Shown one piece after another: positions 1-50,897 of a stretch of DNA of 50,897 nucleotides; position 1 is the stretch's first letter, and each line of letters begins with the position of its first letter. Made by a program: the position numbers and the translations under genes. Source of the stretch: an uncultured Planctomycetaceae bacterium (GTDB lineage Bacteria > Planctomycetota > Planctomycetia > Gemmatales > Gemmataceae); contig CALARU010000301.1 of assembly GCA_937888715.1 (NCBI GenBank), positions 1-50,897 on the forward strand, given 5' to 3'. A model generated the notes under the pieces. The model ran no database searches. It saw only the letters and a program-made list of their open reading frames with translations, and was not told the origin of the DNA.

Positions 1-8
1 CCCGACTC

Positions 9-3000
9 TTAATCTTTAGGAGCCGGGTTATTGTTTATACTTGAACCATTTATCTTATCCCCCGTGAAATGCAAATAAAACCCTTCGGGCTTTTTACTCT
101 TTGAAAAATCAATTTCGATAAGATTCGACCCTGGGTTAAGATCTAAATCAAAAGTTGAAGTAGTAACTGATTTTTTGATTTTTTGCTCCGTTTTTAGGAC
201 TGTGTTGATTCTTAATTCGAAGGAATCACGAGAGGTAATGGTTACTAAGGACTTAGATTGGTTATTCGAGTTTAAATAGAAGTGAAAAGAAAGTTGTTCC
301 GAGGTTCCCTGACCGTACTTCTGTAAATCGAAAAAACCATCATTTCTTGCAGCGATCAATACGCTTTTGGAATCATCCAAACCTTTATTTACCTTGATTT
401 GACCAGCATAAGATGCGCCCGAAAAGGTTTTGTTATTTGTAGGGTCTTTAAGGAATGAAACCAAATCCAACAAATCTCTATAACTTAGTTCGCTGGTAAT
501 GCTGTTAGGCATCATGGAACCTTTCAGAGAAGTTAAAGAAGCAATTTCATTTTTACTGAAAGTCGATATTGTTCCTGTTGCGTCTGCCAACCGGATCTGA
601 TTTTGGGCAGATCTGATTTTTACCCCGATGTAAGTCTTGCCCGTTTTAGTTTTTAGTTCGAAAGTACTATGGGCTTGGTTTATTTCGTGCGCAGGATCTA
701 GCAACGAACGGATTATTTTTGCTGTTTCCATTTTTTGTATAAAGGTTAAATCCGGGCCTATCGTGGTATCGTTTTTGTTTATTGCATGGCAAATAATACA
801 AGATTGACTGTTGGCATTTAGAAAAGTTTCTTTTCCTCTTTCGAGGCTTGCGGAAGATTTCAAAGAGGCTTCAAAAAGCTGTAACTGTGAAAGGTTACTA
901 TCTGCTAAGAGGGCTTTTTTAAGTAGCAAACTGTTTAAGTCTTTTCCTTCAGAAGATTTTAGGCCAAACTTTTTTAGGCATTCGGATATGGCGGGCAATA
1001 AATTGGGGTCGCATTTTCCAGAATCGAAGTATGCAAATAGAACTCTTGCGCCTGATGGGCTTTTTTCTAATAATTGCAAAGCTTCACTTTTTAAAGTATC
1101 AGGGAATAAAACCGAACCAAGCAAACCTTGAATACTTTCAGATGCTTTATCAGGGTCAATTGCAAATAAGGCCTGTAATGCAGTTTGTCTTACTTTTAAG
1201 CTTTCTCTTTGCGACCTAGTGCCGCTTAAAATGTTCATGATTATAGGAATAGATTCGTTGGTTTTTAGAACTGCAAGGGTTTCTAAAAGGGGGATCTTTT
1301 CTTCGTCCTGAATTTCCTGACTACTTATCCGTGAAGTAAGCTTTTTTGAATATGAACTAATGTTGGCGTTTTTGATCATTTTAATGCAGGCTATTTTGGT
1401 TTTGATGTTTTCATCTTCTAGGCAGGTATCTAAAAAATTACCCCACTCTTTAAAGGAGGCATTAGGAAAACAGCTTAAAGATTCTAATAAAGCAATTTTG
1501 ATTGGCGCTTCCATGGTGGGTTGCTTAAAGCAATAAAGAGCGAGTTGGGAAAGAATGGCATTGGGGATTTGCTTATAGTTTTTAAGGCTTTTTAGTAAAT
1601 CGACTATCTCAGAAGCAGTGATGTTTTGATTTTCAAGCCATGCAAGGGTTCCTTCTAATGCGGGGGTAGTGCGCATCATTATTTGGACTTCTAGGATTTT
1701 CCTGATGTCTTTTTTTACGCCTGTATCACCAACTGCAAGTATGCGTTCCATACCATCTTTGCCTGTTAATTCTAAGGCGCGAGCAAAAACCTTGAGCATT
1801 CTAATATCTGATCCCTCATAAAATAAGATCGAGTTTACCAAACTATCTGCAGATCCAGGAGCATTGTTTTTTCCCATAGCAAGTGTGATTGCATTTCTGA
1901 GTTCGGGCGTATCAGATCCAAGATGTTTAAGTAAAACATTGAAAATTGAATCGCTACCAGGAGAGGCAAACCGGCATAAATATTGTGCTGCCAGAAGTTG
2001 AAGGTTGGGGTCTCCACCTGCAAGTATGTTTTCGCATATCGATTGAACCTCTTTATCCCAGAAATGAGCAATTGCTTCTAGCGCGCGCAATTTTGGCTCT
2101 GAAGCTTTATCCTCATCTTTAAGGAATTTTACTAACGATTCAACCGCATCTCTGCCTTTCCGAATTAGAGCATTTCTAGATGCGACTTTTATGAAGTTTT
2201 CTTCTGAATCTAGAAGTGCGATTAAATCGCCAACTGGTTTTTCATCAATCGAAGAAAAAGAAGTTGAGCTTCGAAGAGGGATTTCAGGATCATTGGCAGT
2301 TCCTTGCCAACGGATTCTTAAAATTCTCCCACCTACTCCTAATCCTTCAGTTTTGTTAGAGCAGCCTTGATCCACAATATAAATTGCGCCATCAGGGCCT
2401 TGTGTTATTTGGGAAGGGAAAAACGTGGGGTCGGTAGAACTTAGGAAAGTAAAATATTCGCTGGAAAGGAAGGTGCTTTTGTCTTTGGCAGGAAAGATAC
2501 CAAGAATTTCATGGGAGAGACCATCTGTAACAAGAAATAGGTTTTTGAATTTTTGAGGTAACCTGTTATCGGTATAGGCATGGGATGAAGTTGCATGAAC
2601 TTTAGGTAAATTTATGGCAGAGTAAGGGGCATCATCCCCCTCCATTAAAATCCTGAAAAGGTCTGGATCGCAACAATTGGAGCGGTGTGCAAGATGCCAG
2701 CCGAAATCGAATCCTTCCGTTAAGTGCAGAAGTCGAGCGCCCGCAGGTTTTGCACCTGAAGAAATTTGATCATCGACTGAAAACAAGTTGCCTTGTAAAT
2801 CGAAGGAAAGATTTCCTTGGGCTTGGCGAATGCCGGTCGAATAGATCTCAAGGTTTTTGCCATCTGGTTTGCAACGAGCGATCCCACCGGTGCGAAGGAC
2901 CGTTATTTTTTTACCATCGGTGCCTTCAAGGAGGGAGTCTCCAGGCGGGAAATGAAAATAAAGCCAGCCATCTGGACCAAAGGTGAGCGCATTAACTTGA

Positions 3001-3557
3001 TATTCATTAAAACCTGCGATGCCTTTAATGATGATTTCAGATTTCATTTCAAGTCCGCCATCAGGCTTGATTTTATAGCGAAGAATGGATCCCGAATCTG
3101 CAAGGTAAATAAAAGAATCATGGGTAACAAAAGCAGAAGGGGAAAAGGGTTCAAGTAGAGTGGTAGGGGATTCCCATAGCCCAGTGGTTTTGTTTATAGA
3201 GAGAGTTTTAATTTTATCAGGTATGGGTTTTTTAAAAGCAATCCCTTCTTTTAAGTTCCCTATAGGCCAAGAGGAAGCTTGCAGTTTCTTGGTAAAATTT
3301 TGGCTTCGCTCTAAGACAAAGACTTTGCCATCGTCTGAAAAAGAAATTGATGATGGGTTAATGATGTTTGGGTTTTGAGCAACAACTTCGACTTTAAATC
3401 CTTCAAGAACTGCGATGCCTTTAAGTGCCGGGTTAAACTCCCCTTGATCGATCATGTTTGATTTTAATTTTTTGCTGGCTTGTGCAAAAGCTATTGATTC
3501 GAATGGGTTAAACCCGATGAAAAGCAAAATAAGTGAAACAAGAATGAGTTTATACAT
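9..3557 (-). CDS. PVC-type haem-binding membrane-bound dehydrogenase with HEAT repeats
   Basis: An exported 1182-aa protein. A hydrophobic signal peptide (about residues 1-26) is followed by a beta-propeller of the PVC dehydrogenase type (about 45-420, with the family-typical EGFKVEVVA opening). Next come HEAT/ARM-like helical repeats (about 440-900) and a c-type cytochrome segment with CIICH near residue 920 and the downstream IGPDLT motif. A C-terminal beta-rich domain of about 130 residues ends the chain and may bind carbohydrate or protein. Members of this family are common in Planctomycetota and are presumed periplasmic redox proteins, but their substrates are unknown. It is the last gene of a five-gene operon, 21 bases after the upstream protease gene. 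Both ends lie inside the window. The family assignment is firm; the function is inferred only from the family. Confidence 0.9.
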   Translation of the reverse strand: MYKLILVSLILLFIGFNPFESIAFAQASKKLKSNMIDQGEFNPALKGIAVLEGFKVEVVAQNPNIINPSSISFSDDGKVFVLERSQNFTKKLQASSWPIGNLKEGIAFKKPIPDKIKTLSINKTTGLWESPTTLLEPFSPSAFVTHDSFIYLADSGSILRYKIKPDGGLEMKSEIIIKGIAGFNEYQVNALTFGPDGWLYFHFPPGDSLLEGTDGKKITVLRTGGIARCKPDGKNLEIYSTGIRQAQGNLSFDLQGNLFSVDDQISSGAKPAGARLLHLTEGFDFGWHLAHRSNCCDPDLFRILMEGDDAPYSAINLPKVHATSSHAYTDNRLPQKFKNLFLVTDGLSHEILGIFPAKDKSTFLSSEYFTFLSSTDPTFFPSQITQGPDGAIYIVDQGCSNKTEGLGVGGRILRIRWQGTANDPEIPLRSSTSFSSIDEKPVGDLIALLDSEENFIKVASRNALIRKGRDAVESLVKFLKDEDKASEPKLRALEAIAHFWDKEVQSICENILAGGDPNLQLLAAQYLCRFASPGSDSIFNVLLKHLGSDTPELRNAITLAMGKNNAPGSADSLVNSILFYEGSDIRMLKVFARALELTGKDGMERILAVGDTGVKKDIRKILEVQIMMRTTPALEGTLAWLENQNITASEIVDLLKSLKNYKQIPNAILSQLALYCFKQPTMEAPIKIALLESLSCFPNASFKEWGNFLDTCLEDENIKTKIACIKMIKNANISSYSKKLTSRISSQEIQDEEKIPLLETLAVLKTNESIPIIMNILSGTRSQRESLKVRQTALQALFAIDPDKASESIQGLLGSVLFPDTLKSEALQLLEKSPSGARVLFAYFDSGKCDPNLLPAISECLKKFGLKSSEGKDLNSLLLKKALLADSNLSQLQLFEASLKSSASLERGKETFLNANSQSCIICHAINKNDTTIGPDLTFIQKMETAKIIRSLLDPAHEINQAHSTFELKTKTGKTYIGVKIRSAQNQIRLADATGTISTFSKNEIASLTSLKGSMMPNSITSELSYRDLLDLVSFLKDPTNNKTFSGASYAGQIKVNKGLDDSKSVLIAARNDGFFDLQKYGQGTSEQLSFHFYLNSNNQSKSLVTITSRDSFELRINTVLKTEQKIKKSVTTSTFDLDLNPGSNLIEIDFSKSKKPEGFYLHFTGDKINGSSINNNPAPKD

Positions 3558-3578
3558 AGATAGGCACCCGGAGTAGTG

Positions 3579-4391
3579 TTAAATGCCATTAGCTGGAATT
3601 ACGAGAACTGTTTTTATTTTGTTATTGCTGAGAATTCGAAGTTTCGATTGTTCGTTTATGTTGGATTTGCTGGAGGCGTAAAAAAGATCTTCAAGTGAGT
3701 CGGTCCAAATATTGTTAAATGAAAGAATTCGGTCGCCTTTTTTAAGTCCTGCTTTTGCCATCACGCTGTTAGGCGCTACGGAAATAATATCCAAGCCGTC
3801 CGCGGTATCAGTTTCAAGTTTTTGAACTTCGAACCCCCAAACACCTTTGGAACATAAAGTCTCGCGGGTTTTATTGTTAGCCATAAGGCGATCCATCATG
3901 GCTTTGATAGTATCCTTAGGGATGTATCCGTTGGGGGCAAAAGCGATGGATGAATTTTTGTAGTTAATGGTTAATTTGTATCGTGAGTAGGTTGAGAATC
4001 CAATGATGCCTTCGATGGGGCCAAAGAATTTAGACATGACTTTGATTGTTGGATGATCCATGACAATTACAGAATTGTTTTGAGTTTTTAAATTGCCGAG
4101 TTCAAGTGATTTAACATTGGCTTGCCCGCCTGCACCAAACAGGGCAAAGCCCAACGAAGGTTTGATTACCTTGGCTTCGGTGGCAATCTTGCTGCTGATA
4201 AGGGTGACAGGGGCGCCAGTATCAAATAACAGTCGATAAGGGCCTTTGTCGTTAACCTTAACGGAAACAACGATATGGCCTGTTTTCAAGATTTCCAAAG
4301 GAACATGAACAGTTTCTTGCGCGCTTACTGTTGAGCAGAGAAGTAAAAAGAAAATACTTGATTGCAAACCTAAGCGATTTATGGAAGGCAT
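3579..4391 (-). CDS. exported retropepsin-like aspartyl protease with PDZ domain (copy 2)
   Basis: A 270-aa protein with an N-terminal signal peptide (about residues 1-24). A retroviral-type aspartic protease fold follows, with the catalytic-type motif DTGA at residues 57-60 and a hydrophobic-hydrophobic-Gly stretch (EGIIGF) near residue 128. The C-terminal PDZ domain (about 200-268) has a KAGLKKGDRIL carboxylate-loop region. The protein is likely periplasmic or cell-surface; whether it is proteolytic or only a binding protein is unknown. Its start lies 2 bases from the stop of its paralogue, so translation is probably coupled. The two paralogues share layout and the GPF/GPY...DTGAPVT core, which points to an old tandem duplication. 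Confidence 0.85.
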   Translation of the reverse strand: MPSINRLGLQSSIFFLLLCSTVSAQETVHVPLEILKTGHIVVSVKVNDKGPYRLLFDTGAPVTLISSKIATEAKVIKPSLGFALFGAGGQANVKSLELGNLKTQNNSVIVMDHPTIKVMSKFFGPIEGIIGFSTYSRYKLTINYKNSSIAFAPNGYIPKDTIKAMMDRLMANNKTRETLCSKGVWGFEVQKLETDTADGLDIISVAPNSVMAKAGLKKGDRILSFNNIWTDSLEDLFYASSKSNINEQSKLRILSNNKIKTVLVIPANGI

Positions 4392-4393
4392 GG

Positions 4394-5236
4394 TTACAAC
4401 CCTTTCCCAGGTGTAAGTTCTAATGCGAGGATTTGTCTTTTTCGCATGATCTCGATTTGTATTTTTTTTAGTTCTGGAGTTGATCGATACATTTTTGAAA
4501 GATCATTCAAGGAAGTTATTTCGGCATCATTATATTTAAGGATTAGATCGCCCTTTTGGATATTAACTTTGAACGCGGGGCTATCTTTTAGCACATCGAT
4601 AACCATTAAGGGGTTTGAATCTGGGTCGATGATAATGCCTAATGATCCACGAAGAACAGGGGATGAATCTTGTTTTTTTCCTGTTAATGCACCAATGGTT
4701 TTCATAAAAGATCCAAGAGCATCAAGGCTTGATCCGGAGTTTTTTCCTGAAACTCCAAGGGGAAATCTAGGTTTGAAATCTAGGGGCGTCCAAGTCATGC
4801 TATCCTTGGCGACATCAATTTCTATTTTGTGTTTTGCGAGTAAATCGTAGCCAATGAGGCCATGAAGTTCTAATCCTCCAAGAGCCATTCCATTCATGCC
4901 AACAAGTTGGAAAGGGGTTTCGAGCTTGACGCGCAGGTTTTCAAAGCGAAGTCCGCCTTCAAGAATGAATTTATCGAGAACGCACCAGCCGTTTTCATCA
5001 GGTTTTAGCCCGAGTGATTTGCCTGGTTCAGCAGCAAAAAAAGTGACAGGTGCACCCGTATCAAGGATGAAGTTGAAAGGGCCTTTGTTGTTGATTTTTG
5101 CTCTGACAATTAAATGGCTGGATTTATTGATGCGCAAAGGGATATGGATAGGCAATGCTTGGTCCGTAGCTTCCATGCTCAAGATAGGTAAAAGAGCAAT
5201 GAAAAAAGCGATCCAAGCCTTGCGAATGAAAAGCAT
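4394..5236 (-). CDS. exported retropepsin-like aspartyl protease with PDZ domain (copy 1)
   Basis: A 280-aa protein from the ATG at 5236. An in-frame TTG at 5257 would sit directly on the upstream stop and has no ribosome-binding site, whereas the ATG opens straight into a signal peptide (residues 1-22). The aspartic protease motif DTGA is at residues 59-62, and a second hydrophobic-Gly element (HGLIGYD) follows near residue 120. A C-terminal PDZ domain (about 195-275) contains KVNIQKGDLIL. It differs from its neighbour in a longer linker containing a Gly/Ser-rich stretch before the PDZ domain. It lies third in an operon of exported proteins. The family call is secure, the substrate unknown. 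Confidence 0.83.
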   Translation of the reverse strand: MLFIRKAWIAFFIALLPILSMEATDQALPIHIPLRINKSSHLIVRAKINNKGPFNFILDTGAPVTFFAAEPGKSLGLKPDENGWCVLDKFILEGGLRFENLRVKLETPFQLVGMNGMALGGLELHGLIGYDLLAKHKIEIDVAKDSMTWTPLDFKPRFPLGVSGKNSGSSLDALGSFMKTIGALTGKKQDSSPVLRGSLGIIIDPDSNPLMVIDVLKDSPAFKVNIQKGDLILKYNDAEITSLNDLSKMYRSTPELKKIQIEIMRKRQILALELTPGKGL

Positions 5237-5257
5237 CAGAGAAGTACTTTCTTCCAA

Positions 5258-5710
5258 TTACTTGATTGGAGAATAGTCAGTAGGGTTTAAGAAAACCGAC
5301 TCAACTTTTTTGACAAGCTTCCCGTTTTTTTCAGAAGCATCCCTTGCAGAATTCCAAACAGGGTCAGCGCGGAAGCCTTTCCAAGAGGCGTCAGCAGCTT
5401 CTTTGCTTGGGTAAGCAAGAATGTAAACCATCATATCTTCAGCTTTGGTTTTGTCTGTAGGTTTCCAAAAGCCAATGATGGTGATCCCATGTTTTTCAAA
5501 AAGTTTGCATGTGTGATCACGGAATCTAGCATGAAGGGCGTCCATTTTGCCTGGTTCAGCGTAGTAGGTTCGCATTTCGAAAATTCGCTCGGTCTTGGAT
5601 GCATTCACGGTTTTAGCCTCTTGTGCACTAATGGAAGAAACGCTTGAAAGGGTAAGTGTGGTTAAGATTGCCAAAAAAACAATCGTCCGGTTCTTAAAGC
5701 TTGCGATCAT
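5258..5710 (-). CDS. exported NIPSNAP family protein
   Basis: A 150-aa protein. The start at 5710 is chosen because the longer reading frame to 5794 would run into the upstream gene, while the Met at 5710 begins a clean signal peptide (about residues 1-30, ending SISAQ). The mature part is a single ferredoxin-like NIPSNAP domain with the family-typical opening FEMRTYYAEPGKMDAL and a WxGFRADPVW segment. NIPSNAP proteins are dimeric alpha/beta-barrel-like proteins with no settled enzymatic role. Exported versions are common in Planctomycetota. The neighbours are a PQQ-type propeller upstream (22 bases) and the aspartyl protease pair downstream (21 bases). Confidence 0.85.
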   Translation of the reverse strand: MIASFKNRTIVFLAILTTLTLSSVSSISAQEAKTVNASKTERIFEMRTYYAEPGKMDALHARFRDHTCKLFEKHGITIIGFWKPTDKTKAEDMMVYILAYPSKEAADASWKGFRADPVWNSARDASEKNGKLVKKVESVFLNPTDYSPIK

Positions 5711-5732
5711 GTGTGAATCCTTGTTAAAAAAG

Positions 5733-6980
5733 TTACTTGACGGGTTTACCAATGCAAAAAAGATGGTCTTTGCCTCGAATGTAAAGCTTGTCATTAGCTA
5801 CAGCCGGGGTAGAGAAAACAGGTTCTCCCAAAGAGTTTTTGTTGATCATTTTGAAACTACCTTCAGCCTGAAAAATATAAACATCTCCATTTTCGCCAAT
5901 AGCAAAAATATTGTTGTCGATCATCAGTGGAGAAGCAGTAACGGGACTGTCGAGCCTTTCGCTCCATAATTCTTTGCCACTGACAGCAAGGTTGCACATG
6001 GCCATTCCTTTGTCTGTAACACTGAAAATGTATTCTTGTTTGGAGATCATGGAAGGGACATAAGGGAAAGACTTGCGGTTTTCCCAAAGAAGGTTGGTTG
6101 GTGTAACATCACCTGTGCCGCCAAGTTTGACAGCGATAAGGTGCCTATCGCCTGCTCCATCGCCACTGCATGCCAGGATAACGCCAGCGGCAACCACTGG
6201 TGATGCAACAGTGCGCAGTGGCATTTTTGAGAAGCTCCAGGTATAGGTCCAGTTTTCGATGCCTTTATCTGCATCATAGCTGGTGATGCCCGCTGTGGTC
6301 GCGACGAGGAGTTCCAATTTTCCGTTTTCAAGAGTATTGAACAAAGGGGTAGAATAACAAGCTCTGAAAGCTTTTCTGGGGATATCCCAAAGGGTTTTTC
6401 CTGTTTTGGAATCAAAGGCAAGAAGTTGAGCCGCGCCATCTTGATCATTGTTAAAAATCACTTTGTTGCCGTGAACGATGGGGCTATGACCTGGTCCATG
6501 TTGGCTAATAAAGGCACCGAGATCTTTTTTCCAAACTTCTGCCCCTTTGAAATCATGCGCATACAATGCAATTTTTTTGCCATCCCAGATGATGTTGTAA
6601 ACTCTTTCGCCATCGGTTGCAGGTGTGCAGGAAGCTAAAGAGTTTTTAATATGTGTTTTAGCGACACTAGCGTTGAAGGACTTTTTCCAAAGAAGTTTTC
6701 CAGTGTTGGAATCAATGCATTGAAGAAATCGTTTGGTGCCATCGGGAAGGGAAGAATGCAGAAATAGATGGTTGCCCCAGATAACCGGTGAAGAGTTTCC
6801 GACATCAGCAAGGGGTAATTTCCAGAGGATATTTTCGGTGTTGGAGAATTTGAGGGGAATGTTTTTGGAGTCCGAAATTCCGGTGCCATTGGGGCCACGA
6901 AATCTGGACCAGTTGGTTGTATCAGCCAAGCAAAGTGCGGGTGAAATCAGAACTAAAAAAGTAAAGAAAATCAAGCGCAT
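5733..6980 (-). CDS. exported PQQ-binding-like beta-propeller protein
   Basis: A 415-aa protein from the ATG at 6980. That start has a GGAG ribosome-binding site about 8 bases upstream; an in-frame ATG at 7004 lacks one and would add residues before the signal peptide. Signal peptide about 1-20, then a repeated propeller with motifs such as FRGPNGTG, GKLLWKK, GKTLWD and GKELWSE, typical of PQQ/quinoprotein-like or BamB-like blades. Soluble periplasmic localisation is expected. Whether PQQ is bound cannot be seen; many planctomycetal members are structural. It is the first gene of the five-gene exported-protein operon behind the promoter at 7030-7058. Confidence 0.85.
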   Translation of the reverse strand: MRLIFFTFLVLISPALCLADTTNWSRFRGPNGTGISDSKNIPLKFSNTENILWKLPLADVGNSSPVIWGNHLFLHSSLPDGTKRFLQCIDSNTGKLLWKKSFNASVAKTHIKNSLASCTPATDGERVYNIIWDGKKIALYAHDFKGAEVWKKDLGAFISQHGPGHSPIVHGNKVIFNNDQDGAAQLLAFDSKTGKTLWDIPRKAFRACYSTPLFNTLENGKLELLVATTAGITSYDADKGIENWTYTWSFSKMPLRTVASPVVAAGVILACSGDGAGDRHLIAVKLGGTGDVTPTNLLWENRKSFPYVPSMISKQEYIFSVTDKGMAMCNLAVSGKELWSERLDSPVTASPLMIDNNIFAIGENGDVYIFQAEGSFKMINKNSLGEPVFSTPAVANDKLYIRGKDHLFCIGKPVK

Positions 6981-7029
6981 TGGAATAAACTCCGAAATAG
7001 TCAATTATTGTTTCATCAATTCAACCAGC

Positions 7030-7058
7030 ATTATAACATCCCGAATTTCAAAGAACAA
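7030..7058 (-). promoter_or_regulatory. sigma70-type extended -10 promoter for the exported-protein operon
   Basis: Read on the minus strand, TTGTTC (7053-7058) is followed by a 17-base spacer and a perfect TATAAT (7030-7035). The spacer ends TGT, giving the extended -10 form TGTTATAAT. Transcription would begin near 7023, about 43 bases before the ATG at 6980. The -35 matches the consensus at three of six positions, compensated by the extended -10. The same nine-base element recurs before the sigma-factor operon at 14028. No other candidate is better placed for this operon. Confidence 0.55.
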
Positions 7059-7072
7059 AGCGTTGAATCTTG

Positions 7073-7486
7073 TTAATTCAAGGATTCTTTCGTTTTTTTT
7101 TGAAGCCTTGGGGGCCAAATTAGGAATGTTAATAAAACCATACAACCGAATGCGATATGCATTCTCTCGAAATAAACATGAGGAATATCTGGGTAGAAAA
7201 GAATTCGGTTGGCAAGTTGTGGAATGAAAGGGGCTTCCGAAATATCCTGCCCTGCTTCGGTTCGTAGGTTTCTTTCCCAAACGGTGAGGGGGCATTCGAC
7301 ATCAAGCATGCCTTCTGCTGCGACTATACCGATGCAAATTAGGTGGATGATTCTAAAAACAAAGGATCTGGCCCATGCTTTTTTGAAGATAATACCAATT
7401 AAAATTGCAAGCTGGCCAAGTACCACAAATGCAACAAAGGCAAGATGGATGATGACCAGCGCATCAGCAAGAAAGGAATAATACAT
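7073..7486 (-). CDS. DUF2784 family membrane protein
   Basis: A 137-aa integral membrane protein with about four hydrophobic segments (roughly residues 5-25, 27-45 or so, 48-66 and 110-128). It has the family-typical opening YYSFLADALVIIHLAFVAFV and a conserved-looking stretch with ECPLTVWE. DUF2784 proteins are small inner-membrane proteins of unknown function. The gene starts 4 bases after the DinB-family gene, so the two form a transcription unit. It is separated by 92 bases, including a promoter, from the exported-protein operon downstream. Confidence 0.85.
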   Translation of the reverse strand: MYYSFLADALVIIHLAFVAFVVLGQLAILIGIIFKKAWARSFVFRIIHLICIGIVAAEGMLDVECPLTVWERNLRTEAGQDISEAPFIPQLANRILFYPDIPHVYFERMHIAFGCMVLLTFLIWPPRLQKKTKESLN

Positions 7487-7490
7487 GGGT

Positions 7491-7982
7491 TTAGAATAAC
7501 ACCGGTTTGCCCAGTTTTCTACGAATTACGCTGAATTGTCCCATGTGCAAAAGTGTATGGTTAGAGCAAAGGAGCAAAAGTTTTCCGAGGGTGGGGGCCT
7601 TTGCAGCAAGCCTTCCTACAGTTGGTTTATCCAAGTCTGCATCTTTAAGTTTTCGCAAAGCTGTAAGAGTAGCCAATCGCGATTCTTCCATCATCTTCAG
7701 ATATTGGGCCTTGGTTAAAAATCCTGCATGGCTTTGTTTCGTAGTGGAATCGCGGCTATGGGTTGCTTCAAATTCTGGTGTTAGAATTGGGTAGGAAACA
7801 TCAGGAAGATTATTAACAGTCATTCTTTCAGAGGAAATTAAATGACCAATCTGCCAAGCTATATGATTAGCCCCTTCGACCGGACAAACCAGTAAATCAG
7901 CATCAGATAAATCAGAAAGGAACATGGAAAGCATTTGCCCGGTGGATTCCAAAGTAGAAGCTGTAATTTCAATTGCGTTCAT
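7491..7982 (-). CDS. DinB-like (DinB_2) family protein
   Basis: A 163-aa cytosolic protein with the four-helix DinB/YfiT-like fold. Histidines suitable for metal binding lie at the ends of helices (NHIAWQIGHL around residue 40, and NHTLLHMGQFSVIRRKLG near the C-terminus). A GAGGAAA ribosome-binding site precedes the ATG at a good distance. Members bind divalent metal and include thiol-S-transferases; the substrate of this one is unknown. It is the first gene of a pair with the DUF2784 gene. Confidence 0.8.
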   Translation of the reverse strand: MNAIEITASTLESTGQMLSMFLSDLSDADLLVCPVEGANHIAWQIGHLISSERMTVNNLPDVSYPILTPEFEATHSRDSTTKQSHAGFLTKAQYLKMMEESRLATLTALRKLKDADLDKPTVGRLAAKAPTLGKLLLLCSNHTLLHMGQFSVIRRKLGKPVLF

Positions 7983-8038
7983 TGCGTTTCCTCTTAGGGT
8001 AAAAGTTAGAAAATAATCATAGCATGAAATCTAAGAAA

Positions 8039-8806
8039 TCAAAGTGTCCAATTCCAAGAATACATCTCTTCAAGTTGGGTGTGCTCGGTAAGGTTGAATT
8101 GCAGTGGTGTAACGGTAATAAATCGATCTCTAAGGGCAGCGGTGTCGGTTTCTGGGGTTGGATTAGGGCAGGTGAAATCTGCGCCTAACCAGAAATAAGT
8201 TCTGCCTCTGGGGTCGGTGCGTTTATCAAAGCACTCTTCATAGGTAGAGGTGTTTTGAGGTGCAACACGAACGCCAAGAACCGGTCCATTTTCAAGGCCT
8301 GGAATGTTGACATTAAACAAGGCGCCTGGGGCTGGCTTTTTGTTGATTATTTGTTCTACGATTTGCCTCGCCAAACCTGCAGCTGTGTTAAAATCCAGAG
8401 GCCTAAGCTTGGTGTATTCCAATGAACAAGCAATACTGGTGATACCAAAAAAAGCACCTTCAATTGCAGCAGCAACCGTTCCGGAATAAAGCACATTAAT
8501 ACCGGCGTTAGAGCCAGCGTTCAACCCGCTGACGATAAGGTCGGGCCGATAGCCGAGGAGTTCTCTTAAAGCGAGTTTAACACAATCTGCGGGCCTGCCT
8601 TCGACAGCCCAGCCAATGCGGGCCATTGTTTCGTCGTAGATTTCTTGAACCACAATCGGGTTGTTAAGTGTTACCGAATGGCCCGTAGCGCTTTGTTCGG
8701 TTGCTGGCGCAACAACCTCGACAGTTCCAATTTTTTGCAGTTCCAAGCGCAAAGCCCTAAGGCCTGGAGCATAAATACCATCGTCGTTAGTCAGAAGGAT
8801 TCGCAT
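8039..8806 (-). CDS. surE: 5'/3'-nucleotidase SurE
   Basis: A 255-aa protein from the ATG at 8806, where the family-invariant N-terminus MRILLTNDDG begins; a longer frame to 8851 lies inside uvrC. The metal-binding Asp pair D8-D9 is present, as is the SGLNAGSNAGINVLYSGTVA core that builds the active site. SurE dephosphorylates nucleoside monophosphates and is a survival protein in stationary phase. Its first 20 bases overlap the end of uvrC, so the two are probably co-transcribed and coupled. Length is normal for the family. Confidence 0.95.
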   Translation of the reverse strand: MRILLTNDDGIYAPGLRALRLELQKIGTVEVVAPATEQSATGHSVTLNNPIVVQEIYDETMARIGWAVEGRPADCVKLALRELLGYRPDLIVSGLNAGSNAGINVLYSGTVAAAIEGAFFGITSIACSLEYTKLRPLDFNTAAGLARQIVEQIINKKPAPGALFNVNIPGLENGPVLGVRVAPQNTSTYEECFDKRTDPRGRTYFWLGADFTCPNPTPETDTAALRDRFITVTPLQFNLTEHTQLEEMYSWNWTL

Positions 8807-10154
8807 TGTCTTTGGGTTCCTTTTCTGTTTCCAAGGCGGACTCGATTTCATTTTCCAGTTTTTTATGCCTTAGAACATGGTGATAATGTTGCGCAAAGCG
8901 ATGTGCTTCATCCCGTACATATTGCAGCAAGCGCAACGCAGATGAATGCCTACCTAATCGGATGGGTTCAGAATCTCCTGGGCGAAAGATCTCTTCATCT
9001 TTTTTTGCAAGTGAAATCAGGCAGGGAGGTTCGATACCCAAAAGCTTAAAAGCATCTAATGCGGCGTTAAGCTGGCCTTTGCCCCCATCGATGAGAATGA
9101 CATCAGGGAATATTTCTTCGGAATCGCGTTGTTTTCTGAAGCGCCTGAAAACCACTTCTCGAATGGAAGCGTAATCATCAATGCCTTGGACGGATTTAAT
9201 CCGAAATTTTCTATAACCCGGCTTAAAAGGTAAACCATCTAGGAAGCGCACAAGCGATGCCACCGTCTCGGTTCCCCCCAGATGAGCAATATCAATGCCT
9301 TCAATAGTTCTGGGGGTTGTAGCGAGCCCAAGGATTTTTTTTAATCCATTGAGGCCTTTTTTTGGATCGATGGGAAAGGCCCCCGGCTGTACATCGCGTT
9401 TATTGTCTCCTCGGTCTTCAAGCTTTTCCAGGGATAGGATTTCATCTCGGATTCGTGCTGCTTTTTCAAACAAAAGTTCTTTGCTTGCTGCTTCCATCTC
9501 TTTGCGCATTTTTCTAAGGAGTTTCTTTTTACGCCCTTCCAGTACATGAATCAATGATTTGATCTGGGCACGATACTCTTCTTTAGAAACTCTGAAATTG
9601 CAAGGTGCAGTGCATTGCCTAATGCTGTGAAGCAGGCAGGGGCGGAACCAGCGCCATCGATTCTCATCGGATTTTATATCGAGGCTACAAGTTCGAAACT
9701 TAAATACTCGTTGCAGTATTAGAAGAGCGTGTTTAAGCGCCTTGGAGTTAGTGAATGGGCCATAAAGCCTGACTCCCTTCCTACGAGGCGAGCGTGTAAA
9801 TTCGACCCGGGGGAATTCTTCGCGTACCCTTATTTGTAAATAGGGAAAGGTTCTTCCATCTTTTAATGCAGCATTGAACCGGGGCTGAATATCTTTGATT
9901 AGCCTAGCTTCAAGAAGAAGAGCATCCACTTCGGTTTCAGCCTGTAGGAATTCGATTTCTTCGATCAAGGGCACGAGGTTCTGGGTTCGGGGGTCTTCAG
10001 CCGCAGCCTTGGTGAAGTAGTGCGATGCCCTGTTACGGAGATTCTTAGCCTTGCCTATGTAGAGAACAACACCCTTGCCGTCCTTCATGATGTAAACACC
10101 AGGGGAGGTAGGGAATGTTTTGACTTTTTCGGAAGGAGGCAGGCTGTTTTCCAT
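8787..10154 (-). CDS. uvrC: compact UvrC-type excinuclease subunit
   Basis: UvrC makes the dual incisions in nucleotide excision repair. This protein has the GIY-YIG nuclease (GVY at 19-21, YIG at 32-34), the four cysteines C156, C173, C181 and C185 that fit the UvrC iron-sulphur site, a UVR helical hairpin (about 205-245) and the RNase H-like 5' nuclease core with D288, D356 and H418 in GIDIAH, ILIDGGKGQL and RDEAHRFA. It is only 455 aa against about 600 usually. The block normally lying between the UVR motif and the RNase H core is reduced to about 40 residues, and the C-terminal (HhH)2 DNA-binding domain is absent. surE begins inside its end, so no lost tail is hidden downstream. It is probably functional but streamlined. 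Confidence 0.9.
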   Translation of the reverse strand: MENSLPPSEKVKTFPTSPGVYIMKDGKGVVLYIGKAKNLRNRASHYFTKAAAEDPRTQNLVPLIEEIEFLQAETEVDALLLEARLIKDIQPRFNAALKDGRTFPYLQIRVREEFPRVEFTRSPRRKGVRLYGPFTNSKALKHALLILQRVFKFRTCSLDIKSDENRWRWFRPCLLHSIRQCTAPCNFRVSKEEYRAQIKSLIHVLEGRKKKLLRKMRKEMEAASKELLFEKAARIRDEILSLEKLEDRGDNKRDVQPGAFPIDPKKGLNGLKKILGLATTPRTIEGIDIAHLGGTETVASLVRFLDGLPFKPGYRKFRIKSVQGIDDYASIREVVFRRFRKQRDSEEIFPDVILIDGGKGQLNAALDAFKLLGIEPPCLISLAKKDEEIFRPGDSEPIRLGRHSSALRLLQYVRDEAHRFAQHYHHVLRHKKLENEIESALETEKEPKDNANPSD

Positions 10155-10187
10155 CTAACCCCAGTCCAGAAGAAAAATAGAGCAAAT

Positions 10188-11477
10188 TTACCGGGGGACA
10201 ATCCGGTCTTTACCAATCATGGGCCGTAACACTTCTGGAATGATAACAGATCCATCCGCTTGCTGGTTGTTTTCTAAGATTGCAACGATTGCCCTCGTAA
10301 CCGCAACAGCAGTGCCATTGAGCGTGTAGGCGAAGCGTGTACCTTTTTGACCTTGTGATTTGCTACGAATATTTAATCTTCGTGATTGGTAATCAGTGCA
10401 GTTGGAAGTGCTGGTAACTTCGCCATAATCCCCGTCTTTACCTCTGCCAGGCATCCAAGCTTCGAGGTCGTATTTTCGGTATGCTGGGCCTCCCAAATCG
10501 CCCGTGCAGGTGTCGATAACCCTATAGCAAAGGCCAAGGCCTTGGAATATTTTTTCTTCGATACGAAGAATGTCGAGGTGAATACCTTCAGCTTGTTCGG
10601 GGGTGCAGAATGCAAACATTTCGACTTTGGTGAATTGATGAACCCTATATAAACCCCTAGTATCTTTACCGGGTGCACCAGCTTCGGTACGGAAGCAATG
10701 AGAGAGCCCGGCATAGCGCAAAGGCATATTGGCTTCATCAAGAACTTGATCGCGGTGCATGCCCCCGAGGGTGATTTCTGCGGTTGCAACAAGGCACAGA
10801 TCGGTATCAGCGATGGTGTAAACCTGGCGTTTTTCGGGGTCTGGATCACGCGGAATAAAACCGATGCCCTCGAGAACTTCAATGCGAGCAAGATCTGGAG
10901 TAATTACTGGGATGAAGCCTTCTTGAACCAAGGTGTTCATTGCGTATTGAACAAGTGCAAGTTCTAGCAAAGCGCCTTCGTTTTTGAGGTAGTAAAATTT
11001 CTGGCCCGCTACAGAAGCGCCTGCTTCGAAGTCTGCAAGTTGTAATGAATCACAAAGCGCAACATGATCCTTTGGGGTGAAGTCGAATTTTCTTGGCTGA
11101 CCCCAGTGTTTGATTTCTTTGTTATCTTCAGCAAGCAAGCCAACAGGCGCATCTGGATGAGTCATATTGGGGATGATATTCAGAACGGATTTCAGATTGC
11201 TTTCAATTTCTTTTGCTTGTGCTTCCATTGCATTTGCTTGTTCGCGAAGAGATTTACCTTCACCAGCCAGTTGTTGTTTTATAACTAGGTCTTTTTCTTT
11301 AGGGATGAGTTTAGATAACTCATTTTGTTTTTGTTGGATGGCCTGAATATTGGAGAGTAATTTTTTTCGTTCGTCATCGATAACGATAACTTTATCTACA
11401 TCCGCGACAAGGTTGCGGTTTTTGCAATTGGATTTGACCGCCTCAAGATTGGCACGAATAAAAGCAGCATCAAGCAT
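10188..11477 (-). CDS. serS: seryl-tRNA synthetase
   Basis: A 429-aa class II aminoacyl-tRNA synthetase that charges tRNA-Ser (and tRNA-Sec where present) with serine. The N-terminal long antiparallel coiled coil (about 25-105) binds the tRNA arm. Motif 2 appears as FRTEAGAPGKDTRGLYR and motif 3 as GTAVAVTRAIVAILE near the C-terminus. Length is normal and the start agrees with the family (MLDAAFIRANLEAVK-like). A GGAGG lies 12 bases upstream of the ATG. It lies 33 bases before uvrC on the same strand. Confidence 0.97.
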   Translation of the reverse strand: MLDAAFIRANLEAVKSNCKNRNLVADVDKVIVIDDERKKLLSNIQAIQQKQNELSKLIPKEKDLVIKQQLAGEGKSLREQANAMEAQAKEIESNLKSVLNIIPNMTHPDAPVGLLAEDNKEIKHWGQPRKFDFTPKDHVALCDSLQLADFEAGASVAGQKFYYLKNEGALLELALVQYAMNTLVQEGFIPVITPDLARIEVLEGIGFIPRDPDPEKRQVYTIADTDLCLVATAEITLGGMHRDQVLDEANMPLRYAGLSHCFRTEAGAPGKDTRGLYRVHQFTKVEMFAFCTPEQAEGIHLDILRIEEKIFQGLGLCYRVIDTCTGDLGGPAYRKYDLEAWMPGRGKDGDYGEVTSTSNCTDYQSRRLNIRSKSQGQKGTRFAYTLNGTAVAVTRAIVAILENNQQADGSVIIPEVLRPMIGKDRIVPR

Positions 11478-11526
11478 GAGAAGTCAGGCCTCCAAAACAG
11501 TAAGAGAACTAAAAGAAGGGTGTTAA

Positions 11527-12666
11527 TCAGGGCCTTTTTTCCATTGGCGTGTAGGGTTGATCATTCTTGCCTACAAAGATTTGTTCTGGACGGAAGATGC
11601 GGTTGTTTTTCAATTGTTCGAGCCAGTGGGCTGTCCACCCAGCGACCCGGGAAATTGCAAAAATAGGCGTGAACAAATCGCGTGGTATTCCCATGCTTTG
11701 GTAAACAATCCCTGAATAGAAATCCACATTCGGGAAGATACCTTTAGGCCCTAAAATACCAGTTGCAATCCTCTCGATTTCAACCGCAAGGTTGTAGATT
11801 TCAGGCTTGCTGGTTTCCGCAAACATGTGCTCTGCAAGTTCTTGAAGCACCGTTGCCCGCGGATCTTTGACTTTATAAACACGATGCCCAAAACCCATGA
11901 TTTTCTTTTTGTGCAATACTGCATCTTCAAGCCAACCCTTGGCCTTTTCTGCAGTGCCAATCTCTTCAAGCATATCAAGCACTTCTTCATTGGCACCACC
12001 GTGAAGTGGCCCTGCAAGAGTGCCTATCGCTGAATTTACCACAGTGAAGGGGTTTGCTAAGGTTGAACCCGTAACCCGACTACTAAAAGTCGATGCATTC
12101 ATCGTATGTTCTGCATGAACAATCAAGCAGGCATCTATCACTTTAGTTATCGAAGGAGAAGGCTCTTCTTCGGTAAGCATGTAATAGAAATTTGCAGCAT
12201 GGCCTAAATCATCTCGGGGCGGAATCGCCTCATCGCCACGCCTGAGCCTATGAAATGCCGCAACAATCGTTGGAAGTTTTGCAATCAACCTGATGACAGC
12301 TTCCCAATTTTTTTCAGGGTCAGTCCGATCCTTGGTAGGGTAGAACATTCCACATGCTGCAACCCCAGCTTGCAATGCATCCATAGGATGCCCAGATTCG
12401 GGAAGGCATTTGATCAGATCGATGATTTTGTATTTTAATCTGCGATGGACCCGCAGTTGGCTATCGAAGGTGGCAAGTTGCTTTTGCGTAGGTAGCTCAC
12501 CTTTAAGAAGGAGCCATGATGTTTCTTCAAAGGAACTTTCCTTGGCAAGGGTTTCGACAGCGATTCCCCGGTACTCAAGTCGAGCTCTTTTGCCATCAAT
12601 AAAACTAATTGCAGATTCCGCAACTGGCACATCAGCCAATCCGGGACGGTATTCGGGTTCCGCCAT
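11527..12666 (-). CDS. gltA: citrate synthase
   Basis: A 379-aa citrate synthase condensing acetyl-CoA with oxaloacetate at the entry of the TCA cycle. Catalytic regions are recognisable: HAEHTMNAS, GPLHGGANEEVLDML, GFGHRVYK and the Asp in NVDFYSG. The short length (about 380 aa) fits the homodimeric type I enzyme of Gram-positives and many Planctomycetota rather than the NADH-regulated 430-aa form. 2-methylcitrate synthase is a close relative and cannot be excluded by sequence alone. It is divergent from rlmN, with a 235-base spacer that carries three TGGTTGTA repeats. Confidence 0.92.
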   Translation of the reverse strand: MAEPEYRPGLADVPVAESAISFIDGKRARLEYRGIAVETLAKESSFEETSWLLLKGELPTQKQLATFDSQLRVHRRLKYKIIDLIKCLPESGHPMDALQAGVAACGMFYPTKDRTDPEKNWEAVIRLIAKLPTIVAAFHRLRRGDEAIPPRDDLGHAANFYYMLTEEEPSPSITKVIDACLIVHAEHTMNASTFSSRVTGSTLANPFTVVNSAIGTLAGPLHGGANEEVLDMLEEIGTAEKAKGWLEDAVLHKKKIMGFGHRVYKVKDPRATVLQELAEHMFAETSKPEIYNLAVEIERIATGILGPKGIFPNVDFYSGIVYQSMGIPRDLFTPIFAISRVAGWTAHWLEQLKNNRIFRPEQIFVGKNDQPYTPMEKRP

Positions 12667-12759
12667 GGTAAGGCCCCAATTTATTAGGGTGATTCGAAGT
12701 ATTGATGCATATTTTACACCAACGTTAGTATAGAAAACTTAGAATAAAAGTGGGACGTA

Positions 12760-12812
12760 TGGTTGTATTATTGCCCTAAGTGGTTGTAGATTATAGCTTT
12801 AAGTTGGTTGTA
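12760..12812. repeat. three direct TGGTTGTA repeats in the citrate synthase/rlmN spacer
   Basis: The octamer TGGTTGTA occurs at 12760, 12781 and 12805, spaced 21 and 24 bases apart. This is close to two helical turns, so the three copies lie roughly on one face of the DNA. Two copies share a preceding AAGT-like context. The repeats fill the middle of the spacer between divergent genes and could be an activator or repressor site. No regulator gene is adjacent. The remainder of the spacer shows nothing else that I can support. Confidence 0.4.
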
Positions 12813-12901
12813 ATAGTATGTTCTTAAATAAAAAAGCATAAATTTAGGAAGAGGTTAGCGAGATTCATTGCAAGCTAGGTCAGTCTACTTAGAATAGAAA
12901 C

Positions 12902-13987
12902 ATGTCTACCAACAATATTTCGCTTGATGTGATTTCAACACCCGTCAAGCCTGCGCTGCTTTCTCTATCCCCTCTAAGCCTTAAAGCTTGGATCATGGAA
13001 AAACAGCAACCTGCACATCGCTTGGTGCAAATCCAACAGTGGTTGCTCTTAAAACGATGCATGGCTTTTTCCGACATGAGCGATTTACCCAAATCGTTAA
13101 GAGATGACCTCGCTAATGATTTTGCATTGTATTCTGAAGAAATTGAAGTTCATAAAATCGCAGAGGATGATACCCGAAAACTAATACTAAAGCTTCAGGA
13201 TGGTAACCGGATTGAATGTGTGTTGATGAAAGAGGAGAGTCGGAGAACTGTTTGCGTAAGCACCCAAGTGGGTTGCGCCATGGGTTGTGTTTTTTGTGCC
13301 AGTGGAATTGATGGCGTAGTAAGAAATTTGAAGGCTTATGAAATCCTTGAGCAGATGATTCTAGCCCGAAACTTATTGCCTGAAAGTGAAAGGCTGAGCC
13401 ATGTTGTCATCATGGGCATGGGCGAACCGATGGCAAACCTCGATAACTTGCTCGAAGCCCTTGAAACTGCATGTTCCCCCAAGGGGCTTGGGTTGAGCGC
13501 TAGGCATATCACAATTTCCACGGTTGGGCTTCCTGTAAAAATAAAACAATTGGCCGATACAGGAAAGCAGTATCATCTTGCGGTTTCTCTGCATGCACCT
13601 AACGACGAGATACGATCGAAGATTGTGCCTACTAACGCTAAGATTGGTATTTACGAAGTTCTTGATGCTGCGGATTATTTTCAAGAAGTTACAGGCAGGC
13701 AGGTGACTTTTGAATACATATTGTTAGGCGGGATCAATGATCAGAATGACCATGCGCATGAACTTGCATCATTGCTAAAGAAAAGAAAAGCACATGTGAA
13801 CCTGATTCCGTTTAATCGCGTTCAGGGATTGCCTTTCCTGAAGCCGGAACAGGAAGCTGTGCATGAGTTTGTTAGGATTTTAAAGGCATCTGGGCAAACT
13901 GTTACGGTTCGAAAACGCAAGGGTGCAGATATCGATGCAGCCTGCGGCCAGTTGCGAAGAGCAAGTGCGCAAAAGATTAAAGACTGA
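12902..13987 (+). CDS. rlmN: 23S rRNA (adenine2503-C2)/tRNA A37 methyltransferase RlmN
   Basis: A 361-aa radical SAM enzyme that methylates C2 of A2503 in 23S rRNA and A37 of some tRNAs. The radical-SAM cluster motif is C125-A-M-G-C129-V-F-C132. The first catalytic cysteine corresponds to C118 (RTVCVS) and the methyl-carrying cysteine to C348 in the C-terminal CGQLRR. The GMGEPMANLDN and YHLAVSLHAP motifs are as in RlmN. The related resistance enzyme Cfr is not excluded by motif alone, but the housekeeping context and sequence style favour RlmN. The ATG at 12902 has no clear ribosome-binding site. Confidence 0.93.
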   Translation: MSTNNISLDVISTPVKPALLSLSPLSLKAWIMEKQQPAHRLVQIQQWLLLKRCMAFSDMSDLPKSLRDDLANDFALYSEEIEVHKIAEDDTRKLILKLQDGNRIECVLMKEESRRTVCVSTQVGCAMGCVFCASGIDGVVRNLKAYEILEQMILARNLLPESERLSHVVIMGMGEPMANLDNLLEALETACSPKGLGLSARHITISTVGLPVKIKQLADTGKQYHLAVSLHAPNDEIRSKIVPTNAKIGIYEVLDAADYFQEVTGRQVTFEYILLGGINDQNDHAHELASLLKKRKAHVNLIPFNRVQGLPFLKPEQEAVHEFVRILKASGQTVTVRKRKGADIDAACGQLRRASAQKIKD

Positions 13988-14027
13988 TTAAAGCTGTAAA
14001 TAACCTTTTAAAGTTCACTTCGTTGGG

Positions 14028-14036
14028 TGTTATAAT
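14028..14036 (+). promoter_or_regulatory. extended -10 promoter of the sigma/anti-sigma operon
   Basis: TGTTATAAT at 14028-14036 is a perfect extended -10 element, 48 bases before the sigma factor ATG. The hexamer 17 bases upstream (TTAAAG, 14008-14013) is a weak -35. The same nine-base element drives the operon at 7030. This suggests transcription of the sigma operon by the housekeeping polymerase rather than only by autoregulation. Confidence 0.5.
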
Positions 14037-14084
14037 AACTCACATATTAAAGTTTTTAATGCATGGCACTAATCTTAGGAGAGT

Positions 14085-14735
14085 ATGTTGACAGCAATTG
14101 GCCAATCCAGTGCCCAATATGCTTTACGCGACCCAGACATCAGATTGATGTTGAGGGTGCGTGCGGATGAACCCGGGGCGTTTGAACAATTGGTGCTTTT
14201 GTTTCAACAAAGGCTTGTGGTAATCATGAAGCCGATGGTGGGAAGCAGAGAAGAAGCAGAGGATCTTGCGCAGGAAGCATTTCTTAGGGTTTACAAATCA
14301 CGTAAGAACTATCATCCGAAAGCGAAATTTAGCACTTGGCTTTTCACCATTGCCAATAATCTTGCATTGAACAGCATCCGTTCTAAAAAGCGGCGGCCTC
14401 AAGTCTCTTATCTTACTTCAGAATCAGGCCAGCAGCAGCAGGTCGGGGTTGACCAGCGGTTGCCTGAAAAGCAGAGTCAACCCGAGATCCACCTCCATAA
14501 TGTTGAACTTGCTGATGTCATTGCCAGGGCTTTGGATGGGTTGAATGAGCGCCAAAGAATGGCGGTTGTTTTGAACAAATACGAAGACATGAATTATGCA
14601 GATATTGCAGTGGTTATGGGGCTAACGCCAAAAGCGGTGAAATCGCTTTTAAGCAGAGCAAGGGTTAATCTGCGTGAGGTATTAAAAAAATACATTTACA
14701 TGGATGGCGCCGCGCCAGAGAATTGCGAACCATAG
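14085..14735 (+). CDS. ECF-type RNA polymerase sigma factor
   Basis: A 216-aa sigma-70 family protein with region 2 at about 30-105 (EAEDLAQEAFLRVYK, FSTWLFTIANNLALNSIR) and region 4 at about 150-205 (LNERQRMAVVLNKYEDMNYADIAVVMGLTPKAVKSLL divided over the helix-turn-helix). Regions 1 and 3 are missing, as expected of the extracytoplasmic-function class. It directs polymerase to a specific promoter set, unknown here. An AGGAG lies just upstream of the ATG. It is followed by an anti-sigma gene and a secreted protein, the usual three-gene logic of an envelope-sensing unit. Confidence 0.92.
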   Translation: MLTAIGQSSAQYALRDPDIRLMLRVRADEPGAFEQLVLLFQQRLVVIMKPMVGSREEAEDLAQEAFLRVYKSRKNYHPKAKFSTWLFTIANNLALNSIRSKKRRPQVSYLTSESGQQQQVGVDQRLPEKQSQPEIHLHNVELADVIARALDGLNERQRMAVVLNKYEDMNYADIAVVMGLTPKAVKSLLSRARVNLREVLKKYIYMDGAAPENCEP

Positions 14736-14754
14736 TGTTAAGGATGTTAAAGAA

Positions 14755-15255
14755 ATGAATGAACCAGAGCACCCCGATGATTCGCTGGAAAAAGAAGAAC
14801 TATATTCTTCTTATCTGGATGGTGAGTTGACGGAAGAGGAAGCTCGGGAGTTTGAAGCCAAGTTGGCATCAAGCCCAGAGGAGCGTGCCAATTTTCAAGC
14901 CATGAAGAAAACTTGGGAGATGCTTGATTATCTTCCCAAGCCCGATGTAACCATGGCGTTTACTGCAAAAACCATGGAAAAAATGAAGGCGTTAAGTAAT
15001 CCAACTGTCGCAATAAAAGAGTATTCATACGGGGACAGAGGATTGTTGATTGCTGCAGCATTGTTGGTTTTATTTGCAGGCGGTTTTGGAGTTGGTTCGT
15101 TATCTTTTAATGACACGACCAGAGTAGATATAGAGTTGGTAAATAATCTGCGACTCTACGAAAATAAAAATCTGTACGAGCAAATCGAAAACATTGAGTT
15201 TCTGAAAAAACTGGATGCACCGGATTTGTTTGGTCAGGAACCCTCCGGTTTGTGA
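14755..15255 (+). CDS. membrane-anchored anti-sigma factor without zinc motif
   Basis: A 166-aa protein starting at the ATG at 14755 behind AAGGA; a longer frame from 14704 overlaps the sigma gene and lacks support. The N-terminal helical domain (about 13-60, YSSYLDGELTEEEAREFEAKL) is the classical anti-sigma fold. One membrane segment follows (about 99-121), then an outer C-terminal stretch of about 45 residues with coiled-coil character. There is no cysteine at all, so the HxxxCxxC zinc site of ZAS-type anti-sigma factors is absent. The role is inferred from the fold and from its position 19 bases after the sigma gene. Confidence 0.8.
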   Translation: MNEPEHPDDSLEKEELYSSYLDGELTEEEAREFEAKLASSPEERANFQAMKKTWEMLDYLPKPDVTMAFTAKTMEKMKALSNPTVAIKEYSYGDRGLLIAAALLVLFAGGFGVGSLSFNDTTRVDIELVNNLRLYENKNLYEQIENIEFLKKLDAPDLFGQEPSGL

Positions 15256-15267
15256 AAGAGAACGATA

Positions 15268-16461
15268 ATGAACTTCATGAAACTGTCTGTAATTTTGCTG
15301 ATGTTGGCGTTTTTGATTACCTTGGGGAAACCTGCGGGGATTTTTGCCGATGCCCGTGATGAGCAAGAACAAAAATACCAAAGCCTTCTTAAAAAACTGA
15401 AGGCCTCAACCGAGCATTACAACCAATTGGTGAAGAATTACAAATCATTTCAAGCCTTACCCAAGGAAAAACAAAAGACACTTAAAGACCTTGATAACGC
15501 CATTTTTCAACTGATCAAGAGTTATGATTCTTTCCAGACATTGGGAAAGGAAAAACAGATTGGCCTAAAGAAAACAGCGGGTAAGTTGGATTCCCAGGAA
15601 GCTGGAAGGCTACTTGAAGTTTTTCAGAAGTTTGGTGGCTGGTATGAAGCTTTGGATCAAACAAAAAAAGATAGTTTAGCAAAAGCTTCTCATCCTGATG
15701 GGCGCATTGCTGAGATCAAAAAGATTTTGACAAGCCAATGGATGGGTCGTCTTCCGAAAAGAGATTTAGATTCATTGCTGAAATTAGATGAGACAACGCG
15801 TGCGCTTCAAATAGTGAAGATGAAGAAAGAAGAACAGATAAGAGTTTCGCAATCATTTGACAAGAAGAAAAAAGGTGGGTTGTATTTGGAGGAAACTCAA
15901 AAGTTTATTGCCCATATAAAACAACAGCTTAGTAGCGAACAATTGGAAAAAATTGGCAAGTTAGAGAATAAAAGAGGTGCTTTTGTGAAAATGATTCTGG
16001 ACTTTGCTGAGGATAATCCGCCATTGCCATTAAACAAAATGGGCGTCAAATATCTATTGCCTAAGGATCTTCCGCCTGAGGTTTTAGCGCAGTTAAAAAG
16101 CTTGAAACCAGGGGTTTATAAACCGTTTGAATTAACAAAAAACGAAAAGAAGTGGCCCGCGTTTGCCCGTGGAGTGACAGAAATTATTAGAAGAAGTGAC
16201 CCTGCATTTAATTATGAATTCGGCGCATGTAAGTTTGAAGACTTGCCCGAAGATATTAGGACGTTTGTGGAGAACGAATTAATTCAAATGTTGCAGGATG
16301 ATGAAAAAGTTAAACTTCAGTTAGTGGAAGGGAAATGGCCAGATTACCCGTTAATGTTAAGGGACCTGGCCAGAGTTCATTTGGTAACAATACCGGGCAT
16401 TTCAATTCCCCCGGAATTATTGCAATTAAAACCGGGGAAAGTGCCGATGATGTTACGCTGA
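15268..16461 (+). CDS. secreted lysine-rich repeat protein of the sigma operon (DUF3106-like)
   Basis: A 397-aa protein with a signal peptide (about 1-28) and then a highly charged, mainly helical chain. Short imperfect repeats are visible near residues 50-66 (YKSFQALPKEKQKTLKD) and 80-96 (YDSFQTLGKEKQIGLKK), with further related units (WYEALDQTKKDSLAK). They resemble the LPxEKQ repeats of DUF3106 proteins, which also accompany sigma/anti-sigma pairs in other phyla. The gene lies 12 bases after the anti-sigma gene, so it is part of the operon. I do not recognise an enzyme; a periplasmic sensor or modulator of the anti-sigma factor is an inference. Confidence 0.7.
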   Translation: MNFMKLSVILLMLAFLITLGKPAGIFADARDEQEQKYQSLLKKLKASTEHYNQLVKNYKSFQALPKEKQKTLKDLDNAIFQLIKSYDSFQTLGKEKQIGLKKTAGKLDSQEAGRLLEVFQKFGGWYEALDQTKKDSLAKASHPDGRIAEIKKILTSQWMGRLPKRDLDSLLKLDETTRALQIVKMKKEEQIRVSQSFDKKKKGGLYLEETQKFIAHIKQQLSSEQLEKIGKLENKRGAFVKMILDFAEDNPPLPLNKMGVKYLLPKDLPPEVLAQLKSLKPGVYKPFELTKNEKKWPAFARGVTEIIRRSDPAFNYEFGACKFEDLPEDIRTFVENELIQMLQDDEKVKLQLVEGKWPDYPLMLRDLARVHLVTIPGISIPPELLQLKPGKVPMMLR

Positions 16462-16464
16462 AAC

Positions 16465-17511
16465 TTAGCCCTTGGCGTTAAGCTTAATAGCTGAGTTATC
16501 TGCGACATTAACCCAAACATGAACATGGGGGCTGCCTCTAAAATACCAAACAAAAGAGGGGCCTTCCAAACGCCAGTTATCCCAAACACCATCTTTGCCG
16601 ATATCGCCCTGCTGATAAAAACTTAGATTGCAGCTATCTATGCCACCTTGTTTTTCCAAGCAAGCCATCGCTTCGTTTTGGTCATTTAATCTGAATGGCT
16701 CGATCAATCCGCTGAGAACACCTTGTAGTTCTTTTTTCTGGGTGGAATCCAACTTGTTGACTGCGATTCCGGAGAACTTGCCTTCCTTGCCTTTGAATGC
16801 AACTGCAGCTTCAGGTGGAGTTTTTTCAACCAATGCGATTTTTCTTTGGTCTTCGCTTAGAAGTTGATAAACCTTGTTGGCCTTTAAGGCTTGAGGCCAG
16901 AAGATATTGCCTTTGTGGTCTGCCCCTTCGTTAAAAGTATCAGCGGCATGACCGTAGAAAATGGGGCCACCAAAAGCCACACTGTCTTCAGAGTTACCAT
17001 CAGCTCGGAGAGTCATGTGCCTGCCGGTCATGACAAATTCGAATTTGCCCGAACCAGGTTTGCCGAAGATTGCGATGCTTTGGTCGGCACCCCATTCTTT
17101 GCCATTGGTGTCGTCTTTAAGTTGTTTAAGGAATTTGGAGTACCACTCAGGGTTGACGAGGCCTTTAAAAATATCGTGAATGATGTCTTGTTGTTTTTTT
17201 GAATAATATTCGCTGCGAATATGTGGTTTGGTGATCTGCCAGTTATTTGAGACGAAGGTTCGTAGCAATCCTCTGCTGGCATCTTTATGATCCCAATCAA
17301 AGCAGATTTCTTTTCTTTGAGCATCTGTAAGGGATTCGTATAAGCCCTTGACAGCGGTTTCATCTGCCTTGGAGGTATCCGGAGCGGCATGGGCGAATTG
17401 GTTGCCTGTTGCAGAGGCAAGGCCGATTGCAGAAACACTCTTGATGAAGTTTCTGCGGTTAAGAGGGTTTGAATCGGGGGAGTTAGAGTTTGAAAAAATC
17501 GGGTCACTCAT
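16465..17511 (-). CDS. Tat-exported DUF3500 family protein
   Basis: A 348-aa protein from the ATG at 17511; the frame stays open to 17763 but the upstream part is uncharacteristic, and a GGAG lies just upstream of this ATG. A twin-arginine signal (NRRNFIKS at about 18-25, followed by a hydrophobic stretch and AHA) is clear. The body matches the DUF3500 pattern: LTDAQRKEICFDWDH near the start, TGRHMTLRADGN in the middle and SPHVHVWVNV near the end. The latter His-rich segments suggest metal binding. The function is unknown. It is convergent with the sigma operon, with 3 bases between the stops. Confidence 0.82.
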   Translation of the reverse strand: MSDPIFSNSNSPDSNPLNRRNFIKSVSAIGLASATGNQFAHAAPDTSKADETAVKGLYESLTDAQRKEICFDWDHKDASRGLLRTFVSNNWQITKPHIRSEYYSKKQQDIIHDIFKGLVNPEWYSKFLKQLKDDTNGKEWGADQSIAIFGKPGSGKFEFVMTGRHMTLRADGNSEDSVAFGGPIFYGHAADTFNEGADHKGNIFWPQALKANKVYQLLSEDQRKIALVEKTPPEAAVAFKGKEGKFSGIAVNKLDSTQKKELQGVLSGLIEPFRLNDQNEAMACLEKQGGIDSCNLSFYQQGDIGKDGVWDNWRLEGPSFVWYFRGSPHVHVWVNVADNSAIKLNAKG

Positions 17512-17593
17512 GGAAGGCTCCTGTTTATAGGTGGGAAGAGGACTAATTGGATAGTAACCCAAAAGTGAGAAAATAACAAAGAACAATTCTAGA

Positions 17594-17884
17594 TCACGCA
17601 GGATTATTTGGGGGGGAAGGGGGTTTTCCTTTTCCGGACTTAATATAGGCTTCCCTGCCTTTTGCATAATTATCGGAATGCAATATTTCCAAATTTGCAG
17701 AGCCACTTTCGAGGCATTGTGCATGTATTTGCTTAAGGAAGGGGACACACCACCCGCAACCACTACCAGCGCCTGCGCATTCAGAAAGCATGCTGGCGAC
17801 TTTGGGTTTTTCGTGCCTTATGAAGCTTAAAATTTTCCTTTTGCTTACATGGAAGCAATAACAGACTTTAGCATCGATTTCCAT
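17594..17884 (-). CDS. BFD-like [2Fe-2S] ferredoxin domain protein
   Basis: A 96-aa protein with cysteines C8, C10, C43 and C46 in the CxC...CxxC arrangement of bacterioferritin-associated ferredoxin, which coordinates a [2Fe-2S] cluster. An extra C36 is present. Unlike typical BFD (about 65 aa), it has a C-terminal extension ending in a Lys/Pro-rich tail (KSGKGKPPSPP). The ribosome-binding site AAAGGAA precedes the ATG. BFD proteins release iron from bacterioferritin or serve as domains in reductases. No bacterioferritin is nearby. It lies 82 bases upstream of the DUF3500 gene on the same strand. Confidence 0.8.
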   Translation of the reverse strand: MEIDAKVCYCFHVSKRKILSFIRHEKPKVASMLSECAGAGSGCGWCVPFLKQIHAQCLESGSANLEILHSDNYAKGREAYIKSGKGKPPSPPNNPA

Positions 17885-18053
17885 CTGACGGTTCCTTTTA
17901 AACTGTTTCTTCTGTGTAATTTAACATGAATTGTGAAAATACCAAACATAGGATTGGGCAAATGCTATTGCAGGCAAGTTAAAACTTGTTATTTCAAAAA
18001 ATGATTGTGTGTAGATGTTGGGAAATGATGGTAATTATTTGTCAGGAATCTTA

Positions 18054-19166
18054 GTGAAAGATAGCTTCAAGAATTTGTTGAAAGTAGTTGCAATGTTGCT
18101 GATAAGCGCTTTTTTGTGCGTATCGTCAGTCTATTCTCAGCAGCCAATGCCGTTTCAACCATCGCCATTACAGCAAGCGGTACCGCCCCCGCCGCCACAG
18201 CCTCTTTTGGGCGCGCCTGTTCCTGTTCCTAATTCGGTTCCATCTGCCCCTGGGGTGCCCAGCGAGCCTGTTCGTTCGCCATTAGACCCAATGAATGTAG
18301 ATAGTTTGCCGCCAACTCTTTTTCCTCAAACCCCTGTATTGGTGGATAATCTTACAAGAGACAAAAGCATTTATGGCTCGGTAAAAGATGACCCTGCAAT
18401 ATTTATTAATGTGGATTTTGGTGGGGTATTGCCAAAGCTTACTAATCAGCTTCAATCTACCGTTACTTATCAGAATGGCCGTGTCGTAAATGTCAATCTT
18501 CCTTCTGCCCAATTGGATTGGGCATTTCAACCGCATTTAGAATTAGGTTATAGGTTGGCAGGAGAACAGGGCGGATTTGCAGTATCATGGCGCGGATTTT
18601 CTTCATCGGGAAGTTCAAGCGAACCAATCAATAAAATTCCTGCAACAGTAAATACAAATGTAAGTTTTAACATAGGCGACATAGATTATATTGCCCCGAT
18701 GTTTCAACCTTTTAACAAGTTTGATGTGTTCTTTAGGATTGGTGCCCGGATAGGTGGAATCTACTTTACAACGACTCAGGAAAACAACTTTGAAAACTTT
18801 TCGGAAACAAACTACATGTTTGGAGGGGGGCCGCATTTTGCGATTGAAACCCATAAGAGATTTGAAAAGATACCTGGGTTCTCGCACTTTGCTTCAGTTG
18901 ATGGAACAGTACTTATAGGGCAAACCAGCCAGAACTTTTCGGCAACACAAGGGCCATTTTCTGCAACCAGTAGCCAATTTGTAATCCAATCCATCCCTGC
19001 GGTAACTTTTCAAACAGGCTTTAGCTACACTCCAATCCGGGCATCGAACACCAAATTTTCAGTTGGTTATCAACTTGAGCAATGGTGGAACATTGCCAAT
19101 GTGAATGAATCCAAGGGTCAGTTAGGCGACAATGGTTATTTCCTACGGTGTCAGGTTGATTTCTAA
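18054..19166 (+). CDS. exported proline-rich, outer-membrane beta-barrel-like protein
   Basis: A 370-aa protein from a GTG at 18054, which has AGGA six bases upstream and opens into a signal peptide ending SVYSQQ. An ATG at 18015 in the same frame lacks a ribosome-binding site. A proline-rich linker (about 30-90, with runs of Pro) is followed by alternating hydrophobic/polar segments rich in aromatic residues and glycine (LELGYRLAGEQGGFAVSWRGF, FRIGARIGGIYF, FGGGPHFAIE). The C-terminus GYFLRCQVDF ends in Phe as barrel proteins do. This resembles the Lpg1974/porin-like barrel proteins of Planctomycetota. The cargo is unknown. Confidence 0.65.
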   Translation: MKDSFKNLLKVVAMLLISAFLCVSSVYSQQPMPFQPSPLQQAVPPPPPQPLLGAPVPVPNSVPSAPGVPSEPVRSPLDPMNVDSLPPTLFPQTPVLVDNLTRDKSIYGSVKDDPAIFINVDFGGVLPKLTNQLQSTVTYQNGRVVNVNLPSAQLDWAFQPHLELGYRLAGEQGGFAVSWRGFSSSGSSSEPINKIPATVNTNVSFNIGDIDYIAPMFQPFNKFDVFFRIGARIGGIYFTTTQENNFENFSETNYMFGGGPHFAIETHKRFEKIPGFSHFASVDGTVLIGQTSQNFSATQGPFSATSSQFVIQSIPAVTFQTGFSYTPIRASNTKFSVGYQLEQWWNIANVNESKGQLGDNGYFLRCQVDF

Positions 19167-19250
19167 ATTCTGGTTTTAATGCTTGCGTTCAATTCCTATA
19201 GGCCTATTTTATCAATTATTGTTACCCCACCCGAATCTTCGGATTAAAAC

Positions 19251-20246
19251 ATGAAATATCGATTGCTTGGAAATACTGGCATCAAAGTTAGTGAACTTTG
19301 CTTGGGAACTATGACTTTTGGCAAGCAAGCGGATGAGCGCACTTCGTTTGCAATCATAGACAAAGCTGTTAATGCGGGCGTTAATTTTATCGACACCGCA
19401 GATGTCTACCCGATTCCTCCCGATGAAAATACCTGGGGCGCAACCGAAGAAATCATAGGCAAATGGCTTAAAGGTAAAAGGAATCAGTTTGTTCTTGCCA
19501 CTAAATGCAAGCAGCGAGTGGGCACCTCGATCAATGATGAGGGGTTGTCTCGCAGGCATATCATGAATTCCGTTGAGGCCAGTTTGAAACGGCTTCAAAC
19601 CGATTGTTTTGATCTTTATCAAGCTCATGCGCCCGACCCCAACACGCCCTTGGAAGAAACTCTTCGTGCCTTTGATGATCTTTTGCAACAGGGGAAAGTG
19701 CAAGCTATTGGTTGTTCCAATTACCCCGCTTGGCAAATCGCCCTGGCATTGGGAATTAGTGATAAGCATGGTTGGTCACGCTGGGGCACGGTTCAACCTA
19801 GGTACAACATTCTTTATCGTGAAATCGAAGCCGAACTCCTTCCCCTTTGTCGAAACCAAAATTTGGGGGTCCTTTGCTATAATCCCTTGGCAGGTGGCAT
19901 GCTTACAGGTAAGTACAATTCGTTGGAAAGCCAGGATGCAGGCGCCCGCTTTACTCTCGGAAAAACAGGCGATCTTTATCGCGAGCGTTATTGGCATCAG
20001 GCCCATTTGGCAGAATCGAATCGATTAAGTGAGTTTTTTAACAAAAGAGGTAAATCGGTCATAACTGCTTCAATAGCTTGGGTTTTGTCGCAATCGGGAG
20101 TTACTTCTGCAATTTTAGGGGCATCGAGAGTAGATCAATTGGATTTAACCTTAAAAGCTGCCGATTTTACACTTGAAGAAGAAGAAAAGGCTTTTTGTAA
20201 CCTCGCATGGTATAATTTACCCAGACCAGCAACTCCTCCGGGCTAA
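19251..20246 (+). CDS. aldo/keto reductase
   Basis: A 331-aa NADP-dependent oxidoreductase of the AKR superfamily (YajO/Tas-like). The TIM-barrel catalytic tetrad is visible as Asp in FIDTADVYP, Tyr in the same segment, Lys in LATKCKQ and His in LYQAHAPDP. The C-terminal coenzyme-binding motif lies in the SAILGASRVDQLD region. The substrate is unknown. The start ATG is preceded by a small CCGAATCTTCGG inverted repeat that may partly hide the initiation region; there is no strong ribosome-binding site. It lies 84 bases after the outer-membrane-like gene. Confidence 0.92.
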   Translation: MKYRLLGNTGIKVSELCLGTMTFGKQADERTSFAIIDKAVNAGVNFIDTADVYPIPPDENTWGATEEIIGKWLKGKRNQFVLATKCKQRVGTSINDEGLSRRHIMNSVEASLKRLQTDCFDLYQAHAPDPNTPLEETLRAFDDLLQQGKVQAIGCSNYPAWQIALALGISDKHGWSRWGTVQPRYNILYREIEAELLPLCRNQNLGVLCYNPLAGGMLTGKYNSLESQDAGARFTLGKTGDLYRERYWHQAHLAESNRLSEFFNKRGKSVITASIAWVLSQSGVTSAILGASRVDQLDLTLKAADFTLEEEEKAFCNLAWYNLPRPATPPG

Positions 20247-20375
20247 AAAAGTAAAGTTAGTACTTGAAGATATTCTTGTTTCAAGGGATACTAAAGATGT
20301 GATTCTTGGCTGCAACTGTTTTTGCCTCACGCCGACTGATTTTTCTCAATCCACTGTTTTTATGGAGATCGAATA

Positions 20376-21836
20376 ATGTTAGTAATTCCATCTAGGCCCG
20401 GTAAAGATACTTGTGATGGGATAACAAGAAGAGAAATTCTCCGTGTTGGTGGTAGTGCAACCCTTGGCATTAGCCTTGCAGATATTTTTAGTTTGCAGAA
20501 GGCAAGTGCTGCAAGCAATCAATCTGGTGGTCCTGGATTTGGTAAAGCAAAAAGTGTGATTCTTGTTTACTTGCAAGGTGGCCCTAGTCATCTCGACCTT
20601 TGGGACCCTAAAGAAAATGTTCCTGATAATGTGCGAAGCGTTTTCAAAGCTATCGACACTAAAATTCCAGGCGTAAAGTATACCGAGTTACTACCCAAGC
20701 TGGCACAAGTGAATGATAAATTCACCATGATCCGCTCCATGAGCTATACGCCAGTTGGTCTGTTTAATCATACCGCTGCAATTTATCAAATGTTAACAGG
20801 CTACACAGCAGACAAGGTCAGCCCTTCAGGCCAATTGGAACCGCCAACCCCAAAAGATTTTCCGAATGTTGGCTCTAATGTTGTAAGAATCAAGCCTCCT
20901 GTAAAGCCCATGCTACCGTTTGTAATGCTTCCTAGACCATTGCAAGAAAGCAATGTTGTAGGCAAGGGAGGTACCGCTGGTTTTCTTGGCCGAGCCTATG
21001 ATCCCTACCTGCTTTATCCCGCAGGCGACGACATGGACATGACCAAGATGGACCGCATTAAAATTGATGATTTAAAACTGCGCGAAGAAACTAGCGCCCA
21101 AAGGCTTGGACGCAGGGCTAGCCTTCGTGAATCAATCAACAAGGGATTGCCCGCTTTGGAAGAGGCAACTTCCAAGTATGCACTTGATGATTATTATGGT
21201 AGAGCACTCAGCTTGGTTATTTCTGGAAATGCGAGAAAAGCTTTTGAACTTGCTCAAGAACCAAAAGCCCTGCGCGAACGCTATGGTATGAACACCTTTG
21301 GCCAAAGCTGTTTATTGGCTCGCAGGTTGATTGAAGCTGGTACTAAATTTGTTGAAATCAACTGGCCCAAAGTAGCAAACTCCGACAATCATTCTTGGGA
21401 TGTACATGTTGGACTTTCCAAGCGCATGAAAGATCAATCTGCACCAATGCTTGATTCTGGCCTTACTACTCTCATCGCAGATCTGGATGAAAGAGGTTTG
21501 CTCGCTGAAACCCTAGTAATTGCTGTGGGTGAGTTTGGTAGAAGCCCCCAAAGAGGTGTTTCGACTTCTGGAAATCAAAATAATGATGATGGCCGCGATC
21601 ACTGGCCCTACTGCTACACTGCAGTGGTTGCAGGAGCGGGTGTTAAGCGTGGTTTGGTATATGGCAAGTCTGACAAGACTGCCTCTGCCCCAGTCGATAA
21701 CCCTGTTCATCCACGCGAATTGTTGGCTACCCTGTACCATAGTGTTGGTATTGATCCAGGCACTATAGTCTATAATCACTTGAATCAGCCCAGAGAACTT
21801 GTTCAAGGTGACCCTGTTACAGGGATACTTTCGTAG
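20376..21836 (+). CDS. Tat-exported DUF1501 family protein
   Basis: A 486-aa protein related to the alkaline phosphatase/sulfatase fold. A twin-arginine signal ([12 protein letters not shown] at 18-19) is followed by [13 protein letters not shown], the hallmark DUF1501 segment, and by the C-terminal [10 protein letters not shown] and [10 protein letters not shown] motifs that would build the metal site. DUF1501 genes are abundant in Planctomycetota and usually sit next to a DUF1549/DUF1553 cytochrome gene, but no such partner is present here. GGAG lies 8 bases before the ATG. A 129-base spacer to the preceding gene shows nothing I can support. Confidence 0.9.
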
Positions 21837-21842
21837 TATAAT
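21837..21842 (+). promoter_or_regulatory. possible -10 element TATAAT after DUF1501
   Basis: A perfect TATAAT begins on the base after the DUF1501 stop codon. No convincing -35 is present 16-18 bases upstream. If used, transcription would begin near 21849 and pass through the hairpin at 21860-21885 into the gene at 21907. It is otherwise hard to see where that gene gets its own promoter. Confidence 0.25.
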
Positions 21843-21859
21843 TAAAATAGTTGGTATTT

Positions 21860-21894
21860 CGACCGGCTCATTATTGCGCCGGTCGTTTTCTTTT
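21860..21894 (+). terminator. rho-independent terminator-like hairpin between DUF1501 and the next gene
   Basis: A perfect 8-bp stem, CGACCGGC (21860-21867) with GCCGGTCG (21878-21885), closes a 10-base loop and is followed by TTTTCTTTT. It lies 24 bases after the DUF1501 stop and would end that transcript. Only 12 bases separate the T-run from the next start codon, so it could also act as a leader attenuator for that gene. Confidence 0.75.
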
Positions 21895-21906
21895 AAAAGG
21901 CCCCTC

Positions 21907-22815
21907 ATGGATCGTTCCCCTAAACAAAGATGCGAATGGCTTGAGCAGCAATTGCAAGTTTCTTTTCCCGAAGAGATACTTTTGTTCTGGGAATTTGCAA
22001 AATCGCTCCGTCCCTTAGAGCCACTAAGTGCGCTCGAAGATTCATTGGGGATTTATCTTGTAGGCGCTTTTGAAATTCTCTCTGGGAAATTCGATACCTA
22101 CTCAGGCGAGATCCCGATTTCACTTCATTGGAGATATGGCCTCGACCCACCAGAGTTTTTTACGCTGTTGGCACGAGGAGAAGACCGCTGGCATGCAGGT
22201 TATTATATCGATGCTCCTGCGGGTAAAAGTTATTGCGTCACTTCTTATTCTGCAAATGATGGTTTGCAGTTTAATTTTGATGGCAGGAGCTTGTTTTCTG
22301 CTGTTGAAAGATATCTGGATGATAAGGAATTGATCAATGATGAAGATGATGTCGTACTGACAGGGGCGGAGTTGGTAGAAAGTAAAAAAGCATGCGATAA
22401 AGTGCGAAAAGCTTTGCTGAAGTATCAACCATTAGCGAAAAAAATCCAAGTAGGCAAACGTAATGTTGTAGAAAAAACAATTGATGGTGTTGGGGTGGTC
22501 GCTGCTAAAAATGCAGTGGGTGAAATTGATAAGTCTATCAAGAAGAAAATACCTTACATGGTTTGGTCTGATACGGATTACGAGAAAGTTATGCAGGAAG
22601 CTGTTCGATTGCAGGCGTTGGGGAAAGCTGCAACCGCTTTGAAGCTTGCAAAAGATTTATGGCAGGTGGGCGATGAACATCGAATGCGGAAAGCTGCATC
22701 AGTGATGGTTGAGGCATATAAAAAATTAGCCAGGCTTCCCTTTGATAAAATCTTGGGGGAACACCTGGCTTATTTAAATCGTGAATGGTTGGACATCCTA
22801 GATGCCAGCAGTTGA
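21907..22815 (+). CDS. uncharacterised protein, SUKH/'ADP-ribosylation family'-like N-terminus
   Basis: A 302-aa cytosolic protein without signal peptide. The ATG at 21907 follows AAGG and is preferred over an upstream in-frame start within DUF1501. The N-terminal part (about 1-150) has LPEEILLFWEFA-like and HWRYGLDPPEFFTLLARGED segments followed by HAGYYID. From memory this resembles proteins labelled SMI1/KNR4-like or 'ADP-ribosylation family' in databases, but no ADP-ribosyltransferase active site is evident, so I do not assign a function. The C-terminal half is helical and Lys-rich. It starts immediately after the terminator-like hairpin and is convergent with the FKBP gene. Confidence 0.6.
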   Translation: MDRSPKQRCEWLEQQLQVSFPEEILLFWEFAKSLRPLEPLSALEDSLGIYLVGAFEILSGKFDTYSGEIPISLHWRYGLDPPEFFTLLARGEDRWHAGYYIDAPAGKSYCVTSYSANDGLQFNFDGRSLFSAVERYLDDKELINDEDDVVLTGAELVESKKACDKVRKALLKYQPLAKKIQVGKRNVVEKTIDGVGVVAAKNAVGEIDKSIKKKIPYMVWSDTDYEKVMQEAVRLQALGKAATALKLAKDLWQVGDEHRMRKAASVMVEAYKKLARLPFDKILGEHLAYLNREWLDILDASS

Positions 22816-22817
22816 AA

Positions 22818-23255
22818 CTAATTGATCTTTAAAAGTTCAACTTCAAAAATCAGGTCCGCATTTGGAGGAATAACCCCGCCTGCACCGCGTGCGCCATAAC
22901 CAAGATCAGGGGGAATGGTAAGTTTGCGTTTTTCGCCAATTTTCATGCCTGCAACGCCTTCGTCCCAACCCTTAATTACCATTCCAGCACCCAAACCGAA
23001 TACAAATGGGTCGCCACGATCAACGCTACTGTCAAACTTTTTACCATTGCTCTTCAACCAACCTGTGTAATGAACGGTTACTTTTTTTCCAGCCTTGGCT
23101 TCGTCGCCAGTGCCTTCTTTAAGTACTTCATATTCCAAACCAGAAGCAGTTTTCATTGTCTTTCCTTTTTTTGTTTCCTGAGCGAAGCCATTGCTCAATG
23201 TTGTAAGGGCTAAGAGTACCACAAGAGCAGCCATGCTCTGAGTTCGAAGAATCAT
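22818..23255 (-). CDS. exported FKBP-type peptidyl-prolyl cis-trans isomerase
   Basis: A 145-aa protein with a signal peptide (1-25, ending GFAQ) and one complete FKBP domain: VTVHYTGWL, FDSSVDRGDPFVFGLG, VIKGWDEGVAGMKIGEKRKLTIPPDLGYG and the terminal LIFEVELL strand. It catalyses proline isomerisation in folding periplasmic proteins. The active-site aromatic and Asp residues of FKBP12-like enzymes are all in place. AAGGA precedes the ATG. It is a single-gene unit with its stop 2 bases from the facing gene. Confidence 0.95.
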   Translation of the reverse strand: MILRTQSMAALVVLLALTTLSNGFAQETKKGKTMKTASGLEYEVLKEGTGDEAKAGKKVTVHYTGWLKSNGKKFDSSVDRGDPFVFGLGAGMVIKGWDEGVAGMKIGEKRKLTIPPDLGYGARGAGGVIPPNADLIFEVELLKIN

Positions 23256-23340
23256 GATTTTTCCTTTCTAGAAAAAGTAATGCCAAATGGCTAATAAAAT
23301 ATATTTAACAGGAGTTAGGATTTGGGCCAAGAGGAAAGTA

Positions 23341-24117
23341 TTAACCTACCTTAAAAAAGTAGTAAGAGGCCAGTAGGTAGCCAATGGAGATAATCAGAAC
23401 TCTGAGCATTTTTCTGGGTATTTTTTGGCTAAAGGTGCCGCCCAGATATCCTCCAATGATCGAGAAAAAAGCCATTCCCCCTGCGAATTTCCAGTCCATG
23501 GGGGCATCAATGCAAAAAACGATGGCAGCCACGCAATTGATGGTGAATGCCAGTACATTTTTTAGGCCGTTTACCCGGAAAATATCTGGAATACCCATGA
23601 AGGAAAGAGATGCAATCATGAGGATTCCAATGCCCGCCCCAAAATATCCACCATATATTGCAACTAAAAATTGAAATAGAACCAATCCCAGCACGGAGTA
23701 TAAACTCTTCGAGGGATCTCCTTCCCCTTCAATTTCTGAAGTTTTTGGCTTGGAAATCAGGGGCTGAACTAAGAACAAGGTTGATGCTAACACAAGTAGC
23801 CAAGGTACCAACAATCGGAAGTGCTGCGGAAATCTGGTGACCATCAAGGCGCCCAGTATGCCTCCTACGATGCTGGGGGGGATTAGAATCAGCAGCCAAG
23901 TTTTAATGCCTTTTAGGTGTGCTCTGCTTCCCCAAGCGCCTGCAAGTGAACCAGGGAAAAGCCCGACCGTGCTCGTGGTATTTGCCATTACTTCGGTACC
24001 AAGTGAGTACACAAGTGCGGGGAAAGTAAGCAAAGTACCTCCGCCCGCAATTGAATTAACAAACCCAGCAGCAAGGGCTGCAAGTGCACAAATCAAATAT
24101 TCAACCCAGTATTCCAA
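23341..24117 (-). CDS. TauE/SafE family membrane permease
   Basis: A 258-aa integral membrane protein with about eight hydrophobic segments and the duplicated family motif (ALAAGFVNSIAGGGTLLTFPAL near the N-terminus, AIYGGYFGAGIGILM in the second half). The family exports or imports sulfite, sulfonates or other small organic anions. The start is a TTG at 24117 with GGTGAG upstream, as no ATG precedes the first membrane helix. It lies 17 bases after the MDR dehydrogenase gene and is probably co-transcribed with it. The substrate is unknown. Confidence 0.88.
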   Translation of the reverse strand: MEYWVEYLICALAALAAGFVNSIAGGGTLLTFPALVYSLGTEVMANTTSTVGLFPGSLAGAWGSRAHLKGIKTWLLILIPPSIVGGILGALMVTRFPQHFRLLVPWLLVLASTLFLVQPLISKPKTSEIEGEGDPSKSLYSVLGLVLFQFLVAIYGGYFGAGIGILMIASLSFMGIPDIFRVNGLKNVLAFTINCVAAIVFCIDAPMDWKFAGGMAFFSIIGGYLGGTFSQKIPRKMLRVLIISIGYLLASYYFFKVG

Positions 24118-24134
24118 GTCTCACCCGTTCTTGT

Positions 24135-25163
24135 TTATGATTCCCAATGAACTGTGACGCCAAGATATTCATCTTTGTTTTTCAAGAGCCCATCGTAAGC
24201 CATCGTAAGCTCAGTGGGTTTGATTTTGTGGGTGATAAGCCCATTTAGATTTAATCTGCCGTTTGCTAATGATGCCAGCAGCCAATTTTGTGCCTTGTGA
24301 ATGTTCCAATTCCCATTCAGGCGAATATGTGCTGGTTCAAACAGCATATTGCCATGCGCCCCGCAAACTTCAATGTAGCGGCGATGAAGGTCATCATAAA
24401 AGTTGACATCGGTGGCTTTGCCTCTGGGGCTTCCTACCACGATGACTTGGCCTGCATCGCAAGCGAGAGACATTGCTTGAGGAACAGCATCTGGAATACC
24501 GGTGGCATCAACGACAATTTCCGCACCTGGGCCGAGTATTTTTCGAAGTTGTTCTTTGATTGGGCCGTTGGCAGGGTCAATGACGGCATCAGCGCCAGCT
24601 GCAAGAGCTGCTTTACGCCTCATGGGAACTGCATCGATACCAATCACAGGGTTAGCCCCCGCAGCCATCAAGCAGCGCAGTGAAAATTGCCCAATAATAC
24701 CAAGGCCTAAAACCGCAGCACTTCTGCCGAGAGTAAGCCCAGCACGAATGGAAGCGCCCATGCCGTACCTCGAAATACAAGCCACAGCGGCTTTTTCGAA
24801 GTCGAGATTCTCAGGCAGTTTCCACCACTTGCCCCGTTCATGGGTGGTGCTTAGAAGTTCATGGGAAGCATGATTGCCGGGAAAACTAACCCGGTCACCT
24901 TCTTTTAAACCTGTAATATTTTTGCCTACTTTTAAAATGACGCCTGCAGCGGAATAACCCGGTCTGAAGGGGAACTTCCAATCAGGCATGCTGGGGTCTT
25001 TAAGCCATTGATGGGAACCGGTGTAAACAGCCAGTTCAGTTCCCGCGCTGATTGCAGAAACCTTGGTTTCAACAAGGAATTGGTCTGGGGCAGGATCGGG
25101 AATTTCGACTTCCCGAAGGCCAGTTTTGTGTGGTTCAAGAATAACTGCTTGAATAGCTTTCAT
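24135..25163 (-). CDS. MDR-superfamily (alcohol dehydrogenase-like) oxidoreductase, zinc ligands missing
   Basis: A 342-aa medium-chain dehydrogenase/reductase. The N-terminal GroES-like domain has GVILKVGKNITGLKEGDRV, and the Rossmann domain has the GLGIIGQ nucleotide-binding loop (about residue 155). The usual catalytic zinc Cys and His/Glu ligands (CGTD, GHE) are replaced by SAGTE and GYSAAG, so this is probably a zinc-free member. Related proteins modify sugars or cyclic alcohols. A tandem CATCGTAAGC pair occurs in the coding sequence near 24186-24206. It is followed directly by the TauE permease. Confidence 0.82.
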   Translation of the reverse strand: MKAIQAVILEPHKTGLREVEIPDPAPDQFLVETKVSAISAGTELAVYTGSHQWLKDPSMPDWKFPFRPGYSAAGVILKVGKNITGLKEGDRVSFPGNHASHELLSTTHERGKWWKLPENLDFEKAAVACISRYGMGASIRAGLTLGRSAAVLGLGIIGQFSLRCLMAAGANPVIGIDAVPMRRKAALAAGADAVIDPANGPIKEQLRKILGPGAEIVVDATGIPDAVPQAMSLACDAGQVIVVGSPRGKATDVNFYDDLHRRYIEVCGAHGNMLFEPAHIRLNGNWNIHKAQNWLLASLANGRLNLNGLITHKIKPTELTMAYDGLLKNKDEYLGVTVHWES

Positions 25164-25259
25164 GTTTTGTTCCTTTCAAAAAACAGTATGAAAAGATCCT
25201 AGGGATAAAACGGTTCCGTGTCATGTCAATTCTTCCCCCAACTTTCTCTCAAAGATTCC

Positions 25260-25265
25260 TATAAT
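25260..25265 (+). promoter_or_regulatory. -10 element TATAAT upstream of the PurS-PurL gene
   Basis: A perfect TATAAT lies 39 bases before the chosen ATG at 25305. There is no good -35 at the expected distance and no extended -10 TG. It lies in the divergent spacer with the MDR gene. Its position and sequence fit a purine gene promoter; no PurR-like operator is recognised. Confidence 0.4.
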
Positions 25266-25304
25266 ATAGTTTGGAAGAGAGCATGCTTAATCAGGAACAA
25301 ATTC

Positions 25305-28190
25305 ATGATCTGGGAAATTGAAATACGACCAAAAGACTCTGACCTTGAAAAATGCAGAGTAAACAAGGATTTTCACCTGCTGACCCCGGGTGCAAAAGCC
25401 AAAGACCCCATTACTTCTGCTTCTAAGGGGTTGCTTGTTTCGGGTGAAATTAGCATCGAGCAGATTCAAAAATTAGTTACAGAACTTCTGGTAGATTCCG
25501 TGGTAGAAAGCGGAACCATAAATAAGCTGGGAAATTTGCCTGTTGGCGAAGGTACCAATGATCCCTGCCTTGCAACGGTGCTCTTAAAACCCGGCGTCAT
25601 GGATCCTACCGCATTAAGCATTATCCAAGCTGGGCAAGATTTAAAAGTGCCTGTTGTTTCCGTCCGCAGTTTCCGCAGGTATTTTGGAGCACCTCTTGCT
25701 CCCAATGAAAAAGAGATTTTGTTTAGAAGGGTTCTTGCGAATGATGCGATTGAAATGGTGGTGGAAGGCCCCATTAATCAAAAACATATCGCAGAGGGCG
25801 CCCCGTATGCATTTAATAAGATCTTGATTCCCCTCCGGGATTTAAAACCCGAGGAACTTGAAAAACTTAGCAAGCAGATGAGCCTTTCTTTGAACCGTGA
25901 AGAAATGCTCACGATTCAAGAGCATTACCGTAAAGTGGCCAAAGATCCCAACGATATCGAATTGGAGACTATCGCCCAAACTTGGTCTGAACATTGCTCC
26001 CATAAAACCCTTAAGGGTAGAGTTGATTTCGAAGGCAAGATCTATAACAACCTGCTTAAGGAAACTATTTTCGAGGCCACTCGTTTTCTGCGCGAAAAAG
26101 CAGGCAAGGATGATTGGTGTGTCAGTGTTTTTGAAGATAATGCTGGCGTCATCAAGTTCGATGAAAACTTCCACCTTTGCTTTAAGGTAGAAACCCATAA
26201 CCGGCCCTCTGCGATAGAGCCCTACGGTGGCGCCAACACAGGAATCGGTGGGGTAATCCGCGACCCCATGGGCACTGGCCTTGGTGCAAAGCCTGTTTGT
26301 AATACCGATATATTTTGCTTTGCCCCGCCTGATACTCTTGCTTCAACTCTGCCTGAAGGTATTTTACACCCGCTTAAAATCATGACCGGGGTTGTTTCAG
26401 GCGTTCGTGATTACGGAAATCGCATGGGCATTCCTACCATTAATGGTGCAGTTTGCTTTCATGATCGTTACCTAGGCAACCCGCTGGTTTTTTGCGGCAC
26501 AGCAGGCCTTATCCCAGTCGATAAAGTAGTTAAAAAACCTTTGGCAGGAGACTTTGTCGTTGCGGTGGGGGGTAGAACCGGCCGTGATGGTATTCATGGC
26601 GCAACTTTTTCTTCCGCTGAATTAAATTCAGATTCAGAAAAAGTGAGTGGTGGAGCGGTTCAGATTGGTAATGCCATCGAAGAGAAAAAAGTTCTCGATG
26701 CTATTCTTAAAGCCAGAGACCTTGGCCTTTATAGTTCGATTACTGATTGCGGTGCAGGTGGGTTTTCTTCTGCTGTGGGCGAAATGGGTGAACACTTGGG
26801 GGCTTCCATTCAATTGGATCAAGCCCCTCTTAAGTACGCAGGACTTTCTTACACTGAAATCTGGATTTCTGAATCACAGGAAAGAATGATCCTTTCCGTA
26901 CCTAAAGAGAACCTTGCAAAGTTGAAAGAAGTTTGCAAATGGGAGGGCGTTGAAGCTGTAGAGCTTGGCGTTTTTGAAAACACTGGTAGGCTCAAACTCT
27001 TTTATCAAGGTACCGAAGTTGGCGATATCGACCTTGATTTTCTGCATAACGGCAGACCCAAGCAGGTTCGAAAGGCAGCTTGGAAAATCCCTCCAGAGTC
27101 TGCTTCCAATCCTTCTGCTCCCATTGATCAAAACCTTGGCGAAACTTTGCTTAAGCTTCTCTCATCTCTCAATATCTGCAGTAAAGAATGGATCATCAGG
27201 CAGTATGATCACGAAGTGCAGGGCGGGAGTGTTATTAAACCTCTTGTGGGAATTTTAGAGGAAGGCCCTTCCGATGCCTCTGTGGTTATGCCCGTACTTG
27301 GTTCTACCAAAGGCTTTGCTGTTGGCTGTGGCATATTGCCTGACTACGGCGATCTCGATCCTTATGCGATGGCCGCTTGCGCAATTGACGAAGCCGTTAG
27401 AAATGTCGTTGCTGTTGGTGCTGATCCTTCCCGCATCGCCATCTTGGATAATTTCTGCTGGGGTAATACCGATAGGCCCGAAGTTCTTGGCTCACTGGTA
27501 ATGGCTGCAGAAGCTTGCAAAGATTTTGCCATCATTTATGAGATGCCATTTATCAGCGGTAAAGACAGTCTTAAAAACGAATTCCATGCAAAAGGGAAAA
27601 GTATAGTTATCCCTCCCACTTTGCTGATTAGTGCCATTGGTATTGTTCAGGATGTTCGGCAGTGCGTTACCATGGATATGAAAAAAGCAGGGAACAAGTT
27701 GTTCCTTGTGGGGCGTCTTACGGAAAACATTGGCGGCTCACAGTATGCAAAGGCGCTGCAATTAATAGGCGGCATTGTTCCGAGGCCTGATGCCAAGGAA
27801 GCCATTGCAATTCATAAAGCAATGCATGGCGCAATCACTGCTGCAACGGTGCGATCCTGCCATGATGTTAGTGAAGGCGGCTTAGCTGTTACTATTGCAG
27901 AAATGGCTTTTGCAGGGGGCATTGGTGCAGATATTCATGGATTGAACACCTTGGGGAATATTCCTTTTGCAGCCATGCTGTTTGCAGAACCGCCTACCTG
28001 TTATGTGGTTGAAGTTGAGCCTCAAAAAGGTGAACAATTCCAAGCAATATTCAAAGGCTTGCCTGTGCATGAAATAGGCACTGCGTGTGTGGAAAAACGC
28101 TTGAGGTTTGTAGGCCCAACAGGGGAATGGGTGCTTTGGACAGCACTCGAAGATTTACGAAAAGCGTGGCTTTCCACTTTAAAGTTTTAG
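25305..28190 (+). CDS. purL: phosphoribosylformylglycinamidine synthase, PurS-PurL fusion
   Basis: A 961-aa enzyme of purine synthesis converting FGAR to FGAM with ATP and glutamine-derived ammonia. The ATG at 25305 has AGGAA upstream and begins the domain. An N-terminal duplicated PurS-like region (about 1-200) precedes the PurL core, with HCSHKTLKG (about 255), ETHNRPSAIEPYGGA (ATP site) and the second AIRS-like half (SVVMPVLGSTKGFAVGCG, RSCHDVSEGGL). The glutaminase PurQ domain is absent from the C-terminus, so a separate PurQ must exist elsewhere. This is neither the small PurL nor the 1300-aa PurLQ form. Confidence 0.93.
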   Translation: MIWEIEIRPKDSDLEKCRVNKDFHLLTPGAKAKDPITSASKGLLVSGEISIEQIQKLVTELLVDSVVESGTINKLGNLPVGEGTNDPCLATVLLKPGVMDPTALSIIQAGQDLKVPVVSVRSFRRYFGAPLAPNEKEILFRRVLANDAIEMVVEGPINQKHIAEGAPYAFNKILIPLRDLKPEELEKLSKQMSLSLNREEMLTIQEHYRKVAKDPNDIELETIAQTWSEHCSHKTLKGRVDFEGKIYNNLLKETIFEATRFLREKAGKDDWCVSVFEDNAGVIKFDENFHLCFKVETHNRPSAIEPYGGANTGIGGVIRDPMGTGLGAKPVCNTDIFCFAPPDTLASTLPEGILHPLKIMTGVVSGVRDYGNRMGIPTINGAVCFHDRYLGNPLVFCGTAGLIPVDKVVKKPLAGDFVVAVGGRTGRDGIHGATFSSAELNSDSEKVSGGAVQIGNAIEEKKVLDAILKARDLGLYSSITDCGAGGFSSAVGEMGEHLGASIQLDQAPLKYAGLSYTEIWISESQERMILSVPKENLAKLKEVCKWEGVEAVELGVFENTGRLKLFYQGTEVGDIDLDFLHNGRPKQVRKAAWKIPPESASNPSAPIDQNLGETLLKLLSSLNICSKEWIIRQYDHEVQGGSVIKPLVGILEEGPSDASVVMPVLGSTKGFAVGCGILPDYGDLDPYAMAACAIDEAVRNVVAVGADPSRIAILDNFCWGNTDRPEVLGSLVMAAEACKDFAIIYEMPFISGKDSLKNEFHAKGKSIVIPPTLLISAIGIVQDVRQCVTMDMKKAGNKLFLVGRLTENIGGSQYAKALQLIGGIVPRPDAKEAIAIHKAMHGAITAATVRSCHDVSEGGLAVTIAEMAFAGGIGADIHGLNTLGNIPFAAMLFAEPPTCYVVEVEPQKGEQFQAIFKGLPVHEIGTACVEKRLRFVGPTGEWVLWTALEDLRKAWLSTLKF

Positions 28191-28636
28191 CCTTCTAAGG
28201 GGCCAAGGTAGCCACCATCTTCAGGATAACCCGCATCAATAAAGCCTTGCAGGATGATCTGCGCTGCAATCTGGTCGCGCTTTTCCTTGCGCTTCTTCAT
28301 GTCTAATCCTGCTTCACGCATAATAGAGTTTGCTTCAAAGGTGCTGAAGCGCTCATCATAAAAAAACACGGGTAGATTCAAAGTTTGTTTTAACCATTCG
28401 CCATAGGCCCGTGCCTCTTTGGCTTTGTCGCCTTCCCTTCCATCGGAATGGATGGGTAACCCGACAACAATTCCCGTGATTTTTTCATCAAGAACAATGC
28501 GTTTGAAGTAAGCTCCATCCGCTTTTTCATTGATTCGATTGCGAGTTTCAAGAGCGAACGAAATTCCAATGGTGGAATCTGCAAACGCCAACCCTACTCG
28601 CTTTTTTCCAAAATCTATCCCAAGCCATCGTGCCAT
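28187..28636 (-). CDS. ruvX: RuvX/YqgF Holliday-junction resolvase-like nuclease
   Basis: A 149-aa RNase H-fold protein with the GIDFGKKRVGLA opening that holds the first catalytic Asp, and VVGLPIHSDGREG and FYDERFSTFEA motifs with further acidic residues. YqgF proteins process the 5' end of 16S rRNA and may resolve Holliday junctions. The gene overlaps by one base with the mannose-1-phosphate guanylyltransferase gene upstream. Its stop overlaps the stop of the convergent PurL gene by 4 bases. Confidence 0.92.
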   Translation of the reverse strand: MARWLGIDFGKKRVGLAFADSTIGISFALETRNRINEKADGAYFKRIVLDEKITGIVVGLPIHSDGREGDKAKEARAYGEWLKQTLNLPVFFYDERFSTFEANSIMREAGLDMKKRKEKRDQIAAQIILQGFIDAGYPEDGGYLGPLEG

Positions 28637-29718
28637 TATAGGTATAATTCCAATCCTCTTTTTCGCAGGAGATCAACCAATTGTTTTACTCCTGCTTCAT
28701 CTCGTTTATCTGCCACTAGAAGGGCATCGCCATCTCTTACAATGATCAGGTTTTCTACCCCAATGGTCGTTGTTAGATTATTGCGATTATCCGAAACGAT
28801 AATGCAATTACTGGTTCGGATGCCACAATGTGAGGCTACTACCGTATTGCCATCGGCATCTTGTGGGTGCAGCCTTTCAAGGGCCTGCCAACTGCCCACA
28901 TCGTCCCATTTGTAAGGCGTTTGAAGAACCATTACTTCCTTTGCTTTTTCCATCACCGCATAGTCAACGCTGATTTTTTCCATCCCTGCGAACTCAGTTT
29001 CCAACACCGCTTTGCGCTCGGGGGTGTCCCAAGCTGCTGCGATTTTTAATGCTGCATCATGCATTGCTGGTTTGTGCTCTTTAAGAGTTGCAAGCACTGT
29101 GCTGGCGCGCCAAACAAATATACCACTATTCCAGAAGTAGTTGCCCGAAGCAAAGAATTGTTGAGCTATTTCAAGCGAGGGCTTTTCTTTGAATGCAGAA
29201 ACTTTGTAAGCAGTCAGCCCCTGCTTTTGCGCTGCTTCAGGCCCCTTTTGAATATACCCGTAACCTACCGATGGGTAGGTTGGTGGAATTCCAAAAGTTA
29301 AAAATGTGTTCGGGCTATCTTTGCAGATTTCATGCGCTGCATGAACTGCCCTGCGAAATTCTTGCACAGGCTCTATCACATGGTCTGCGGGGCTAACCAG
29401 CATCACTGCTTCGGGATCGCTTTTTATAATCAACGCTGCTCCCAAAGCAACACAAGGTGCGGTATCCCGACCCACGGGCTCGCCTATGATGTGATCGTTT
29501 GCAAGTGCGGGCAGATGCGCCTGTGTTTCTTGTCGGTAAGCTTCTGAAGTAATCACCCACATGCGTTCAGGCGGAACAGCGGCTTCCAGCCTTTCGTAGG
29601 CTTGCTGTATGAGAGATCGATCGCCGCCGAGTTGCAGGAATTGTTTTGGTTTTTTTTGTCTGCTGCGGGGCCAGAACCGGGTGCCGCCGCCACCAGCCAT
29701 GATCATTGCATGTAACAT
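28636..29718 (-). CDS. manC: mannose-1-phosphate guanylyltransferase
   Basis: A 360-aa nucleotidyltransferase making GDP-mannose from mannose-1-P and GTP. The GT-A-like signature is AGGGGTRFWPRSRQKKPKQFL and the sugar-binding motif lies in the FKEKPSLEIA segment. The second conserved region is WDDVGSWQAL near residue 270. It lacks the C-terminal isomerase domain of bifunctional ManC/XanB (about 480 aa). It abuts the UDPGP gene (stop and start are neighbours) and overlaps ruvX by one base, so it lies in a transcribed cluster for nucleotide-sugar supply. Confidence 0.93.
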   Translation of the reverse strand: MLHAMIMAGGGGTRFWPRSRQKKPKQFLQLGGDRSLIQQAYERLEAAVPPERMWVITSEAYRQETQAHLPALANDHIIGEPVGRDTAPCVALGAALIIKSDPEAVMLVSPADHVIEPVQEFRRAVHAAHEICKDSPNTFLTFGIPPTYPSVGYGYIQKGPEAAQKQGLTAYKVSAFKEKPSLEIAQQFFASGNYFWNSGIFVWRASTVLATLKEHKPAMHDAALKIAAAWDTPERKAVLETEFAGMEKISVDYAVMEKAKEVMVLQTPYKWDDVGSWQALERLHPQDADGNTVVASHCGIRTSNCIIVSDNRNNLTTTIGVENLIIVRDGDALLVADKRDEAGVKQLVDLLRKRGLELYL

Positions 29719-31113
29719 TTAAAACTCCTTGGGGTTATCTTGTAATAATAGTGGAAATTTTACTTGGAAGTTGTTTGGAAGTTTTTGAGATAATTCCGCT
29801 GCATCCATTGCAAACGAAGGGCAGATCTCGATTTCAGGCGTTGTCGAATACGCGGGCGTTTTTACACCTGCTTTTTCTAGCCATTGGATAAAGAGTTTGC
29901 ATTGCGCCAGCTTCGCAGTTTCTGGTGAGTCGTCTCCCTGCGCATTTTTTAAAGGTGCAAATTCTTCTTCTCTTTTCGTCGAAACCAGCAACCACCGCTC
30001 TGCAAGTGGAAAGATATCAAAGATGAAGCGCTCAAACTTCCAAGCGTTTTCTTTTTCGGGAACAACCTTGTTAAGGTTTGCATCCACATGAGACACTTTT
30101 TTTCGAGCAAGGTGAAAAGGTAATGCATCACAGTTACTGCATACAAGATTTAAAAAATCAATGTCGAACAGATGGATCGCTGGGTTCCCGGTATCGATGA
30201 AAAGGGAACCATCATGCTTTTTTCGGTTCGCCAGTTCTAATGGAAGATCCGAATATTCGATGATCTGGCAGCGCCCATTCACCTGAATAAAGTTTCCAAG
30301 TTTATCAGTCGGTGAATCTTTGAGAATTACTTTGCTTGATAATTGAGATCGATGCGAAATGTGGTGCCCAATGAAAATAGGGTCCGCTATTTGAACCAAA
30401 GGGTTGTCAACTTGGAAAAAGAAGAGATGCTTGATGCCTTGAGATTTAAGCTGTTCTAGCAGGCCGGCCTTTTTCAATGCGGTCAGAGTGCCGCCATGGC
30501 CATCGGGGCTGGCGAATACTTTTGCAGGTTCTTCAAAAAGAATGGCGCCTGTATTAAGGTCAACAGCGGGCATTGTTCCTTGGGTGAAAAAGATGACCTG
30601 TTCTTTTTTCAGTCCGAAGAACGCATGCGATGTGAAAAAAGTAACGGTTTGATCATGGGTTGCTGGGCTAGTCATGATTAAAAAAGGAATATCACGATTA
30701 GCTTTTTTTGAAAGGGTAAGAACTTTTTCCGAGTGAAGTTGAAATAAACTTTTTTGCGTTATTGGTGTGATGGGCCAAGTGCCTTTTGGCTGCAATGTTC
30801 CGAGCCTGCTGCCTTGCCCCCCCGCTACCATAAGGATTGCGACCTCGCCCTTTGCCAGTGCGTTTATTCCTTCTTTTTTGGCTTCGGTAAAGTTCGTGGT
30901 TGAGTGCAGTACGGGAACTGCGGTGATTTTTTCTATGTCGGGTAATGCAAAGGGGATTGTTCGTTTTGCAAATAGGTTCGCAAGGTATTCCAGATCAATT
31001 GCTTCTAATTGGCGTTCGACCGAAGATTGTTCGTGGGGTGAAAGCTTATCCCAATGAGGAAGTATTCCACCTTGGTTGGATGATAATAATCTTTGGCGTA
31101 AATCCTGTCGCAA
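29719..31113 (-). CDS. UDPGP family UTP-sugar-1-phosphate uridylyltransferase
   Basis: A 464-aa enzyme of the eukaryotic-like UDPGP family (UDP-glucose or UDP-N-acetylglucosamine pyrophosphorylases), with VAGGQGSRLGTLQPKG as nucleotide-binding loop, ASPDGHGGTLTAL and FFQVDNPLVQ. It makes a UDP-sugar from UTP and sugar-1-phosphate. The SRLG and NxL-type motifs fit the UAP1 branch best. A TTG start at 31113 is supported by a perfect AGGAGG eight bases upstream (31122-31127). It is followed directly by the GDP-mannose enzyme. Confidence 0.88.
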   Translation of the reverse strand: MRQDLRQRLLSSNQGGILPHWDKLSPHEQSSVERQLEAIDLEYLANLFAKRTIPFALPDIEKITAVPVLHSTTNFTEAKKEGINALAKGEVAILMVAGGQGSRLGTLQPKGTWPITPITQKSLFQLHSEKVLTLSKKANRDIPFLIMTSPATHDQTVTFFTSHAFFGLKKEQVIFFTQGTMPAVDLNTGAILFEEPAKVFASPDGHGGTLTALKKAGLLEQLKSQGIKHLFFFQVDNPLVQIADPIFIGHHISHRSQLSSKVILKDSPTDKLGNFIQVNGRCQIIEYSDLPLELANRKKHDGSLFIDTGNPAIHLFDIDFLNLVCSNCDALPFHLARKKVSHVDANLNKVVPEKENAWKFERFIFDIFPLAERWLLVSTKREEEFAPLKNAQGDDSPETAKLAQCKLFIQWLEKAGVKTPAYSTTPEIEICPSFAMDAAELSQKLPNNFQVKFPLLLQDNPKEF

Positions 31114-31121
31114 GTCCTGCC

Positions 31122-31127
31122 CCTCCT
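31122..31127 (-). promoter_or_regulatory. AGGAGG ribosome-binding site deciding a TTG start
   Basis: On the minus strand a perfect AGGAGG lies eight bases before the TTG at 31113. No ATG occurs near the N-terminus of the UDPGP reading frame, so this element decides the start. A strong site may compensate for the weak TTG initiation codon. Confidence 0.7.
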
Positions 31128-31143
31128 GGGCTGCAAATCCAAA

Positions 31144-31923
31144 TTAAAACTCAAATGTTAGGCCATCATAGGCCAGATTGACCCCTTTAGGCAACCTCGA
31201 CTCCACTTCATCATGATCCATATCGTGGCATAAATGGGTTAAATACGCTTGCTTGGGCTTTAACTGTGTAATTACTTCAAGTGCTTGTTCCAAATTAAAG
31301 TGTGCTGGATGGGGCTTATGACGCAACGCATCCAATACTAAAACATCCAGCCCTTGTAATAGTTCCATGCTTGTTTCTGGTATGTGGTTTACATCAGTGC
31401 AATAAGCCATTGCCTTTATCCTAAAGCCTAAAACATCAAAATTGCCATGCACTAAAGGCACAGGGGTGACTAATTCCCCAAGCACATTGATGGGCGAAGT
31501 ATTAATGCGTTCGAAGGAAAGCTTGGGTACATAAGTTTTGCTTTTTCCAGGCTTAACGGTTTCAAACGCGTAGGAAAAAGCAGATCGGATTCGGTCTTCA
31601 ACATCAAGAGCGCAGTAGAGGGGAACGGGTTGCCCTAAAAGATGCTGTATGGGCCTAAGATCATCCAAGCCATGCAGGTGATCAGCGTGATAGTGAGTAA
31701 AAAGAACGCTATGAATCGCCCCAACCTTGGCACGCAGTAATTGTAACCTTAGTTCAGGCGGAGTATCGATTAAAATATTTCCATTAGGTAGCTTGATCAA
31801 GCCGGCACAGCGAAACCGGTGATTGCGTGGGTTATCCGAAGTGCAAACTTTGCAATTGCAACCAATCATTGGCACGCCAACAGAAGTGCCAGTACCCAGA
31901 AATGTAAAAGAACGCATACTCAT
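31144..31923 (-). CDS. MBL-fold metallo-hydrolase, PhnP-like
   Basis: A 259-aa metallo-beta-lactamase fold protein with GTGTSVGVPMIGC near the start, a cysteine cluster (CNCKVC) and the di-metal motif HYHADHLHGLDDLR (HxHxDH). Additional metal ligands are supplied by VHGNFD and by the THLCHD region. This is the PhnP/RNase Z-like branch of phosphodiesterases. PhnP acts on cyclic ribose phosphates, but no phn genes are nearby, so the substrate is unknown. It starts 30 bases upstream of the UDPGP gene and is likely the first gene of that operon. Confidence 0.88.
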   Translation of the reverse strand: MSMRSFTFLGTGTSVGVPMIGCNCKVCTSDNPRNHRFRCAGLIKLPNGNILIDTPPELRLQLLRAKVGAIHSVLFTHYHADHLHGLDDLRPIQHLLGQPVPLYCALDVEDRIRSAFSYAFETVKPGKSKTYVPKLSFERINTSPINVLGELVTPVPLVHGNFDVLGFRIKAMAYCTDVNHIPETSMELLQGLDVLVLDALRHKPHPAHFNLEQALEVITQLKPKQAYLTHLCHDMDHDEVESRLPKGVNLAYDGLTFEF

Positions 31924-31979
31924 ATGGGGTTAGTATATCGAGTATGCGTTCGGTTTATAAGTAATTAGACTGCTACCTT

Positions 31980-33527
31980 TTATTTTCCTGAATCAGCACC
32001 AATGCTGACAGGCTTATAGCCACCAATTGATTTAAAGTAAAGCAATAAAAGTAAATACAGAACAGCCATAGTTGCCGGAACAAATGCTGTTAGTTTTAAT
32101 GCTTCTTTTCCGCCATAAATCCCTGCTTCAGCAACTAATTTCTTATCTTTTTCAGAGGATGCTTTTGCTAATTCCCACCAAGCAACCAACTGGCTATGAT
32201 TTTTATCTTCTTTTTTGTCTTTTGCTAGAATTTCACCCGCCCTTTTAAGTTCTTTTCCATTGTCTTCAAGCACTCCAACTTTAGCTCCGTCCAGTCCAAC
32301 TGTTTTAAATGTGAAAAACTCGCTTTCTTTTTCAGATTTGTAACGGTTAAATGAGTCCTTGTCTACGGACTGAAGCTGTTTTGACGCATTAAAATCTTGT
32401 TTAAACCCTATTGCAGGCCCGCCAAGGAGTCCAGCGGAGAGCATCCCAATGCCTCCAACCATACCAATTGAAATTGCTCCCCCTTTTGGGAATTGTTCAG
32501 AAACTACAGCAAGCATTGTTGGCCAAAGAAAAGTTTTTCCGCAAGCATAAACTGTTGCTGCAATTATGCACATAACAATGCCTTCTGCATTTCCAAGTAA
32601 AGTGAGTCCAATAGCACCTAAAATACCGCTGATACATAAAAGGCCTAAAGATGAAATTTGGTGCACAATTGGCCCAGCTACAAAACGAAGTAAAAACATC
32701 AGGAGTGATGTATATACAAAAAGTGCTAAGCCATATGCGGGACTTCCCATGATCGACCCCGTGATTTTACTGATCCACGAATCTGTACCCAATTCGACAT
32801 AACCAACCATTCCATGAATAATTAAAAGGATTATCATTAAAGGGGCAAAAAGTGTGCCTAGCATTTGCCCTAGGGTTATACCTGCGGATTCTGCTTCTGA
32901 TTTGGGGAATTTTTGGCCTAAAAGCATAATCCCATATGCTAGAACTGGAATTAAGAAGAGTGACATTTGAATTTTCCAATCAATAGGTGGAATATCTTTA
33001 TCCGGATTTCCAGCCATGAAGAATGAAGCTAATCCACCCAAAACTAGTCCAGCAGGCCAACCGGCGTGAAGTATGTTTAAATAATGTGTTTTGTTTTTGG
33101 GAAATAAAGTTGCAGTAAGTGGGTTCACAACTGTTTCACAAAGCCCATTGCCAATTGCAAAAATAAACATTCCCCAAAAAAGACAATCATATGCAGCCTG
33201 TTTTCCACCGGAAGCAAATGCAAAAGGTGCTGCAAGGGTTAGAACCCCTGAAATAAAGTGGAGTAAAAAAGCTAATAGCATTAATTTCCCATAGCCTACT
33301 TTGTCTGCTATCAACGAACTTAAAATAATTACAATTCCAAATCCTGTTAAACCTCCACCAGTAATATTGCCCAATTCGGTCATAGTAAAACCAAATTGCT
33401 CGGACCATTGTCCAAGAATACCGCCTCGGATTGCGAAACCGACGCCAGCGGCCAAAATGGCCATGAAGCCTGCCCATAGCAATCGCATTGCATTTGGGTT
33501 TTGATTTGAAACAGATGCACTAGACAT
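31980..33527 (-). CDS. MFS transporter with large soluble insert
   Basis: A 515-aa major facilitator superfamily permease with about twelve hydrophobic segments. The last but one is followed by a charged, lysine-rich soluble insert of about 90 residues (about 395-480), then the final helix. The first helix is preceded by a short N-terminal tail and a GFAIRGGILGQW segment. Sugar or nucleoside transporters of this branch are common in Planctomycetota. The substrate is unknown. AAGG lies 11 bases upstream of the ATG. No partner gene is visible. Confidence 0.85.
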   Translation of the reverse strand: MSSASVSNQNPNAMRLLWAGFMAILAAGVGFAIRGGILGQWSEQFGFTMTELGNITGGGLTGFGIVIILSSLIADKVGYGKLMLLAFLLHFISGVLTLAAPFAFASGGKQAAYDCLFWGMFIFAIGNGLCETVVNPLTATLFPKNKTHYLNILHAGWPAGLVLGGLASFFMAGNPDKDIPPIDWKIQMSLFLIPVLAYGIMLLGQKFPKSEAESAGITLGQMLGTLFAPLMIILLIIHGMVGYVELGTDSWISKITGSIMGSPAYGLALFVYTSLLMFLLRFVAGPIVHQISSLGLLCISGILGAIGLTLLGNAEGIVMCIIAATVYACGKTFLWPTMLAVVSEQFPKGGAISIGMVGGIGMLSAGLLGGPAIGFKQDFNASKQLQSVDKDSFNRYKSEKESEFFTFKTVGLDGAKVGVLEDNGKELKRAGEILAKDKKEDKNHSQLVAWWELAKASSEKDKKLVAEAGIYGGKEALKLTAFVPATMAVLYLLLLLYFKSIGGYKPVSIGADSGK

Positions 33528-33869
33528 AAAGGTTTGCCCTTTGAAATAGGAACACGGGGAGAGTTTCTAAAACTGAAACCAAATTCAACATAACTAAGGT
33601 TTATGGTGAACAGGCAAGCTTAGTAACTTGTTTTCAATATTTCAGGATATTAACCAGACATAGGACCTTGTGTCTAGATAAATTGGGGTTTGCAGGAAGG
33701 ATTCTAAGGTCTAGCGCTTTTTATAACCCGATCTTCCCACCGAAACAAAAGAACTTACCTAGCTTTACATAAAGTGCTCTTCCATTACTTCCTCTTGTTT
33801 TCGTTGGGGGAATCGTTATAAGCCGGGTGCATTCGGTTAAAGATGGCTCCTAAATATAGTGGTGAAATT
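33528..33869. other. long intergenic region between MFS and SurA-like genes
   Basis: This divergent spacer is among the largest gaps of the window. It shows no RNA gene that I can recognise. Visible elements are the promoter at 33795-33822 and an imperfect palindrome AGCTTTACATAAAGTGCT at 33761-33778 with CTTTA/TAAAG arms, which could be an operator. A weak AGACA/TGTCT inverted pair lies near 33656-33675. Nothing further can be supported. Confidence 0.4.
33795..33822 (+). promoter_or_regulatory. candidate sigma70 promoter of the SurA-like gene
   Basis: TTGTTT (33795-33800), a 16-base spacer and TATAAG (33817-33822) form a plausible promoter. The start site would be near 33829, leaving about 40 bases of leader before the ATG at 33870. 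The sequence TTGGGGG in the spacer is unusually G-rich. Confidence 0.35.
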
Positions 33870-34997
33870 ATGTTGCTAGGAAGATTATTTGCTGCTTTAT
33901 CAATAATAAGTCTTAGTTTGATTGGTTGTGTTTCCACGCCTGTTAAAGAGACTGCCAAAAATTATCCTCCCGCAACTGTTTCTAAAGCCGCTAGGGCTCA
34001 GTCGCCTGAAAATGATTTGTTAGCATCTGCAGATGAGATAAAAGTTGCAGAGGCGCAATCCATAGCCAAACCCGGACAAAAAACTTTAGGCAGCAACATC
34101 GTTGCATTAGTTAATGGTGAAGCGGTTTTGGAAGAAGAAGTTTTGTTGACTCTTAGTCAGGGAATTAGCGAAGGCGCTAATGATTCTGCAAAAAGAAAAG
34201 CTGCGCTTAATCAATTGGTGGAAAGAGAAATTGTTATTCAGGATGCCTACACTAGGTTGTCCAAGAATCCACAAGCAAAGAAGTTTTTGGATAAGTTGCA
34301 GGAAATGGCGGGAAAAGAGTTTGATCGTTATGTGCGTTTGCTTAAGGATCGAAACAAATCGTTGAGTGATCCAGAATTCAAGACTCTATTAGAATCGCAG
34401 GGCGTTTCACTTGATTTGCTTCGAAGGCAATCAGAAAGAAACTTTATAGCTATGCAGTATATGCAAACCAGAATCCTACCTAATTTGGATCGCATAGGGC
34501 ATAAGCAGATTCGTGATTATTACGAAAGCCATCCTGAAGAATTTCAAATTCAAGACAGTGTAGAGTGGAAGGACATCTTCATTAGTTATAGGAACTCTAA
34601 ATCGCACGAAGAAGCGATGGAGACCGCTCGAAAAGTGGTTGAAAGAGCGAAGAAGGGTGAAGATTTTTCCAAGCTGAGCAAAGAGTATTGCCATGGGGAT
34701 GGCGCATTTAGAAATGCAGAGGGGATAGGTAGAAAGAAGGGCGAAATCAAACCAGTTCAAGTTGAAAAGTACCTGTTTGAATTAAAGGACGGAGAAGTTG
34801 GTCCGCTTGTCGAATTGCCCACCGGTGTGCATGTTATAATGCTAGTTAAACGAGAACATGCAGGGATGAAGATTTTTGATGAGAAGGTACAAAAGCAGGT
34901 TCGAGATCGGTTGCGAAACGAAGCAGGCCAGTATGAAATGAAGCGCATGCTTTCTGATATGAAACGACAAGCGGTTATCGAATATATTCATGACTAA
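33870..34997 (+). CDS. SurA/PrsA-like peptidyl-prolyl isomerase lipoprotein
   Basis: A 375-aa periplasmic chaperone-isomerase. From the ATG at 33870 (GGTGA upstream) the signal peptide ends in a lipobox LIGC; an ATG at 33843 would add nine residues. A SurA-type N-terminal helical domain (about 80-215, VALVNGEAVLEEEV) is followed by a parvulin/rotamase domain (about 225-340; WKDIFISYRN, YCHGDGAF, GEVGPLVELPTGVHVIMLVKRE). It would assist folding of outer-membrane proteins. A strong terminator closes the gene at 35005-35050. Confidence 0.9.
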   Translation: MLLGRLFAALSIISLSLIGCVSTPVKETAKNYPPATVSKAARAQSPENDLLASADEIKVAEAQSIAKPGQKTLGSNIVALVNGEAVLEEEVLLTLSQGISEGANDSAKRKAALNQLVEREIVIQDAYTRLSKNPQAKKFLDKLQEMAGKEFDRYVRLLKDRNKSLSDPEFKTLLESQGVSLDLLRRQSERNFIAMQYMQTRILPNLDRIGHKQIRDYYESHPEEFQIQDSVEWKDIFISYRNSKSHEEAMETARKVVERAKKGEDFSKLSKEYCHGDGAFRNAEGIGRKKGEIKPVQVEKYLFELKDGEVGPLVELPTGVHVIMLVKREHAGMKIFDEKVQKQVRDRLRNEAGQYEMKRMLSDMKRQAVIEYIHD

Positions 34998-35004
34998 AAG
35001 AGCA

Positions 35005-35050
35005 ACGCCAGCTTAAACTGCATCATGCAGATCAAGCTGGCGTTTTTTTT
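35005..35050 (+). terminator. strong rho-independent terminator, probably bidirectional
   Basis: A perfect 10-bp stem, ACGCCAGCTT (35005-35014) with AAGCTGGCGT (35034-35043), is followed by a run of eight T (35043-35050). Inside lies a second smaller hairpin CTGCAT/ATGCAG (35018-35030), giving a two-tier structure. It lies 7 bases after the SurA-like stop and 9 bases from the stop of the convergent gene. Read on minus, it is followed by TTGCTCTTTT, so it may serve both genes. Confidence 0.9.
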
Positions 35051-35058
35051 GACGCACT

Positions 35059-35508
35059 TTATTTTGATGTGAATGGTATGCCTGCAGTTGCTCTGCTGGG
35101 TGCTGGTCTAGATGTCGAAATCATAGAATCATCCTGGCCTAGCAATTCTTGCAACCCCTTTTTGAATAACTCGCAGCGTAGTTGGCTGGCATCTCGTTCA
35201 CTAGTTCTAACATCTGTTAGGGCTTTAAGGTCATCCCTTTCTTGAACAACTTCCTTATGATGGATCAGTTTCTTTTCTAAAGTATTGCGATCTTCTTCCA
35301 GAGCACTTATGCGCGATTTCATCTGATCCCTTGTTGATAATAGAATTTGATGGTCATCTTCCATTTTTGATAAGCGCTCTTCAAGGGTTTTGATTTTTTC
35401 GGCCTGAACTTTAGGAGATGGTCCAGGGTTTTGGGCACATCCCCAAATACCAATAGTTACTGCAATCGCGATTAACAAATTACGGTTCGAAGGATTCAAT
35501 TCATTCAT
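35059..35508 (-). CDS. putative coiled-coil lipoprotein
   Basis: A 149-aa protein with a short N-terminal hydrophobic segment ending in a lipobox-like IWGC (residues about 20-23), then a heptad-rich coiled coil (about 38-110, KTLEERLSKMEDDHQIL) and a short Ser/Pro-rich tail. GGAG lies 8 bases before the ATG. The gene is alone on its strand, convergent with the SurA-like gene. The function is unknown; an envelope spacer or Lpp-like role is an inference only. Confidence 0.65.
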   Translation of the reverse strand: MNELNPSNRNLLIAIAVTIGIWGCAQNPGPSPKVQAEKIKTLEERLSKMEDDHQILLSTRDQMKSRISALEEDRNTLEKKLIHHKEVVQERDDLKALTDVRTSERDASQLRCELFKKGLQELLGQDDSMISTSRPAPSRATAGIPFTSK

Positions 35509-35685
35509 GACAATTTCTCCGTTTTATTTTGAATTAAAAAACCTTTCAGCCATTCCGATGACAATCGAAAATTGGTTGTTAGATTGATAACTTAGATATC
35601 GGCTTCCCATTCTTCCTGGATGACTCGATTTATCAGCCTTTGCTATACTTCTTGGTTTTAGCAACCGGAGTAATTGGCATAATGC

Positions 35686-36561
35686 TTAAAGAGCGAAAAT
35701 CTTATGGTTTTGAAGGGTTTTTACTAATTCTTTGATGGTGAATATTAAAGTGGTTCGGTCTTTGTTTTTCGAATACTTGATCTCTCGAAGTGCCTTTACC
35801 GCTTTCTCAAAAACTAATCTTTGAGGCTGTGTCAGTTCTTTGAGTTTTGTTGATGCCAGTTCATTCGATGCATCAGATTGCTTTAGGGGTTCCGCTCGCA
35901 ACAGGGGTTCAAGGGTTGTGATGCATTCTTGCAAAGAAAAGGCATCAACTTTTTTCAGCCAAGTTTCTAATTCCATTGCAATATTTAATTCTGATGGAAT
36001 TAACATGGGAGGTTTTTTTATCAGCCAGAAAACACCCAATGCAATCAATATTAGCAATCCAATTGCAAACCAGGGCGACATTCTTTCAATCATGAGGCCA
36101 CCGTTTTTTTCTGGTGTATCAAGTTCCTTAAATGGAAATAACTTTTCTGGTATGAGCCAGTTTTCCCAGGCTAGGGCGACATTTTTTACACCAAACAATG
36201 CAGATGCTTCCAGTGTGGGAATATCTATCGCTCCGGTTTTTTTAGCCCGAAGAATAAAGGGAATGGTTTGCACTGCTTTGCCCTCGGATTTGGTATTCAA
36301 GGCTTCGCCTGCCGGTAATAATTCCCAATCCTTCTTGTATTTCTCTTCCAAGCTGAATCTGGAAACAACAACCTCTTTTGTGGTTTCGAATTTTAGAAGG
36401 ATCGAGAAAACTGCACCAGGCAACCTTTCTTCCAATAATTTAACTTGAATGGTGGCTTCGACTCCTTCGGGAGATGTTAGCGCAGGAACTATTATATTTT
36501 CAGTATTTATCTGAAATAGAAAGCAACCTATCATCGATACGAAAAGCGGAGAAACTATCAT
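35686..36561 (-). CDS. BatD-like membrane protein partner of DUF58
   Basis: A 291-aa protein with an N-terminal signal/anchor, a beta-rich periplasmic domain (about 20-155) whose opening (PEGVEATIQVKLLEERLPG) and proline/sulphur-poor strands resemble BatD-like beta-sandwich proteins, a membrane segment (about 166-186, WFAIGLLILIALGVFWLI) and a helical cytosolic domain (about 190-290). Its neighbour is a DUF58 gene with 8 bases between, the usual pairing of the MoxR-DUF58-Bat systems, although the MoxR ATPase is not here. The function is inferred from context only. Confidence 0.6.
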   Translation of the reverse strand: MIVSPLFVSMIGCFLFQINTENIIVPALTSPEGVEATIQVKLLEERLPGAVFSILLKFETTKEVVVSRFSLEEKYKKDWELLPAGEALNTKSEGKAVQTIPFILRAKKTGAIDIPTLEASALFGVKNVALAWENWLIPEKLFPFKELDTPEKNGGLMIERMSPWFAIGLLILIALGVFWLIKKPPMLIPSELNIAMELETWLKKVDAFSLQECITTLEPLLRAEPLKQSDASNELASTKLKELTQPQRLVFEKAVKALREIKYSKNKDRTTLIFTIKELVKTLQNHKIFAL

Positions 36562-36569
36562 CGTTATTA

Positions 36570-37442
36570 TTAATAACCTTTGAATGTTTGATTGAAATAA
36601 CTAATTAAGCTTGAAAGATAGGGTTCGGATGTGCTGATGCGAAGAAATCCCGCACCATTACTTTTGCATAACTTAGCCACTTTGTTTTCGTGTTCTGCAA
36701 ATAGCCGAAGGTATTGATTACGAAAATCTTTGTCTGAACTTTTAACTAAAAAAGAATCAGTATTCCAAGGGTTTTTGCAATGAATATCAGGGGAATCCGG
36801 AAGAGAGATTTCCCTTGGGTCAAGAATTCGTAACAAGTGAAGGTCATGCCTGTTTGCACAAGCACCAAAAAGCACAGGATCAATTGGTTCGTAAAAATCA
36901 GACAATACAAAAACCATGCTTCGAGGCGTTTGCTTTTCTGCAAGGGCTTTCCATAAAACATTATTTGAGGTCTTCATTACTGGATTATCTTTGAGCAGGC
37001 TTGCACCTATCGCTTGCACTAGTTTTTCGCTGTTTGCATGGCTGATGATTCGTTCGACCGCTTTGTCGAATTTAAACAGGGAGAATCTGTTCCCTGAGTT
37101 AATCGCAATCCAACCCAGTGCAGTTGCAAGTTCTGCTAGCACTTCCAGTTTGGTTGATCCCGTTGTGGAATAATGCATGCTTTCACTAGCACATGCAAAA
37201 ATCCGGATCGAAACCTCTTGATCATGCATGAACTTTTTGACTAGGACTTTGCCCGACCGTGAAGAGGATTTCCAATCTATATGCCTGACTTCATCCCCTG
37301 GTTCGTATTCGCGTAACTCCACAAAATCCATGCCGCCACAGGGTATCCTTGCTTTCATGGGGCCAGAAGGTCGCCCTTCCAACGCCTTGCGAGTACGCAA
37401 GAATATTGCTGCCAGAAGCGATCTACTTTTAGAGTCGAGCAT
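36570..37442 (-). CDS. DUF58 family protein (vWA-like)
   Basis: A 290-aa protein with the family signature EYEPGDEVRHIDWKSSSRSGKVLVKKF near residues 48-75 and a von Willebrand A-like C-terminal half (MVFVLSDFYEPIDP). DUF58 proteins act with MoxR AAA ATPases in maturation or assembly of other proteins and complexes. No MoxR gene is in the window, but a BatD-like gene follows 8 bases later. The N-terminus has the family-typical basic stretch (RTRKALEGRPSGPMKARI). No ribosome-binding site is visible. Confidence 0.88.
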   Translation of the reverse strand: MLDSKSRSLLAAIFLRTRKALEGRPSGPMKARIPCGGMDFVELREYEPGDEVRHIDWKSSSRSGKVLVKKFMHDQEVSIRIFACASESMHYSTTGSTKLEVLAELATALGWIAINSGNRFSLFKFDKAVERIISHANSEKLVQAIGASLLKDNPVMKTSNNVLWKALAEKQTPRSMVFVLSDFYEPIDPVLFGACANRHDLHLLRILDPREISLPDSPDIHCKNPWNTDSFLVKSSDKDFRNQYLRLFAEHENKVAKLCKSNGAGFLRISTSEPYLSSLISYFNQTFKGY

Positions 37443-37585
37443 AAGTTTTAGTCCAAAAAAACAATGTCTTGATTTTAAACGCTATCTCCTGCAGAGGGCG
37501 AACATAATCTGATAATAAAACTGTTATTGTCATGGATAATTGATATAAGAAGTTATCGAACTCCCATTTGGAATTCTTAATAAAC

Positions 37586-38770
37586 ATGAATATTCCACAA
37601 ACAATCTGCTTAAAAGATTTTGACCCGGGCCAAAAGCACGGGCCAGAGCGGGTAGCATTGCTTGTTGCCAACATTCTTGAAAATGGCGATAAGTGCAAGG
37701 CGACGGATGTTTATATCGAACCATGGGTGGATAAACTTCAAGTTTGTTTTCGAGTCGATGGTGTAATTTTGCCTTCAACGGAATTGCCGAGAGAGTTGGG
37801 GCCAAATATCATCGCCCGTTTGAAGTTTCTCGCAAACTTACTTTCCTACAGGCAAGATATTCCCCAAGAAGGCCGCATAGTTCAGGTTGATTCGCTGGAA
37901 GGGATTGAAGTGCGAGTCAGTACATTTCCAACCATTCATGGTGAAAGAGTAGCGCTCCGACTGTTCCGCCGCGAGAATAGGCAATTCATTTTGGAAGAAC
38001 TTGGGCTTGAACCCGGAGTGCTTAAAAATCTAAAAGATGCGATAGGTGAGCGCACAGGGGCGATTCTTTTTACAGGCCCTGGCGGGAGTGGTAAAACCAC
38101 TAGCATTTATTCCTGCTTAAGCCACATTGCTAAAACTGAAAAAACCAGAAGGCATATTGTCACCCTTGAAGACCCCGTAGAACAAATTCTCGAGGGCGTA
38201 AGCCAGACGCAAGTGTCGCCCAGTACCGGGTTTGATTTTTCTTTGGGTTTGCGGAGTTTGCTAAGGCAGGACCCCGAGGTGATTCTGGTGGGTGAAATGC
38301 GAGATCCTGAAACCGCAAGGGTTGCAATTGAAGCTGCACTTTCTGGCCACTTGTTATTTAGCACCTTGCATGCTGGTTCGTCCTGCGGAGTTATTTCAAG
38401 ATTGTTGGAAATGGGGCTGGAGCCTTACTTATTGACCAGTTCGCTTCGGTTGATTCTAAACCAAAGATTGTTGCGAAAGATTTGCCCTAAATGTAAAGGT
38501 AATGGTTGTGCAGATTGCAATAATACTGGCTACCAAGGAAGGCTTCTGCTATTGGAAGCGATGGTGTTAAACGAAGAAATGCGCAGAGCGATTTTAAACC
38601 GAGCCGATCGTACGACGCTGGAAGAGATTTTTGTAAATAATGACGGAATAACCCTTGTAAGCCATGCGATAGCAGCAGTAAAAGCAGGCCAGACCACCAG
38701 AGAAGAAGTGCTTCGAGTTTTAGGCTCTGCAGATTGCGCTACGGTTCTTTACAGTAATCAAGGTGATTGA
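37586..38770 (+). CDS. gspE: type II secretion/type IV pilus assembly ATPase (GspE/PilB-like)
   Basis: A 394-aa hexameric secretion ATPase. The ATG at 37586 is preferred over an in-frame TTG at 37568. The ATPase core has the Walker A motif GPGGSGKTT (about residue 164), an Asp box, and Walker B/His region LRQDPEVILVGEMRDPETA. The tetracysteine zinc loop (CPKCKGNGCADC near residue 300) is kept. The N-terminal GspE/PilB domain (MshEN) is almost missing, so the protein is shorter than typical GspE (about 500-560). It powers assembly of the pseudopilus at the inner membrane. It leads a six-gene operon. Confidence 0.92.
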   Translation: MNIPQTICLKDFDPGQKHGPERVALLVANILENGDKCKATDVYIEPWVDKLQVCFRVDGVILPSTELPRELGPNIIARLKFLANLLSYRQDIPQEGRIVQVDSLEGIEVRVSTFPTIHGERVALRLFRRENRQFILEELGLEPGVLKNLKDAIGERTGAILFTGPGGSGKTTSIYSCLSHIAKTEKTRRHIVTLEDPVEQILEGVSQTQVSPSTGFDFSLGLRSLLRQDPEVILVGEMRDPETARVAIEAALSGHLLFSTLHAGSSCGVISRLLEMGLEPYLLTSSLRLILNQRLLRKICPKCKGNGCADCNNTGYQGRLLLLEAMVLNEEMRRAILNRADRTTLEEIFVNNDGITLVSHAIAAVKAGQTTREEVLRVLGSADCATVLYSNQGD

Positions 38771-38775
38771 TAAGT

Positions 38776-39846
38776 ATGGATAATACGGAAAAGAAATTTG
38801 GTGCCCTGACCCCAGATCAGTTGATTTACCTGAACGAGGAAATTGCAGGTATGGCTCGGGCTGGTTTGCCATTAGAAGAAGGCCTTGCATCAATAGCCCG
38901 GGAAATGTCACGGGGGAATTTAAAAGAAGCCACTCAGCTTTTGGCACAAGATTTAAAACAGGGTAAATCACTTCCCGAAGCGATCGCAGCACAGCAGGGC
39001 CGTGTGCCGAAATTTTACTCCAGCCTCATGAATGCTGGAATTCGCGGGGGCAACCTTCCCGAGGTGCTTGCCTTGCTTACCACCTATGCACGAAGCCTTT
39101 CTGATCTTTCTTCGGTGGTTTATACTGCGTTGCTATATCCAATGATGGTTATCTTGATTGCTATATTATTGACCGTTATGATCATGATATTTGTCATGCC
39201 GCAGTTCATTTCAATTTTCAGTGATTTTGGCATGCGCCTACCTTTTTTTACCCAATTGATTGTTGATGTTTGCCGAAATCCGATACCAACATTGGTAATT
39301 CCTTTGGGGGTGATTGGGATATCAGCAATTGGGTTGCGCCAAGTGTTTAATGCAACCGAGGTAGGTCGTTGTAATTGGGCCAGGCTGATTTATTCACTTC
39401 CAGTATTTGGGGTTTTAATTCGCTCTGCAAGGTTGGCAGCGTTTACGGATTTACTTGCAATCTTGGTTGAAAATAAAATGCCATTGCCCGAAGCTTTTGA
39501 ACTTGCCGCCCAAGCCGGTTCAGATCCGATTTTGAAAGCAGGTGGGATTCAAATTGCAGAAAAACTGCGTCAGGGCTCTTCTCTTGCGCAGGCGCTTAAA
39601 GAATTTAAAATCCTCCCAGAAGTTGTTTCATGGATGGCAGGTATGGGGGAATTAAACGGGAATCTGTCTCAAACATTGAAGCAAGCTGCGCAAATGTATG
39701 CCCGGCAGGTTGCGGTGCGCTCACAAATGGTTCAAAGTATTTTTCCACCTTTGCTGGTTGTATTGTGTGCGGGATTCATTACCTCAATTTTTGTGTTTGC
39801 GGTTTTTCTTCCCCTGATAAATTTGCTTCAAGGATTGAGTAATTGA
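38776..39846 (+). CDS. gspF: type II secretion F-family platform protein (first copy)
   Basis: A 356-aa inner-membrane protein with two repeated GspF domains. The first has EEIAGMARAGLPLEEGLASIAREM, the second LAAFTDLLAILVENKMPLPEAFELAAQAGSD. Three hydrophobic segments lie at about 120-145, 165-190 and 325-350. The ATG at 38776 is preferred over a TTG at 38767. GspF links the ATPase to pseudopilus growth. Only 5 bases separate it from gspE. Confidence 0.92.
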   Translation: MDNTEKKFGALTPDQLIYLNEEIAGMARAGLPLEEGLASIAREMSRGNLKEATQLLAQDLKQGKSLPEAIAAQQGRVPKFYSSLMNAGIRGGNLPEVLALLTTYARSLSDLSSVVYTALLYPMMVILIAILLTVMIMIFVMPQFISIFSDFGMRLPFFTQLIVDVCRNPIPTLVIPLGVIGISAIGLRQVFNATEVGRCNWARLIYSLPVFGVLIRSARLAAFTDLLAILVENKMPLPEAFELAAQAGSDPILKAGGIQIAEKLRQGSSLAQALKEFKILPEVVSWMAGMGELNGNLSQTLKQAAQMYARQVAVRSQMVQSIFPPLLVVLCAGFITSIFVFAVFLPLINLLQGLSN

Positions 39847-39874
39847 GTTTTTAAAACCCTACTTCAATATGTAA

Positions 39875-41167
39875 ATGAACAAAAATAATAAAAGCATCCG
39901 ATTACTTATCACCATGATCCTTGTAGGGTTGTTGTTCCCTGTTTTAGTTTTTATCATGTTGTGCGTAATGAGGCTTCAAGTATTCGCATTGTATTACGCG
40001 ATGATGTACTTTGCTTTTTCTACCTGGGCCATGGTTTCCTTCTTCTATTACAGGCATGTCAGACAGGAAGAGTTCCGCAACCTTTTAATGTCTACTTTTG
40101 CAGCCGATAAACCCATTGTCCCCATGTTGAACGCTTACCTTGCTGACAGGCCCAAAGGATACTTTCGCGAATTTATAATTATTTGCTTTCTTTCATTTAT
40201 GAACCCAGCTTATTACCTGATTTACTACAAGTTTTGGCGCTTTGATAAACGAGTGGCCGGATTGATCGAACTATTGCAGCAGGGTTTTTCTTTGACCAAG
40301 GCATTGAGGGAGTACCCCGATTTGGTTTCGCAGGAAGTGTTTCTTGCACTCTCTCTAGGCGAAGTCACGGGAAATTTTTCTTCCTGTCTTTCGATTATCG
40401 GGCGCTGGCAGAAGGATCTTTTCTGGCTCACTGTTTTACCTCGCATGGCCTACTTGTTTTTTATGGTGATTTCAACATTGAATGTTGCAGTTTTTTTTAT
40501 GGTTTTTATTGCTCCTAAATTTGAGCGCCTTTTTAAAGATTTTGATTACGCCCTTCCCTGGGTAACTCTTGTACTTTTGAAGATTTTTAATTGGTTGCCT
40601 ACCTTTGGCCAGAAAGGAAATGTCATCGCTGAATTTGCTCCAGGTGTCTGGATTTTTTTTGTGGTCCTTGTTCCTTTTATTGCAGTACTGCCTTTTTGGA
40701 ATATGACCGCTAGATGGTATTTCCCTATTGTTGGTTCGATTTATCGAATCCACTTGCAGGGGAATTTTTTGAAAATGCTGGGGATCACCTTGCAGGGGCA
40801 AGTGGTGGTTTCGAAGGCACTCACTTTTCTGGAAGAGTCAAACTGTTTTTCCGGGCCTTCCCAAAAACAGTTGGTAAAGCTTAATTCTTCCATCAAATTC
40901 GGCCACTCGCTTGAAGATAGTCTCGATGCTTCTGGTTGGTTGCCTAAATCCATGAAACCCTTTGTTCAATCTGCCCAAAAAGTGAACAATCTTCCCTGGG
41001 CATTGGAAGAAATCGGAAATCAAAGACTGCGCCTAGCTTCATTATTTGCCCAGCGCTTCTCTTTGGTTGTCTTTCCCTTATTAATGTTGCTTTTAGGCAT
41101 TATGGTTGGCTTTATTGCAATTGCCATGTTCATGCCATTGATAAAAATGCTTGTGGAGTTGTCATGA
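39875..41167 (+). CDS. second type II secretion F-family-like membrane protein
   Basis: A 430-aa protein following gspF by 28 bases. It has two N-terminal hydrophobic segments (about 8-62), a first cytosolic F-like domain (about 70-150, RVAGLIELLQQGFSLTKALREYP), a pair of membrane segments (about 185-280) and a second F-like unit (LGITLQGQVVVSKALTFLEESN, about 285-365), ending in a last helix (about 395-425). It is longer and more diverged than the first copy. A 4-base ATGA overlap joins it to the next gene. It may form a heteromeric platform with the first F protein; this is an inference. Confidence 0.8.
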   Translation: MNKNNKSIRLLITMILVGLLFPVLVFIMLCVMRLQVFALYYAMMYFAFSTWAMVSFFYYRHVRQEEFRNLLMSTFAADKPIVPMLNAYLADRPKGYFREFIIICFLSFMNPAYYLIYYKFWRFDKRVAGLIELLQQGFSLTKALREYPDLVSQEVFLALSLGEVTGNFSSCLSIIGRWQKDLFWLTVLPRMAYLFFMVISTLNVAVFFMVFIAPKFERLFKDFDYALPWVTLVLLKIFNWLPTFGQKGNVIAEFAPGVWIFFVVLVPFIAVLPFWNMTARWYFPIVGSIYRIHLQGNFLKMLGITLQGQVVVSKALTFLEESNCFSGPSQKQLVKLNSSIKFGHSLEDSLDASGWLPKSMKPFVQSAQKVNNLPWALEEIGNQRLRLASLFAQRFSLVVFPLLMLLLGIMVGFIAIAMFMPLIKMLVELS

Positions 41168-41604
41168 ACATAAAACCAAAAAGACCAGTACTAAGGCGGC
41201 AAGGTTTTACTATCGTAGAAATTATAGCTTCGTTTTCTATTTTAGCCATCGTTATGGTGGTGATAGCCCAAACAACTACTTGGTGTTTTCAAGAAAGGCA
41301 TCGTAACAGCAATGTATTTCTTGGCAATCAGGCGGGAATAAATATCATCGAGGAGGCCCGTAGCACGCCTTGGGAAAAGCTGGATGAAAAGTGGGCGGAA
41401 ATGGTACAAGACACACGTCGGTATAAATCGTTGCCGCCTGGTTCGGTAATAATGGTAAAGGTTACGCCATCAAAAGAATTTAAGTTGATCAAGAATGTTG
41501 AAGTGGTGGTGCGCTGGGATTACGGGCGGAGTTTTGACCCTAAAGAATGTACGCTCACTACTTCGATTGCGCCAAGATCTATTGGGTTGCAGGGTGAAAA
41601 ATGA
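41164..41604 (+). CDS. prepilin-type pseudopilin (GspI/GspH-like)
   Basis: A 146-aa protein with a prepilin cleavage/methylation motif RRQGFTIVEII, cleaved after Gly and with the Glu at position 5 of the mature chain, followed by a hydrophobic helix (about 17-38). The mature domain is short. It is a minor pseudopilin by size and by position after the F genes. It overlaps neighbours by 4 bases on both sides. Confidence 0.85.
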   Translation: MNIKPKRPVLRRQGFTIVEIIASFSILAIVMVVIAQTTTWCFQERHRNSNVFLGNQAGINIIEEARSTPWEKLDEKWAEMVQDTRRYKSLPPGSVIMVKVTPSKEFKLIKNVEVVVRWDYGRSFDPKECTLTTSIAPRSIGLQGEK

Positions 41605-42083
41605 TGTTAGATAAATGCAAAACCAGAAACGCATTCACCCTGATCGAGATGGTTGTTGTGATGGCATTGCTTGGCGTTGTGATGTTGATCTCGACTACGA
41701 TGATCATTGGCCTGATGTATTTTTCATCCACAGAAATAGGATTGGCTAATAGGAACATGGAGGTTGTGGCCCTAGCCAACCTTTTTCGAAGCGATGTTCG
41801 GGTTGCTTCATTTGCAGTAATCACAACCAACGCGAATAAAACCACAGGTTTAAAATTGGCCCTTCTATCCGGGGGGCAGATAACTTATGAGGTTGAAAAT
41901 GGTGCGTTCATGCGTAAAAGTCTTCAAGGAAAACAGCGATTGATGGGGGTACAGGATGTTTCATTTCAATTGTTAAATGATGGTTTAATGGTGGAACTTA
42001 ATTGCCTTGATAAAGCTGATTCCGGTAGAACCAGGGAGCGGACATTAAGTTTCCGTGCCAGTCTGAATGGAGCCCGAAAATGA
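41601..42083 (+). CDS. prepilin-type pseudopilin (GspJ-like)
   Basis: A 160-aa protein with the cleavage motif RNAFTLIEMVVVMALLGVV (Glu at +5 in the mature form) and a long hydrophobic helix. The remainder (GGQITYEVENGAFMRKSLQGKQR) resembles GspJ-type minor pseudopilins. ATG at 41601 or 41604, behind an AGGGTGA. Overlap of 4 bases with the preceding and following genes indicates translational coupling. Confidence 0.83.
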   Translation: MMLDKCKTRNAFTLIEMVVVMALLGVVMLISTTMIIGLMYFSSTEIGLANRNMEVVALANLFRSDVRVASFAVITTNANKTTGLKLALLSGGQITYEVENGAFMRKSLQGKQRLMGVQDVSFQLLNDGLMVELNCLDKADSGRTRERTLSFRASLNGARK

Positions 42084-42502
42084 TTGTCATAAAGGCTCCA
42101 AGTAATCAACGAAAAGGTGTTGCGCTTATAACTTGCCTAGTGTTGATGGCGTTGACTTCCGCTTTGTTAGTGTCGGTTGTTGTGCAGGAACTTTCTACCC
42201 GTAAGAAGTTTGAGCAAATCAATCTTGAAACTAAGGTTCAAAATCTTGCGATGTCTGCCCAAGAAATAGCGTTAGGTTTTATTCTGGAAGATGCGGTAGC
42301 AAAAATCCCAACTATGATTAGCCCCATTCCTGACTCTAAGGTTACCCTTAAAGTGCAGGAAACAAGCAAGAATTCCTATACGATTGAAATTGATGCAGAG
42401 TATACTCCGCAAGATAAAAAGCCTGTCAGGTCTGCCCTGTCAGGCTCTTTTTTGATCAAAACGCAAGACGGAAAAAGAGTCGCCCAATCTGTTGGTAAAT
42501 AG
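42080..42502 (+). CDS. GspK/PilX-like minor pseudopilin, short
   Basis: A 140-aa protein with an N-terminal Lys/Arg-Gly and hydrophobic helix (QRKGVALITCLVLMALTSALL, split as GVAL-ITCLV) but without the Glu-5 of normal pseudopilins, as in GspK/PilX, which caps the pseudopilus tip. GspK is usually about 300 aa, so this would be a reduced version, or another class. It ends the six-gene operon. A terminator-like hairpin lies inside its 3' end (42421-42453). Confidence 0.68.
   Translation: MIVIKAPSNQRKGVALITCLVLMALTSALLVSVVVQELSTRKKFEQINLETKVQNLAMSAQEIALGFILEDAVAKIPTMISPIPDSKVTLKVQETSKNSYTIEIDAEYTPQDKKPVRSALSGSFLIKTQDGKRVAQSVGK
42421..42453 (+). terminator. terminator-like hairpin inside the last pseudopilin gene
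   Basis: GCCTGTCAGG (42421-42430), loop TCTGC and CCTGTCAGGC (42436-42445) form a 10-bp stem with a single central T-T mismatch, followed by TCTTTTTT. It is within the reading frame, about 50 bases before the stop. The structure resembles an intrinsic terminator and could end part of the operon's transcripts inside the gene, or be fortuitous. Confidence 0.45.
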
Positions 42503-42534
42503 AATCAAGTAACTATCAGAATTTGAATCCCCCA

Positions 42535-45500
42535 TTACTTCGACTTATCTTTGCTTTCAGGTCCTTCAACGGTGACTGCCATTACGATTGGTGAGGTTGT
42601 GTCTGGCCCTTTTACAAATTCAATATCCTTGATGATTTCAGTAGGCCTTTTGGGGCGAACTGCAAGGTATCGAATCTGCTGGCCCCGCAATGAAAATGCA
42701 AAGGTAGAATCAGGTACATCAATTTTACGAATGTAGTCTGCAAAGACTTCGCCATTCTTCAACAAATGATCTTCGGTTTTTCCATCAGCATAATGAAGTC
42801 TGACAATCATGGAGACTGAACCCTTTGGGGTTGCAGGGAATCCCCATCCGCTAATCCCACTTAATAAATGGATAGCGTTGGCGGGGCCATTACATGCCAG
42901 TTTGACCTGCTTGGGCATCTTTGGTGGGATGGTGCCGTTGGTTCCATGCAACATGATTACATTGGGGTATTTATCACCCTGTGGATCGACAAGATTAAAA
43001 GGAATGCCCTGAAATACCTTGGGTTTCCAATCGGGGAATATCAGTCTTTCAACTGTAGCTTCTTCACTGTGAAACATTCCTTTGGTACTTACGATGGTTG
43101 CAATTTTATCAAGTGGTAATGGAAGGAACTTTCCTCGTTGCGTAAGGAATTCGAGAAGGTTGACGAGATCGGGTTTTGAAAGTTGTTTTTCAAAACCTTC
43201 GGGCATGAGCGAACGATCGGAAGCTTTAATTTCATCGATGTCATCTCGCAGAACAGTCTGCTTTTTTGCTTCGGTATCAATAAGCTCGATGGAAGATTTT
43301 GTTTCTGATGCAAGCATACCTGTAAGTATTTTTCCGCCTTTAGTGGAAACAACATATTGTCGGAAATTGCCTTCAACATCTCTGTTCGGGTCCATGATGT
43401 GGATGAGTAATTCTTTTTTGGGGTGTGCAGCCATGCCTGTCATGTCAGGGCCGATTTTTACGCCTTCCCCCTGATGCTGATGGCATTTGGAGCACTGGTT
43501 TTTGTAAACGATTTTACCAAGATTTGCATCTCCAGATTGAGTAGTTGCAAACATGGAGTCATCGATGACCTTTTGCCTGTCAGCGTTGGGCAAACCACCC
43601 CCACGGGCAAGTATGACTTTTGCTTTGTCGGTTATTTTCTTGTTGCCGGTTTGCAAAAGAGCTTGCTTCTGGTCAAGGCTTAATTCGGAAATTCTTAGTT
43701 TGTTGTTTTCAAGCGATGCGATCAATGCTTCAGTCCAGGTGGCTCTGGAAAGAAGTATACGGATCGCAGTCTGTCTGAGATTAGGTGTCCAATCGGGGAA
43801 GCGTTCTACCATTGCATTGCCTGTTTCTGATTGATCAGAAAGTGATACCGCTTCAAGCATTCCCAGCCCGACTTCAGGTGAAAGTTGAGCCGTGATTAAT
43901 TCGAGAATCGCTTTTGCAACAGAAGAATCAGAAGAGCCAAATTCACACGCTTGTTTTGCGGAGGAGATACGCTCGGTATCGGTTTGCTTGGTGTCGGATG
44001 CCGCTTTTAAAAAGCCTTGTACGATTACCTTCGATTGTTCTGCGAGGGATTTGCTGCCCCATTTCTTGCCTAATTGGGCGAGTTGCCCCCTAGCTGCGAT
44101 CGGGAGAACTACGAAGAGATCCTTAAGGGCTTTTTCCGTACGGGCATCTAATTTTGGGGGTTGGTTTGCGGGCCATCCTCGTGCCAAGCCTTTGAGCGTG
44201 GCTGTTTGAATCAGCGGTTCTGATTGCAATAGTTTTTCAAGCAGGTTGGCAATGTTTTCATCGGGCTTGCCTCGGGCGTGATGCTCTGCAACTCTTTCAA
44301 CAATGGTTAATAATTCAATTGAGGGCGGTGCGTTTTTATCGGTGACGGAATTCAAGAATAGGACATCATTGTTTGCTGCTGCAGTGGTGACGCCATCAAG
44401 TAGCCATTTATCCAAGGGGCGTTTAGGCGACTTTAGCATTTGGGCAATTGCCTTGCTTGATTGTTCTGAAGGGGGCATATCGGATAACGCCAAAAGGGTC
44501 GCAAGTTGAACCTGCGCATTGGTATCACCCAAAAGATTTGCTTTAAGAATTGCATCAATCGAGCTAGCTTTTAAAGGAAGAACTTTCAAAGCGTTTAACC
44601 GAACTCCCGCAGAGGCGTGGGTAAGAGCAGCAATTGCGACTTTCGTAGCAGGAGAGTTTTCTTCTTCGAGGGCGCCTAGTCCTTTTAAAGTCCAAAGCGC
44701 ATGAATAACGCAAGGGGTTAATCCTGCGCCATCGATTTTTGTTTCTTTGGCAAGTTCGATAAGGGCAGGGATGGCCCCTTTACTTTGTTTTTCAACTAAA
44801 AGCCTTTGAGCGTGCCTACGCCAGAAGAAGTTATCGTTTCGAAGAGTCTCAACAAGTTTACTGGAGTCTGCGGTTGTCAGGTTTACATATGCACTGTTTT
44901 TGCCTTCTTTATGAACAAGCCTATAAATACGGCCATGTTTTTTGTCGCGCAGATTAGTTTCGTAAGCATTACCTTTTCCCGTTTTGAATCCAGCAGGCGT
45001 GGGGTTATGTTGCACAATGAAGTTGTACCAATCGATGACCCATACATTTCCATCGGGGCCAACTTCTGCAACGATGGGTGAACTCCATTCATCGTCACTT
45101 GCAACAAGGTTGAATGCATTGCGCGAAGTAAAGCTTGCACCTTCAGGCGTTATGGGGAAAGTTGCAACCAGATGCCCTGTAGGTTCGGTTACAAAAGCAG
45201 TTTTGTTCCAATAATCAGAAGGGTAGTTTCGGGCGGTGTAAAGTGCATGGCCTGCTGCAGCGGTAAACTTATCGTGATGATCCACCTGCCTGATTTGTTT
45301 GGTGATGGGGTGGATTGGTGCGCTACCTGCGATACCTTCGAGAACGCTGCTCGACCAGCCACGAACTTTTTCGTAATAACGGTTGGGAATGGGCAGATGC
45401 ACACTCGGATTGCCGTTGGCGGTGGAACCAAAAAGAAGCCCTTCTTCACTTAGGCCAACTCCCCAGGAATTATTGTTGGTGTTGCGAAGAAATTCGATTT

Positions 45501-46902
45501 TAGAACCATCAGACTTCATGCGGTAAAAACCAGTACGGAAAGATTGCTTTTCATCGCCTACGGTTCCTGCAAAGCCAGAGTACCCAACCATGCCATAGAT
45601 CCAATTATCTAGGCCGTAGTTCAGATTACTTGGCCCAGCGTGGGTGTCGCCTGTGCTCCATCCCGTGAAAAGAACTTTGCGTTCATCGGCTTTGTCATCG
45701 CCATTGGTGTCTTTAAGGAAAAGAGTATCTGGGGCCTGATGCACAATGACGCCGCCGTTTGCGAAAATCAAACTTGTGGGGATACTAAGCTTGTCAGCAA
45801 AGGTTGTGAATTTATCAGCAACATTGTCGCCGTTGGTGTCTTCGCAGATAACGATTTTGTCTCTGCCCTGGCCTTGGGGTTGTAATTCGTTGGGGTAATC
45901 AATGGTGAGTGCGACCCATAAACGACCGCGCTCATCCCAATTCATCGCGATGGGCTTGCCTTGTAGATCAGGTTCGGAAGCGAAGAGTTTAAGTTCGAAT
46001 CCCTCGGGAACGATGTAGTGTTTTTGCGCCTCTTTGGGGTCAAGGGGCTTTTGCATTTTCCTGATGTTATCGCCCATTTTGCCCCATTGTTTGTTAGCAG
46101 GGTAAAAGGGAACATCAGCTTCAACATAATCAAAAGGCTTAAGATTTTTAGGAAGTTCAGTCATCAAGGTCTGATCAGAAAAAGCTGCAACTTTAGAAGG
46201 GTCGCCATTGGTTGCCCATCGAATGCCGCGTTCGAGAAGATTTTGAAATCCTGGGTTGGACCAAGTTCGGGCATCATGGCCCCAGGCTGTATAGAAAACT
46301 TTTCCCTTACCTTGGGTTCGCACCCAAGTCCAAGGCTCGGATCCTGAAGCATCTTTTCTTTCTTCAAGGACAATACGATCCTTGGGATTATGTTTGGTGT
46401 GAACATAAGTTTCATCCCAACTTTCAAAACTTTTGTAACCCTTCATGATTGGGTGAGTGGGAAGAATGTTATCAACGCGGAAAGTGCCTGTGCCATGTTT
46501 GGAAAATTGAGCGCCAACCAGATCGATGTATTTAGGCGAATTTAAAAAGCAGTAACTAGCGCAATGCAATGGAATCAAGGCATTGCCCTGTTCAACATAA
46601 TCAAGCATTGCTTTTTCTTGTTCAGGCGAAAGCGTTGTCAAGTTGGCGAAAATAACCAACCCTTGATAAGAGTTGAGAATCTTGGGGGTCAGGCTTTCTA
46701 CTTTGTCTGTGTAGACAAGGTCAATGCCCTTGGCTGCAAGAACAGGCTGAATTTGCCGAAAGCGATCGTTGGGCTTATGGTGCCCATTGTCGCCTAAAAA
46801 TAACAGCTTGATTTTGGTGTCCTGCGCCCGGATTACTGGATTTAAAGTGATCCCAAGAGTTACCGCGAGGAGAATTGAAACGCTGAAAATAAACTTCTTC
46901 AT
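42535..46902 (-). CDS. ThuA-fused PVC-type haem-binding dehydrogenase
   Basis: A 1455-aa exported protein with a signal peptide (1-26). Domains in order: ThuA glutamine-amidotransferase-like domain (about 30-235; LFLGDNGHHKPNDR, LIPLHCASYCF, FYTAWGHDAR), PVC beta-propeller dehydrogenase (about 300-690; PEGFELKLFASEPDLQGKP), HEAT repeats (about 690-1110), c-type cytochrome with CSKCH near 1134 and KIGPDMTGM, and a C-terminal beta-sandwich (about 1270-1450). ThuA relates to trehalose/disaccharide utilisation, where 3-keto sugars are formed. It is 41 bases downstream of the Gfo/Idh gene and probably part of its operon. The function is inferred from domains and context. Confidence 0.9.
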   Translation of the reverse strand: MKKFIFSVSILLAVTLGITLNPVIRAQDTKIKLLFLGDNGHHKPNDRFRQIQPVLAAKGIDLVYTDKVESLTPKILNSYQGLVIFANLTTLSPEQEKAMLDYVEQGNALIPLHCASYCFLNSPKYIDLVGAQFSKHGTGTFRVDNILPTHPIMKGYKSFESWDETYVHTKHNPKDRIVLEERKDASGSEPWTWVRTQGKGKVFYTAWGHDARTWSNPGFQNLLERGIRWATNGDPSKVAAFSDQTLMTELPKNLKPFDYVEADVPFYPANKQWGKMGDNIRKMQKPLDPKEAQKHYIVPEGFELKLFASEPDLQGKPIAMNWDERGRLWVALTIDYPNELQPQGQGRDKIVICEDTNGDNVADKFTTFADKLSIPTSLIFANGGVIVHQAPDTLFLKDTNGDDKADERKVLFTGWSTGDTHAGPSNLNYGLDNWIYGMVGYSGFAGTVGDEKQSFRTGFYRMKSDGSKIEFLRNTNNNSWGVGLSEEGLLFGSTANGNPSVHLPIPNRYYEKVRGWSSSVLEGIAGSAPIHPITKQIRQVDHHDKFTAAAGHALYTARNYPSDYWNKTAFVTEPTGHLVATFPITPEGASFTSRNAFNLVASDDEWSSPIVAEVGPDGNVWVIDWYNFIVQHNPTPAGFKTGKGNAYETNLRDKKHGRIYRLVHKEGKNSAYVNLTTADSSKLVETLRNDNFFWRRHAQRLLVEKQSKGAIPALIELAKETKIDGAGLTPCVIHALWTLKGLGALEEENSPATKVAIAALTHASAGVRLNALKVLPLKASSIDAILKANLLGDTNAQVQLATLLALSDMPPSEQSSKAIAQMLKSPKRPLDKWLLDGVTTAAANNDVLFLNSVTDKNAPPSIELLTIVERVAEHHARGKPDENIANLLEKLLQSEPLIQTATLKGLARGWPANQPPKLDARTEKALKDLFVVLPIAARGQLAQLGKKWGSKSLAEQSKVIVQGFLKAASDTKQTDTERISSAKQACEFGSSDSSVAKAILELITAQLSPEVGLGMLEAVSLSDQSETGNAMVERFPDWTPNLRQTAIRILLSRATWTEALIASLENNKLRISELSLDQKQALLQTGNKKITDKAKVILARGGGLPNADRQKVIDDSMFATTQSGDANLGKIVYKNQCSKCHQHQGEGVKIGPDMTGMAAHPKKELLIHIMDPNRDVEGNFRQYVVSTKGGKILTGMLASETKSSIELIDTEAKKQTVLRDDIDEIKASDRSLMPEGFEKQLSKPDLVNLLEFLTQRGKFLPLPLDKIATIVSTKGMFHSEEATVERLIFPDWKPKVFQGIPFNLVDPQGDKYPNVIMLHGTNGTIPPKMPKQVKLACNGPANAIHLLSGISGWGFPATPKGSVSMIVRLHYADGKTEDHLLKNGEVFADYIRKIDVPDSTFAFSLRGQQIRYLAVRPKRPTEIIKDIEFVKGPDTTSPIVMAVTVEGPESKDKSK

Positions 46903-46943
46903 GTTTAAGGCCTTTAATTTGAAAGCTACTAATCCAATATTAT

Positions 46944-48062
46944 TTATAGTGTGAAATCAGGAAGGTTTAATACTTTGCCACCTTGTAATGCAGATTCATG
47001 GGCAAGAATTCCAACGCAAGTCCAGTTTGCGCTTTGAGTAGCATTGGGCCATGGGTCGCGGTTGTCCGCTAGGGCGTTCAAGAATTCGTTGACCATGTGC
47101 GGGTGGGAACCGCCATGTCCACCGCCCTGCAAGAATGAAAGGTGGCCTGCATCATGAATTTCCGAAGGAAGGGTGAACCTTCTAATGGGCTCAGGAAGTA
47201 AGTGCGCAAAATCTGGAACCGTTATTTTGCTGGGGATTTCAGGTTCGGGCTTTTTAGCAGTGTGAATGATATGTGGTTCATGTTCAACCAAGCTCCATTC
47301 AAAGCTTTTCTTAGTACCATACACATCAAAACTCTCGCGGTATTGCCTTGCTGTATCGTACAAGAACCTCCAGATATGGCATGCAATATCAGAGTCCTTG
47401 ATTTTGATATGGCAGGATTCAACAGCGAACTTGTTGCCTGATATTTTTTGGATATCCTCCCTTACCGTACCCGAACCAAAGCAACTAACATTTTCAGCTT
47501 TGCCATTTACCAACCCGAGGCAAGGGCTGACAACATGGGTTGCGTAATGCATCGGGATCATTTTCTGCCAGTAGTCGGGCCATCCATCCATATCTTGTGG
47601 GTGGGAAGCAGCCATGTATTGGATTTTTCCAAGTTCGCCCTTTTGAAACATTTCCTTGATGAAAAGGAATTCGCGAGAGTAAACAACTGTTTCCGCCATC
47701 ATGTATTTGAGGCCGGTTTTTTTCACCAGATCAACAATGGTTTTGCATTCTTCGACGGTGGTTGCCATTGGTACGGTACACATAACATGTTTGCCCGCTT
47801 TGAGGGCAGCGATGGACATAGGCGCATGATCAGGAATGGGGGAATTGATGTGGACGAAATCTACATTTGGGTCTTTTAAAACATCTTCGTAGTTAGTGAA
47901 GCGTTTCTCAATCTTGAAGGTATCGCCTATTTTGTTAAGCTTTTCTTTGTTTCGTTGGCAGATGGCGTAAATGTTCCCAAGAGGGTGATTTTGGTAAATC
48001 GGCATGAATTCTGCACCAAAACCCAAACCTACCATTGCTACATTCCACTTCTTCGCACTCAT
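46944..48062 (-). CDS. Gfo/Idh/MocA family oxidoreductase
   Basis: A 372-aa NAD(P)-dependent sugar oxidoreductase. The Rossmann domain opens NVAMVGLGFGAEFMP (GxGxxG-like), followed by VHINSPIPDHAPMSIAALKAGKHV, with the TVPMATTVEEC segment in place of the usual EKP. The C-terminal alpha/beta domain contains GGSHPHMVNEFL. Such enzymes make or use keto-sugars (for example in 3-keto-glycoside pathways). Neighbouring ThuA-PVC and DUF1080 genes fit that role. AGGGG precedes the ATG and a good promoter lies at 48120-48148. Confidence 0.92.
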   Translation of the reverse strand: MSAKKWNVAMVGLGFGAEFMPIYQNHPLGNIYAICQRNKEKLNKIGDTFKIEKRFTNYEDVLKDPNVDFVHINSPIPDHAPMSIAALKAGKHVMCTVPMATTVEECKTIVDLVKKTGLKYMMAETVVYSREFLFIKEMFQKGELGKIQYMAASHPQDMDGWPDYWQKMIPMHYATHVVSPCLGLVNGKAENVSCFGSGTVREDIQKISGNKFAVESCHIKIKDSDIACHIWRFLYDTARQYRESFDVYGTKKSFEWSLVEHEPHIIHTAKKPEPEIPSKITVPDFAHLLPEPIRRFTLPSEIHDAGHLSFLQGGGHGGSHPHMVNEFLNALADNRDPWPNATQSANWTCVGILAHESALQGGKVLNLPDFTL

Positions 48063-48119
48063 ACTATTGCCCCTGAAACAAATATTAAGGATGTCGAAAG
48101 GAAAACGAGTTCATTGTTT

Positions 48120-48148
48120 AGCATAGATTGTAAGCGATTATGGTTCAA
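48120..48148 (-). promoter_or_regulatory. sigma70 promoter of the Gfo/Idh-ThuA operon
   Basis: On minus, TTGAAC (48143-48148) is separated by 17 bases from TATGCT (48120-48125). Both match the consensus at four of six positions with ideal spacing. Transcription would start near 48113, about 50 bases before the ATG at 48062. Confidence 0.5.
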
Positions 48149-48250
48149 TATTTAACTTGCAAAGGCTGCATTAAAATATTTGCAATTATCTTCAAACTAA
48201 TGCTGGATTCTTGTTTTAAACTCCATTATTCTACAGTTACTAAAGGATGC

Positions 48251-48266
48251 ATCATTATTAAATGAT
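48251..48266. repeat. inverted repeat upstream of the DUF1080 gene
   Basis: ATCATT-ATTA-AATGAT is a perfect 6-bp inverted repeat with a 4-base centre, 40 bases before the DUF1080 start. It could be an operator for a dimeric regulator. No convincing promoter was found for the gene; GGAG lies 8 bases before its ATG. Confidence 0.3.
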
Positions 48267-48305
48267 AGTTCCCGCCTTTGTTTTGTATTTCACTGGAGTC
48301 TGACA

Positions 48306-49040
48306 ATGAGAATTCTTTCAATTTTGCTTGTAGGTTTTGTATTTGCTCTTACTGCTTACTCTGCAGAAGAAACAACTTCAATCTTTAACGGTAAAGATCT
48401 CACCGGCTGGGAAGGAAACCCCAAGCTTTGGTCCGTTGAAGATGGCGCAATTACTGGCAAAACAGGCAACGAACCCCACAACAAACTCAAGCACAATACT
48501 TTTTTGGTTTATAAGGGTGGCGATGTCAGCGATTTCGAATTCAAATGCAAATACAAGATTGTGGGTGGTAACTCTGGTATCCAATATCGCAGCAAGGTAA
48601 TGGGCCAAGGCGAGTTTGGGCCTAAGGTTGGTGGCTACCAAGGAGACTTCGAAGCTGGCGCTACTTTCTCTGGCATTCTTTATGATGAAGGTGGTATTGC
48701 GGGTGGTAGAGGTATCATGTGTGGCCGTGGCGAAAAGGTAAAGTGGAACGCTGATAACAAGAAAGAAGTTGTTGGAAAGACTGAAAAGTCTTCTGCAGAG
48801 CTTCAAGCTGCTATCAAAAAAGATGACTGGAATGATTTAGTGATCATTGCTAACGGTAACAAACTGGTGCATATGATCAATGGCAATGTAACTGCTGAAA
48901 TTCTTGATGAATCACCCAAGGCGTTGAAGAGCGGAGTTCTTGCACTTCAAATTCATGTTGGCCCAGTAATGACTGTGCAATTCAAGGAAATAACGCTTAA
49001 GAAATTAGCTGGCAGCCCTGTTGAAAAAAAAAAGAAGTAA
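48306..49040 (+). CDS. exported DUF1080 (3-keto-disaccharide hydrolase) protein, zero-frame product
   Basis: A 244-aa protein with a signal peptide (1-19) and one complete DUF1080 concanavalin-like domain: SIFNGKDLTGWEGN, SDFEFKCKYKI, NSGIQYRS, GRGEKVKWN, NDLVIIANGNKLVHMINGN and the last strand MTVQFKEITLKKL. Related proteins are labelled 3-keto-disaccharide hydrolases or family 16-like glycoside hydrolases. The chain ends SPVEKKKK at a UAA directly after ten A residues (49024-49033). The -1 frame continues for more than 600 codons. Short and fused products may therefore both be made; see the entry at 49028. Confidence 0.9.
   Translation: MRILSILLVGFVFALTAYSAEETTSIFNGKDLTGWEGNPKLWSVEDGAITGKTGNEPHNKLKHNTFLVYKGGDVSDFEFKCKYKIVGGNSGIQYRSKVMGQGEFGPKVGGYQGDFEAGATFSGILYDEGGIAGGRGIMCGRGEKVKWNADNKKEVVGKTEKSSAELQAAIKKDDWNDLVIIANGNKLVHMINGNVTAEILDESPKALKSGVLALQIHVGPVMTVQFKEITLKKLAGSPVEKKKK
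49028..49034 (+). promoter_or_regulatory. candidate -1 frameshift/slippage site A_AAA_AAG
   Basis: The heptamer A AAA AAG lies in the exact zero-frame register of the dnaX-type slippery site (zero-frame codons AAA at 49029-49031 and AAG at 49032-49034), within a run of ten A. The zero-frame UAA follows at 49038-49040. A -1 slip continues as Glu-Val-Thr-Lys... into an open frame. Downstream, a GGTGC/GCACC pair (49055-49077) and a perfect 9-bp hairpin AGCTGGCGG/CCGCCAGCT (49089-49114) could stimulate, though both are farther than the usual 5-9 bases. A ten-A run can also slip during transcription. Confidence 0.55.
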
Positions 49041-50897
49041 CTAAAACAGGCAAAGGTGCAGGTAAAAAGAAAGCACCAGAAGATCCTAAGCTGGCGGGAA
49101 AAGAACCGCCAGCTACTTCTCCTGCCCAAATCAAAACCCTCAAGGGTTTTAAAGTCGAGCTTCTTCATTCGGTTCCCGCTGCTACTCAAGGCTCTTGGGT
49201 TTCAATGTGTACCGATCCCAAAGGTCGGTTAATTGTTTCAGATCAGAATGGCGGACTTTTCCGCGTTACACCTCCCCCGGTTGGCGATTCAAAAACTCCT
49301 ACCCTAGTTGAAAAAATACCTGCTGATATTGGTGAAGCTCAGGGGCTTCTCTGGGCTTTTAACAGCCTTTATGTGATGGTTAATAAGGGTGGTAAGTATG
49401 AGCACGGCTTGTATCGAGTGCGAGATACCGATGGCGATGATCAATTAGATCAGGTCACCATGCTGCAGAAGTTTTCAGGCGGTGGTGAGCATGGTCCTCA
49501 TGCCATTTTACTTTCTCCCGATGGTAAAAGCCTTGTTGTAGTTGTCGGTAATCAAACCAAGTTGGTTGAATTCAAATCTAGCAAGGTTCCAGTTCGCTGG
49601 GGTGAAGATCATCTGCTTCCCCGTATGCCAGATGGCAGGGGATTTATGGCAGGGGTAATGGGGCCAGGCGGAACCATTTACAAAATCGATCCCGATGCGA
49701 AGAACTGGGAAATACTAGGCGTTGGATTTCGTAATGAATACGATGCTGCATTTAACAGGCAGGGCGAATTATTTACTTACGATGCTGATATGGAATGGGA
49801 TTTCAACACGCCTTGGTATCGCCCTACAAGAATTTGCCATGTTACAAGTGGCGCCGAGTTTGGCTGGAGAAATGGTGCGGGTAAATGGCCTGCCCACTAT
49901 GCAGACAGCCTTCCCGCAGTCGTAGATATCGGGCCAGGTTCTCCTACAGGGGTAACCTTTGGCTACGGGGCCAAATTTCCTGCGAAGTATCAGGAAGCGT
50001 TTTTTGTTTGCGATTGGAGTTACGGCAAAATGTATGCAGTACATCTTTCTCCTTCTGGAAGCACCTATAAAGCTGAAGTCGAAGAATTTATTTCGGGTTC
50101 TCCTTTGCCTTTGACTGATTTGGTTGTGAACCCTAAGGATGGAGCATTGTATTTTGCAATCGGTGGCAGAAAGACAAAATCGGGGCTTTATCGTGTAACT
50201 TATACTGGGGAAGAATCCACTGCACTTTCGAAAGGTGATTCTAAAGGTTCTGAAGATCGGGCAATACGATTGGGGTTAGAGAAGTTTCACGAACCTAAGC
50301 ATCCTGAAGCGGTTGCAAAAGCATGGGATTATCTTGGCAGCCCTGATCGATTCATCCGCTATGCAGCGAGGGTCGCACTTGAGCACCAAGATGTGAAACT
50401 TTGGCAGGACAAAGCTCTTGCAGAAAAAGATCCCAACAAAGCAATTACTGCTTTGCTTGCTCTGGTTCGATCCACATCTTCCGATCCCCTGCATAAAATA
50501 GAACAAGTTGATCAGAAATTGAAAACGCAAATCATTGCTGCGTTACAATCTATCGCATTTGATAAGCTTGATGACACGCGAAAGCTCGATCTTTTAAGAA
50601 CTATGGGTGTGCTTTTTGTTCGCACGGGTTCGCCTGACGAGGCTACAGCAAAAATGCTTGCAACCCAGTTGGATGCTTTCCTTCCCGGGAATAACAAAAC
50701 TGTTAATGCGGAACTTTGCCAGATGCTGGTTTACCTTCAATCACCAACAGTGGCGATAAAGGGTGTTGCGCTTCTTAAAAATGCAGCAACGCAGGAAGAC
50801 CAGATGGAAATCGCCCGGGCGTTGCGCATGCTTCGTACTGGCTGGAATCCTGAACTTAAAAAAGATTACTTTTCATGGTTCATCAAGGCCGCTGGTT
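49034..50897 (+). CDS. PVC-type dehydrogenase domain in the -1 frame after DUF1080 (partial, runs off the window)
   Basis: I translated this frame by hand from 49025 to the last base and found no stop. It opens with a Lys/Pro/Ala-rich linker (TKTGKGAGKKKAPED), then TLKGFKVELLHSVPAATQG, SWVSMCTDPKGRLIVSDQ and further PVC-type propeller segments (GGGEHGPHAILLSPDGK, GVGFRNEYDAAFN, ICHVTSGAEFGWRNG). From about 50270 helical ARM/HEAT-like repeats follow. The CxxCH haem motif would lie beyond the window. The frame is preceded by UGA at 49022-49024 and has no ATG, GTG or TTG before an ATG at 49205, which is inside the first blade. Expression is thus best explained by frameshifting from DUF1080. A sequencing error or a decaying fusion gene is possible. 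Confidence 0.75.
49089..49114 (+). repeat. perfect 9-bp hairpin downstream of the frameshift site
   Basis: AGCTGGCGG (49089-49097) and CCGCCAGCT (49106-49114) enclose the loop GAAAAGAA. It is not followed by a T-run, so it is not an intrinsic terminator. It lies within the linker coding region, 54 bases after the slippery heptamer. It may be a stimulatory or regulatory element, or chance. Confidence 0.45.

Follow-up and report, generated by a model that had tools for sequence, protein, structure and literature searches.

The window analysed here is a contig of 50,897 nucleotides (CALARU010000301.1) from an uncultured Planctomycetaceae bacterium of the Gemmataceae. Five co-directional genes occupy its minus strand from 7030 to 1 and are separated by intergenic gaps of 22, 21, 2 and 21 bases, coordinates and gaps that agree with a preliminary description of this DNA (Table 1). 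They encode a PQQ-like propeller, a NIPSNAP protein, two proteins termed PepB and PepA that combine a retropepsin-like domain with a PDZ domain, and a large haem-domain protein. In a simple scan that uses no trained predictor, all five products begin with a charged segment, a hydrophobic core and a cleavage site of small residues, in line with the earlier claim of a signal peptide on every member.

Table 1. Features of the five-gene operon and its flanks
Feature	Position	Strand	Details and basis
Promoter: TTGTTC 7058-7053, 17-base spacer, extended -10 TGTTATAAT 7038-7030	7030..7058	-	sequence and conservation
PQQ-like (BamB-type) beta-propeller, putatively exported	5733..6980	-	415 aa, ATG start; profile matches and signal scan
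NIPSNAP protein, putatively exported	5258..5710	-	150 aa; profile match and signal scan
PepB: signal peptide, retropepsin-like domain, HtrA-type PDZ	4394..5236	-	280 aa, ATG 5236; profiles, folds
PepB Asp59 codon, predicted catalytic (DTGA motif)	5060..5062	-	sequence; invariant in 56/56 PepB rows
PepA: signal peptide, retropepsin-like domain, HtrA-type PDZ	3579..4391	-	270 aa; profiles, folds
PepA Asp57 codon, predicted catalytic (DTGA motif)	4221..4223	-	invariant in 56/56 PepA rows with letters; one row without letters
DUF7133 propeller - HEAT repeats - CxxCH haem domain protein, putatively exported	9..3557	-	1182 aa
CIICH haem c motif of the DUF7133 protein	786..800	-	sequence and TIGR02603
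Terminator-like hairpin over the last gene's stop codon, arms 28-20 and 8-1	1..28	-	conservation; contig ends at base 1

Transcription signals and neighbouring gene products

The extended -10 promoter previously proposed ahead of the operon is supported by conservation, as both its TTGTTC element and its extended -10 element are identical in all six aligned members of the genus, which numbers seven. The spacer is changed in two of these six, the leader is largely variable, and the promoter block is without counterpart in G034, a genome from outside the genus. A sigma-70 scan lists neither this promoter, whose TTGTTC is a 3/6 match, nor the hairpin at the end of the operon; it returns six promoter-like and seven terminator-like sites in total, and shuffled sequences give 14.5 and 8.6. 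The hairpin is kept in the genus and in G034. It retains 96.8% of its pair cells in seven genomes with two-sided changes in five of the nine pairs, a combination reached by none of 500 shuffles. Its pair-type count is ordinary (246/500 shuffles), and a clean T run 3' of the hairpin is absent from the relatives when the genus and G034 are compared. Judged from these sequence features, a single transcript for the five genes is likely.

The propeller, earlier labelled PQQ-type, matches PQQ_2 with 96.6 bits (cut-off 27.6); it is no PQQ-dependent alcohol dehydrogenase by profile (TIGR03075, 39.1 against a cut-off of 480.05); BamB was also rejected as its identity (TIGR03300, 77.9 against 285.2). 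The NIPSNAP identity holds with 64.1 bits for PF07978 (cut-off 22.3). The 1182-aa product of the last gene had been called a PVC haem-dehydrogenase. The haem part of this name is upheld by the TIGR02603 haem domain (85.2 bits, cut-off 68.15) with its CxxCH motif. DUF7133 is also matched (90 bits, cut-off 27), whereas the TIGR02604 N-terminal domain (93.2 against 122.2) and the glucose/sorbosone dehydrogenase profile (16.7 against 25) fall below their cut-offs. The protein resembles PVC-type haem proteins (TIGR02604/TIGR02603, DUF7133) in its propeller, HEAT repeats and CxxCH domain and differs from them in lying under the curated TIGR02604 cut-off. The haem c motif is present in most copies of the operon haem protein and of the alternative neighbour of the protease pair, and is missing from the large protein adjoining the pair in L036 and L047.

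The protease pair

PepA and PepB were first described as two DTGA/PDZ proteins of the retropepsin-PDZ type, and in each of them both domains score above the curated cut-offs. Asp_protease_2 (PF13650) is matched with 33.2 bits by PepA and 27.0 bits by PepB (cut-off 24.3), and PDZ_2 with 35.7 and 46.5 bits, respectively (cut-off 27). The Asp-Thr/Ser-Gly motif reads DTG in both window proteins, and its Asp and Gly are kept in every row with letters in both families (56/56 rows each). The hydrophobic-hydrophobic-Gly motif of the psi-loop is EGIIG in PepA and HGLIG in PepB, with invariant glycines at 128 and 131 of the former and 126 and 129 of the latter. Further invariant residues are peculiar to one protein, namely D112-H113-P114 and W229 in PepA and E93-G94, Q110 and G113-M114-N115 in PepB. 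Across the aligned 57-genome set, in which L049 is without letters at the motif, PepA carries DTG in 49/49 cases from families f1 and f2 and DLG or DVG in 7/7 loci of family f3, where the partner PepB retains DTG or DSG.

The PepA and PepB profiles are alike over their full length (hhalign probability 100) at 22% identity. The protease half of the predicted PepA monomer resembles the Rickettsia retropepsin structure 5c9d (Z 12.8, rmsd 2.9, 114 residues), and the predicted PepB monomer matches 5c9b in Foldseek with an E value of 6.5e-6 and an rmsd of 4.1, at rank 48. The predicted models of the PDZ domains match HtrA1 and DegS with Z 14-15. The fold-match lists are dominated by PDZ domains, and another PepB list of 50 rows holds no retropepsin. 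In profile searches of solved structures (323 and 339 matches) the best 60 of each are all PDZ domains, without a relative of the protease domain among them.

Two other assignments were rejected. Neither protein is an HtrA/Deg serine protease, since TIGR02037 gives 35.2 bits for each against a cut-off of 416.2 and covers only PepA 147-264 and PepB 210-274. Membership of pepsin family A1 fails on the single protease stretch in each of PepA and PepB, in place of two lobes per chain. A plasmid origin is unsupported, as PepA finds no match in any record of the plasmid collection.

Distribution of the pair, the operon and their relatives

Of 79 relatives, 57 have PepA and 56 have PepB at E<=1e-20, and the two agree in presence or absence in 78; a looser PepA tally at E<=1e-3 comes to 61 and includes PDZ-only matches. 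The single protease found without its partner lies at a contig end. PepB is followed directly by PepA in 55 of the 57 genomes, with both exceptions (G035 and G011) at contig ends. A second collection, made up of the best 80 of 157 loci, shows this arrangement in 78, and its two misses again lie at contig ends; 41 of these 80 loci are apparently common to both sets. The distance from the PepB stop to the PepA start is -4 to +4 bases in 42/55 loci, with start codons set by our own rule. Long gaps occur in L042 (783 bases) and L068 (207 bases), and PepB is split between two frames in L052. G047 has neither protease; its PQQ-NIPSNAP contig stops at the point where the pair would be expected, and the absence may be an assembly gap.

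In a quick, unrooted tree without bootstraps, built from 38 pairs, every second of 76, PepA and PepB form separate clades (SH-aLRT 99 each), and a third group (93) contains the distant proteins from other families. The group outside PepA and PepB includes a very distant tandem pair of family f94 (L088). For PepA and PepB to be sisters, the root must fall within the remaining proteins, and some of these have long branches. PepA and PepB distances correlate with r = 0.83 over 76 loci, a value that is mostly shared history and from which physical contact is inseparable.

All five genes are linked in 11 of the 57 protease-carrying genomes, representing five genera, and in 15 of the 80 loci of the second collection (best 80 of 157), with one more cut by a contig end; six of these 16 operon loci are apparently absent from the first set. 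The co-occurrence in other genomes that the preliminary description had named as its test is accordingly found, and conservation in five genera speaks against a chance grouping. A helicase gene lies inside the operon in three of the five genera (G020, G027 and G030) and in 9/80 second-collection loci (best 80 of 157). An operon made only of exported proteins, as first claimed, is found in this genus and in G034 but probably not in those three, as judged from the helicase sequence of G020. The upstream genes are also syntenic in the genus, G020, G030 and G034.

PQQ-NIPSNAP occurs without proteases nearby in L074 and L075, and NIPSNAP together with the helicase in G017. A redoxin-cytochrome-copper-monooxygenase gene adjoins the pair in 21 of the 57 genomes, and the copper-monooxygenase protein is encoded within about 1.4 kb of the pair in 27/80 loci (best 80 of 157). 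Among these 27, the gene of L114 is about 1.3 kb off and L139 has a second copy on the opposite strand. Neither neighbour type accompanies the pair in 35/79 tree rows (quick tree, no bootstraps), some of them on short contigs. Locus genes were assigned by profile matches, and longest-ORF calls in high-GC loci include apparent antisense shadows of the proteases (cluster c7). Scoring covered part of each genome's candidates in the look-ups of the haem protein (9), the propeller (23), the copper protein (15) and the phylum search (8), so that absences in those look-ups are not demonstrable. The protease pair is the stable core of these loci, and the proteases are linked to one another far more closely than to the remaining genes.

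Single-chain forms occur in family f30, where two lobes and a PDZ region, with DSGA as the first motif and DTGA as the second, are found in 9/9 loci examined, and two Asp_protease_2 stretches in 6/6 scanned. These forms match retropepsin-like Pfam families; the PDZ of the fusion in L076 scores under the Pfam cut-offs. Sixteen f30 genomes have a match, of which nine were examined, G193, G208, G315, G333 and G341 are also of protease type, and the other two are PDZ-only. Both lobes of the fusions match the PepA profile better than the PepB profile, and the fusions are for this reason apparently a separate duplication that serves as an analogy only. Families f72 and f83 appear to have a single copy, with one full-length match to the PepA profile per genome in G188, G217, G231, G279 and G301; the PepB profile also gives one match each among the matches listed for these five genomes, that of G301 covering the protease part only. 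Among the matches listed G356 and G257 are PDZ-only, and L086 begins at a contig end, where a partner is possible. The f30 neighbours include a gene with a helix-turn-helix match and a radical SAM gene, and two f72 copies adjoin a pfkB-type kinase gene; no client is suggested by either.

A candidate heterodimeric protease and its comparison with known systems

A retropepsin-like fold provides half an active site, and two copies must meet to complete it. It is proposed, with a probability of roughly 0.55, that PepB and PepA form an exported heterodimeric retropepsin-like protease with HtrA-type PDZ domains, a reading drawn from sequence, single-chain predicted folds, pairing, co-inheritance and operon anatomy. 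PepB and PepA would be diverged half-enzymes that contribute one catalytic Asp each (Asp59 and Asp57), and the one PDZ per subunit, like that of HtrA and DegS, would capture envelope proteins by their exposed C-termini and pass them to the shared active site. Within this genus PepB and PepA probably share a transcript with the propeller, the NIPSNAP protein and the haem protein. Exported redox proteins would be the likeliest clients, because the pair sits by the redoxin-cytochrome-copper-monooxygenase protein in many other Gemmatales. Adjacency and co-loss are also expected from co-inheritance in one operon, and the client link is based on neighbourhood, in an operon that encloses a helicase in three of five genera.

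The PepB-PepA pairing argues for a heterodimer over a symmetric homodimer. Two separate homodimeric proteases, duplicated, directed at different substrates and kept together only through a shared operon, would agree with the complete half-site that each protein retains, and retropepsins from Rickettsia and Pseudomonas have been reported or modelled as self-dimers (PMC4140852, PMC12239564). This is nevertheless rather unlikely, given that one protease stands alone in just one of the 79 genomes despite widely changing neighbours, that the gaps between the two genes are mostly very short, and that loss of the motif Thr from every f3 PepA with retention of its Asp is odd for a homodimer. The same Thr loss fits the view that PepA and/or PepB are no longer proteases and act only through PDZ binding of C-termini, and yeast Ddi1 has a retropepsin-like fold and is no peptidase according to Rawlings and Bateman (PMC2761423); with the motif Asp and Gly invariant in both families, such a loss of activity appears quite improbable.

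A heterodimer is compatible with an operon of neighbours that have no shared task, in which two co-transcribed modules, PQQ-NIPSNAP(-helicase) and PepB-PepA(-haem protein), were brought together within a subset of the Gemmataceae. The odds of this are close to even. The modules are found apart, the helicase may intervene and, because the upstream genes are syntenic too, vertical inheritance explains much of the operon conservation; on the other hand, five genera share the gene order and its short gaps, conservation extends to the promoter elements within the genus and to the hairpin within the genus plus G034, and most operon haem proteins and most alternative neighbours carry the haem c motif. 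The preliminary description saw a redox enzyme matured by its own operon proteases, for which the haem motif and DUF7133 propeller of the last gene and the recurrent copper-monooxygenase neighbour could be cited. It is unlikely, considering the neighbours that lack the haem motif, the many tree rows with a redox neighbour of neither type, and the glucose/sorbosone dehydrogenase match below its cut-off. Of the broader idea that the five proteins act together, the co-occurrence and a loose protease-redox theme are supported; the proteases are bound to one another far more than to the operon. With the copper-monooxygenase gene next to the pair in 21 of the 57 genomes, exported redox proteins are plausible partners of the proteases.

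The route from a one-lobed homodimer to two-lobed pepsin is a long-standing problem, taken up in PMC2761423, where pepsin A1 is proposed to stem from duplication and fusion of a half-enzyme. Tentatively, and at odds somewhat short of even, the Planctomycetota may hold three stages of such an account, namely a single half-enzyme with PDZ (f72, f83), an obligate heterodimer pair (the window's order and f3) and a one-chain, two-lobed form with PDZ (f30). The pair would then be the missing heterodimer stage in living form, with labour already divided in f3 by the loss of the PepA motif Thr. An unlike pair of half-enzymes whose outside relatives are single copy, together with one-chain forms in another family, makes this intermediate step testable at the bench, and related bacteria that keep the pair while its neighbours change could show how a one-gene enzyme grows into a two-part one. 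For annotation, two protease genes may equal one enzyme.

A literature search found no paper on a retropepsin in Planctomycetes. Pepsin A1 and its bacterial homologues (PMC2761423) have two unlike lobes with one Asp each, like PepA plus PepB, but on one chain where PepA and PepB are two. RC1339/APRc of Rickettsia (5c9d, 5c9b) shares the retropepsin-like half-enzyme fold; unlike PepA and PepB it is a single gene product with predicted transmembrane segments that self-dimerises, its family being active only as symmetric dimers according to the authors, and PDZ goes unmentioned in the text of the paper (PMC4140852). Of RloA1-3 and RimB of Pseudomonas, RloA is also exported, retropepsin-like and operon-borne, with a role in osmotic stress, and differs in being modelled as a one-protein dimer that cuts polyglutamate, again with PDZ unmentioned in the text (PMC12239564). 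HtrA, DegP and DegS have the PDZ type of PepA and PepB and a serine protease domain that is unmatched in them. The aspartate protease-PDZ family (AP) of a 2019 PDZ census has the same domain pair, is marked as uncharacterised and counts 49 proteins in 48 organisms, two of them from one organism of the Planctomycetes; the parts of the census consulted draw nothing from this planctomycete entry (PMC6411480). The present pair offers a functional hint for that family. The AP proteins of the census are nearly always one per genome, whereas two diverged copies adjoin here.

The operon and its transcription unit

The window, 50,897 bases long, is the whole of contig C301; the genome to which it belongs measures 4.56 Mb and is divided among 414 contigs. 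The preliminary description of five co-directional genes separated by 22, 21, 2 and 21 bases is borne out by the sequence of the minus strand, and a plausible signal peptide, which it had assigned to every member, is found by a simple scan at the start of all five proteins.

The two elements that precede the leading gene of the operon, TTTGTTCTTT and GATGTTATAAT, do not differ among the six aligned members of the genus (of seven); the stretch separating them varies in two of these six and the leader below the block varies much. Alignment of the upstream region did not reveal the block in G034, a genome from outside the genus. A hairpin of nine pairs overlaps the stop codon of the last gene; across seven sequences 96.8% of its cells are paired and five pairs show two-sided changes, values that are matched by none of 500 shuffles and by no slid pairing, while its count of pair types is ordinary against the 500 shuffles. 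The shuffles leave the relatedness of the sequences in place, nevertheless the changes are plain to the eye in the genomes G004 and G034. A simple promoter and terminator scan of the window listed neither block nor hairpin. In genome G001 the next ORF begins about 480 bases past the stop codon of the last operon gene. This spacing, the conservation of the promoter block in the genus and the two-sided changes of the hairpin support a single transcript, which would begin just below the -10 and extend to the end of the contig.

Location of the operon and of related features in the window and in other loci
Feature	Location	Strand	Remark
PQQ-like propeller, NIPSNAP protein, PepB, PepA, DUF7133-HEAT-CxxCH protein (1182 residues)	window	minus	operon order
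Two further proteins matching the profile of the operon's haem protein	window 42535-46902 and 49205-50896		one has ThuA, DUF7133 and a CxxCH site, the other is cut by the contig end
Haem protein gene of genome G002	L017:10774-14396		frame change, may be error or decay
Superfamily-1 helicase gene	L036:8456-10366; also L043, L044, L075		goes together with NIPSNAP across several genera
Redoxin + CxxCH + copper type II monooxygenase fusion	L022:6472-8403; also 20 further loci of the pair		borders the protease pair
Second tandem pair of aspartyl protease-PDZ genes, family f94	L088:637-1800 and 1804-2967		very distant from PepA/PepB

Recurrence of the operon and of the protease pair

Seventy-nine relatives were searched with four operon proteins and then with a PepB profile, and the surroundings of PepA were fetched from the 56 other PepA-bearing genomes, making 57 with the window. 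Every one of the seven genus genomes, and also G034, has the complete five-gene order, the last gene being cut by a contig end in G005 and broken in G002 (73% complete). Three further genomes (G020, G027, G030) contain the five genes with a superfamily-1 helicase gene inserted between NIPSNAP and PepB, so that the combination first noted in the window co-occurs in 11 of 57 genomes from five genera. The helicase was not found at E<=1e-60 in the seven genus genomes nor in G034; that of G020 has no export signal by eye. The whole set also occurs in 15 loci, plus one cut locus, of the named collection (best 80 of 157), and the arrangement maps to two places on the PepA and PepB tree. Given this recurrence, the PQQ-NIPSNAP genes that stand without adjoining proteases in two loci (L074, L075) and the NIPSNAP that accompanies the helicase in G017, the operon is a real, inherited unit that looks like two joined modules.

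The proteases themselves are paired far more widely. Presence or absence of PepB and PepA is concordant in 78 of 79 genomes, the sole discordant one (G035) being a case of a contig end, and both are missing from six genomes of the order. PepB is directly followed by PepA in 55 of 57 genomes, the exceptions being G035, which is cut, and G011, where each gene lies at the end of one of two contigs; in the best 80 of the 157 collection loci adjacency is 78/80, with both misses at contig ends. The genes around the pair vary widely, with the copper fusion gene beside it in some genomes and the PQQ-NIPSNAP operon in others. Three protease loci of the Gemmataceae type (L096, L162, L142) come from records that bear the names Candidatus Kuenenia stuttgartiensis and Bacteroidales bacterium; the PepA of L096 is 94% identical to that of the window, and these records look mislabelled or mixed.

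Possible clients of the proteases

The copper fusion gene adjoins the pair in 21 of 57 genomes and lies within about 1.4 kb of it in 27 of the best 80 of 157 collection loci. Its family is present in 78 of 79 genomes, and G063 has 22 matches to it and G067 has 21; the nearest copy in the window's genome is on a separate contig, C238, and therefore the protein has not been lost there. The preliminary description proposed that the proteases may process the operon's own haem protein. A haem or copper protein of either type stands beside the pair in 44 of 79 tree rows, and neither the PQQ-NIPSNAP operon nor the copper protein in the other 35, where some contigs are short. This neighbourhood gives a modest hint of a broader role, in the quality control of exported redox proteins or in their maturation.

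A putative heterodimeric aspartate protease

The active-site Asp and Gly are kept in every row of PepA and PepB with letters at these positions, and both proteins contain the hydrophobic-hydrophobic-Gly motif. Their AlphaFold models are good (mean pLDDT 86.5 and 85.1, respectively); the predicted protease half of PepA resembles the Rickettsia retropepsin 5c9d (Z 12.8, 2.9 Å, 114 residues) and that of PepB 5c9b, and the predicted PDZ domains of both resemble HtrA-type domains (Z 14 to 15). A half-enzyme of the retropepsin type needs a partner, and PepA and PepB may form a heterodimer to which each subunit gives one Asp.

PepA and PepB fall on opposite sides of a branch of the tree with 99% support each, and a third group holds single-copy relatives from families f72 and f83 together with the distant f94 pair. 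If the root lies in this third group, one gene would have duplicated before families f1, f2 and f3 split, with both products kept. The motif Thr/Ser belongs to a bond network linking the two halves. In f3 (L066-L072) PepA reads DLG or DVG in 7/7 loci and PepB DTG or DSG, all three DSG forms being partnered with a DLG PepA; the two copies have thus become unequal. In family f30 (L076-L082, L090, L095) a PDZ region and two protease stretches lie within open frames that are 540 to 676 residues long; DSGA precedes DTGA in all nine loci examined (Pfam was run on six). Taken together, the kept motifs, the predicted folds, the tree, the asymmetry in f3 and the single chains of f30 favour the heterodimer with one Asp per subunit.

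The aspartate protease-PDZ domain pair is known and is marked as uncharacterised in a census of 1,474 genomes, which counts 49 such proteins from 48 organisms, among them two in the sole planctomycete having any (PMC6411480); exported retropepsins are known from Pseudomonas (PMC12239564). The literature searched, whose coverage excludes most subscription journals, yielded no description of a strict pair of unlike half-enzymes or of a series from single to paired to single-chain forms within one phylum. The layout of the f30 proteins is like that of pepsin, and the halves that make it up are of the retropepsin type.
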